Shown: in pieces, positions 1-35,916 of the stretch | Layout: every line of letters starts with the position of its first letter | Position numbering within the stretch: the stretch's first letter is position 1 | Origin: Methanosalsum natronophilum | GTDB lineage: Archaea; Halobacteriota; Methanosarcinia; Methanosarcinales; Methanosarcinaceae | DNA length: 35,916 nucleotides | NCBI RefSeq assembly: GCF_024808815.1 | Contig: NZ_JANUCS010000003.1 | Location: 129,386-165,301, forward strand | Direction: 5' to 3' | Program-made: the position numbers and the translations under genes | The notes under the pieces: model-generated | The model's database searches: none | What the model saw: only the letters and a program-made list of their open reading frames with translations | Told to the model about the DNA's origin: nothing

Positions 1-297
1 GCAGAAACAGCTAAAGATGCAATCAATGAAAACGATGTTACCTGTAAACAACTTGTAAAATACCATACAAACTGTAACAAGAGTTTCGGTAAAAACTTAA
101 AATATTCCTTAATATTATCAAAATTGTTTTATCAAAGCCCGAAAACATTTGCTTTAATGTTAGTCCAGAACCCACCTTTATTAGAAAAATTTGTTTTATT
201 GGCAACAAATGAATATAGTTATTCATCGTACATAAAATGGCTTATTCCTAGGATTCCTTACTATAAAGCAAAACAATTAATAAATAAAGCGAACTAG
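1..297 (+). CDS. Geranylgeranyl reductase family protein, C-terminal end (5' truncated by window edge)
   Basis: The reading frame is open from base 1 to a TAG at 295-297, giving the last 98 residues of a protein. The opening residues (AETAKDAI, then NENDVTCKQLVKYH and NKSFGKNLKYS) match the pattern near the end of archaeal geranylgeranyl reductases, where an AA-x-A-AI helix is followed by a Y-x-x-x-W/C-x-x-x-FG-x-x-L segment. These flavoproteins saturate the isoprenoid chains of archaeal membrane lipids. The FAD-binding half lies outside the window, so function rests on this C-terminal pattern alone. The stop lies 11 bp before the endonuclease III start, so the two are probably co-transcribed. 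A TAG end can be pyrrolysine in methylotrophic methanogens, but read-through would meet TGA five codons later. Confidence 0.6.
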   Translation, partial: AETAKDAINENDVTCKQLVKYHTNCNKSFGKNLKYSLILSKLFYQSPKTFALMLVQNPPLLEKFVLLATNEYSYSSYIKWLIPRIPYYKAKQLINKAN

Positions 298-308
298 AAT
301 CAAATTAA

Positions 309-920
309 ATGAATTTTAAACAAATCATTCTTCCATTGAAGAAAGCATATCCAAAAAACAGTTTTTATTATAAGGATGAACCTTTTTATGTATTAATCTC
401 CACAGTATTATCACAAAGAACCCGTGATGAGATTACATACAAATCATCGTTAAAACTAATGTCAAGGTTTAGCTCAGCTAGATCACTATCGAATGCTAGC
501 TTAGAAGAGATCGAGCTACTAATAAAAGACGTAGGCTTTTATAGAGTTAAGGCTCAAAGAATCAAACAAATAGCTAAAATAATAGAAAATGATTATGATG
601 GCGAAGTACCAGATACTTTAGACGAATTGCTAAAACTTCCGGGTGTTGGTAGTAAAACTGCAAATTGTGTTTTGATTTATTCTTTTGGAGTAGATACAAT
701 TGCTGTTGATACTCATGTTCATAGAATCTCAAATAGACTGGGGTTGGTGGAATCAGAAACACCTGAAGAAACTGAGTCGTTATTAAAAGCTACCATACCT
801 AAAAAATATTGGAAAGACATAAATGAACTGTTTGTGCAACTTGGACAGAATGTGTGTAGACCCATGAACCCAAAATGTGATATTTGCATGATCGAATCGA
901 CCTGTCCAAAGGTATACTGA
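309..920 (+). CDS. nth: Endonuclease III, DNA glycosylase/AP lyase
   Basis: The 203-residue protein has the length and all hallmarks of endonuclease III, which removes oxidised pyrimidines and nicks at the abasic site during base excision repair. The helix-hairpin-helix LPGVGSKTA (110-118) carries the catalytic Lys116. VDTHVHRISNRLGL (133-146) carries the catalytic Asp134. The C-terminal 4Fe-4S cluster is complete as C-x6-C-x2-C-x5-C at Cys183, 190, 193 and 199. The gene follows the geranylgeranyl reductase-like gene by 11 bp and has no strong ribosome binding site, which fits translation from a shared transcript. Nothing looks degraded. Confidence 0.96.
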   Translation: MNFKQIILPLKKAYPKNSFYYKDEPFYVLISTVLSQRTRDEITYKSSLKLMSRFSSARSLSNASLEEIELLIKDVGFYRVKAQRIKQIAKIIENDYDGEVPDTLDELLKLPGVGSKTANCVLIYSFGVDTIAVDTHVHRISNRLGLVESETPEETESLLKATIPKKYWKDINELFVQLGQNVCRPMNPKCDICMIESTCPKVY

Positions 921-977
921 AAAATTTCAATATAAAACCTAATATAAGATGATTATATTTAATGAAACAGAGACTTT

Positions 978-1020
978 AATTTAAATATTGTAAATATTAA
1001 GATACTAATAATCATTAAGG
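978..1020 (+). promoter_or_regulatory. Predicted promoter and RBS of the fae-hps/tpiA transcript
   Basis: A TATA-like TTTAAATAT at 980-988 lies about 43-51 bp before the Fae-Hps start, which predicts transcription starting near 1010 and a leader of about 20 bases. An AAGGATG ribosome binding site sits at about 1017. The gene is expected to be highly expressed. Confidence 0.5.
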
Positions 1021-1030
1021 ATGTAATATA

Positions 1031-2209
1031 ATGTTATTGATAGGAGAAGCACTAATCGGCGAAGGCCCTGAACTGGCACATATTGATCTTCTTGCCGGCG
1101 ATAAAAATGGGCCAGTAGGACAAGCATTTGCAAACGGAATGACACAATTATCAGCTGGACATACACCTCTTCTTTCAGTAGTCAGGCCCAACCTGCTTGC
1201 AAAACCTGCAACTCTCATTGTACCAAAAGTGACAGTAAAGAACATGGATCAAGCTTCTCAGGTATTTGGACCAGCTCAAGCAGCTGTAGCAAAAGCAGTA
1301 TCTGACAGCGTTGAAGAAGGTGTTATTAAAAAAGAGGACGCCGAGGACCTTGTTCTAGTTGTAAGTGTTTTCATTGACCCATCCGCATCTGACTATAATC
1401 GAATTTATCGTTATAATTATGGAGCGACCAAACTTGCAGTTAAACGTGCCTTTGATGGATTCCCAGATGTTGATACTGTACTTCATGAAAAAGACCGCGC
1501 TTCACATGCAATAATGGGCTTCAAAGTATCAAGATTATGGGATCCGCCATATCTACAAGTTGCTCTTGATAATCCTAACATTGACGCTATATTGAACGTA
1601 ATACAGCAAATTCCAAAAAGTGATCACGTTATCTTGGAGGCAGGTACTCCTTTGATCAAAAGATATGGGGTTGACGTAGTTTCCCGAATTCGTGAAGTTA
1701 AACCAGATGCATTTATCGTCGCAGATTTGAAAACATTAGATACGGGTAATCTGGAAGCACGAATGGTTGCAGATTCTACAGCAGATGCAATTGTTGTTTC
1801 CGCTTTAGCACCAATACCAACTCTAAATAAAGCTATTGATGAAGCTCATAAAACGGGTATTTACGCTGTAATGGATACATTAAATCATCCTGATCCAGTT
1901 TCAATCTTAAAAAAGCTGGATAAATTGCCTGATGTAGTTGAACTTCACAGAGCAATCGATGTAGAGGACACAGAACATGCTTGGGGTAGCATCGAAGAAA
2001 TTAAACAATTATCACCAAAAATACTTGTCGCAGTTGCCGGTGGTATTAGGGTTCACACAATACCAGATGCTTTAAAAGCAGGAGCAGATATTCTAGTTGT
2101 TGGCAGAGCAATAACTAACGCCAAAGATGTAAGACAAGTTGCTGAAACCTTTATAGAGAATCTTAACAAACCTGAAATTGATCAATTTAGAGTTATGACT
2201 GACTTTTAA
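1031..2209 (+). CDS. fae-hps: Bifunctional formaldehyde-activating enzyme / 3-hexulose-6-phosphate synthase
   Basis: The 392-residue protein joins two enzymes. Residues 1-160 are formaldehyde-activating enzyme, which condenses formaldehyde with tetrahydromethanopterin; the catalytic His17 is present in [17 protein letters not shown]. Residues from about 165 to 392 are 3-hexulose-6-phosphate synthase, a TIM barrel of the OMP decarboxylase superfamily, with ADLKTLD (231-237), VELHRAID (303-310), VAGGIR (335-340) and VGRAIT (357-362). In methanogens lacking the oxidative pentose phosphate pathway, the Hps half is known to run in reverse with PHI to make ribulose 5-phosphate, and the Fae half captures the released formaldehyde. 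PHI is not in this window. tpiA follows 47 bp downstream on the same strand. Confidence 0.97.
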
Positions 2210-2256
2210 GCTCAGTCTAACTAAAAAAAGACTCAATTTTTTGGAGGTAGTTCAGG

Positions 2257-2928
2257 ATGAAATCACCGATTATAATTGTCAATTTCAAGACATATGAAGA
2301 AGGAACTGGAGAAAATTCAGTAAATATTGCTAAAGCTTGTAGAGACGTTGGGGAAGAGTCGGGTATTAATATTGCTGTAGCTCCACAAACATGCGATATA
2401 TATAGAATTTCTTCTCAAATTGAAGATATATCTATTTATTCTCAGCATATAGATGGGGTTGGACCTGGAAGCTTTACAGGCCATACATTTTCATCTGGTA
2501 TCAAATCAGCAGGTGCTACAGGCACTCTGATAAACCACTCTGAAAAGCGTTTGAAGTTAGCTGACATAGAATCAGCTGTTTCTGTAGCAAAAAAATCCGA
2601 ACTCACAAGTGTAATATGCACTAATAATGTACTTACAAGCGCAGCAGCCGCATCTTTTGGACCTGATTATGTGGCAGTTGAACCACCTGAACTTATTGGC
2701 TCCGGGATACCTGTATCAGAAGCAAATCCTGATATTGTTCGAGATACTGTAACTGGTGTACAGAACATCAACTCAGATGTTAAAGTACTATGTGGTGCGG
2801 GAATTTCTCAAGGTAAAGACCTAAAAGCCGCACTTGAACTTGGTTCACATGGTGTACTTTTAGCTTCAGGTATTGTAAAATCGAATGAACCAAAAAAAGC
2901 ATTGGAAAACCTAATAAGTTTGATTTAA
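2257..2928 (+). CDS. tpiA: Triosephosphate isomerase, archaeal short form
   Basis: The 223-residue protein interconverts dihydroxyacetone phosphate and glyceraldehyde 3-phosphate in gluconeogenesis and glycolysis. The active site is intact: Asn9 and Lys11 in IVNFKTYEEG, the electrophile His94 in LINHSEKR, and the base Glu142 in VAVEPPELIGSG. The phosphate loop is CGAGIS at 179-184. It is about 25 residues shorter than bacterial TPI, as is normal for the archaeal tetrameric form. A strong GGAGGT at 2243-2248 lies eight bases before the ATG. It follows Fae-Hps, so triose and pentose steps are probably co-expressed. It converges on tyrA with only 19 bp between stops. Confidence 0.97.
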   Translation: MKSPIIIVNFKTYEEGTGENSVNIAKACRDVGEESGINIAVAPQTCDIYRISSQIEDISIYSQHIDGVGPGSFTGHTFSSGIKSAGATGTLINHSEKRLKLADIESAVSVAKKSELTSVICTNNVLTSAAAASFGPDYVAVEPPELIGSGIPVSEANPDIVRDTVTGVQNINSDVKVLCGAGISQGKDLKAALELGSHGVLLASGIVKSNEPKKALENLISLI

Positions 2929-2947
2929 GATATAAATCTAACTTAAT

Positions 2948-4279
2948 TCACACCCTTATTGTGGCTCCAATTCCACATAATAACTGTTCTACTTCATCTT
3001 GAATCTTTTCGGGTTCAAGATCTCCAAATATACATATTCTATAAGTTACACTCAACTGCTTTACTTCAGGCACCTTATCATAAATATCTATAATATCCAC
3101 TTTCAGAATACCATCTACAGTTGAAATAATATTTTTTATAGTTGAAGGATTAGAATTGACTGGAATTAGAACTGAAATGTCTCTATTAATATGCTTTTGA
3201 TTTTCTATTTTCCACTGTAGGAGTTCATCCTCTGATAAAAGCCTGATATTCTCAATTTTAAGATTAGTAACTTTATTGTGTTTTTTAATAAACACTTCTT
3301 TAGGTGTAACTTTCTCTACGGTACCTACGTGCGTTACATTAGAATATAAGTGCAAAAAACCTTTTTCAGTATTAATCGCCTCAACAATTCTGTGGAACTC
3401 AGCTATTTTTTCATTAATTAACTTATCTGACCTTCGAAGAGCTGAAGAAGTATCGCCAAAATGTGTTGCTGCATCTTTCATTTTTGTTATGAATAGATCT
3501 AAATTATTCTCTTTAACAGTCTTTGAAATCTCTGAACACTGGTTAAGAAATGTATCATGCACTTTACTTACTTCTGGATTCTCCATTTGTATCATGGCAT
3601 AGAGATAAGGATTTTGATCAAGTATTCTGCCAACAAAATCAACCATGATCTCATAAACGGGGCTCATAAACCTTCTAGATCTTGCAATATCAAAATCTAG
3701 TTCCATGAATGTTGTTCCAATTGTTATGTACGCAAAATGGGTAAGACCCTGAACAACAGAGACCATATTATCATGTTCTCTGGGATCAATGATCTCAATA
3801 TGAGCTCCATTACTTTCTAAAAGTTCCTTAATTAAACCAAACCATTCCTTTGACCTATCAGAAGGTGGGGTTAAAATAATTATTTGACCATAAAGGCTAG
3901 CAATAGATGGTCCAAACATTGGATGTGCTCCTATGATCTCTACGTCTTCTGGTGCATATTTGGTCATTGCATCAAAAGGTTTTACTTTAATTGATGTAAA
4001 ATCCATAAGTAAACTGCCAGCACTCATCTTAGGTGCAATTTCAGAAATCACTTGTTCTGTTAGATCAATGGGTACAGATATTATTACAATATCACTTTTT
4101 TTAATTTCAGTATCCAAATCATCTACAAATCTGACACCCAACCTTTCTGCAATATCTTTTCTTCCACTTTTTCCCCAGACACTGACATTAAAGTTATTAT
4201 TTTTGAAAAAAATTGAGAACCATTGCCCCATTTCACCAGTACCACCAATGATAAGAACGTTCAGTGGTTTCAATCGCAA
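2948..4279 (-). CDS. tyrA: Prephenate dehydrogenase with a C-terminal FDX-ACB-like domain
   Basis: Residues 1-300 are a TyrA dehydrogenase, which oxidatively decarboxylates prephenate to 4-hydroxyphenylpyruvate for tyrosine synthesis. The Rossmann motif GGTGEMG is at 12-18, followed by SVPIDLTEQV (68-77). GAHPMFGP (117-124) carries the conserved His119. The helical dimer region VQGLTHFAYITIG follows. Residues 310-360 look like a small beta-rich linker. Residues 363-443 (INRDISVLIP at the start, LSVTYRICIFGD in the middle, LLCGIGATIRV at the end) have the pattern of the ferredoxin-fold anticodon-binding domain normally found at the end of bacterial PheT. It may be an amino-acid-sensing or RNA-binding regulatory part; that is inference. 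It is the last gene of the aromatic operon and its start overlaps the end of aroE by 10 bp. Confidence 0.9.
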   Translation of the reverse strand: MRLKPLNVLIIGGTGEMGQWFSIFFKNNNFNVSVWGKSGRKDIAERLGVRFVDDLDTEIKKSDIVIISVPIDLTEQVISEIAPKMSAGSLLMDFTSIKVKPFDAMTKYAPEDVEIIGAHPMFGPSIASLYGQIIILTPPSDRSKEWFGLIKELLESNGAHIEIIDPREHDNMVSVVQGLTHFAYITIGTTFMELDFDIARSRRFMSPVYEIMVDFVGRILDQNPYLYAMIQMENPEVSKVHDTFLNQCSEISKTVKENNLDLFITKMKDAATHFGDTSSALRRSDKLINEKIAEFHRIVEAINTEKGFLHLYSNVTHVGTVEKVTPKEVFIKKHNKVTNLKIENIRLLSEDELLQWKIENQKHINRDISVLIPVNSNPSTIKNIISTVDGILKVDIIDIYDKVPEVKQLSVTYRICIFGDLEPEKIQDEVEQLLCGIGATIRV

Positions 4280-5100
4280 GAATTAAGTTCCTCCATAACC
4301 GCTTTTTTCATAACTTGGATTGGAGGTTTAGTCCCAGTCCAAATGCGAAATGCTTCAGCACCCTGGTATACTAGCATCATAACACCGCTGATAGTTTTTG
4401 CACCAGCCTTTTTTGCCTCCTTTAATAGCTTTGTTTCTACAGGATTGTATACAATATCAAACACAGTTAAGTCCGAGCGTAATATATTTTGAGTAGCAAT
4501 AGTTTCGTTTAAATTTGGTACCATACCCACGGTAGTAGTATTTATTAGAATATCCGCATTTTTTAATGCACTTTTAAGAGAACTTAATTCATATATTGTA
4601 ACATCGTCCGCGTAATCTTTCAAATCATTGCCCAATGAAACTGCACGATCTTTATTTCTGTTAACTATCCTGATACTTGCACCTTCTTCTGCTAATTGGA
4701 ATGAGATTGCTCTTGCAGCACCCCCCGCCCCAACAATAACGACGGTTGAACCCTTTACAGCTATGTTCTCATCTTTTAGAGAATTGAGTGCACCTATACC
4801 ATCAGTATTGTACCCATAGATGCCATTTTTAAAATCTATAGTATTAATGGCACCAATTCTTTTAGCGATGGGATCGATATTTATGTGTTCCATTAAACCT
4901 TCTTTGTGAGGTACAGTTAGGTTAATTCCACCAAATCCCATCACCTCAGCTCCCTTTACTGCAGTCAATAGATCATTTGGTTTAACTCTAAAAGCATGAT
5001 ATTCATTCTGTAACCCAAGATCCTTAAATGCTGCATTGTGCATTTTAGGGGACATTGAATGTTTAACAGGATCTCCAAAAACTCCAAAAACAGTTTTCAT
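4270..5100 (-). CDS. aroE: Shikimate dehydrogenase
   Basis: This enzyme reduces 3-dehydroshikimate to shikimate with NADPH. Numbered from the start preferred here, KHSMSP (13-18) holds the two substrate serines. NLTVPHKEG carries the catalytic Lys66, and YNTDGIG the catalytic Asp100. GAGGAAR (124-130) with NRNKDR further on is the NADP-binding P-loop. MLVYQGAEAF carries the conserved Gln near the C-terminus. I place the start at the ATG at 5100, giving 276 residues, because it forms an ATGA overlap with the aroD stop and gives the usual MK-x-VFGVFGDPV opening. A start three codons upstream, at 5109, is also possible. It lies between aroD and tyrA in one tightly packed operon. Confidence 0.96.
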   Translation of the reverse strand: MKTVFGVFGDPVKHSMSPKMHNAAFKDLGLQNEYHAFRVKPNDLLTAVKGAEVMGFGGINLTVPHKEGLMEHINIDPIAKRIGAINTIDFKNGIYGYNTDGIGALNSLKDENIAVKGSTVVIVGAGGAARAISFQLAEEGASIRIVNRNKDRAVSLGNDLKDYADDVTIYELSSLKSALKNADILINTTTVGMVPNLNETIATQNILRSDLTVFDIVYNPVETKLLKEAKKAGAKTISGVMMLVYQGAEAFRIWTGTKPPIQVMKKAVMEELNSCD

Positions 5101-5789
5101 GTAATCCACTCTATAATTTCTTTTAGTTTATCGATTCGAACTTGCCCAGGTGCTGTAGGATTATTAACATACCCATATGTTAAAACTGAGCCATATATTG
5201 GTGCAATTATCCTTGAATGTTTTCCAATTTCTCCCATAGATATAGCACATATTTTGTGTTCAGTATTCAAAGTAACCTGAAGTAATCTGATGACATCTTC
5301 TTTACCTAAAGGCATAACAGCTATTTTGGTAATATCTGCACGTAAAGTGGCTGATCTATTGATCAGATGCTGTAAGTCACTGTTTGGAGGAGTACTCTCA
5401 AAATTATGATACGAAAGTATCACCTTAGACTTGTTCTTTTTAATCTCTTTAATAACTTCAACTAACACCTGCTCATCAGTAGATAACTCCAGATCAATAT
5501 AATCAACACGTGATGAAATGCTGGACAATATTGATAATCTTTCATTCTCAGAGCCTTTCCAACTCCCTCCTTCTATAGATGAACGATTGGTTGCAATACA
5601 TGTTAACTCGGTCTTATCTTTAATTGAGGTTATCAATTTCATTAATTCTTCAACTGAGTAAGGTTCCATCAGATCTATTCTAAACTCAAGTGCAGTAGCC
5701 CCCATTTTCTTAGCACATATCGCTTGATCAAGAACATTATCAGAAATAGAAGCTATTATCAACGGATACTTAACATGCCCTTTATCCAT
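5097..5789 (-). CDS. aroD: 3-Dehydroquinate dehydratase, type I
   Basis: The type I enzyme dehydrates 3-dehydroquinate through a Schiff base. ALEFRIDL is the substrate-binding E-x-R-x-D strand. From the ATG at 5789, SYHNFEST carries the catalytic His128, and DITKIAVMP carries the Schiff-base Lys155. SMGEIGKHSRI and the PTAPGQ near the end complete the active site. The longest frame begins with TTG at 5804, but the ATG at 5789 has an AAGGA eight bases upstream and gives a typical 230-residue protein, so I prefer it. The 3' end overlaps aroE by the ATGA junction. It is the third gene of the aromatic operon. Confidence 0.95.
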   Translation of the reverse strand: MDKGHVKYPLIIASISDNVLDQAICAKKMGATALEFRIDLMEPYSVEELMKLITSIKDKTELTCIATNRSSIEGGSWKGSENERLSILSSISSRVDYIDLELSTDEQVLVEVIKEIKKNKSKVILSYHNFESTPPNSDLQHLINRSATLRADITKIAVMPLGKEDVIRLLQVTLNTEHKICAISMGEIGKHSRIIAPIYGSVLTYGYVNNPTAPGQVRIDKLKEIIEWIT

Positions 5790-5819
5790 AATTAAGTCCT
5801 TCAAATAAAATAAATAAAA

Positions 5820-6962
5820 TCATTTTTCTATAATAGTTTCTTCAATCTTCATCCCAAAATGGCGACCAGTATTCTCGATATGAACCAATACTTCATCTCC
5901 TTGCTTAACCTCGGCAACAGAGATTGATTTTCCATCCTTACCTACAAGTTTGATAGTCTCTGCGTTTTGAAGTATTGTCTTAACACATTTCCCATCAACT
6001 TCAGCTTCTATTAACATCAATGGTCGCCTTTCGATCTTTACTCTTCCAACAACACCGTCTCTGAGTCCCCCATCCTTATCAACTAGTGTGACCTTGTCTC
6101 CACCTTCTATCTCTGACAAGTAACGTGTCTTATCCCCGATCTTGATATATGCATGAACTGCACCTGCATTAACTCTAAATGGCCTTGATGCGACATAGGG
6201 ACTTTCTTCAGATTCGGATTGTATTAAAAAAAGTCCTTCAGATTGTGATCCTATTAACATCCCTTCACCAACAGTCATAAGATTACAAGTATCGACACAG
6301 ACCCGATCTCCCATTCCTACAGCTTCTACTCTTTTAATCTTAGCAGGCTGCAAACTCACTTTACCTGCACTGAACTTTTCAGTTACAGAAACTGTTTTTT
6401 TGATCTCATCAGGATTATCACTATCTATCAATATACCTTCAGAGCCATGCTCCATTGTTTCCAGTGCAACCTTAGCCTCTTCCCAACTCTTAACTCCGGA
6501 TATGATAGAAACATCTTTCTGATGTAATCCAGCAATAAGGTTCTCTAGAGGTATTACTTTCCAGTCGGTTCCAATAACTATCAAATAATCACATATTTCT
6601 CCCATAGTGTGTGCAAATAGTTCATACTGTTTATTTTGTATTACAACATATGCAGCTACCTTAACTCCCTTCTCTTTTAATTGTGCAGCTTTACTGATAT
6701 CCAATGAACCAGAAAGGTCTTGAGGTATATTTCTTGTACCATCGCCCTCACTGTTTTTTCCAACAACATAAATATCAGCGTTGCTTTTGAGGTTAGCATC
6801 AAAGGCTGCTATAGTAATATCGCCAAGTTCTCGAACCTTTTCAACATCATCTGCATCTACTAGAACACATTTGACACCAGACTCCAACCCCGTAGTAATT
6901 CTAGACTTACGATCGTTCCAACTACCATGATCGGCTTTAACCCAAACTTCTTTTTGAACCAT
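5820..6962 (-). CDS. 3-Dehydroquinate synthase II (archaeal AroB' type)
   Basis: The 380-residue protein belongs to the archaeal family of Methanocaldococcus MJ1249, which oxidatively deaminates and cyclises ADTH to 3-dehydroquinate using NAD, replacing bacterial AroB. The family signatures visible are KEVWVKAD at the N-terminus, RVEAVGMGDRVCVDTCNLM, GEGMLIGSQSEGLFLIQSE, ASRPFRVNAGAVHAYI, YLSEIEGGDKV and the C-terminal NTGRHFGMKIEETI. It is full length. It lies directly downstream of ADTH synthase, the enzyme that makes its substrate, and upstream of aroD, which uses its product, so the gene order follows the pathway. Confidence 0.95.
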   Translation of the reverse strand: MVQKEVWVKADHGSWNDRKSRITTGLESGVKCVLVDADDVEKVRELGDITIAAFDANLKSNADIYVVGKNSEGDGTRNIPQDLSGSLDISKAAQLKEKGVKVAAYVVIQNKQYELFAHTMGEICDYLIVIGTDWKVIPLENLIAGLHQKDVSIISGVKSWEEAKVALETMEHGSEGILIDSDNPDEIKKTVSVTEKFSAGKVSLQPAKIKRVEAVGMGDRVCVDTCNLMTVGEGMLIGSQSEGLFLIQSESEESPYVASRPFRVNAGAVHAYIKIGDKTRYLSEIEGGDKVTLVDKDGGLRDGVVGRVKIERRPLMLIEAEVDGKCVKTILQNAETIKLVGKDGKSISVAEVKQGDEVLVHIENTGRHFGMKIEETIIEK

Positions 6963-7008
6963 AGAAATTAACCTTCTGAATATTTGATATAGTTACATAT
7001 CGCTGTAA

Positions 7009-7806
7009 TCATAAGAATATTTCTAATGCTTCCTCAACTGACATATCTTTATGGACGATCTGACTAATCGCCTTTGACATGAGTGTTGGGTTCTTGTGTT
7101 GGAATATGTTTCTTCCAATAGCCACACCTCTTGCACCTGCATCTAAAGAACCCCGAACCATCTCTAGAAACTCTCTATCAGTTTCAGTCTTTGGTCCACC
7201 TGCAACTACTATTGGTACGGGACAGCCGTTAACCACTTCTTTGAATGAATCAGGATCTCCTGTATACAATGTTTTTATTACATCTGATCCTAGCTCTGCA
7301 CCAACTCTTGCAACATGTCCTACTAGCTCAGGACTATGTGGATTCTCTATCTTCTTCCCCCTAGGATACATCATTGAGAGTAATGGCATACCCCATTCAT
7401 CGCACTGTTCTGCGACACTACCTAACTTATGCAGCTGTTCAGCTTCAGTTTCCGAACCTATGTTTATATGAATGGATACAGCATCAGCACCCATCTGCAA
7501 TGCTTCTTTCACTGTACATACCTGAATTTTATTATTAGGATCTGGACCAAGTGAAGTAGACCCACTCATATGAACGATCAATCCAACATCATGCCCGTAA
7601 CCTCGGTGCCCGTGACGGATCATACCTTTCTGCATAAGGACAGCGTTTGCTCCCCCTTCAGCTACTTTATTGATAGAATCCGCAATATCTATTAGACCGG
7701 GAATAGGTCCATCTGATATCCCATGATCCATGGGTATTATGAACATATTGCGACTTTCCCTATCCATTATTCTTTCAATTCTTATTCTCTTTCCAATCTC
7801 AGCCAT
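7009..7806 (-). CDS. 2-Amino-3,7-dideoxy-D-threo-hept-6-ulosonate (ADTH) synthase
   Basis: This is a class I aldolase related to DhnA, 265 residues, of the MJ0400 type. It condenses 6-deoxy-5-ketofructose 1-phosphate with aspartate semialdehyde to start archaeal aromatic biosynthesis without DAHP. The catalytic residues known from MJ0400 (Asp33, Tyr153, Lys184) appear at a constant offset of six: Asp27 in [11 protein letters not shown], Tyr147 in MMYPRGK and the Schiff-base Lys178 in [20 protein letters not shown] (200-207) and AIGRNIFQH (229-237) form the phosphate site. A GGAGG at about 7813-7817 lies just before the ATG. It is the first gene of the operon, with a promoter and a possible operator directly upstream. 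Confidence 0.95.
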
Positions 7807-7824
7807 AAAACGCCTCCATGTAGT

Positions 7825-7867
7825 ATGCTAACATGTGACATATTAGCATGGAACATATTTATATTTT
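7825..7867 (-). promoter_or_regulatory. Predicted promoter and operator-like inverted repeat of the aromatic operon
   Basis: On the minus strand, AAAATATAAAT at 7867-7857 is a good TATA box. It predicts transcription starting near 7836. The inverted repeat ATGCTAA (7825-7831) and TTAGCAT (7843-7849), with an 11-bp spacer, is centred almost exactly on that position. A dimeric repressor bound there would block initiation. The regulator is not identifiable from this window. Confidence 0.5.
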
Positions 7868-7984
7868 ACCCATGTTTGTTTTTTGGAAGGGAAGATATTC
7901 TGGTCTGCAGGCGAATTGTTACTGGAATAGGTATCAATTAAAACAAATAAAATATATGTTGTAAGAACTGATTGCTCAAACTAT

Positions 7985-8002
7985 ATGGCATAATTATTTA
8001 AA
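7985..8002 (+). promoter_or_regulatory. TATA-like element upstream of the GMP synthase glutaminase
   Basis: The sequence ATAATTATTTAAACG at about 7988-8002 is the best TATA-like element before the gene at 8096. It predicts a leader of about 70 bases. No other clear element is visible in this divergent spacer apart from the aromatic operon promoter. Confidence 0.35.
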
Positions 8003-8095
8003 CGATTTAGTTCTATCAATATCACAAAAAAACCTAGTTTAAAATCTACTTAAAATGTTCTTTATTCGAAATAACTGCTATTAAGGTATGTGTAA

Positions 8096-8665
8096 ATGAA
8101 GACCTTGAAGATATTGATTATAAATAACCATGGACAATTTTGTCATTTAATTCACAGGACAGTTAGGGATTTTGATATGGATACTAAAATAGTCCCGAAC
8201 ATCACCTCAGTTGATTCTTTAATCGAGGAGGAGCCTGATGGTTTGATCCTAAGTGGCGGTCCTTCAATGGAAAGGACGGGGCTTAGTATGGATTATATTG
8301 ATAGTATTGATGTTCCGATATTAGGCATATGTCTTGGACACCAACTTATAGCTAAGAAGTTTGGTGGGGATTATGGAATAGGAAAAAATGGTGGTTATGC
8401 CGCAATTGATATTGAGATTATGGAAGAAGATGATATTTTACAAGGATTAGCACCATCCATATCTGTCTGGGCATCACATGCTGACGAGGTAACGGTTCTT
8501 CCTAAGAACTTTATTCACTTAGCTCGCTCGAACTTATGTGAAATTGAAGCGATGAAACACCCTTCAAGACCTATATATGGAATTCAATGGCATCCAGAAG
8601 TTTCACATACTCAAAAAGGTACTGAACTATTTGAAAACTATTTCAGAATATGTGAACAGTACTAA
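8096..8665 (+). CDS. guaA: GMP synthase (glutamine-hydrolysing) subunit A, glutaminase
   Basis: The 189-residue protein is a stand-alone class I glutamine amidotransferase. It supplies ammonia to the separate ATP-pyrophosphatase subunit GuaAB, which converts XMP to GMP; the two are split in most archaea. The catalytic triad is complete: Cys79 in ILGICLGHQ, and His166 and Glu168 in IQWHPEV. The oxyanion region LILSGGPSM is at 50-58. The length is exactly that expected for the archaeal subunit. The N-terminal MKTLKILIINNHGQFCHLI agrees with the family start. Subunit B is not in the window. It is divergent from the aromatic operon. Confidence 0.94.
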   Translation: MKTLKILIINNHGQFCHLIHRTVRDFDMDTKIVPNITSVDSLIEEEPDGLILSGGPSMERTGLSMDYIDSIDVPILGICLGHQLIAKKFGGDYGIGKNGGYAAIDIEIMEEDDILQGLAPSISVWASHADEVTVLPKNFIHLARSNLCEIEAMKHPSRPIYGIQWHPEVSHTQKGTELFENYFRICEQY

Positions 8666-8710
8666 AATATAAATTCTAAAATTAATAGATTTAATTTAAG
8701 TATATTTGTA

Positions 8711-10027
8711 TTACATTCCCATTTTCTTCATCATTTTTTGCATATTGAATTTTCCGCCCCTCATACCTTTCATAGCATTTTGCATCATTTTATGATATTT
8801 TAGTAATTCTCGTACATCTTCTGGGTTATTTCCGGAACCTCTAGAGATCCTTTTGATCCTAGAACTACCTATAATACGTGGGTTTAACATTTCTTCTTCA
8901 GTCATAGAATCCATTATGATCCTATATCTTCCGAGCTTGTCACCAGTGACTTGATATGCATTTTCTGGAAGTTTTGCCCCTAGTCCACCAGGTAACATTT
9001 GCATGATCTGTTTCATTGGACCCATTTTATTCAAAGCTTCCATTTGTTTATACATGTCCTTGAGGGTAAACTTACCTCTCATCATAGATTCCATATCAAT
9101 ATCATCTTTATCAAGTGACTCTTCTGCCTTTTCTAACAAGCTTTTGATATCACCCATTCCTAAAAGACGCGATATGAATCGATCAGGTTCAAATCGTTCA
9201 AAGTCCTCAGGAGTTTCACCTGTACCAATAAATGCAATGGAAGAATTAGTTTCAGAAACTGCTGAAATGGCACCACCGCCTTTTGCAGTACCATCAAGTT
9301 TTGAGATAATAACGCCAGATATTCGTATGGATTCATTGAAAGCTCGAGCTTGTTCGCTTGCCTGTTGACCAATAGCAGCATCTAATACAAGGAATTTGTG
9401 ATCGGGGTCAAGTATTTCATGGATTTGTTCCATCTCTTTTATCAAGTCTTTCTCGAGTGCATGTCTTCCCGCAGTATCAATGATCTTGACATCGTACTTT
9501 TCAATCTCTTTAATTCCTCTCTTAACAATTTCTACAGCATCCTTGTTTTCTTCTTCACCGTAGAATGGGACATTCAATCTTTCACACAATGTCTTTAATT
9601 GCTGGTATGCACCTGGTCTGAACGTATCGGCACATACTACAGCAGGCTTGAGTCCTTTCTTTTGAAAATATCGTGCAAGTTTTGCAGTAGTTGTGGTTTT
9701 CCCACTACCCTGAAGTCCAATCATCATGATCTTTTGTTCTTTCAGTTGAACTTCAGTCCCTTTTCCGATAATGCTGATGAGCTCTTGATAAACAATTCTA
9801 ATGACATGTTCCTTTGGACTCATTCCCTTTGGCACTTCTTCTTTTAAAGCCCGCTCCTTTATTTTCTTTGACATCTCCATAACCATACTGACATTCACGT
9901 CAGATTGGAGCAAAGCTCTTTGAATATCTTTTACCACTTCGTTCACAGTTCTCTCGTCAATACGCCCTGAACTGACCAATTTTTTTAATGCATCCTGTAG
10001 AGAACTACCAAGTTTATCCATTACCAT
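8711..10027 (-). CDS. srp54: Signal recognition particle protein SRP54
   Basis: This GTPase of 438 residues binds SRP RNA and signal sequences and delivers ribosomes to the membrane receptor FtsY. The N-domain helices occupy 1-90. The G domain has [10 protein letters not shown] (104-113), [11 protein letters not shown] (134-144), DTAGRH (184-189) and the guanine-specificity [11 protein letters not shown] (242-252). The M domain runs from about 320 and contains [10 protein letters not shown], the RNA-contacting helix region, and a Met- and Lys-rich tail. The start at 10027 has a GGA about eight bases upstream; the Met at codon 3 is an alternative. The initiator tRNA gene lies 100 bp upstream on the same strand. 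Confidence 0.97.
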
Positions 10028-10127
10028 AAGTATCGTCCTTTAGCTAAATGTAATGATAATAATATCTAATTAATTTAATAAAACATCATGCTAAATTAAG
10101 TAACTTTCGAACAAAAAAATAAGTAGA

Positions 10128-10202
10128 TAGCGGGGGATGGATTCGAACCATCGGTCTACGGGTTATGAGCCCGTCGGGATCTCCTGGCTACCCCACCCCG
10201 CT
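10128..10202 (-). tRNA. Initiator tRNA-Met (CAU)
   Basis: The minus strand folds into a full 75-base cloverleaf. The acceptor stem is AGCGGGG with CCCCGCT, the anticodon stem-loop is ACGGG-CTCATAA-CCCGT, and the T arm is GATGG-TTCGAAT-CCATC with discriminator A. Two features mark it as the initiator rather than the elongator: an A1-U72 first pair and three consecutive G-C pairs (GGG/CCC) next to the anticodon loop. No intron is present. CCA is not encoded. A TATA-like CTTTATATG lies on the minus strand at 10256-10248. Confidence 0.96.
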
Positions 10203-10247
10203 TCTTTATGCTATGCGTGAGGTACGCACTCTATAATGATATTGCCT

Positions 10248-10256
10248 CATATAAAG
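10248..10256 (-). promoter_or_regulatory. TATA box for initiator tRNA transcription
   Basis: CTTTATATG on the minus strand lies about 46 bp before the mature tRNA 5' end. This predicts a short precursor leader that RNase P would remove. Confidence 0.45.
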
Positions 10257-10383
10257 TTTGCGTATGATCACCATACAAATTATTTACTTTTACTATTTTA
10301 TACCAGGATAAAATTAAAAATAGCTGAAGTTCAATTATGAATATGTAAAATAGTTACTATCTTGGAAATGATTTCTGTAATGA

Positions 10384-10430
10384 TACTTATTTAAAGTATT
10401 AATTTCTAATTTATGTTTTGTAGTGGGGTA
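10384..10430 (+). promoter_or_regulatory. Predicted promoter and G-rich leader of the HEAT-repeat gene
   Basis: CTTATTTAAAG at about 10386-10396 is a TATA box 40-50 bp before the ATG. It predicts a leader of about 20 bases containing GGGG at 10425-10428. A similar G-run leader precedes several exported-protein genes later in the window. Confidence 0.45.
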
Positions 10431-10434
10431 GATT

Positions 10435-13350
10435 ATGTATAGAAATCTAAGGCGAAGCTTAGTTATAACTATATTCTTAGTATCTCTAATTTTACTTATA
10501 GTATCTACCATAAGCGTGGGTCTTGCAAGCATTTCTAATAGTGATGTAATAGATAGTTTCCCAAATACCAATATTGATCAAATTTCAAATGAAGTGGATA
10601 AGGATCAAAATTTTGTCATTACATCTTCAGTTAAAGATTTCTTTAAAACACATTTAGATTTCAGTAAACGTAATCTCGACACTGACAAATCTACTACTAA
10701 TAATATGTACATTCTCCAAGATGAAAATAAATGCAATATTTTAGAAAAGGAAGATATCCGTGCGGATTCAAGGTCAATTGAAATCCTGATACATTATCTT
10801 TCGGAAGGAAATGATGCTGAACGCAGATGTGCAAGTGCACTGCTTATTGATATTGGCACTCCTGCTATCAATCCTTTGATTAAAGAATTGAATGAAGCCG
10901 ATTCTTATACTAGATGGTATATTGAAGAAACATTGATTGGAATTGGTCGCACTTCAGTGCTCCCCCTAATTAACTCCATGGATTCTGCTAATCCTCAGGC
11001 AAAAAGTAGTATTATTGAAGTGTTAGGTAGATTAGGTGATTTAAGAGTAATTAATACATTAGTACCAGCATTACATGATGATAATGTTCAAGTGAGAATT
11101 TCTGCTGCACAAGCTTTAGGCAGGATTGGTGATGCTCGTGCAGTTGAACCCTTGATTGAATGTCTTTCAGATGAATCACCACATGTAAGAAAATCAGCAG
11201 CATACTCATTAGGTGAGATTGGAGATAACCGTGCAGTTGAACCTTTAATTGATTCACTTAATGACGAAAATAGGGATGTTAGGATTGCTGCGATCAACTC
11301 ACTTGCAGAAATCAGGGATACAAGGGCAGTTGAACCTCTGGTCCAAATCCTTGGAGATGAAGATGAGCATGTTAGGATGAATGCGATTGATGCTTTTGGT
11401 AGTATTAGAAGTAAAGCATCAATCACTCACTTGATCAATGCATTAAACGATGAGAATGAAAATGTAAGAAAGAACGCTGTAGAGATATTGGGTAAGAACC
11501 AGGAAATCAAAGCAGTGCCTTATATGATTGAACTAATGGAAGATCAAAACGAAGATATTAGAAAAAGCACTGCAAATTCTCTTATACTAATAGGTGAACC
11601 GGCAGTACCTCCATTGATAAACTCGCTCAAATACTCATCTTCTCCTTATAATGAAGAAAAAGCTGAGATATTAGTGAATATAGGTGAACCTGTTACTCCA
11701 TACCTAATGGAAGAGATTTATACAGGTAATAAGGATTTTCAGATACTTGCATTAACTACTTTTGGTGAAATTGGTGATGAGCGAACCATAGATACCTTGA
11801 TAGAATTCTTATCTAACCAAGATGCAGATGTTAGAATAGCTTCAGTGAACTCCTTACTCAGTTTTGGAGATGCAGCAATTGATCCCATCATTAATAAACT
11901 GGAGCAGGACCTTGATTACACTACAAGAAAATCAATCACATTCGCCCTTCTAGAACTTGGAGACGAGAATACAAGTGAATATGTTATAAGGTCCTTTGAT
12001 GAACTAGAGGATCAAAGACCAGTTCAGCATTTCACACAAATGGAAATTGGACCTGAGTTTAAAGTAGCAGACCCAACATCTTTAGAGTGGGTATTGAACC
12101 AAGAGGAACAAAAAACAAAACGACAAATAGCTGTTGCCCTTAATGAGATAGATACCCCGGAATCCGAGAATCTTGCAAGTGCAATAAACAGTGGTGATAA
12201 TAATAGACTCATCTCAACTTCAAACCAGATTGTTCAGAACTCGAACAATAAACTGGGAACTGAGAATGTTCTTGAAGCATTGCGCGACAATAAGGGGTAT
12301 GTAAGGATAAGTGCAATCTTCATGGCAGAACATCTCAAACATCCTTCATTCCAGGATAGTTTAAATCGTATCTTGTTGATGGATAATGACGAGATTAGAA
12401 ATGCTGCTGCATTTGCTACAGGTGAAATTGGTGATTCAAAATCAACTGAACCTCTGCTACGTATTTTACACCGAGATGATTATACTAATACCAGAAGCAG
12501 CTCAGCATTAGCACTTGGTAAAATAGGTGATGAAAGATCTGTCACGATACTATACCAATTACTGGCATATGATAAAGAGAGTTCTGTACGATCAAGATCT
12601 GCTCTTGCATTAGGTATGATAGGTGACGAACGAGCAATACCCTATCTGATCGATTCATTAGAGGATACAGATAACTATGTTCGATGGTATTCAGCCATTT
12701 CTTTAGGCATGGTTTATGATGACACTGCTGTCCATCCACTGATTAATGCTCTAAGTGACTCTGACAGTAATGTCAGGTGTGCAGCAGCATACTCCCTAGG
12801 TGAAATTGGTGATAATAAAGCTACAGGGGATTTGATAAAAGCATTACAGGATCCGAATAAGAATGTTAGGATCAGTGCATCATCGTCCTTAGGTAAAATT
12901 GGGGATTCTAGATCAGTTCCTGCATTAATATCAGCCTTAAACGATGTAGATAAGGATGTTAGGATAAATGCAGCCATATCTCTTGGAATGATTGGAGATG
13001 AAAGGGCCGTAGTTCCATTGATAACACTTCTGAATGATGATGATGATGAAGGAGTTCGTTCAGTAGCAGAGAAAACCTTAATATCAATAGGTGAACCTGC
13101 AATAGATCCATTAATAAATTCACTTAAAACAGCTGATAGTACTACTAAATGGACTATAATTGATATATTGGTACAAATAGGTGAACCCGCAATAGAACCA
13201 TTGATTAATTCTTTAGATGATGATGAGGTTAAGAGATATAGTTCAATTGCTTTAATTGAACTTGGTGATCCAAAATCAGTTGAACATTTAGTAGCAACAA
13301 TGAACAGGACAGAGAATAGTAATATTACTACAGATATTATGATACCTTAA
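10435..13350 (+). CDS. Exported/membrane-anchored HEAT-repeat (PBS lyase type) protein
   Basis: The 971-residue protein opens with a basic stretch (MYRNLRRS) and a hydrophobic segment at about 8-31, so it is secreted or anchored facing outside. Residues 100-530 and 610-960 are tandem HEAT repeats of about 31 residues with the PBS-lyase pattern D-x-x-VR-x-x-A-x-x-LG-x-IGD-x-RAVEPLI. They form an alpha solenoid, a protein-protein scaffold. The stretch at 535-610 lacks the repeat and splits the solenoid in two. No enzyme motif is visible, and lyase activity is not implied by the name. Its binding partner is unknown. The stop overlaps by four bases the stop of the convergent regulator gene. Variants ending in IGEPA-x-x-PLINSL recur at about 385 and 890-925. 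Confidence 0.88.
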   Translation: MYRNLRRSLVITIFLVSLILLIVSTISVGLASISNSDVIDSFPNTNIDQISNEVDKDQNFVITSSVKDFFKTHLDFSKRNLDTDKSTTNNMYILQDENKCNILEKEDIRADSRSIEILIHYLSEGNDAERRCASALLIDIGTPAINPLIKELNEADSYTRWYIEETLIGIGRTSVLPLINSMDSANPQAKSSIIEVLGRLGDLRVINTLVPALHDDNVQVRISAAQALGRIGDARAVEPLIECLSDESPHVRKSAAYSLGEIGDNRAVEPLIDSLNDENRDVRIAAINSLAEIRDTRAVEPLVQILGDEDEHVRMNAIDAFGSIRSKASITHLINALNDENENVRKNAVEILGKNQEIKAVPYMIELMEDQNEDIRKSTANSLILIGEPAVPPLINSLKYSSSPYNEEKAEILVNIGEPVTPYLMEEIYTGNKDFQILALTTFGEIGDERTIDTLIEFLSNQDADVRIASVNSLLSFGDAAIDPIINKLEQDLDYTTRKSITFALLELGDENTSEYVIRSFDELEDQRPVQHFTQMEIGPEFKVADPTSLEWVLNQEEQKTKRQIAVALNEIDTPESENLASAINSGDNNRLISTSNQIVQNSNNKLGTENVLEALRDNKGYVRISAIFMAEHLKHPSFQDSLNRILLMDNDEIRNAAAFATGEIGDSKSTEPLLRILHRDDYTNTRSSSALALGKIGDERSVTILYQLLAYDKESSVRSRSALALGMIGDERAIPYLIDSLEDTDNYVRWYSAISLGMVYDDTAVHPLINALSDSDSNVRCAAAYSLGEIGDNKATGDLIKALQDPNKNVRISASSSLGKIGDSRSVPALISALNDVDKDVRINAAISLGMIGDERAVVPLITLLNDDDDEGVRSVAEKTLISIGEPAIDPLINSLKTADSTTKWTIIDILVQIGEPAIEPLINSLDDDEVKRYSSIALIELGDPKSVEHLVATMNRTENSNITTDIMIP

Positions 13351-13880
13351 CTTATTTGAGTATCAACCTTTTTTGCAGCAATCTCTATTGCATCCATTAA
13401 ACTATCTTTTGGCATAATGGTTGCTACTGGTATGTTCAATATCTTCTCAACTGTAGGACTTACTATAGGAGCACATACAAGTGCTTTTGCCCCTTCACGC
13501 TCGGCCTTGACTGCTGCAACAATAGCATCTTCCATAGTATAAGCTGAATATTCTCTGATCGTCAGTAACTTACCATCAATGGCTTTTCTTGTTTCATTTA
13601 TATTATCGAGTACATGCCTTGCAGCAATTATTGCAATAAAATCACCATCTTGACCTTCGTCTAATTGTCTAATACTGGTAACTATTTGCCTCATTGTGTT
13701 CATATTAGGTTTTCTTTTACCTGACATGATCTTATAGAGCGTGCTAACAGGTATTTCAGAAACTTGGGAAAAATCATTTACATTCAAGTTGAGGTCATCT
13801 TTTAGAACACGTTCAAATACTTTTTGAAACTCTTCATCACTTTCAAATATGGCCCTTATAACTTTATCTGCAGCTTTCAT
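13347..13880 (-). CDS. XRE-type HTH transcriptional regulator with C-terminal sensor-like domain
   Basis: The N-terminal part contains a helix-turn-helix (VNDFSQVSEIPVSTLYKIMSG, then KRKPNMNTMRQI) of the Cro/C1 kind. The C-terminal part (AYTMEDAIVAAVKAEREGAKALV, ending in VEKILNIPVATI) looks like an alpha/beta ligand domain with a PrpR-N-like feel; the fold is inference. The longest frame begins with TTG at 13946, but the ATG at 13880 has GGAG nine bases upstream and gives 177 residues, so I prefer it. The ATG at 13907 is another option. It is divergent from the ABC importer with about 190 bp between starts, so it probably regulates the importer or senses its substrate. A TATA-like AAAAATTATTTATT lies near 13960-13975 on the minus strand. 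Confidence 0.75.
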   Translation of the reverse strand: MKAADKVIRAIFESDEEFQKVFERVLKDDLNLNVNDFSQVSEIPVSTLYKIMSGKRKPNMNTMRQIVTSIRQLDEGQDGDFIAIIAARHVLDNINETRKAIDGKLLTIREYSAYTMEDAIVAAVKAEREGAKALVCAPIVSPTVEKILNIPVATIMPKDSLMDAIEIAAKKVDTQIS

Positions 13881-14014
13881 ACATTTGAACTCCGATTTAA
13901 AAGACATTTCATTAGTTTCATAATAAAATTCTTTCCTCAACAACAAACATCCTTTTTGTACAATAAATAATTTTTAATGGGACAATAAGGACATAATATT
14001 AATGTATGAGGAAA

Positions 14015-14066
14015 CTAATATATATTATTATCTAACAAATAAACATGCAACACATAAAGAGGTGTT
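14015..14066 (+). promoter_or_regulatory. Predicted promoter and RBS of the ABC importer operon
   Basis: AATATATATTA at 14017-14027 is a TATA box that predicts transcription from about 14047. A GAGGTG at about 14060 lies just before the ATG at 14072. This rules against the longer reading frame that starts at 14045, because that ATG would lie at or before the transcription start. Confidence 0.55.
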
Positions 14067-14071
14067 ATAAT

Positions 14072-15076
14072 ATGAAACTCATAAAGAAAAATTCGGTTAA
14101 AGTTGTTATTATTTCTATGCTGGTGTTACTAGCCGCAGTCATGTTTGCTGGTTGTGCAATGCTTGAAGATGATACTGAACTCAGGTTCAGTTATCAACCA
14201 AGTACTCACCAGATAGCTTACATGATAGCTGAAGATAAAGGTTGGTGGCTGGAAGACCTAGCACCGTATGGAATAGAGAGTATAGATGATAGGGAGTTTG
14301 GAACAGGTGCTCCTCAGATGCAAGCAATGATGGCAGGACATACAGATGTAGCCTATGTTGGTGCTGCTCCATATATATCTGCTTTAGATAAAGGCCTGGA
14401 TGCAAAGATCGTGGCTGCAGTGCAAACACAGGGTTCCAGCCTTGTGCTTCTTGACGAACATGCAGAGACATATGAATCACCAGAGGATCTTAGGGGACTT
14501 ACTATAGCAACATTCCCTCCAGGTACTATACAGGATACGATCTTACGTACATGGTTAAAGGACAATGGTCTTGAACCAGGTGATGATGTAGAAATTGCTG
14601 GAATGGGCCCCGGAGAGGCTGTAAGTGCAATCACTGCTGGTCAGGTTGACGGTGTTTTCTTACCACATCCATCCCCATCAATTATAGTCAATGAAGGTGC
14701 AGGAACTATAGTTGCAGAATCTGGGGAAATCGCAGCAGATCACGCATGCTGTGTGCTTGTAGTCAGTGGTGAACTAATTCGTGAAAACCCTGAAATGGTA
14801 GAACAAATTGTAAGAACACATATCAGGGCAAACAACTATGTCGATGAAAACCATGATGAAGCAGCTGATGTCTACGCTAAGTTCACTGGACAGAGTGCTG
14901 AGGTAACCAAGCAATCTCTAGTTGACTGGGATGGTGAATTTGTTTCAGATCCAAATATAATCGTGGATGCAACTCTAGCTTATGCACAGCAACAACATGA
15001 CCTTGGTTATGTTGATAAAGAGTTGACCAAAGAGGACATCTTTGATACTAGCTTCTATGAAGCGGCTAAAGACTAA
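14072..15076 (+). CDS. ABC transporter substrate-binding lipoprotein (nitrate/sulfonate/bicarbonate family)
   Basis: The 334-residue protein is an SsuA/TauA/THI5-like binding protein on the outer face of the membrane. From the preferred start it has a basic N-terminus, a hydrophobic stretch and a lipobox MFAGC with lipid-attached Cys28. Family features follow: FSYQPSTHQIAYMIAEDKGW, where the ligand loop begins; FGTGAPQMQAMMAGHTDVAYVG; LRGLTIATFPPGT; and AITAGQVDGVFLPHP. The substrate cannot be read from sequence. Sulfonates, taurine, nitrate, pyrimidine precursors or a sulfur compound are all possible, and a sulfonate would make sense for coenzyme M metabolism, but this is speculation. It is the first gene of a three-gene importer. 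A hairpin separates it from the permease gene. Confidence 0.88.
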   Translation: MKLIKKNSVKVVIISMLVLLAAVMFAGCAMLEDDTELRFSYQPSTHQIAYMIAEDKGWWLEDLAPYGIESIDDREFGTGAPQMQAMMAGHTDVAYVGAAPYISALDKGLDAKIVAAVQTQGSSLVLLDEHAETYESPEDLRGLTIATFPPGTIQDTILRTWLKDNGLEPGDDVEIAGMGPGEAVSAITAGQVDGVFLPHPSPSIIVNEGAGTIVAESGEIAADHACCVLVVSGELIRENPEMVEQIVRTHIRANNYVDENHDEAADVYAKFTGQSAEVTKQSLVDWDGEFVSDPNIIVDATLAYAQQQHDLGYVDKELTKEDIFDTSFYEAAKD

Positions 15077-15122
15077 TAATAAGTTATTTCAATATGAAAA
15101 TACATTATTAGTCCTAGTACCT

Positions 15123-15150
15123 GAAAGGTCTAGCGAAAATTAGACCTTTC
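15123..15150 (+). terminator. Intercistronic 10-bp hairpin between binding protein and permease
   Basis: GAAAGGTCTA (15123-15132) and TAGACCTTTC (15141-15150) form a perfect 10-bp stem with the loop GCGAAAAT. It stands 47 bp after the binding-protein stop. There is only a weak T-rich tail (CTCTTTATTC), so it is more likely a partial terminator or mRNA-stabilising structure that raises binding-protein yield over the permease. Confidence 0.7.
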
Positions 15151-15184
15151 CACTCTTTATTCGTACTTATCTATTGGTGAATAA

Positions 15185-15973
15185 ATGATCAAGCGGACCA
15201 TTAACTTTTTTAAAAATAGGAATATTGAGATTGCTTCTTTAATAGGTCTTATTGTAATCTGGCAATTAGTTGCAGACTACGTAGTTCAACGCACATTGTT
15301 TTTACCAAGCTTTACTGAAGTGATTAGTGCATTGGTCAGAATTATCGAAACTGGTGTGCTTTTCACTGACATTCAAACAAGTCTTTTACATTTTGGAATT
15401 GGTATTGGGTCTGCACTGATAGTAGGTATTCCTATAGGCGTTATTATGGGTTGGTTCACTTTAGGTAACCGTATATTCGACCCTATTGTAGAGATATTAA
15501 GACCAATACCACCACTTGCATGGATCCCATTTGCTCTCATATGGCTTGGCTTAACTCACACGGCTGCAGGTTTTGTTGTGTTTGTAGGTGCCGTGTTCCC
15601 AATAGTCATCAACACTTATACTGGTTTTAAGAGCACTTCTAGGATATATGTAGAAGCCGCTAAAGTACTAGGATGTGTTCGTGACCGTGACCTAATATCC
15701 AAGGTAGCATTTCCGTCTTCTATGCCTTCAATCACTGCTGGGATCAGGATAGGTATGGGTGTTGGCTGGATGTGTTTAGTTGCAGCCGAACTGTTTGGAG
15801 TAAGTAGGTTTGGACTTGGGTACAAGATATGGTTCCACTACTCATTACACCAAATGGACTTTGTATTAACTTACATGCTGATACTTGGTATAATTGGCCT
15901 TTTGATTGATAAAGGATTCAGGTTTGTTGTAGATACTTATCTTCTTAAATGGAGAAAAGGAGTGGTGGTATAA
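15185..15973 (+). CDS. ABC transporter permease (SsuC/TauC-like)
   Basis: The 262-residue membrane protein has about six hydrophobic segments: near 16-36, 65-90, 105-125, 127-147, 185-205 and 225-245. The EAA loop that contacts the ATPase is visible as [21 protein letters not shown], followed by [16 protein letters not shown], typical of BPD_transp_1 permeases of the nitrate/sulfonate/taurine group. The start ATG is at 15185, 34 bp after the intercistronic hairpin. Its last base overlaps the first base of the ATPase gene (TAATG), indicating translational coupling. Confidence 0.92.
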
Positions 15974-16731
15974 TGGGCACCCTCGAGATAAAATTATCCA
16001 AATCATTTGAAAAAGATAAATCAAAAACTACTGTAGCTTTAGAAGATGTTGAACTTACTGTAAAAGATGGAGATTTTCTATGCATTATAGGTCCATCAGG
16101 ATGTGGTAAGACTACACTTCTCAGACTTGTTGCAGGACTGGACGAACCTACAAGTGGTAATATTGCTCTTGATGGAAAACGTATCATGGGTCCAGATTCA
16201 AGAAAAGGGATGGTATTCCAGGAATATTCACTTTTTCCTTGGAGAACAGTGATTCGTAATGTTTCCTTTGGACTCGAAATGCAAGGTAAAGAAAAAGAGG
16301 AATCAAATGAGATCGCTCGAAGGTACCTTAAATTAGTAGGACTTGAACAGTTTGAAACAAGTTATCCACACGAACTATCAGGTGGTATGAGACAAAGGGT
16401 TGCAATCGCACGAGCCCTTGCTAACAATCCAGAAATACTTTTAATGGATGAACCTTTCGGTTCTCTTGACGCTCAAACTAGGAACGCATTACAGATAGAA
16501 CTGCTTGATATCTGGAAAAAGGAACATTTAACTATCCTTTTCGTAACTCATAGTGTTGACGAAGCCGTTTTCCTTGCAGATAAGATTGCTGTCATGTCGC
16601 GTCGACCTGGTAAGATCAAAGAAGTAGTTGAAGTTGAACTCGAAAGGCCACGTGACAGAACAAGCCCTGAAGCTAATAGGATCAGGACAAATATATTAAA
16701 GAAACTTGAAAAAGAAAGAAAAGGAGATTAA
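15973..16731 (+). CDS. ABC transporter ATP-binding protein (SsuB/TauB-like)
   Basis: The 252-residue ATPase energises the importer. Walker [10 protein letters not shown] is at 40-48, Q-loop [10 protein letters not shown] at 81-90, the signature LSGGMRQR at 135-142, Walker B ILLMDEP at 155-161, D-loop GSLDAQT and the switch His193 in FVTHSVDEA. The longest frame starts at 15949, inside the permease gene, but the ATG at 15973 has GGAGTGGTGG immediately upstream and forms a TAATG junction, so it is the likely start. It ends the importer operon. The next gene is convergent and only 12 bp away. Confidence 0.95.
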
Positions 16732-16743
16732 ATACCAATTTAA

Positions 16744-17175
16744 TTATTCAGTTCGTACGATCACTTTTGTACCCGACTCAACCTTTTTAATCTCAGCTTT
16801 CCCTACAATCTCAAGTAAACCTTCAGAACGAGCATAATTTATAGAACAACCGGGTCGAATCTTCATATTACCATAACTTGTAGCCTCATTTTCAATGATC
16901 GTGTTGTCAAGGACCAGTAAATCATAATTAACCTCAATATTTTCACCAACATGACAATTCGGTCCTACAAGGGCACTGTTAGCAATAACACTACTTTTCA
17001 CATTATTACATTTACCCATCTCGAGCTCTCCTGAAACGTATAAACTACCCCAGAAATTAACATTCGAACCTGTTAAGAGGTTACCTTGAATAACAATATC
17101 ATCTTCAAAATAAGAACCCCTTCTTACAATGTAAGTATTTGTAGGGGGATGGTACTTTATGTTTTCTGTTTCCAT
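16744..17175 (-). CDS. Bactofilin-like polymer-forming protein
   Basis: The 143-residue protein consists of short beta strands with regularly placed Gly and Asn, such as DIVIQGNLLTGSNVNFWGSLYVSG and VIANSALVGPNCHVGENIEV. This is the rhythm of a right-handed beta-helix as in bactofilins (polymer-forming cytoskeletal proteins); a hexapeptide acyltransferase-like helix is the alternative. It lacks signal peptide and membrane segment, so it is cytoplasmic. No catalytic residue is evident. It lies 60 bp downstream of the toroid-protein gene on the same strand and may share its transcript. The job in archaea is not established. Confidence 0.6.
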   Translation of the reverse strand: METENIKYHPPTNTYIVRRGSYFEDDIVIQGNLLTGSNVNFWGSLYVSGELEMGKCNNVKSSVIANSALVGPNCHVGENIEVNYDLLVLDNTIIENEATSYGNMKIRPGCSINYARSEGLLEIVGKAEIKKVESGTKVIVRTE

Positions 17176-17235
17176 TGTATCACAATATTATAATTAGGTA
17201 ATTATTATTTCTTACTAAGCCTCTATGGAAAATGA

Positions 17236-17982
17236 TCATTTATTTAACATTAATTCATATTTTGCTAATGAGATTAGGGTTAAGGCGGATACAGTTATAG
17301 TCGGCTTATTACATTCATTGATTTGATGAGTTAACCAAGAGATCGAATCATCCAGTTCGTTCGTGTAACCTGCACTTATCACTGCCTGAATTGCTATATT
17401 GCTGGTGGCAAGATGTTGCCACCCACCATTCATCATACGTTGTTCTAAGACCCATTTAGAGTATTTTTCAATAAAGTTAGTGTATATACCTGCATCAGTT
17501 TTTATTTTTGTTTTTTTAACTAACTCTATTTGTTTGGATAATGCAATGATTATTAATGAAACTGTACCCACATGCAACCACTTCTCATTGAAATTATCTA
17601 TCAACCACTTGCAACAGAGCTCATCGTAAATACCTACATCTCCTAAGGCTTTTAGTGCATAGGTAGTATCATAAATATCCTCATTCCAAGACCCATCCGT
17701 CTTTTGAGAGAGTATCATACTGGTCAATTTGTTATATATGATCCCAGAATCCACAAGTGCAGTAGAGGCTCTTGATATATCTCTAACAGTAACATTAGAT
17801 GAATTGAGAGCTAATAACAGGTTCTTGATATGCTCATGGAGAATCTCCAGATGTACATAATCATCATCTGCCCATAGGTTATAAGCAGAGACTACCCGTG
17901 AAAGCTCTTTTATGGATATAGGTTTCTCACCTTCTATATAACGTATAAGACTTTTTACTGTATCACTTTCCATCTTGTGCAT
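17236..17982 (-). CDS. Prenyltransferase/squalene-cyclase-type alpha/alpha-toroid repeat protein
   Basis: The 248-residue protein has two clear QW-like repeats: SQKTDGSWNEDIYDTTYALKA at about 91-111 and MMNGGWQHLATSNIAIQAV at about 188-206, in a helical background. These are the sequence signs of the alpha/alpha barrel of terpene cyclases and protein prenyltransferase beta subunits. It is less than half the size of a squalene cyclase, lacks the DxDD motif, and shows no convincing zinc-binding set, so enzyme activity is doubtful. It may be a binding scaffold. No signal peptide is seen. The start is either the ATG at 17982 or the one three codons downstream. Confidence 0.6.
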   Translation of the reverse strand: MHKMESDTVKSLIRYIEGEKPISIKELSRVVSAYNLWADDDYVHLEILHEHIKNLLLALNSSNVTVRDISRASTALVDSGIIYNKLTSMILSQKTDGSWNEDIYDTTYALKALGDVGIYDELCCKWLIDNFNEKWLHVGTVSLIIIALSKQIELVKKTKIKTDAGIYTNFIEKYSKWVLEQRMMNGGWQHLATSNIAIQAVISAGYTNELDDSISWLTHQINECNKPTITVSALTLISLAKYELMLNK

Positions 17983-18044
17983 ACCTGAATTATTATGACA
18001 TATAAATTAAACGAAATATATCGACTAATCTCATTTACCTGAAA

Positions 18045-19064
18045 TTAATGAACACGGAGCACAATACCTTTTAATAATCTGCCCAATATGTCCGAACCAG
18101 TAATTATCCGTCGTTGATAATCTTCTTCACCCCAATATATTATTAGGTCAAGATCGATAACATGGTCCTTCTCATGTAATGGATAAACCTTCAATCTTTT
18201 TATAACCTGCTCTAACCTTGTATCAGGTGAAGTTACAATAACCGGATTGTGGCAATAGTGTAATGCATAAAATGGCTCTTCTTTATAGATCACATCGCGC
18301 AGAAAATCATCTGCATCAATTACCATACGAGGTTGTTCATCTTCATCTGCTAATATGACCCACTTTTTGCCTGAAGATTGTACCATTTGAAGGAAAGGGT
18401 CATCAGCACTTCTTTTAAAGTCAGGGAATATGGGATAATTTCCTCTAAATGGTAATGTTATCACACTTCTTGGATCTATAATCGAACCCTCGTTCTCGAT
18501 CCTAATATCATCCATTGCAAGAAAATTGATTGCACCAATTCCTTCCAACTTCCCAATATCTGTCTTTGACGACTCTATATGTTTTTCGAGCATTAGCATA
18601 AGAGACCGTTCTTTGAATAACTGTAATTCCTCTTTCCCTAACCATTTATCAAGCAGTATTGCGGAAGGTTTGGCTACAGGATAAAGTAACACTTGATAAA
18701 ACCTTATCATAGGAACCAAATGCGCTCCAACTCTTAATGTATGTCTTGAGAAATATGCCTGTGGAACAATTTCACCAAATATTGTAATTCCTACAGTTGA
18801 GAACACGAACGCTCCAACACCCGTCATTACGGATTCTGTAAGCAATGCGATCAATACATTCACAGCAACATTACCCCAAAGTAATGTAGTGAGTAAGAAA
18901 TTCGAATCTTTCCTTACCTTAAGGATCTTTTTAGCATTCTTGTTACCAGCATCAGACTCGATCTCAAGCTTTAATCGACTAAGTCCAAATAAACCAATTG
19001 TAAGACCCGCAAAAAGACCTGATTGTATTAGACATAAAACAATAAAAATCCATGTAACATCCAT
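18045..19064 (-). CDS. DUF21/CNNM-domain membrane protein, copy 1
   Basis: The 339-residue protein begins with a DUF21 (CNNM transmembrane) domain. Hydrophobic helices lie at about 4-24, 55-80, 83-105 and 115-140. It has the family motif GLFAGLTIGLFGLSRLKLE and the TLLWGNVAVNVLIALL and FGEIVPQAYFSRH segments, the last matching the GE-x-x-P-K of CorC/CNNM transporters. The cytoplasmic half holds degenerate CBS-like strands (KKWVILADEDEQPRMVIDAD and NPVIVTSPDTRLEQVI). Relatives act in magnesium or sodium transport; the substrate here is unknown. A close paralogue lies 142 bp upstream on the same strand. Confidence 0.8.
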   Translation of the reverse strand: MDVTWIFIVLCLIQSGLFAGLTIGLFGLSRLKLEIESDAGNKNAKKILKVRKDSNFLLTTLLWGNVAVNVLIALLTESVMTGVGAFVFSTVGITIFGEIVPQAYFSRHTLRVGAHLVPMIRFYQVLLYPVAKPSAILLDKWLGKEELQLFKERSLMLMLEKHIESSKTDIGKLEGIGAINFLAMDDIRIENEGSIIDPRSVITLPFRGNYPIFPDFKRSADDPFLQMVQSSGKKWVILADEDEQPRMVIDADDFLRDVIYKEEPFYALHYCHNPVIVTSPDTRLEQVIKRLKVYPLHEKDHVIDLDLIIYWGEEDYQRRIITGSDILGRLLKGIVLRVH

Positions 19065-19206
19065 TTATTCCAAACTACACTCCTCAAAAGATTATTTACT
19101 TGTACTGATACCTGTGCTAATACTTATCATGAATATTTCATCGACTCTCGGTAATGGATAAATAAGTTTAGTATGAAATTTGTTTTGAATCTAAATAAAC
19201 CTTTTT

Positions 19207-20223
19207 TTACTCAACTCTTGTAACTATTCCTTTTAATAACAACCCTAAAATATCTGAACCCGTGATTATTCGCTTCTGGTCACCATTCCAGTATATTATC
19301 AGGTCAAGGTCGATCACATGATCTCTCTCATGTAAAGGAAACACCTTAAATTTCTTAATAACATCATCCATTTTAGTTTCAGGTGATGTAACAATTATTG
19401 GATGGTAACAATGTGTTGTCGGGTAGAATGGTTCATCTTTATATAGAGCATCTCTCACAAAACTATCAGCATCAATGACCATCCTAGGATTATCTTGTTC
19501 ATCAACTATAACTGTCCATTTCTTTTTAGAAGCCTGAACTTTTTTAATGAAAGGATCATCTAAACTCTTTTTTATCTCTGGGAATATTGGATCATGGCCT
19601 TTGAACGGTAATTGTACAATACTCTCAGGTTTGATAATAGCACCTTCATTCTTTGCTTTGATATCATCAAGTTTCAAAAAATTGATTGCTCCAATACCTT
19701 CAGTTTTACCAATATCGGACTTTGAAGAGTCTATATGTTTTTGTAACATGTACATCAGTGCTCTTTCCTTTAACATTTGAGGCTCTTCCTTACCTAACCA
19801 CCTATCTAACAGCATAGCTGATGGTTTAGCTACAGGGTATAATAAAATTTGATAAAATCTGATCATTGGGATCAAGTATGTAGCAATTCTTAAAGCATGG
19901 CGAGAAAAGTATGCTTGTGGAAATATTTCACCAAATGTAGTGATTGCCAGAGTTGAGAACAAGAATGCACCAACACCTGTCATAATTGATTCTGTAAGCA
20001 ATGCGATCAATACATTTACACCAACATTACCCCAAAGTAGTGTTGTGAGCAAGAAATTCGAATCTTTCCTGATCTTAAGGATCTTTTTAGCATTCTTGCT
20101 ACCAGCATCAGCTTCGACCTCAAGTTTTAATCGGCTAAGTCCAAATAAACCAATCGTTAGACCTGAAAAAAGTCCTGATTGTACTATACATAATAAAATA
20201 AATGTCCAAGTGAGCACTATCAT
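19207..20223 (-). CDS. DUF21/CNNM-domain membrane protein, copy 2
   Basis: This 338-residue protein has the same architecture as its downstream neighbour: a four-helix DUF21 domain at 1-150 (GLFSGLTIGLFGLSRLKLE, LLWGNVGVNVLIALLTES, FGEIFPQAYFSRH) and a cytoplasmic half with CBS-like strands (KKKWTVIVDEQDNPRMVIDA). The two proteins align end to end almost without gaps and are mostly identical in the membrane part; the cytoplasmic part is more diverged. This is a tandem duplication with both copies intact, perhaps forming a heterodimer. It is divergent from thiL. The intergenic region holds GTACCT (20333-20338) facing AGGTAC (20350-20355), a possible operator. Confidence 0.8.
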   Translation of the reverse strand: MIVLTWTFILLCIVQSGLFSGLTIGLFGLSRLKLEVEADAGSKNAKKILKIRKDSNFLLTTLLWGNVGVNVLIALLTESIMTGVGAFLFSTLAITTFGEIFPQAYFSRHALRIATYLIPMIRFYQILLYPVAKPSAMLLDRWLGKEEPQMLKERALMYMLQKHIDSSKSDIGKTEGIGAINFLKLDDIKAKNEGAIIKPESIVQLPFKGHDPIFPEIKKSLDDPFIKKVQASKKKWTVIVDEQDNPRMVIDADSFVRDALYKDEPFYPTTHCYHPIIVTSPETKMDDVIKKFKVFPLHERDHVIDLDLIIYWNGDQKRIITGSDILGLLLKGIVTRVE

Positions 20224-20395
20224 TATACGTTCATAGCCTCTTTTCTTGTATTGTTATTATTTGGATTGGGTTCGAGCTTCATTTTTTAGTTTTAGTTGAT
20301 GAAAATGAGATGACTATTGTTCTCTATATTAAGTACCTAGTTCTTAATAAGGTACATTTTATATTAACTTTATCTACATTTATTGTATCTAGCAA

Positions 20396-20412
20396 ATGAC
20401 ATATATATCACA
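20396..20412 (+). promoter_or_regulatory. Predicted promoter of thiL
   Basis: ACATATATATCAC at about 20399-20411 is a TATA box that predicts transcription from about 20430. This lies after the ATG at 20424 and so supports the ATG at 20466 as the thiL start. Confidence 0.45.
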
Positions 20413-20465
20413 TCATTTAAAACATGAAATTAAACAACTTATTACAATATCATGGTGGCCACTCA

Positions 20466-21485
20466 ATGCGTTCTAGCAATAGTAATAGCAAAAATACTGG
20501 TACTGTATCATCCATAGGAGAAAAGGAGATTATCAGGAGACTGTCTAACCTCTTTGGTTCTTCATTGAATAAAGATGTTCTAATTGGACCGGGTAGTGAT
20601 GATTGTGCAGTGCTGGCTATGGGTAACAATGAATGTATAGTGATAACCACCGATATGCTTCACCGAAAAACCGATTTTCCTGAACAAATGTCGAGCTGGC
20701 AGATAGGATGGATGTCAGTTGCAGTTAATTTGAGCGATATTGCAGCGATGGGAGCAAGTCCTTTAGGTGTTCTTGTTGCGTTTGGTATGGAAAAAAGTTC
20801 TGATATTGAGTTCATTGAAGGTATTGCTCAGGGAATGAACGATTGTGCATTGGAATATGGTACGTCTATCATAGGTGGTGATATTGATACACATGATGAA
20901 CTGACGATTACAGGTACAGCTATTGGAAGAATGGATAGGGATAAGGTCATAAGGCGAAAGGGTGCAAAACCCGGCGATACTCTGTGTGTTACTGGAGAAT
21001 TAGGTGCTGCAGGTGCCGCATTATTCGCTCTTGAAAATGATGTGGAGGTTAGTTCAACTATAATTTCCAGTTTTTTTGAACCTAAACCAAAAGTGTTTGA
21101 AGGTATAAAACTTGCAAAATCAGGATATGCAACATCTATGATGGATATTAGTGACGGTCTTGCATTATCTCTCTATGACATTGCAGAATCTTCGAATGTT
21201 GGACTTATTGTAAATGAAACTGATATTCCTATTAACCAAGAATTAAAAGGAGTATTTGATAAAGAACAACTCTTGAACTTGTCATTGTATTCAGGTGGAG
21301 ACTTTCAACTCATCTTCACACTCAAACCTGAATGTGTAGAACAAGCGATGGATTTATTCACATTTAGTATCATAGGTAAAGCGGTAGAGTACGATCAGGG
21401 GATTATACTTAATGAATCATCAGGTAAAAACTCGTCGATTTGTAGAAAAGGTTATCTACAATTAGAGAATACCGGTTCAATATAA
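20466..21485 (+). CDS. thiL: Thiamine-monophosphate kinase
   Basis: This ATP-dependent kinase makes thiamine diphosphate from thiamine monophosphate. The AIR-synthase-like fold motifs are all present: EKEIIRRL near the N-terminus, GPGSDDCAVL, ITTDMLHRKTDFP, GWMSVAVNLSDIAAMGASP, SIIGGDIDTHDELTITGTAIG, LCVTGELGAAGAAL and MMDISDGLALSLYDIA. I choose the ATG at 20466 (339 residues) because GGTGG lies seven bases upstream and the predicted transcript begins after the longer frame's ATG at 20424. It is slightly longer than usual through a Ser/Asn-rich N-terminus. The surface-protein gene starts 22 bp after it. Confidence 0.93.
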   Translation: MRSSNSNSKNTGTVSSIGEKEIIRRLSNLFGSSLNKDVLIGPGSDDCAVLAMGNNECIVITTDMLHRKTDFPEQMSSWQIGWMSVAVNLSDIAAMGASPLGVLVAFGMEKSSDIEFIEGIAQGMNDCALEYGTSIIGGDIDTHDELTITGTAIGRMDRDKVIRRKGAKPGDTLCVTGELGAAGAALFALENDVEVSSTIISSFFEPKPKVFEGIKLAKSGYATSMMDISDGLALSLYDIAESSNVGLIVNETDIPINQELKGVFDKEQLLNLSLYSGGDFQLIFTLKPECVEQAMDLFTFSIIGKAVEYDQGIILNESSGKNSSICRKGYLQLENTGSI

Positions 21486-21507
21486 AAATTATAAAGTAGG
21501 TAATTTT

Positions 21508-24500
21508 ATGGAAAAACATTTAAAATATTTATTAATAACATTATTGATTACAGGACTTTTTATTGGGGTTGTTTATGCTAATGACAACGTGATTTCAAAT
21601 ATAGAATCATCTGCTATCACTAATGATAGTGCAAAAATATCGTATGATATTAATGAGAGTTCTGATTACAATAAGACACGGATATACTATGGCATAGATG
21701 AAAGTGACTTGGATGAAATATCTGGTTGGAGCAATGAATCTCCTTATAAGGTTGTGCTAGAAAATCTAGATGAAAACACCAAATATTACTATTTAATATC
21801 TGCAAAAAATTATACAGATATTTCTGACCATGTTAACTCATCAATTAAAGAATTCACAACTGCGATGGTTCCTATAATTAAAAGCATAAACGTTGATCCA
21901 TCATACACAAATGCAAAAATAGATTTTGATGTAGATCCAGATAATTCAGAAGTCAATATTTCTTATGGCACAGATGAAAATGACTTGAATAAAGAGTCTG
22001 GATGGATTAGTGAACTTCCTTATGAGTTCACAGGTCTCGATGATAGTACTAAATATCATTATAAAATATCTTCAAGAAGTTCTGTAAACTCGAGTTATTC
22101 TAATGAAACAGCTACTTTTAATTTTACTACGTTAACTCCTTCAGCACCAGAATTCATAATTTCACCTTACAATGACACTCCTGGGCTGGATAATGTTGTC
22201 ATAAATTATAAAGTAAATCAGAGCGATGCAAAAACTGAAGTTAGGTATGGTACAAATTCATCACTTGATCCCTATGAATATGTAACCTCAAACGACTCCA
22301 GAATACACAATGTAAGTCTTACAGGACTGCAGGATAGTACAACGTATCATTACCAAGTATTTGCCTACAACGGTACTAATTCAAGTTATTATGACAATTC
22401 CACTATACTGAGTTTCGAAACATCTACCCCCATTGCACCCAATGTGTCTCAAGTAACTGATGAAGAAATTACTCATGAAAGTGCTACAATCAAATTTAAT
22501 GTAGATCAGGAGGATGCAAAAACCCAAGTTAGGTATGGTACAAATTCATCACTTGCTACCTATGAATCAAAATGGGACAATTCAACTGACTCAAATTCAA
22601 GACAAATATCAGTATCTAACTTGGATGACAATACAAGATACTACTATCAAGTATTTGCTTATAATAAAGTAAATGAGAGCTTTTTTAATAGTACTGATAT
22701 TAAGGACTTTACCACTCTTTCAGTATCAGGGAACAGAATTTGGGAAGAAGGAATGTCTCTACTTTATAGATGGGATGCTAAAAGCTTTTCAGGTTTCTAT
22801 TATGATCTTGATGCTGGCCTGAGTTCTGAAAGTATGGAAATAACTCTTTCACAAGGTTCTAGAACTGTTGGAGATAGGGATCTTAAATATACCACAGAAC
22901 CAATAATGATCGACTTTGAACATGATGGTTTTGGCCAATATCAAGCAGTTGGTTTCATGGCAGATAGGTACTTTGCAGGATTTACAGCCGCTGAAACTAA
23001 TTTTCTAACTGATGATGTCAGTATGATGGCAGACGGCCAGCTCTCGAAAGTCCTTATTGACTCAGATGATGGGATATCCGTATCCACGGGTTCATCTCTA
23101 GTTCTTGAAGAGGGCTATTCTATAAATATCGTGGAACTTGATGTATCAGGTGACAGTCTGTTCTTAACCTTAACAAAAGATGGTCAAGAAGTAGATAGTG
23201 ATATTTTATCTTCTGATGACTTCTATGTTTATGAGAAGGATATAGGGTCAACTGACGATGTACCTCTGATCGCTGTTCATATAGGAAATATATTCATGGG
23301 AACTGAGAGCAATTTAGTATCCATTGATGGTATATTCCAAATATCCGAAGATTATGTATCTATTGAAGAAGGAGAAAAATTTGGTAAACTTGAGATCACC
23401 TCTATCTCAGATGATAGGATTGAGATGAGGAACGATGGACGTTTTACACTAAGCAGTGGAAGTACCATTGACCTCATGGGCGATGTTAAGATAGAGGTCG
23501 CCGATTCAGGCACGCTAAGATTTGCACCATTTGTCGATATCACAGAACCAGGTAAACACGAGATACGTGGGACTGTAGCTGAAAATGAAGGCTTGGAATG
23601 GACACCCCTAAACTTTGAAGGTTTCTATTATGATATTGATGAAGGTCTTATGACAGAATCTTTAACATTAGGCTACAGTGGAAGATTGATTGATTCTGGG
23701 AATTTAACTTATGAGACAAATCCAGTTGAAGTGAATTTTGAACATAGTGATTTTGGCAAGTATCAAGTTATTGGTTTCATGGCCGAGAAATACTTTGCAG
23801 GATTTACAGGAGCTGATACAGAATTTGTAGATGATGATATCAGCATGATTGCTGATGGCCAGTTATCAAAGGTCCTGTTAGACAATGATGATAGAAGAAC
23901 ACTCTATACTGGTTCATCTCTTGTTTTAGAAGAGGGATACACACTTAACATGCAACAAATAGATATTGATGGTAATCAAGTGTGGGTTTCCTTAAGAAAA
24001 GATGGCAGTGAAGTAGACGATGCAATTCTTGAAGCAGGTTCAACTTATGTTTATGAAAAGGATCTAGGTTCAGCCGAAGATGTTCCTATAATAGCTGTCC
24101 AGTTACAGAGCGTACTCAGGGCACCTGAAGTAAATGTGCTATTCATTGAAGGCATTTTCCAAATATCTGAAGATTATCTATTGATTGAGGAGGGAGATAC
24201 ATTTGGTGAAATGGAAGTCGATACGATCTCACCAACTAGTATTGTAATGACTAATGACGATAATATCAATCTAAGAACAGGTAGAACCATTGACTTAATG
24301 GGCGATATCAAGTTCAAAGTAGCAGATGACTCAGATAACGTTAGATATTATCCATTCGTTGAACGCGAAATAGCTGGTGATTCCTTATACCTTGACATTC
24401 CTTCAACTATTAGTCAAGATGAAACTATTACAATTAAAGTAACTTCAAGGGGAGCTTCTGTCAATGACGCTACTGTGAAATTCGATGGACAAGAGATAGG

Positions 24501-25305
24501 TACAACTGACCGTGAAGGTGAACTCAGGCACAATCCTGAAAGTGCAGGTACCTTTGAGGTAAGAGCCGAGAAAAGTGGATATATTCCAGCAACTGGTAAT
24601 ATTGAAGTGATCGATCCAGACGATGAAGGTCGCAGAATGAGTATTGAAGTATCTCCCGATGAGATATTTGAAGGCCAATCCATTGATGTCAGGATAGTTT
24701 CTGCAATAGGTGCTGAACCTATGGAAGATGTTGAGGTATTCTATGACGGTAGTTCCCGTGGTACTACTGATGAGGATGGCAGAGTTTCTTCATGGACAGT
24801 GACAGAACCCGGAATTCATAGAATAACAGCAACAAAAGAAGGTTATCTTGATGAAGAGAAGACCATTGAAGTAATTGCACTGGAAGCAGAGTTCGATTAC
24901 TCTAACCTTGTAATCTCACCAGAAGAAGTACGAGAAGGTCGTGATGTTACAATCACAGCCGATGTTGAGAATATTGGTACAGATGCAGGCGAATATAACA
25001 TTGAGCTAAGAATCGATGGTAATGTTACAGACTCCAAAACAGTTTATCTTGAAGTGGATGAACAAACAACGATCGAATTCGTTCATACTGCAGGTGAACC
25101 GGGCAACTATACTGTAGAAATAGGTGACCTTGAAGGTACATTTGAAGTTACTGAAGGTCTAAGTATTGTATGGTATGTAGCAGGCGTGATCATAGTTGCA
25201 GGCGGTGCAGCTGCAGCATACATGTTTACTGCTGGTGGTTGGACTGTTGAAATGGTTAAAGCTAGATTAGCAGAACTGATTGAAACGATAAGGTCGAAAA
25301 GATAA
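21508..25305 (+). CDS. Surface protein with four fibronectin-III-like domains and two S-layer (DUF1608-type) domains
   Basis: The 1265-residue protein has an N-terminal signal sequence (about 1-24, ending VVYAND). Four Fn3-like domains follow at about 26-118, 120-207, 212-306 and 310-403, each with TxYxYxI/V strands. Two copies of the Methanosarcina-type S-layer domain lie at 408-680 and 697-952; they share FYYD-[LI]-D-x-GL, VGFMA-x-[RK]-YFAGFT, MADGQLSKVL, TGSSLVLEEGY and GIFQISEDY. Ig/PEGA-like domains at 960-1035 and 1045-1123 and a CARDB-like domain at 1128-1214 precede a membrane helix at 1221-1243 and a short basic tail. It is a cell-wall protein or S-layer-integrated adhesin. The canonical S-layer protein has the two S-layer domains without the Fn3 stalk, so this is an accessory form. 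Many N-x-S/T sites suggest glycosylation. Confidence 0.87.
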   Translation: MEKHLKYLLITLLITGLFIGVVYANDNVISNIESSAITNDSAKISYDINESSDYNKTRIYYGIDESDLDEISGWSNESPYKVVLENLDENTKYYYLISAKNYTDISDHVNSSIKEFTTAMVPIIKSINVDPSYTNAKIDFDVDPDNSEVNISYGTDENDLNKESGWISELPYEFTGLDDSTKYHYKISSRSSVNSSYSNETATFNFTTLTPSAPEFIISPYNDTPGLDNVVINYKVNQSDAKTEVRYGTNSSLDPYEYVTSNDSRIHNVSLTGLQDSTTYHYQVFAYNGTNSSYYDNSTILSFETSTPIAPNVSQVTDEEITHESATIKFNVDQEDAKTQVRYGTNSSLATYESKWDNSTDSNSRQISVSNLDDNTRYYYQVFAYNKVNESFFNSTDIKDFTTLSVSGNRIWEEGMSLLYRWDAKSFSGFYYDLDAGLSSESMEITLSQGSRTVGDRDLKYTTEPIMIDFEHDGFGQYQAVGFMADRYFAGFTAAETNFLTDDVSMMADGQLSKVLIDSDDGISVSTGSSLVLEEGYSINIVELDVSGDSLFLTLTKDGQEVDSDILSSDDFYVYEKDIGSTDDVPLIAVHIGNIFMGTESNLVSIDGIFQISEDYVSIEEGEKFGKLEITSISDDRIEMRNDGRFTLSSGSTIDLMGDVKIEVADSGTLRFAPFVDITEPGKHEIRGTVAENEGLEWTPLNFEGFYYDIDEGLMTESLTLGYSGRLIDSGNLTYETNPVEVNFEHSDFGKYQVIGFMAEKYFAGFTGADTEFVDDDISMIADGQLSKVLLDNDDRRTLYTGSSLVLEEGYTLNMQQIDIDGNQVWVSLRKDGSEVDDAILEAGSTYVYEKDLGSAEDVPIIAVQLQSVLRAPEVNVLFIEGIFQISEDYLLIEEGDTFGEMEVDTISPTSIVMTNDDNINLRTGRTIDLMGDIKFKVADDSDNVRYYPFVEREIAGDSLYLDIPSTISQDETITIKVTSRGASVNDATVKFDGQEIGTTDREGELRHNPESAGTFEVRAEKSGYIPATGNIEVIDPDDEGRRMSIEVSPDEIFEGQSIDVRIVSAIGAEPMEDVEVFYDGSSRGTTDEDGRVSSWTVTEPGIHRITATKEGYLDEEKTIEVIALEAEFDYSNLVISPEEVREGRDVTITADVENIGTDAGEYNIELRIDGNVTDSKTVYLEVDEQTTIEFVHTAGEPGNYTVEIGDLEGTFEVTEGLSIVWYVAGVIIVAGGAAAAYMFTAGGWTVEMVKARLAELIETIRSKR

Positions 25306-25316
25306 ATATGGTTAAT

Positions 25317-25352
25317 AGGAATTTGGTGATAACAAGTTCCTCTTTTCTTTTT
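25317..25352 (+). terminator. Hairpin plus T-rich terminator after the S-layer/Fn3 gene
   Basis: AGGAATTT (25317-25324) and AAGTTCCT (25334-25341) form an 8-bp stem with one G-U pair and a nine-base loop. A T-rich run follows directly (CTTTTCTTTTTTT). It lies 12 bp after the stop. Confidence 0.65.
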
Positions 25353-25506
25353 TTATATATTTTATTAAAAGGAAACTATTTTTTTATAATGTAACTTAGT
25401 TTAGAAACTTAAATCGCAAACTTAATGTCTTTTAAAGATAAGCTTTCCATACTCAAAAAAAATTGGTTTACCTAACTAGCTTTGTTAATGGGTATGGAGC
25501 GGATCG

Positions 25507-26703
25507 ATGAGGTTTGATCAAAATAAATTATTACATCTAGTTTTAGTGGCTATACTAATAGTTGTCCTATTGTCCCAGCTCATAATAATATCCTCATCAC
25601 ATGAACAGGTTCCATTTATTGAAATAAGTTCGAGTTATGAGATTGTACCAGCCCAGTCTGAGGTAATTGTTAGTAAAGAGTTTTTTTTCAAGAATACTGA
25701 TATTTCTACTAATTATAGGAGGGGATACTATAATTACATCTATACTGCAATCCCAAGTAATGTTGAACAGGTTAATGTATATAATGGCGCGAATACCCTA
25801 AACTTTTATGAAGCTGAAACTGAACCGGGTTATTATAAAATTGAATTTGATGAACGTGTATGGTACAGTGATACTTATTCATTCAACATAGAATACAAAA
25901 AACCAGTCGATGAAATAGTATCAGATGATCTATTTTTATTTTATCTTTATGAACGTGGTAATAACGTTGATGTAACTATATTGTACCCAGAAGAATATAT
26001 TCTATATTTTCCATTTGATGATATTTCAGTTGAGTATAGGGATCATGATAAGGATTCAACATCAATGTCAGCTATTGGTATAGATGAATGGAACCGCAAT
26101 TATTTGATTGAAGTACACTCATCAGACCTCAAAAGGACTGAAACGATTGAAAAAGTATACTCAAACAATGAAGATATATCTATCATAGTACATTACTATG
26201 AAGGTGAAGATGAATGGGCCCAACATATGATAGAATATGCGAATACGTCATTACATCTAATGGAAGAGCTTACAGGTACACCATACCCCAACAACTACGA
26301 TATAAATATATATCAATCCATAAGATATGAAACATGGGGTTACGGCGGACTAAATAAAGGTTCAGCTGGAATATACCTTTTACATAGTGAAAATGAAATC
26401 ACTCTAATTCATGAAATAGCTCATTACTGGACAAGGAATGAAATGTATGAACATGCCTGGCTGGATGAAGGTTATGCAGAACTCTATACATACCTTGTTC
26501 TAAAAAACATAGATCAAGTAAAAGCAGAAAAAAAGAAAATTAATATGTTCAATACATATTATGAAAACAAAGACATTTATTCGATAGATTTGGATAAATG
26601 GGAAATCCCAGAAAATTTAGATAAAGATAATTTCCGTGAGACTCATTATGTGTACAATAAAGCCTTTGTTACACTGTATAAAAAATATGGATATAAAAAT
26701 TAA
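25507..26703 (+). CDS. Membrane-anchored M1-like (gluzincin) metallopeptidase, short form
   Basis: The 398-residue protein has one N-terminal hydrophobic anchor (about 10-29) and the rest outside the cell. Zinc ligands are His302, His306 and Glu321 in TLIHEIAHYW and HAWLDEGYAELY. The general base is Glu303. YGGLNKGSAGI (279-289) stands where M1 enzymes have their GxMEN motif, and Tyr383 in HYVYNKAF fits the transition-state tyrosine. The HEXXH to Glu distance is 14 residues rather than the usual 18 of M1. The protein ends just after the active-site domain and lacks the M1 C-terminal helical domain; two TAA codons close it. GGAG occurs about eight bases before the ATG. The natural substrate is unknown, but envelope proteins are likely. 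Confidence 0.72.
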   Translation: MRFDQNKLLHLVLVAILIVVLLSQLIIISSSHEQVPFIEISSSYEIVPAQSEVIVSKEFFFKNTDISTNYRRGYYNYIYTAIPSNVEQVNVYNGANTLNFYEAETEPGYYKIEFDERVWYSDTYSFNIEYKKPVDEIVSDDLFLFYLYERGNNVDVTILYPEEYILYFPFDDISVEYRDHDKDSTSMSAIGIDEWNRNYLIEVHSSDLKRTETIEKVYSNNEDISIIVHYYEGEDEWAQHMIEYANTSLHLMEELTGTPYPNNYDINIYQSIRYETWGYGGLNKGSAGIYLLHSENEITLIHEIAHYWTRNEMYEHAWLDEGYAELYTYLVLKNIDQVKAEKKKINMFNTYYENKDIYSIDLDKWEIPENLDKDNFRETHYVYNKAFVTLYKKYGYKN

Positions 26704-26723
26704 TAAGAATCAACCTTATTCAA

Positions 26724-26972
26724 TCAAACTTTGATCCTCTGATCCCAAATACTCATTAGCTCCTTGGTCTTATCTCTATATCTTTTACCATCTTCTGTCA
26801 TGATAAATATGTTGTTTTCCTGAACTATGAGATCTTTTTCTTTCAATTCATCTATATATCTCTTAGCTATCCTTGAGTTCAAGTTAGCTCCATATACGAT
26901 CCTTGTCTTCGTTGCACCACATGAACATATGTTCAATATGTCTAACACAATATCTGTTTTACTTCTTCTCAT
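26724..26972 (-). CDS. Small winged-helix DNA-binding protein (HTH_45-like), copy 1
   Basis: The 82-residue protein is almost entirely one winged helix: RRSKTDIVLDILNI is the first helix, CGATKTRIVYGANLN and IAKRYIDELKEKDLI are helices two and three, and IVQENNIFIMTEDGKRY is the wing. This is the common archaeal small wHTH pattern. A close relative is encoded at 33076-33339. GGGGG (26985-26981 on the minus strand) lies eight bases before the ATG. The gene converges on the peptidase gene with 20 bp between. A TATA-like GTATATATATAGC about 120 bp upstream (27092-27106 region) suggests a long leader. Confidence 0.75.
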   Translation of the reverse strand: MRRSKTDIVLDILNICSCGATKTRIVYGANLNSRIAKRYIDELKEKDLIVQENNIFIMTEDGKRYRDKTKELMSIWDQRIKV

Positions 26973-27250
26973 ATTAATAACCCCCGCTTAATGATAAGCA
27001 GTACTCTCTGATGCGTTTTATGTGTTTGTTCAGTAACCATTCTTAGGACTGTAATTCAGACCCATTTCCCCTATACTTTAATAAGGAACTAAGCTATATA
27101 TATACTTGTCTAATTTTTATATTAATAGAGTTATAAATTTTTGGACTAAATATGGTTATATCGGGCTGAAATTAGTTATACGTGTGTAAAAATATGCTAG
27201 ACTTGAACTATTTAAGTTAGGATTTCAAGTTCTTAATATAGTTTCATACT
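26973..27250. other. Gene-free AT-rich spacer with leader of the wHTH gene and an inverted repeat
   Basis: No reading frame with coding character is seen. The left part is the leader and TATA region of the minus-strand wHTH gene. At 27201-27207 ACTTGAA faces TTCAAGT at 27224-27230 (16-bp spacer), just upstream of the TATA box of the candidate RNA gene, where an activator or repressor could bind. Confidence 0.4.
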
Positions 27251-27251
27251 T

Positions 27252-27260
27252 CTATATAAT
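27252..27260 (+). promoter_or_regulatory. TATA box of candidate ncRNA
   Basis: CTATATAAT lies about 25-30 bp before the outer arm of the structured region at 27283. This is the spacing expected for an archaeal promoter whose transcript begins at the base of the structure. Confidence 0.55.
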
Positions 27261-27280
27261 AGGTTAGAAAGATATGTGCT

Positions 27281-27447
27281 ATTGTGGTTATAGTGGGAAT
27301 GGTTGGGGGTTTTATTGATCTCGTGGGTCTACTGTAACTAAAGGGTTGAAGCCATGACATTCATCCCCTCATAATTAAACAATCTCTCTTGGACCCACGA
27401 GTTCATTCCTAATGACCACATTGATCTACTTTTTTTACTATTTTTTT
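27281..27447 (+). ncRNA. Candidate free-standing structured RNA
   Basis: Nested inverted repeats form a long rod. P1 pairs TGTGGTTAT (27283-27291) with ATGACCACA (27412-27420), with one G-U pair. P2 pairs GGAATG (27296-27301) with CATTCC (27404-27409). P3 is a perfect 10-bp stem of CTCGTGGGTC (27320-27329) with GACCCACGAG (27392-27401). P4 pairs GGGTTGAA (27343-27350) with TTCATCCC (27360-27367), with one mismatch. Two T7 runs at 27430-27436 and 27441-27447 follow as a terminator, and a TATA box precedes. It holds no convincing reading frame. I do not recognise a known RNA family. A Methanosarcinales-specific sRNA or a structured regulatory RNA are both possible. Confidence 0.6.
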
Positions 27448-27581
27448 GATAGTTAAGTTGATCTTTTATTTCATGGTATTTTATTACTAGATTCAAAAGA
27501 GAATTGTTTTGAATATTTGTTACTGATCATTGTTTGCAAAGAGTCTTTTGAACTTTATTTTCTTATTTCATGTTCTTATTG

Positions 27582-27787
27582 CTATTTAATACTTCCATTT
27601 TATACAGAGTAATGTGGCAGTTATGGTAAAGGAGTGGGGGCCAGATTTGTGTGTTGTAATTGTTTCGGTCATTTGTATTGTTCTAACACACATTTTTGGA
27701 ATTACCAGTTTTCCTTGCATGAGTCCGTAGCTGGCTATGAATAAACAAAAGGAAATTTGAATTTTTACAGTATGGAGGTTAAAAGAT
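27582..27787 (+). promoter_or_regulatory. Promoter and long structured leader of the EF-hand-loop protein gene
   Basis: CTATTTAAT at 27582-27590 is a TATA-like element that predicts a leader of about 175 bases. Within it TGTGTGTT (27648-27655) pairs perfectly with AACACACA (27685-27692). GGAGGTT at about 27774-27780 is a strong ribosome binding site eight bases before the ATG. A long structured leader suggests post-transcriptional control or message stability for an abundant surface protein. Confidence 0.5.
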
Positions 27788-30010
27788 ATGCGATGGAAAC
27801 TGAGTTTAATTTTACTCGCAGCAATAGTATGTCTGGCAATGACAGGCGTTTCTGCAGCAGACGATGTGAAGTTCTGCTGGGAGAAACCATGTGGTACTAT
27901 TGTTGAACAATGTGATAAAGAAACAGTATTCACATTAAATGATGTTGATCCTGAAACAGAGATTGTTAAGACAACACATGGTTATGTGTATGTTAGTATG
28001 AGAAATGTCACGAATGTAGATGGAGACAGGGTAATTGCCCCTGGTGACATCAGACTCTCGAACTGGCATGACAAATATGAACCAAACACCAAAGTAAATG
28101 ATACTGACGCAGACGGAGTTGGGACTACTGTTATATCAGAAATAATTGATGTACCATTAAAATATATGGACATTAATGAAAATGGAATATATGATTTGTA
28201 TGATCCAGTATATGTCGATGTAAATGGAGATGGCGTAGTATCTTCAGGTGACATTAGATTAACTGCTGTACCACCAGTAGACGTTTATTCTCTTGAAATG
28301 GTTGAAGGTGAATATGGTACACTTCTCTGGGAAGCTGGAGAATGGGGCTATGAAGCATGGAGTGTCGTTAGAACCGGAGATGCTGACCGTGGAGAAGAAC
28401 TTATTGCTATTGGTAGTGGACAGGCATCTGACCTTCTTGGATATGTCGATGCAGACGACAGTGGCGATTGGACATGCCCAGACAAACTCTACATAAGAGC
28501 ACCAAATGTACACGACTGGTTCCAGAATGTAGTTACAATAAATGATGTAAGACTCTACATACCACCTGATGAGGAATGTGTTCCAGAATGTGGTACAAAA
28601 GTAGTCCAGGGTGACAAGGACGCAACATATGCATTGACTCCAATTGAAGCAACACTTGTTCAGTTAAGGGACGAACCAACAGCTATCTACATTAACATGG
28701 ATGGTAGCCCAAGTGTTTCTGTTGGTGATATCAGACTTACTGGCGTATCAACAGAATATGATAGAAAGACCAAGGTAACTTTTAGTGACAGATTCGATCT
28801 TGGAGCACCATACGCTACCACTCCCATGGATCAAAATAGCATAAAATATGCAGATATTGATGGAATTGGTGGTTATTCACTTGGAGACCCTCTCTATATA
28901 GATGTGGATGGATCTGGTGACGTCTCAGATGGCGACTTCAGACTTACTGACGTTCCTCTCTTTGCAAAAGGAGATATGACTAAAGGCCAAGCTGGAGAAG
29001 CTGGTACAATTGTGAAAGCTGGACCTACTGTTACAGACGATGCTGATGCAGGTTGGGAATTAAAGACAATAGGTAATATTAATGACATAATTGGATACAT
29101 AGACTCCGATGCAACAGGTACCTGGACATGTCCAGATAAACTGTACTTCCAGCAACTATACGAATCGCGTTATACGCTTGAGGTATCTAATGGCTATGGC
29201 TGGGAGTTTCCACATGACATGTTCGTAACAGTTGGTGACTACAGAGTTTATGAACCAATCAGTGATGTACGCAGTCCATTCTATGGTCTTGAAGAATGGC
29301 CAGAGTCATCCAACAAGGTATTCATGTGTAACAAAGACGCAACTTATGTATTAACTGACCATTTCATGCCAATCGAAGAACTTCTTAGATATGCTGATTT
29401 AAATCAAAATAACAGGTTTGATGTTACTGAACCAGCATACATTGATATGGACAACAGTGGTACAGTTACTGTAGGCGACATAAGACTTACCGATGTAACT
29501 ATAGATGGTGAATTCTTCTACGAAAACAATACTAAAGTAGTAATTCACGATAAAGACATTGGTGTTCCATTGAAGAAATACAGCAATGGTGAATATACAT
29601 GGTTTGCCCATTGTGAAAGAGATCTTCTTAGCTTAATTGAAGAAGATATGGTTCTTGACGGTAAACTTGGATTTAGTATCAAGATTTTCGATGCTGACTG
29701 CAGTAAAGACTGGACATGTGTAGATGGTCTCTACATTCAAAGAGATCACGAAGTACTTGGAACCGCATCAGAAGGATATAATCCAGTAAACATGGACTTT
29801 GTTACTCACATGAATGGTAGATTGTTCATTCCACCAGAGTATATCGCTGACAATGTAAACGATGAGGACAATGACAACAACAATGGTATCGATGAACCAG
29901 TAACACTGGAAGATGTAATCGCAGCTATTAATGAATACATGAATTCTAATGGAGAAAGTCCAACTCTTGATCAGGTAGTATCATTGATAAATGCGTATAT
30001 GAATCAATAA
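27788..30010 (+). CDS. Secreted protein with three modules of EF-hand-like calcium loops
   Basis: The 740-residue protein has a signal peptide (about 1-23, ending GVSAADD). It contains three modules of roughly 200-240 residues, starting near 27, 264 and 510, each opening with a Cys-x-DK-[DE]-T motif. Twelve-residue loops of EF-hand form (D-x-[DN]-x-[DNS]-G, ending in D/E) occur at about 128-139, 144-155, 221-232, 303-314, 356-367, 372-383, 439-450, 537-548, 553-564 and 635-646, with a weaker one at 78-87. Every second loop of a pair runs into GDIRLT or GDFRLT. A third loop type carries WTCPD. The acidic linker (NDEDNDNNN) leads to a C-terminal pair of helices (DVIAAINEYMN, QVVSLINAYMN) that resembles a degenerate dockerin. 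No membrane tail is present. The exact job is unknown; a calcium-dependent envelope protein is likely. Confidence 0.75.
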   Translation: MRWKLSLILLAAIVCLAMTGVSAADDVKFCWEKPCGTIVEQCDKETVFTLNDVDPETEIVKTTHGYVYVSMRNVTNVDGDRVIAPGDIRLSNWHDKYEPNTKVNDTDADGVGTTVISEIIDVPLKYMDINENGIYDLYDPVYVDVNGDGVVSSGDIRLTAVPPVDVYSLEMVEGEYGTLLWEAGEWGYEAWSVVRTGDADRGEELIAIGSGQASDLLGYVDADDSGDWTCPDKLYIRAPNVHDWFQNVVTINDVRLYIPPDEECVPECGTKVVQGDKDATYALTPIEATLVQLRDEPTAIYINMDGSPSVSVGDIRLTGVSTEYDRKTKVTFSDRFDLGAPYATTPMDQNSIKYADIDGIGGYSLGDPLYIDVDGSGDVSDGDFRLTDVPLFAKGDMTKGQAGEAGTIVKAGPTVTDDADAGWELKTIGNINDIIGYIDSDATGTWTCPDKLYFQQLYESRYTLEVSNGYGWEFPHDMFVTVGDYRVYEPISDVRSPFYGLEEWPESSNKVFMCNKDATYVLTDHFMPIEELLRYADLNQNNRFDVTEPAYIDMDNSGTVTVGDIRLTDVTIDGEFFYENNTKVVIHDKDIGVPLKKYSNGEYTWFAHCERDLLSLIEEDMVLDGKLGFSIKIFDADCSKDWTCVDGLYIQRDHEVLGTASEGYNPVNMDFVTHMNGRLFIPPEYIADNVNDEDNDNNNGIDEPVTLEDVIAAINEYMNSNGESPTLDQVVSLINAYMNQ

Positions 30011-30015
30011 GGAGG

Positions 30016-30046
30016 GAGTAAACAAATGTTTACTCACTTCAATTTT
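30016..30046 (+). terminator. 8-bp hairpin with T-run between two surface-protein genes
   Basis: GAGTAAAC (30016-30023) and GTTTACTC (30028-30035) form a perfect stem with the four-base loop AAAT, followed by a T6 run at 30043-30048. It starts six bases after the stop codon. It may be a partial terminator or a 3'-end stabiliser, because the next gene begins only 25 bp later. Confidence 0.65.
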
Positions 30047-30060
30047 TTGGGGGTTAACCA

Positions 30061-31728
30061 ATGATTGAAAAAAGAACAATTTTATTGTTGGTAGCAATGA
30101 TGGCAGCAATAGCACTCATATTACCGGCTACCGCTGCAGCAGATGCTTCAATAGATCGAAGCATGCCAGCTTCAGTTGGACCCGGTGACGAGTTCACTGT
30201 AACCATCACTGCATCCAATTACGGTGCATTTGCTCAGGTAACTGAGACTCTTCCAGCAGGCTTTAGCTATGTGAGTTCCAGTCTGGATTCCGCACAGGTA
30301 TCTGTTGACGGAAATGACTTGACCTTCACAGTTATTGGCCAGGGAAGTTTCACCTACACAGTTGAAGCTTCTGAGACTGCTGGTGACTACCAGTTCAGTG
30401 GTATCCTCAAGGATATGAACCTGAATGAGGTTGCAGTTACTGGTGCTACATCCATCAATGTATCTGATACTCCTGTTGACAATGGCAATGGCAATGGCAA
30501 TGATACACCTGTTGATGATGAAGCATCTGCTACTAGAAGCATGCCAGCTTCAGTTGGACCCGGTGACGAGTTCACTGTAACCATCACTGCATCCAATTAC
30601 GGTTCATTTGCTCAGGTAACTGAGACTCTTCCAGCAGGCTTTAGCTATGTGAGTTCCAGTCTGGATTCCGCACAGGTATCTGTTGACGGAAATGACTTGA
30701 CCTTCACAGTTATTGGCCAGGGAAGTTTCACCTACACAGTTGAAGCTTCTGAGACTGCTGGTGACTACCAGTTCAGTGGTGTCCTCAAGGATATGAACCT
30801 GAATGAGGTTGCAGTTGCTGGTGCTACATCCATCAATGTATCTGATATTCCTGTTGATGATGAAGCATCTGCTATTAGAAGCATGCCAGCTTCAGTTGGA
30901 CCCGGTGACGAGTTTACTGTAACCATCACTGCATCCAATTACGGTGCATTTGCTCAGGTAACTGAGACTCTTCCAGCAGGCTTTAGCTATGTGAGTTCCA
31001 GTCTGGATTCCGCACAGGTATCTGTTGACGGAAATGACTTGACCTTCACAGTTATTGGCCAGGGAAGTTTCACCTACACAGTTGAAGCTTCTGAGACTGC
31101 TGGTGACTACCAGTTCAGTGGTGTCCTCAAGGATATGAACCTGAATGAGGTTGCAGTTGCTGGTAACAACGCAATATACATTTCCGCTCCAATCGAAGGA
31201 ATGGAACTAATGGAAGGATGGAATTTCATATCTATACCACATGAACTTGAAAACTCAAGTATTCATAATGTGTTCAAAGATGTTGAAGACCATGTGGTAC
31301 TATACTATAATGCAAGTGAAGCCTACCAAGGCAGTCAAATGCCATGGGAACTTGCAGAAAAGGTTGAACCATTGAAAGGATATTGGGTATACTCTGGAAC
31401 AGAACAAACAGTAGATGAAGAATACCTTAAACCACTTGTACCAGCAGCTCCAGGTAGTTTAAAATTATATCCAGGATATAATGCTATTGGATATACATCA
31501 ATGGATACTTTACCAGCAGATATTGCACTTAAATCGATAGATAAATCCTATCATTTAATTAAAGGACCATTTAATCCAGCAATTCCTGGCATGTATGAGC
31601 AGATTGGACACCAAGGGGAATCTGGATCAATTTCTGGTGTGCATGTAGGTACTGACGTATTTGAGATGAATCCATATATTGGCTACTGGATAGATGTGAC
31701 TGAGGAGACCACCTTGAGTTCACTTTGA
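30061..31728 (+). CDS. Secreted protein with three nearly identical beta-domains and a GWN/GYW C-terminal domain
   Basis: The 555-residue protein has a signal peptide (about 1-27, ending ATAAAD). Three domains follow at about 33-138, 159-262 and 273-368, each running from RSMPASVGPGDEFTVTITAS through VTETLPAGFSYVSS to SFTYTVEASETAGDYQFSG. They are nearly identical. Domains 1 and 2 are joined by a NGNGNGND linker. Residues 370-555 form a different domain made of two halves: GWNFISIPHE with KGYWVYSG, then PGYNAIGYTS with IGYWIDV, a pattern seen in archaeal surface proteins. There is no membrane tail. GGGGGTTA lies just before the ATG. The domain resembles those of Methanosarcina envelope proteins. 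It is probably part of the same surface complex as the preceding calcium-loop protein. Confidence 0.75.
   Translation: MIEKRTILLLVAMMAAIALILPATAAADASIDRSMPASVGPGDEFTVTITASNYGAFAQVTETLPAGFSYVSSSLDSAQVSVDGNDLTFTVIGQGSFTYTVEASETAGDYQFSGILKDMNLNEVAVTGATSINVSDTPVDNGNGNGNDTPVDDEASATRSMPASVGPGDEFTVTITASNYGSFAQVTETLPAGFSYVSSSLDSAQVSVDGNDLTFTVIGQGSFTYTVEASETAGDYQFSGVLKDMNLNEVAVAGATSINVSDIPVDDEASAIRSMPASVGPGDEFTVTITASNYGAFAQVTETLPAGFSYVSSSLDSAQVSVDGNDLTFTVIGQGSFTYTVEASETAGDYQFSGVLKDMNLNEVAVAGNNAIYISAPIEGMELMEGWNFISIPHELENSSIHNVFKDVEDHVVLYYNASEAYQGSQMPWELAEKVEPLKGYWVYSGTEQTVDEEYLKPLVPAAPGSLKLYPGYNAIGYTSMDTLPADIALKSIDKSYHLIKGPFNPAIPGMYEQIGHQGESGSISGVHVGTDVFEMNPYIGYWIDVTEETTLSSL
30161..30479 (+). repeat. 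Long direct repeat, copy 1 of 3 (319 bp)
   Basis: This in-frame unit encodes the first beta-domain. By eye it differs from copy 2 at only four positions over 319 bp. The silent sites are as conserved as the rest, which implies recent duplication or gene conversion. Confidence 0.9.
30539..30857 (+). repeat. Long direct repeat, copy 2 of 3 (319 bp)
   Basis: This unit starts 378 bp after copy 1. The extra spacing is a linker with a GGCAAT hexamer run (30485-30502) encoding Gly-Asn pairs. It differs from copy 3 at two positions over the shared 284 bp. Confidence 0.9.
30881..31164 (+). repeat. Long direct repeat, copy 3 of 3 (284 bp)
   Basis: This unit starts 342 bp after copy 2 and stops at the beginning of the C-terminal domain. 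It differs from copy 1 at three positions over 284 bp by eye. Confidence 0.9.
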
Positions 31729-31747
31729 ACAGATGTGGAAAATACTT

Positions 31748-31780
31748 GGTGAGAGAACTTAAACCTCTCACCTTATTTTA
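31748..31780 (+). terminator. 8-bp hairpin with T-rich tail after the repeat-domain gene
   Basis: GGTGAGAG (31748-31755) and CTCTCACC (31765-31772) form a perfect stem with a nine-base loop, followed by TTATTTTATTATTA. It lies 19 bp after the stop and directly before the next gene's leader. Confidence 0.7.
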
Positions 31781-31797
31781 TTATTATGGGGGATAAA

Positions 31798-32439
31798 ATG
31801 AGTAACTTTAAAAAAAATATCATTAAAGTAGCATTAGTATTACAACTCCTAATCTTGTTATCGAGTATGTCTATGGCTTCACCTGAACTTCCAATAGTTT
31901 TAGATGGTGAAGTTACATTAGATGGAGAACCTGCAAGTCCAGGTACAACTATTACTGTTAAGTTAGGAGAAGATCAGATAACTAGAAGTACACTCTCAGA
32001 ATCTGGTGGTTATGATACATTATTAATTCCTGAATCTGGAATATCTAACCTTAAATTCTATGTCAATGGTGTAGAAGCAAACATAATGAATCCGGATTCA
32101 ATTGAGAATGCAAAATCAGGTCAGCTTATAAAACTTAATCTAGCAGCTACTACTCCAGAAAATGGCGGTTCAGATAATGATTCTCCAACACCTAGGGAAA
32201 GTAGTGGCGGAATGGCAGCACCACCTGGAGATCAAGATGAAGTAGATGGAATTGACGATACTGGGGACAGTACTGAAGAAAGTGTTCTACCAAGCCCAGG
32301 AATTAGCGATGGACTTGAAGAAACAGATGAGATTTCAGCACCAGTTCCAACACCAGAAGGAAGTTCTGTATATCTATATGCACTAGTTCTATTACTGTTC
32401 ATGGTGCTTATAGCTGTAGGCGTGTTGAGGAATAAATAA
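31798..32439 (+). CDS. Small exported protein with C-terminal membrane tail (possible archaeosortase substrate), paralogue 1
   Basis: The 213-residue protein has a signal peptide (basic NFKKN, hydrophobic stretch to SMAS). A beta-rich domain of about 100 residues follows (LPIVLDGEVTLDGEPASPGT, then TLLIPESGISNLKFYVNGVE). Next comes a Ser/Thr/Pro/Asp-rich spacer of about 75 residues, and a C-terminal tail in which TPEGSS precedes a hydrophobic helix and a basic RNK end. This tripartite end is the layout of an archaeosortase sorting signal, though it matches none of the named PGF, PEF or VPXXXP motifs well. The longest frame starts at 31786, but GGGGG at 31788-31792 serves as the ribosome binding site for the ATG at 31798. 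The first domain is shared with the next gene. Confidence 0.65.
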   Translation: MSNFKKNIIKVALVLQLLILLSSMSMASPELPIVLDGEVTLDGEPASPGTTITVKLGEDQITRSTLSESGGYDTLLIPESGISNLKFYVNGVEANIMNPDSIENAKSGQLIKLNLAATTPENGGSDNDSPTPRESSGGMAAPPGDQDEVDGIDDTGDSTEESVLPSPGISDGLEETDEISAPVPTPEGSSVYLYALVLLLFMVLIAVGVLRNK

Positions 32440-32476
32440 TGAATTAAATCTTATAAATGATGGGGGTGGGGTAAAT

Positions 32477-32968
32477 ATGTTTGTTAAATTGAAAGGAAAA
32501 GGTAAGTCTTTGGTAATATTGCAGATATTGATTTTGTTTATGCTTGTAATATCTTCTTTACCTGTGGCTACAGCCGATACACCAAAACTCCCTTTACTTG
32601 CTGAAGGAACAATTCACGTAAATGGAGAACCGGCTCTTGAAGGAACTGAGATTGTTGTGATGTTGGACGGTCAAGTCATAAGTAGTTCTGTGGTAGAACA
32701 AAAAGGAATCTATGGCGAAAGTTCATCGAACGTATTGTTGATTCCTGCAGGTCTTGATAATTATGGGGATCTAGAGATATTAGTGAATGGAATGGAAGCA
32801 GAAATGAGCGGATTAGAATTAATGGACACAGCAAGTCCAGGAGATAAAATTAGTGATTTAAATATTGTTGCATCTAATCAAAATAACTTACCAGCAATAT
32901 CCACTATAATGTGTGTTATAGCTATCTTAGTTACAATTGCTTTGATCAGACATCGGCCAAAGAATTAA
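32477..32968 (+). CDS. Small exported protein with C-terminal membrane tail, paralogue 2
   Basis: The 163-residue protein has a signal sequence to about residue 33 (VATADT). Its domain is paralogous to the preceding one (LPLLAEGTIHVNGEPALEGT, then VLLIPAGLDNYGDLEILVNG). It lacks the Pro/Ser spacer. The end LPAISTIMCVIAILVTIALI followed by RHRPKN resembles the LP-x-[IL]-S plus helix plus basic end of the sorting signals cleaved by XrtH-type exosortases (IPTLxxWG-CTERM). That similarity is suggestive only, because the WG is missing. GGGGG and GGGG runs at 32462-32471 precede the ATG. The gene starts 37 bp after its paralogue. Confidence 0.65.
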   Translation: MFVKLKGKGKSLVILQILILFMLVISSLPVATADTPKLPLLAEGTIHVNGEPALEGTEIVVMLDGQVISSSVVEQKGIYGESSSNVLLIPAGLDNYGDLEILVNGMEAEMSGLELMDTASPGDKISDLNIVASNQNNLPAISTIMCVIAILVTIALIRHRPKN

Positions 32969-33075
32969 CGTGACTTGGTAAAAAAACCATTTCATGGTAT
33001 GTTTGATTTTGCACTGAATGTAATAATATTTTTAATCAGGCACAATTCTCTTGGCTGATATACTATGAGAAGGGA

Positions 33076-33339
33076 GTGGTTATCATTAAGCGAAGAAGCA
33101 GGATAGATATAACAGAAGAAATCTTGGATATTGCAATGGAAGGTGCTAATAAAACTCAAATTGTGTATAATGCCAATTTGAATTTCATTACAGCTAACAA
33201 GTATCTAGATATGCTGATTAAAAAGAACTTGATCAAAAAAAAAGGAGATAAGTATATTACAACAGAAAGAGGAAAAACATTTCAGAAACTTGCTAAGACA
33301 TTGGAGTTGGATTTAGATAACAATGAAAAAATAATCTGA
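33076..33339 (+). CDS. Small winged-helix DNA-binding protein (HTH_45-like), copy 2
   Basis: The protein (87 residues from the GTG at 33076) aligns along its length with the copy at 26724-26972: KRRSRIDITEEILDIA, GANKTQIVYNANLN, TANKYLDMLIKKNLI and DKYITTERGKTF. It is one winged helix and probably a transcription regulator. The start is unsure. The GTG at 33076 has little upstream pairing, whereas GGGAGTGG at 33072-33079 is a strong ribosome binding site for the ATT at 33085, three codons on. Translation from ATT would be unusual. The ATG at 33065 is out of frame. It lies between the surface-protein genes and the DUF116-like gene. T-rich sequence after the stop (about 33420-33450) may end the transcript. 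Confidence 0.72.
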   Translation: MVIIKRRSRIDITEEILDIAMEGANKTQIVYNANLNFITANKYLDMLIKKNLIKKKGDKYITTERGKTFQKLAKTLELDLDNNEKII

Positions 33340-33691
33340 ACATATATTTTTATGAATCTAAATAAGTGCTATTGCTTAATTTGTATTTAGCATATTACTT
33401 AATTCTTAACTAACGAAAAAAACTTTTCTTCTTTCTTTACTTTACTTCTTTGTCATATGAGATAAAATCTAACACTTGATATCTTGTTCATAAACTATAA
33501 ATAGGAATGTCATAATGTGGCACCGTGTATATCCATATACATCTATGGCAACAAAACTATCAAATTTTCTAATATTTGTTGCCATATATTTAATATAAAT
33601 GTACATAGTGATGTTAAATACAATCAAAACACACATATCTGTCTACACATAATTAGTATGTTAATATAATTAGACTAATATGGAGGATATC
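33340..33691. other. Gene-free spacer with T-rich tract, TATA box and a 12-bp inverted repeat
   Basis: No coding frame is visible. A pyrimidine-rich run at about 33420-33452 looks like a terminator for the winged-helix gene. CTATAAATAGG at 33495-33505 is a near-ideal TATA box. A second TATA-like TTTAATATAAA near 33590-33600 could serve the DUF116-like gene with a leader of about 70 bases. Confidence 0.45.
33544..33586 (+). repeat. Perfect 12-bp inverted repeat
   Basis: TATGGCAACAAA (33544-33555) and TTTGTTGCCATA (33575-33586) are perfect inverted repeats with a 19-bp spacer. A second small palindrome GTATAT-CC-ATATAC lies at 33527-33540. The TATA box at 33495-33505 predicts a transcript starting near 33525 that would contain the hairpin. 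It could be a small RNA, a leader structure or an operator. Confidence 0.75.
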
Positions 33692-34459
33692 ATGCTAAAA
33701 GAAATAATGTATGGCTTTTTGCCATATTCATTGAACAAGTATCTAGTGAACAAGAGATGCGGGTTTTATGATCAAAATGAAGTTCTTAAGAATAGCCAGA
33801 TTGTATTATCGCCTTCTGATATAAATTTGGATGAAATTGTACAGGATGAATTGGATAAAGCTGTTGCTTTTCTTCCTTACTGTGCAAAACCAAACGGTGA
33901 AGTAAAGTGTCCATTGACCCATCCCATATATGGCCGCAAAGATAGTAAATGCTTGAAATTAGATGGAATGAACTGTGATGTACCGTGTTCATTAGGTAAA
34001 ATGCTAGATGTTCTTCAAAAATATGGATTAGCTGAAGATCAAATATTAATTGTAGATAATGATTCTAACCTTTTATCATGGCTAAAAAGAAAAAAAGAGG
34101 ATGGATATAAGTATATAATGCCTGGGGTGGCATGTCATTATGGTGTTGGATATGCTCTCAATTACATATCAAAAAAGCTTGGTTTCAAGGGTTGTATAGT
34201 TTTTTTGGAAGATAGTAATCCTGATGATAAGAAAAATGGTGTTTGTAAATGCATCTCTGATTATATGAGCATGGAAAAATATGATAAAGGTAAACTCACT
34301 AAGATAAATGAAAGTTCTATCATAACCATTGAAAATATACTTGCTGGAAAAAATAAGTTTTTAAATAAAATGGTAAATCCTGATATTAATCACACTGTTC
34401 AAGGTGTTGAAGCTATAGATATTAAAGAGAAAGATAAACCAAAGTTGTTTGACTCTTAA
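33692..34459 (+). CDS. DUF116-like cysteine-rich protein
   Basis: The 255-residue protein has the DUF116 pattern. A cysteine cluster follows LPYC (C-x10-C-P, GRKDSKC, GMNCDVPCSLGKM), then IMPGVACHYGVGYALNYI and GFKGCIVFLED, and a later CKC. Such clusters suggest a metal or iron-sulfur site. No activity is established for the family. There is no signal peptide, so it is cytoplasmic. The longest frame starts at 33680, but GGAGG at 33682-33686 is the ribosome binding site for the ATG at 33692. It is followed, 215 bp later, by the archaeosortase gene on the same strand. Confidence 0.65.
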   Translation: MLKEIMYGFLPYSLNKYLVNKRCGFYDQNEVLKNSQIVLSPSDINLDEIVQDELDKAVAFLPYCAKPNGEVKCPLTHPIYGRKDSKCLKLDGMNCDVPCSLGKMLDVLQKYGLAEDQILIVDNDSNLLSWLKRKKEDGYKYIMPGVACHYGVGYALNYISKKLGFKGCIVFLEDSNPDDKKNGVCKCISDYMSMEKYDKGKLTKINESSIITIENILAGKNKFLNKMVNPDINHTVQGVEAIDIKEKDKPKLFDS

Positions 34460-34674
34460 TATTTTGAAATATACTTAGCGGTTTGTTTATTATATATCAT
34501 TTTAATTTAAATATGCAGCTAGTGATTTACTAAAAATAATAGGTAACTTAGCTTCATAACACTGATTCTCATCTTATTATAATATTCTACATCTAATATG
34601 ATGTTAGAGAAATACTCGTACGTTAACTTGTTTTCTCTCACATTTTATGCGTTTGATAGAGAATGGTGTGAACA

Positions 34675-35217
34675 ATGAGCAAAAGAAAAAGACCAGTGAA
34701 AAAAAGTGGTTTTATAACATCAATTAAGGAATATTTTGAAAAAAACAGATCACTTACAAAGTTCATTGGCTTATACGTTTTTTACATACTCGTGTTCACT
34801 ATTATCTATATTGTCATAAAAGATGACCTTCAGTTCACAAGAGATATTACAGCTACATCTCTTGGCATTATCCTGAACGTTTTAGGCATTGAAAATTATT
34901 ATACAGGTTCTTTTGTTTATCTGGAAAACATGTCGCTTCGTGTAATTGATGAATGTACAGGTATTTATGAGATCCTTGTATACGCAAGTTGTGTTCTGGC
35001 ATATTCAACTACAATCTCTAAAAAGTTGATTGGTCTAGCGTTTGGTATACCTGCTATCCTTGGTATTAATATGGTAAGGCTAGTTTCTCTTTCAGTTGTT
35101 GGAGTATGGAATCCTGATTTGTTTGATTATATCCATTACTATTTTTGGCAAGTAACTCTTCTAATAATTATTGCGATTGTAGTTATAGTTTGGATTGAAC
35201 AGGTAGTGAAAAAATGA
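34675..35217 (+). CDS. Exosortase/archaeosortase family transpeptidase-like protein
   Basis: The 180-residue polytopic membrane protein has hydrophobic segments at about 28-50, 58-72, 95-112, 117-141 and 155-175. The three catalytic residues of the family are in place: Cys94 in IDECTGIYEI, Arg135 in INMVRLVSL and His154 in YIHYYFWQ. These enzymes cleave C-terminal tripartite sorting signals and probably join surface proteins to a lipid or glycan. It is short and single-domain, like ArtC/ArtD or XrtH types; the subclass cannot be settled by eye. The stop overlaps the next start (ATGA), so the two are translationally coupled. Two small proteins with membrane tails and basic ends are encoded 2-3 kb upstream and are candidate substrates. 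Confidence 0.85.
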   Translation: MSKRKRPVKKSGFITSIKEYFEKNRSLTKFIGLYVFYILVFTIIYIVIKDDLQFTRDITATSLGIILNVLGIENYYTGSFVYLENMSLRVIDECTGIYEILVYASCVLAYSTTISKKLIGLAFGIPAILGINMVRLVSLSVVGVWNPDLFDYIHYYFWQVTLLIIIAIVVIVWIEQVVKK

Positions 35218-35597
35218 GATTCTTTTTATTTTTGGGTAAATTTCTAGTTTATTTAACAATTCTATTTATAATAATGTTGCCAGCAACTATTAATTATTTT
35301 GAAACTGGTGATCGAACATTATCTACTCTAACATTTTTCACTTTTTATCTTCCAATGAACTTAATACCTTTTATTGCTTTGGTACTTGCCACACCTGTCA
35401 CTAATAAACTTAGAGCAAAATATATTGGTGTAGGCTCATTTATAATTTTTTTATTCACTATAGCTATAATTTATTTTCAGTTCACTTACACATCGATAGC
35501 TAGTGAGTTGTTTTATTTATATTCAATTGGAAGAGCTGCTTTTCCATTTATATTGTGGTTTGTTCTTGTAAATAAACACCTGGATTTTAATGCATAA
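35214..35597 (+). CDS. Small four-helix membrane protein coupled to the archaeosortase
   Basis: The 127-residue protein consists of about four membrane helices (4-25, 38-60, 70-92, 100-120) with short loops and no recognised motif. Its ATG overlaps the archaeosortase stop in ATGA, so a functional link is likely. XrtH-type bacterial systems also carry a small associated membrane protein, but I cannot claim homology by eye. It could be an accessory subunit or a chaperone for the sortase. About 60 bp after its stop an insertion sequence begins. Confidence 0.6.
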   Translation: MRFFLFLGKFLVYLTILFIIMLPATINYFETGDRTLSTLTFFTFYLPMNLIPFIALVLATPVTNKLRAKYIGVGSFIIFLFTIAIIYFQFTYTSIASELFYLYSIGRAAFPFILWFVLVNKHLDFNA

Positions 35598-35656
35598 CTT
35601 GAGTTAAAGCTAAAAATCACTTTACAATTTTAAAAGCAGTAAGATTGGATGATGAA

Positions 35657-35916
35657 GAGACTGTCGGAAAAGTCACCAGTTCAAATAATATAATTACTGA
35701 TTTTTCTTGACATCAATCTTTTCTTCAGCCCATAATCATAATGAATAGACATACTTATATCCAATTAAGAAAATTAATTTATAAATTAATTGATTAAATT
35801 GTGATAAAAATGTATTCTGTTAGTAAAAGCAATCAAACAACGTTTGTTTATGGCCCTGAAGTATATGAGAAACTCATAATGAAAGATCATCTTCTTTTTC
35901 AGATCAATGAAAAAGT
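35657..35916 (+). mobile_element. Left end of an insertion sequence (IS1182-like), truncated by the window edge
   Basis: GAGACTGTCGGAAAAGT at 35657-35673 has the form of a terminal inverted repeat of IS1182-type elements (GAG-x-CTGTC-x-x-AAAAGT). It stands about 150 bp before the start of a transposase-like reading frame in the same direction. The right end and target duplication lie outside the window. Confidence 0.6.
35810..35916 (+). CDS. Transposase, N-terminal fragment (cut by window edge)
   Basis: Only 35 complete codons are visible from the ATG at 35810. The residues SNQTTFVYGPEVYEKLIMKD followed by HLLFQINEKV match the opening of IS1182/IS5-like transposases, in which a Y/YE-x-LIP-x-DHLL-x-x-I segment comes near the start. 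The family call is tentative because no DDE catalytic residue is in view. A putative terminal repeat lies 150 bp upstream. Confidence 0.6.
   Translation, partial: MYSVSKSNQTTFVYGPEVYEKLIMKDHLLFQINEK

Follow-up and report, generated by a model that had tools for sequence, protein, structure and literature searches.

Few trans-acting small RNAs of archaea have a known target. In Methanosarcina mazei, intergenic RNAs have been described in which an unpaired part of the molecule masks a ribosome-binding site: sRNA162 (PMC3510493), sRNA154 with its loop 2, and sRNA41 (PMC5867862). sRNA162 is 191 nt long and is directed against MM2441 and MM2442. sRNA154 is conserved in Methanosarcina, has two stem loops, is expressed under nitrogen limitation and has nif and gln targets, while the targets of sRNA41 are ACDS operons. 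Here we describe a candidate small RNA gene of Methanosalsum and compare it with these RNAs. The window is the whole analysed stretch of 35 916 nucleotides from Methanosalsum natronophilum; the genome that holds it (G000) has 2.03 Mb.

Anatomy of the RNA gene

A first-pass annotation of the window had proposed a TATA box, a 10-bp arm, an outer arm and two T7 runs in a stretch with no coding frame. All of these elements are found in the sequence where they had been placed (Table 1), and no sense-strand ORF of at least 40 aa covers the RNA stretch. A TATA-like box is located about 30 nt before the start in all copies of the gene across the genus (copies a, b and c, described below); in Methanolobus psychrophilus, 81.6% of primary transcripts have their TATA/BRE at a distance of about 19–22 nt from the start (PMC5378194). 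The pattern of the G/U-rich 5' element has matches only in the three Methanosalsum genomes, and a control pattern has no such matches. The other family copies also have a T-run 3' of the helix, and in M. maripaludis efficient binding of aCPSF1 has been reported for two U-tracts of at least four residues (PMC8716108). The RNA gene most likely extends from 27282 to about 27447, with a predicted RNA of about 150–165 nt. An inverted repeat (ACTTGAA/TTCAAGT, 27201–27230) that had been pointed out upstream of the TATA box is present but is not conserved in the relatives, and two overlapping 7-bp inverted repeats of like kind are found elsewhere in the 815-nt spacer. We also considered a G-quadruplex in the 5' element and dropped it, the four G-runs being lost in copy b.

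Table 1. Features of the RNA gene and its neighbourhood in window coordinates (G001a, the orthologue in genome G001; R1, the covariance model described in the text)
Feature	Position	Strand	Basis
Divergent upstream gene, winged HTH (HTH_45)	26724..26972	-	
TATA box of RNA gene, TATATAAT	27253..27260	+	sequence; 21 nt 5' of conserved start 27282
G/U-rich 5' element, predicted transcription start	27282..27308	+	23/27 identical to G001a
Central helix, 5' arm	27320..27331	+	covariation; register found independently by R1
Apical hairpin in loop (GGG.TGAA / TTCA.CCC)	27343..27367	+	predicted fold
Internal loop 3' strand, conserved, anti-Shine-Dalgarno-like, proposed pairing region	27361..27387	+	24/29 identical to G001a
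Central helix, 3' arm	27390..27401	+	covariation; R1 register
Outer-arm insert, window copy only, pairs with 5' element 27284-27291	27412..27419	+	fold; absent from relatives
Two T7 tracts, predicted terminator	27430..27436, 27441..27447	+	sequence
TATA-like box of next gene, TATTTAATA	27583..27591	+	conserved between window and L003
Leader of next gene, 5' end similar to 5' element of RNA	27612..27787	+	weak R1 matches; suggestive only
Downstream gene, secreted/surface-type protein, 740 aa, no Pfam match	27788..30010	+	

A multi-copy family in Methanosalsum

Searches of Rfam and of related genomes by BLASTN had been suggested as checks, and both were run. No Rfam family matches the window RNA, and neither gathering nor relaxed thresholds gave anything relevant for the window, the orthologues or the paralogues. 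BLASTN against the relatives finds the window RNA matching itself only, because the helix sequence has been replaced in these genomes. The homologous surface-protein gene led instead to syntenic intergenic sites in L003 and L009 (G001, a genome of the same genus with 2.14 Mb in one contig), and the RNA is present in both. The orthologues (copy a) retain the start, the tail and the T-run; between the window and G001 the tail with its T-run is identical at 14/20 positions, alongside the 5' element and the loop strand (Table 1). The helix arms agree at 5/12 and 6/12 positions, yet their pairing is kept.

With the G001 RNA as query, G001 and G002 each yielded a second copy (b), which has other genes as neighbours. 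From two a and two b copies, with the window copy excluded, we built a covariance model (R1), which found a third copy (c) in tandem with b in both genomes, again with a TATA box about 30 nt before its start. These copies are located on the minus strand of L048 (G001:C1:344911-345034 and 345297-345436) and at L049:2318-2449 and 2695-2814, where the tandem pair sits between the genes for a 127-aa membrane protein and a 124-aa product in G001 and G002. Copy b is missing from the end of the window that is syntenic to this site (35597–35916).

In the window, R1 has a single match, at 27282–27416 (22.2 bits, E 0.005). The same RNA is the top match in about 2 Mb, nearly all, of G000, followed by scores of 18.2 and 18.0 bits, and its site is the only G000 match listed in the whole-genome search. 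Over 112 Methanosarcinaceae genomes, convincing R1 matches were found in Methanosalsum only. A match in L073 (G105) was rejected as a member, being a hairpin without the 5' element. The first-pass annotation had named the sRNA154 kind as the nearest idea; with no convincing R1 member outside Methanosalsum and no Rfam match, that kinship is not supported, and the R1 search, an indirect test of it, found no homologue shared with Methanosarcina among the 112 genomes. The window RNA has the 5' element, the covarying central helix, the conserved loop strand and the T-run of the family, and it appears to belong to a small multi-copy family that is confined, as far as tested, to Methanosalsum.

Fold and covariation

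The predicted folding energy of the window RNA is -43.8 kcal/mol, compared with -37.9 ± 3.8 kcal/mol for shuffled sequences (z -1.57; 11 of the 200 shuffles equally good), and by itself it is not significant. Shuffles also yield equally long helices once G-U pairs are allowed. Due to this weak separation, the case for an RNA rests on comparison. The exact 10-bp arm (27320–27329 with 27392–27401) is lengthened to 12 bp by 27330–27331 with 27390–27391. Three sequence types of this helix are available, namely the window, copies a and b of G001 and G002, and copy c. Across them, seven of the 12 pairs are changed on both sides; among the rest, one has a one-sided change, three are invariant and one, at the base of the helix, does not pair in c. 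With the arms of these only three types placed manually on the structure and joined by an artificial GAAA loop, 97% of the helix cells were paired, compared with 26–36% when the alignment was slid. We regard the covariation in these sequences as good but not large evidence for the central helix.

The compensatory changes looked for in the stems are seen in the central helix, and the relatives support that helix only. The outer arm (GTGGTTAT/ATGACCAC, 27284–27291 with 27412–27419 in the window sequence) is without such support because it is partly built from the window-only insert. The apical hairpin has a GGATGA/TCATCC counterpart in G001a, G002a and G001b, two pairs of which are broken in G002b. 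Judged by these alignments, conservation of sequence lies in the G/U-rich 5' end and in a single strand of the internal loop, and not in the stems. The comparison supports a free-standing structured RNA gene that would be transcribed from its own promoter to its own terminator; this part of the earlier proposal stood, but the outer stem is not conserved.

A predicted pilin target in G001

A 26-nt piece of the G001a loop was found by BLAST to be antisense, at 25/26 nt (E 3e-4), to G001:C1:1534305-1534329, in the leader of a gene for a type IV pilin (Pilin_N, PF07790). In the predicted duplex, AGAGAGAAUGUCAAAUUAGGAGGGAACAUAAAUG of the pilin mRNA is paired with UCCCUCCUAAUUUGACAUAUCUCUCU of the G001a RNA, covering the Shine-Dalgarno region. 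Its energy is -41.2 kcal/mol (background mean -12.1, sd 4.0), and the 5' element of G001a pairs with the stretch directly upstream in the same leader at -25.8 kcal/mol (mean -14.1, sd 3.4), each at rank 1 of 1856 against a background of the 1855 gene leaders of G000, not those of G001. If the two pilin sites were no more than an inverted copy of the RNA gene, they would be expected in the opposite order. By analogy with described RNAs, the G001 orthologue fits a mode in which the ribosome-binding site would be masked, with unusually long pairing. A DUF5371 gene (70 aa; L050:1070-1282) lies directly upstream of the G001 pilin gene and was not found at the syntenic site of G000, so the pilin leader has been rearranged between the species.

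Target search in the window genome

The syntenic pilin gene of G000 (L052) adjoins the same universal-stress-type gene, and its leader differs. It was rejected as a target of the window RNA since the leader is without complementarity. A two-site scan of the 1855 gene leaders of G000 gave no outlier for the window RNA. By summed z-score, none of these leaders would pair with it as well as the pilin leader of G001 would, an outcome sufficiently explained by the likeness between the window RNA and G001a. An unpaired region complementary to a ribosome-binding site is seen for G001a, and no such target was found for the window copy in G000. In the fold of the window copy, the insert can sequester the 5' element. 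A 14-mer complementary to a motif found family-wide (L065, L067, L069) is not claimed as a target, since by our estimate chance would give about 0.3 such matches per genome and genera that lack the RNA conserve the motif as well.

Other sequence elements

The 15-mer TGAGGGGATGAATGG, as a rule present at two loci in a genome, is found in 66 of the 112 Methanosarcinaceae genomes and nine of the 14 genera, but not in the large genus g7; its reversed control pattern has zero matches. It was seen at L065:1501-1560, L067:129-190 and L069:1501-1560, and also at L064:648-740 and near L068:1501-1520 (minus strand). At one of the loci, two copies stand in tandem in a leader that precedes a Q-rich wHTH gene; the other is a conserved hairpin closed by GGAAACGG/CCCGTTTCC that adjoins an RtcB-like gene in Methanosalsum. 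Neither has a match in Rfam. The pair could be a regulator-binding leader and a sponge-like RNA. On the minus strand of L098:8330-8450 (G000:C2 near 128450), a TATA-preceded G/T-rich start, GATGAGCGGATTGGGGAGTGGGGG, is closed by CCGCTCATC; this may be a further small RNA, or a leader. L102:5500-5900 (G000:C4) has a CRISPR-like repeat, GTTCCCCACACACGTGGGGATGAACCG, and two spacer-like stretches that are identical to each other.

Proposed mechanism and alternatives

We propose, with a probability of roughly 0.55, that the gene encodes an independently transcribed, trans-acting antisense RNA of about 150–165 nt that masks ribosome-binding sites and blocks translation. The covarying helix would present an asymmetric loop, of which the 3' strand carries the anti-Shine-Dalgarno-like sequence. 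This strand and the G/U-rich 5' end would base-pair in trans with the leader of a target mRNA, and the pairing would cover the ribosome-binding site and block translation. The mechanism of the window copy is proposed from homology and from its conserved anti-Shine-Dalgarno-like loop. We computed the gene anatomy, the helix covariation, the paralogues and the two-site complementarity of one orthologue to its own pilin leader, and we infer transcription, a duplex in cells, repression, and the same action of the window copy on a target.

The neighbouring leader suggests another origin and role. The RNA adjoins the leader of the 740-aa gene on its upstream side, and this leader begins, about 30 nt 3' of a TATA box of its own, with a G/U-rich stretch that resembles the 5' end of the RNA; a TATA box followed after about 30 nt by a G/T-rich start is found in just two places in the window, the RNA gene and this leader. 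The promoter and leader of the surface-protein gene may have been duplicated in tandem, leaving a decoy that shares a protein or RNA partner with the leader, or a terminated leader without trans targets. R1 has weak matches at the predicted leader start in three genomes, but their scores (14.4–14.6 bits) fall within the noise of a genome-scale search. The RNA and leader of G001 align in register with P 0.008, which is one of 20 comparisons, whereas the window RNA and window leader are not aligned above chance (P 0.98). Moreover, no leader counterpart was identified for the conserved loop strand, and the pilin complementarity would be left unexplained. We find this origin doubtful.

The position upstream of the 740-aa gene is fixed in three genomes, as it would be if transcription or termination of the unit acted in cis to tune the promoter of that gene. 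However, copies b and c are located elsewhere, next to other genes, a conserved TATA box and start belong to the 740-aa gene itself, and such a role needs no conserved loop sequence, all of which makes a cis-acting unit improbable. That there is no RNA gene at all, and merely a chance hairpin or a DNA-level element as the folding energy by itself might suggest, is very improbable in view of the compensatory changes, the conserved start and T-run, and the unlinked paralogues.

Under the trans-acting antisense RNA that we prefer, a broader picture can be drawn, which is speculative and unlikely to be right as a whole: a genus-specific sRNA family that duplicates near surface-protein genes, has its 5' end in common with the neighbouring leader, and grips the pilin mRNA at two sites, thereby linking the expression of the cell surface and of pili. 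The family was found from sequence alone and comes with covariation, paralogues and, in one species, a strong and specific prediction of two neighbouring sites that span a pilin ribosome-binding site. If the prediction is true, post-transcriptional control extends to the type IV pili of archaea, and sRNA targets are replaced rapidly between sister species.

Comparison with the sRNAs of Methanosarcina mazei

As described for sRNA154, the window RNA is intergenic and structured, and loop 2 of sRNA154 can mask a ribosome-binding site (PMC5867862); the two differ in the conservation, stem loops, expression and targets given above for sRNA154. The proposed likeness to sRNA41, taken from its description only, lies in the repression of translation through masking of the ribosome-binding site (PMC5867862), and the difference in its ACDS operon targets. 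More features are shared with sRNA162 and its paralogue sRNA171 (PMC3510493): an intergenic position next to an HTH regulator gene, confinement to close relatives, and the existence of a paralogue similar in structure. Stem-loops with an unpaired part that covers a ribosome-binding site, and a further pairing domain at the 5' end, would also be common to both, as predicted in Methanosalsum for the G001 orthologue. In sRNA162/171 there are three stem loops, of which SL2 and SL3 are joined by a 39-nt linker. This layout was not found in the window RNA, which has one long helix with the pairing strand in an internal loop and a small apical hairpin. In its working, sRNA162, whose unpaired linker masks the ribosome-binding site (PMC3510493), is probably the closest analogue. 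The RNAs of Methanosalsum would thus be a new family of a known kind, outside Rfam and resembling sRNA154 and sRNA162 in the proposed mechanism.
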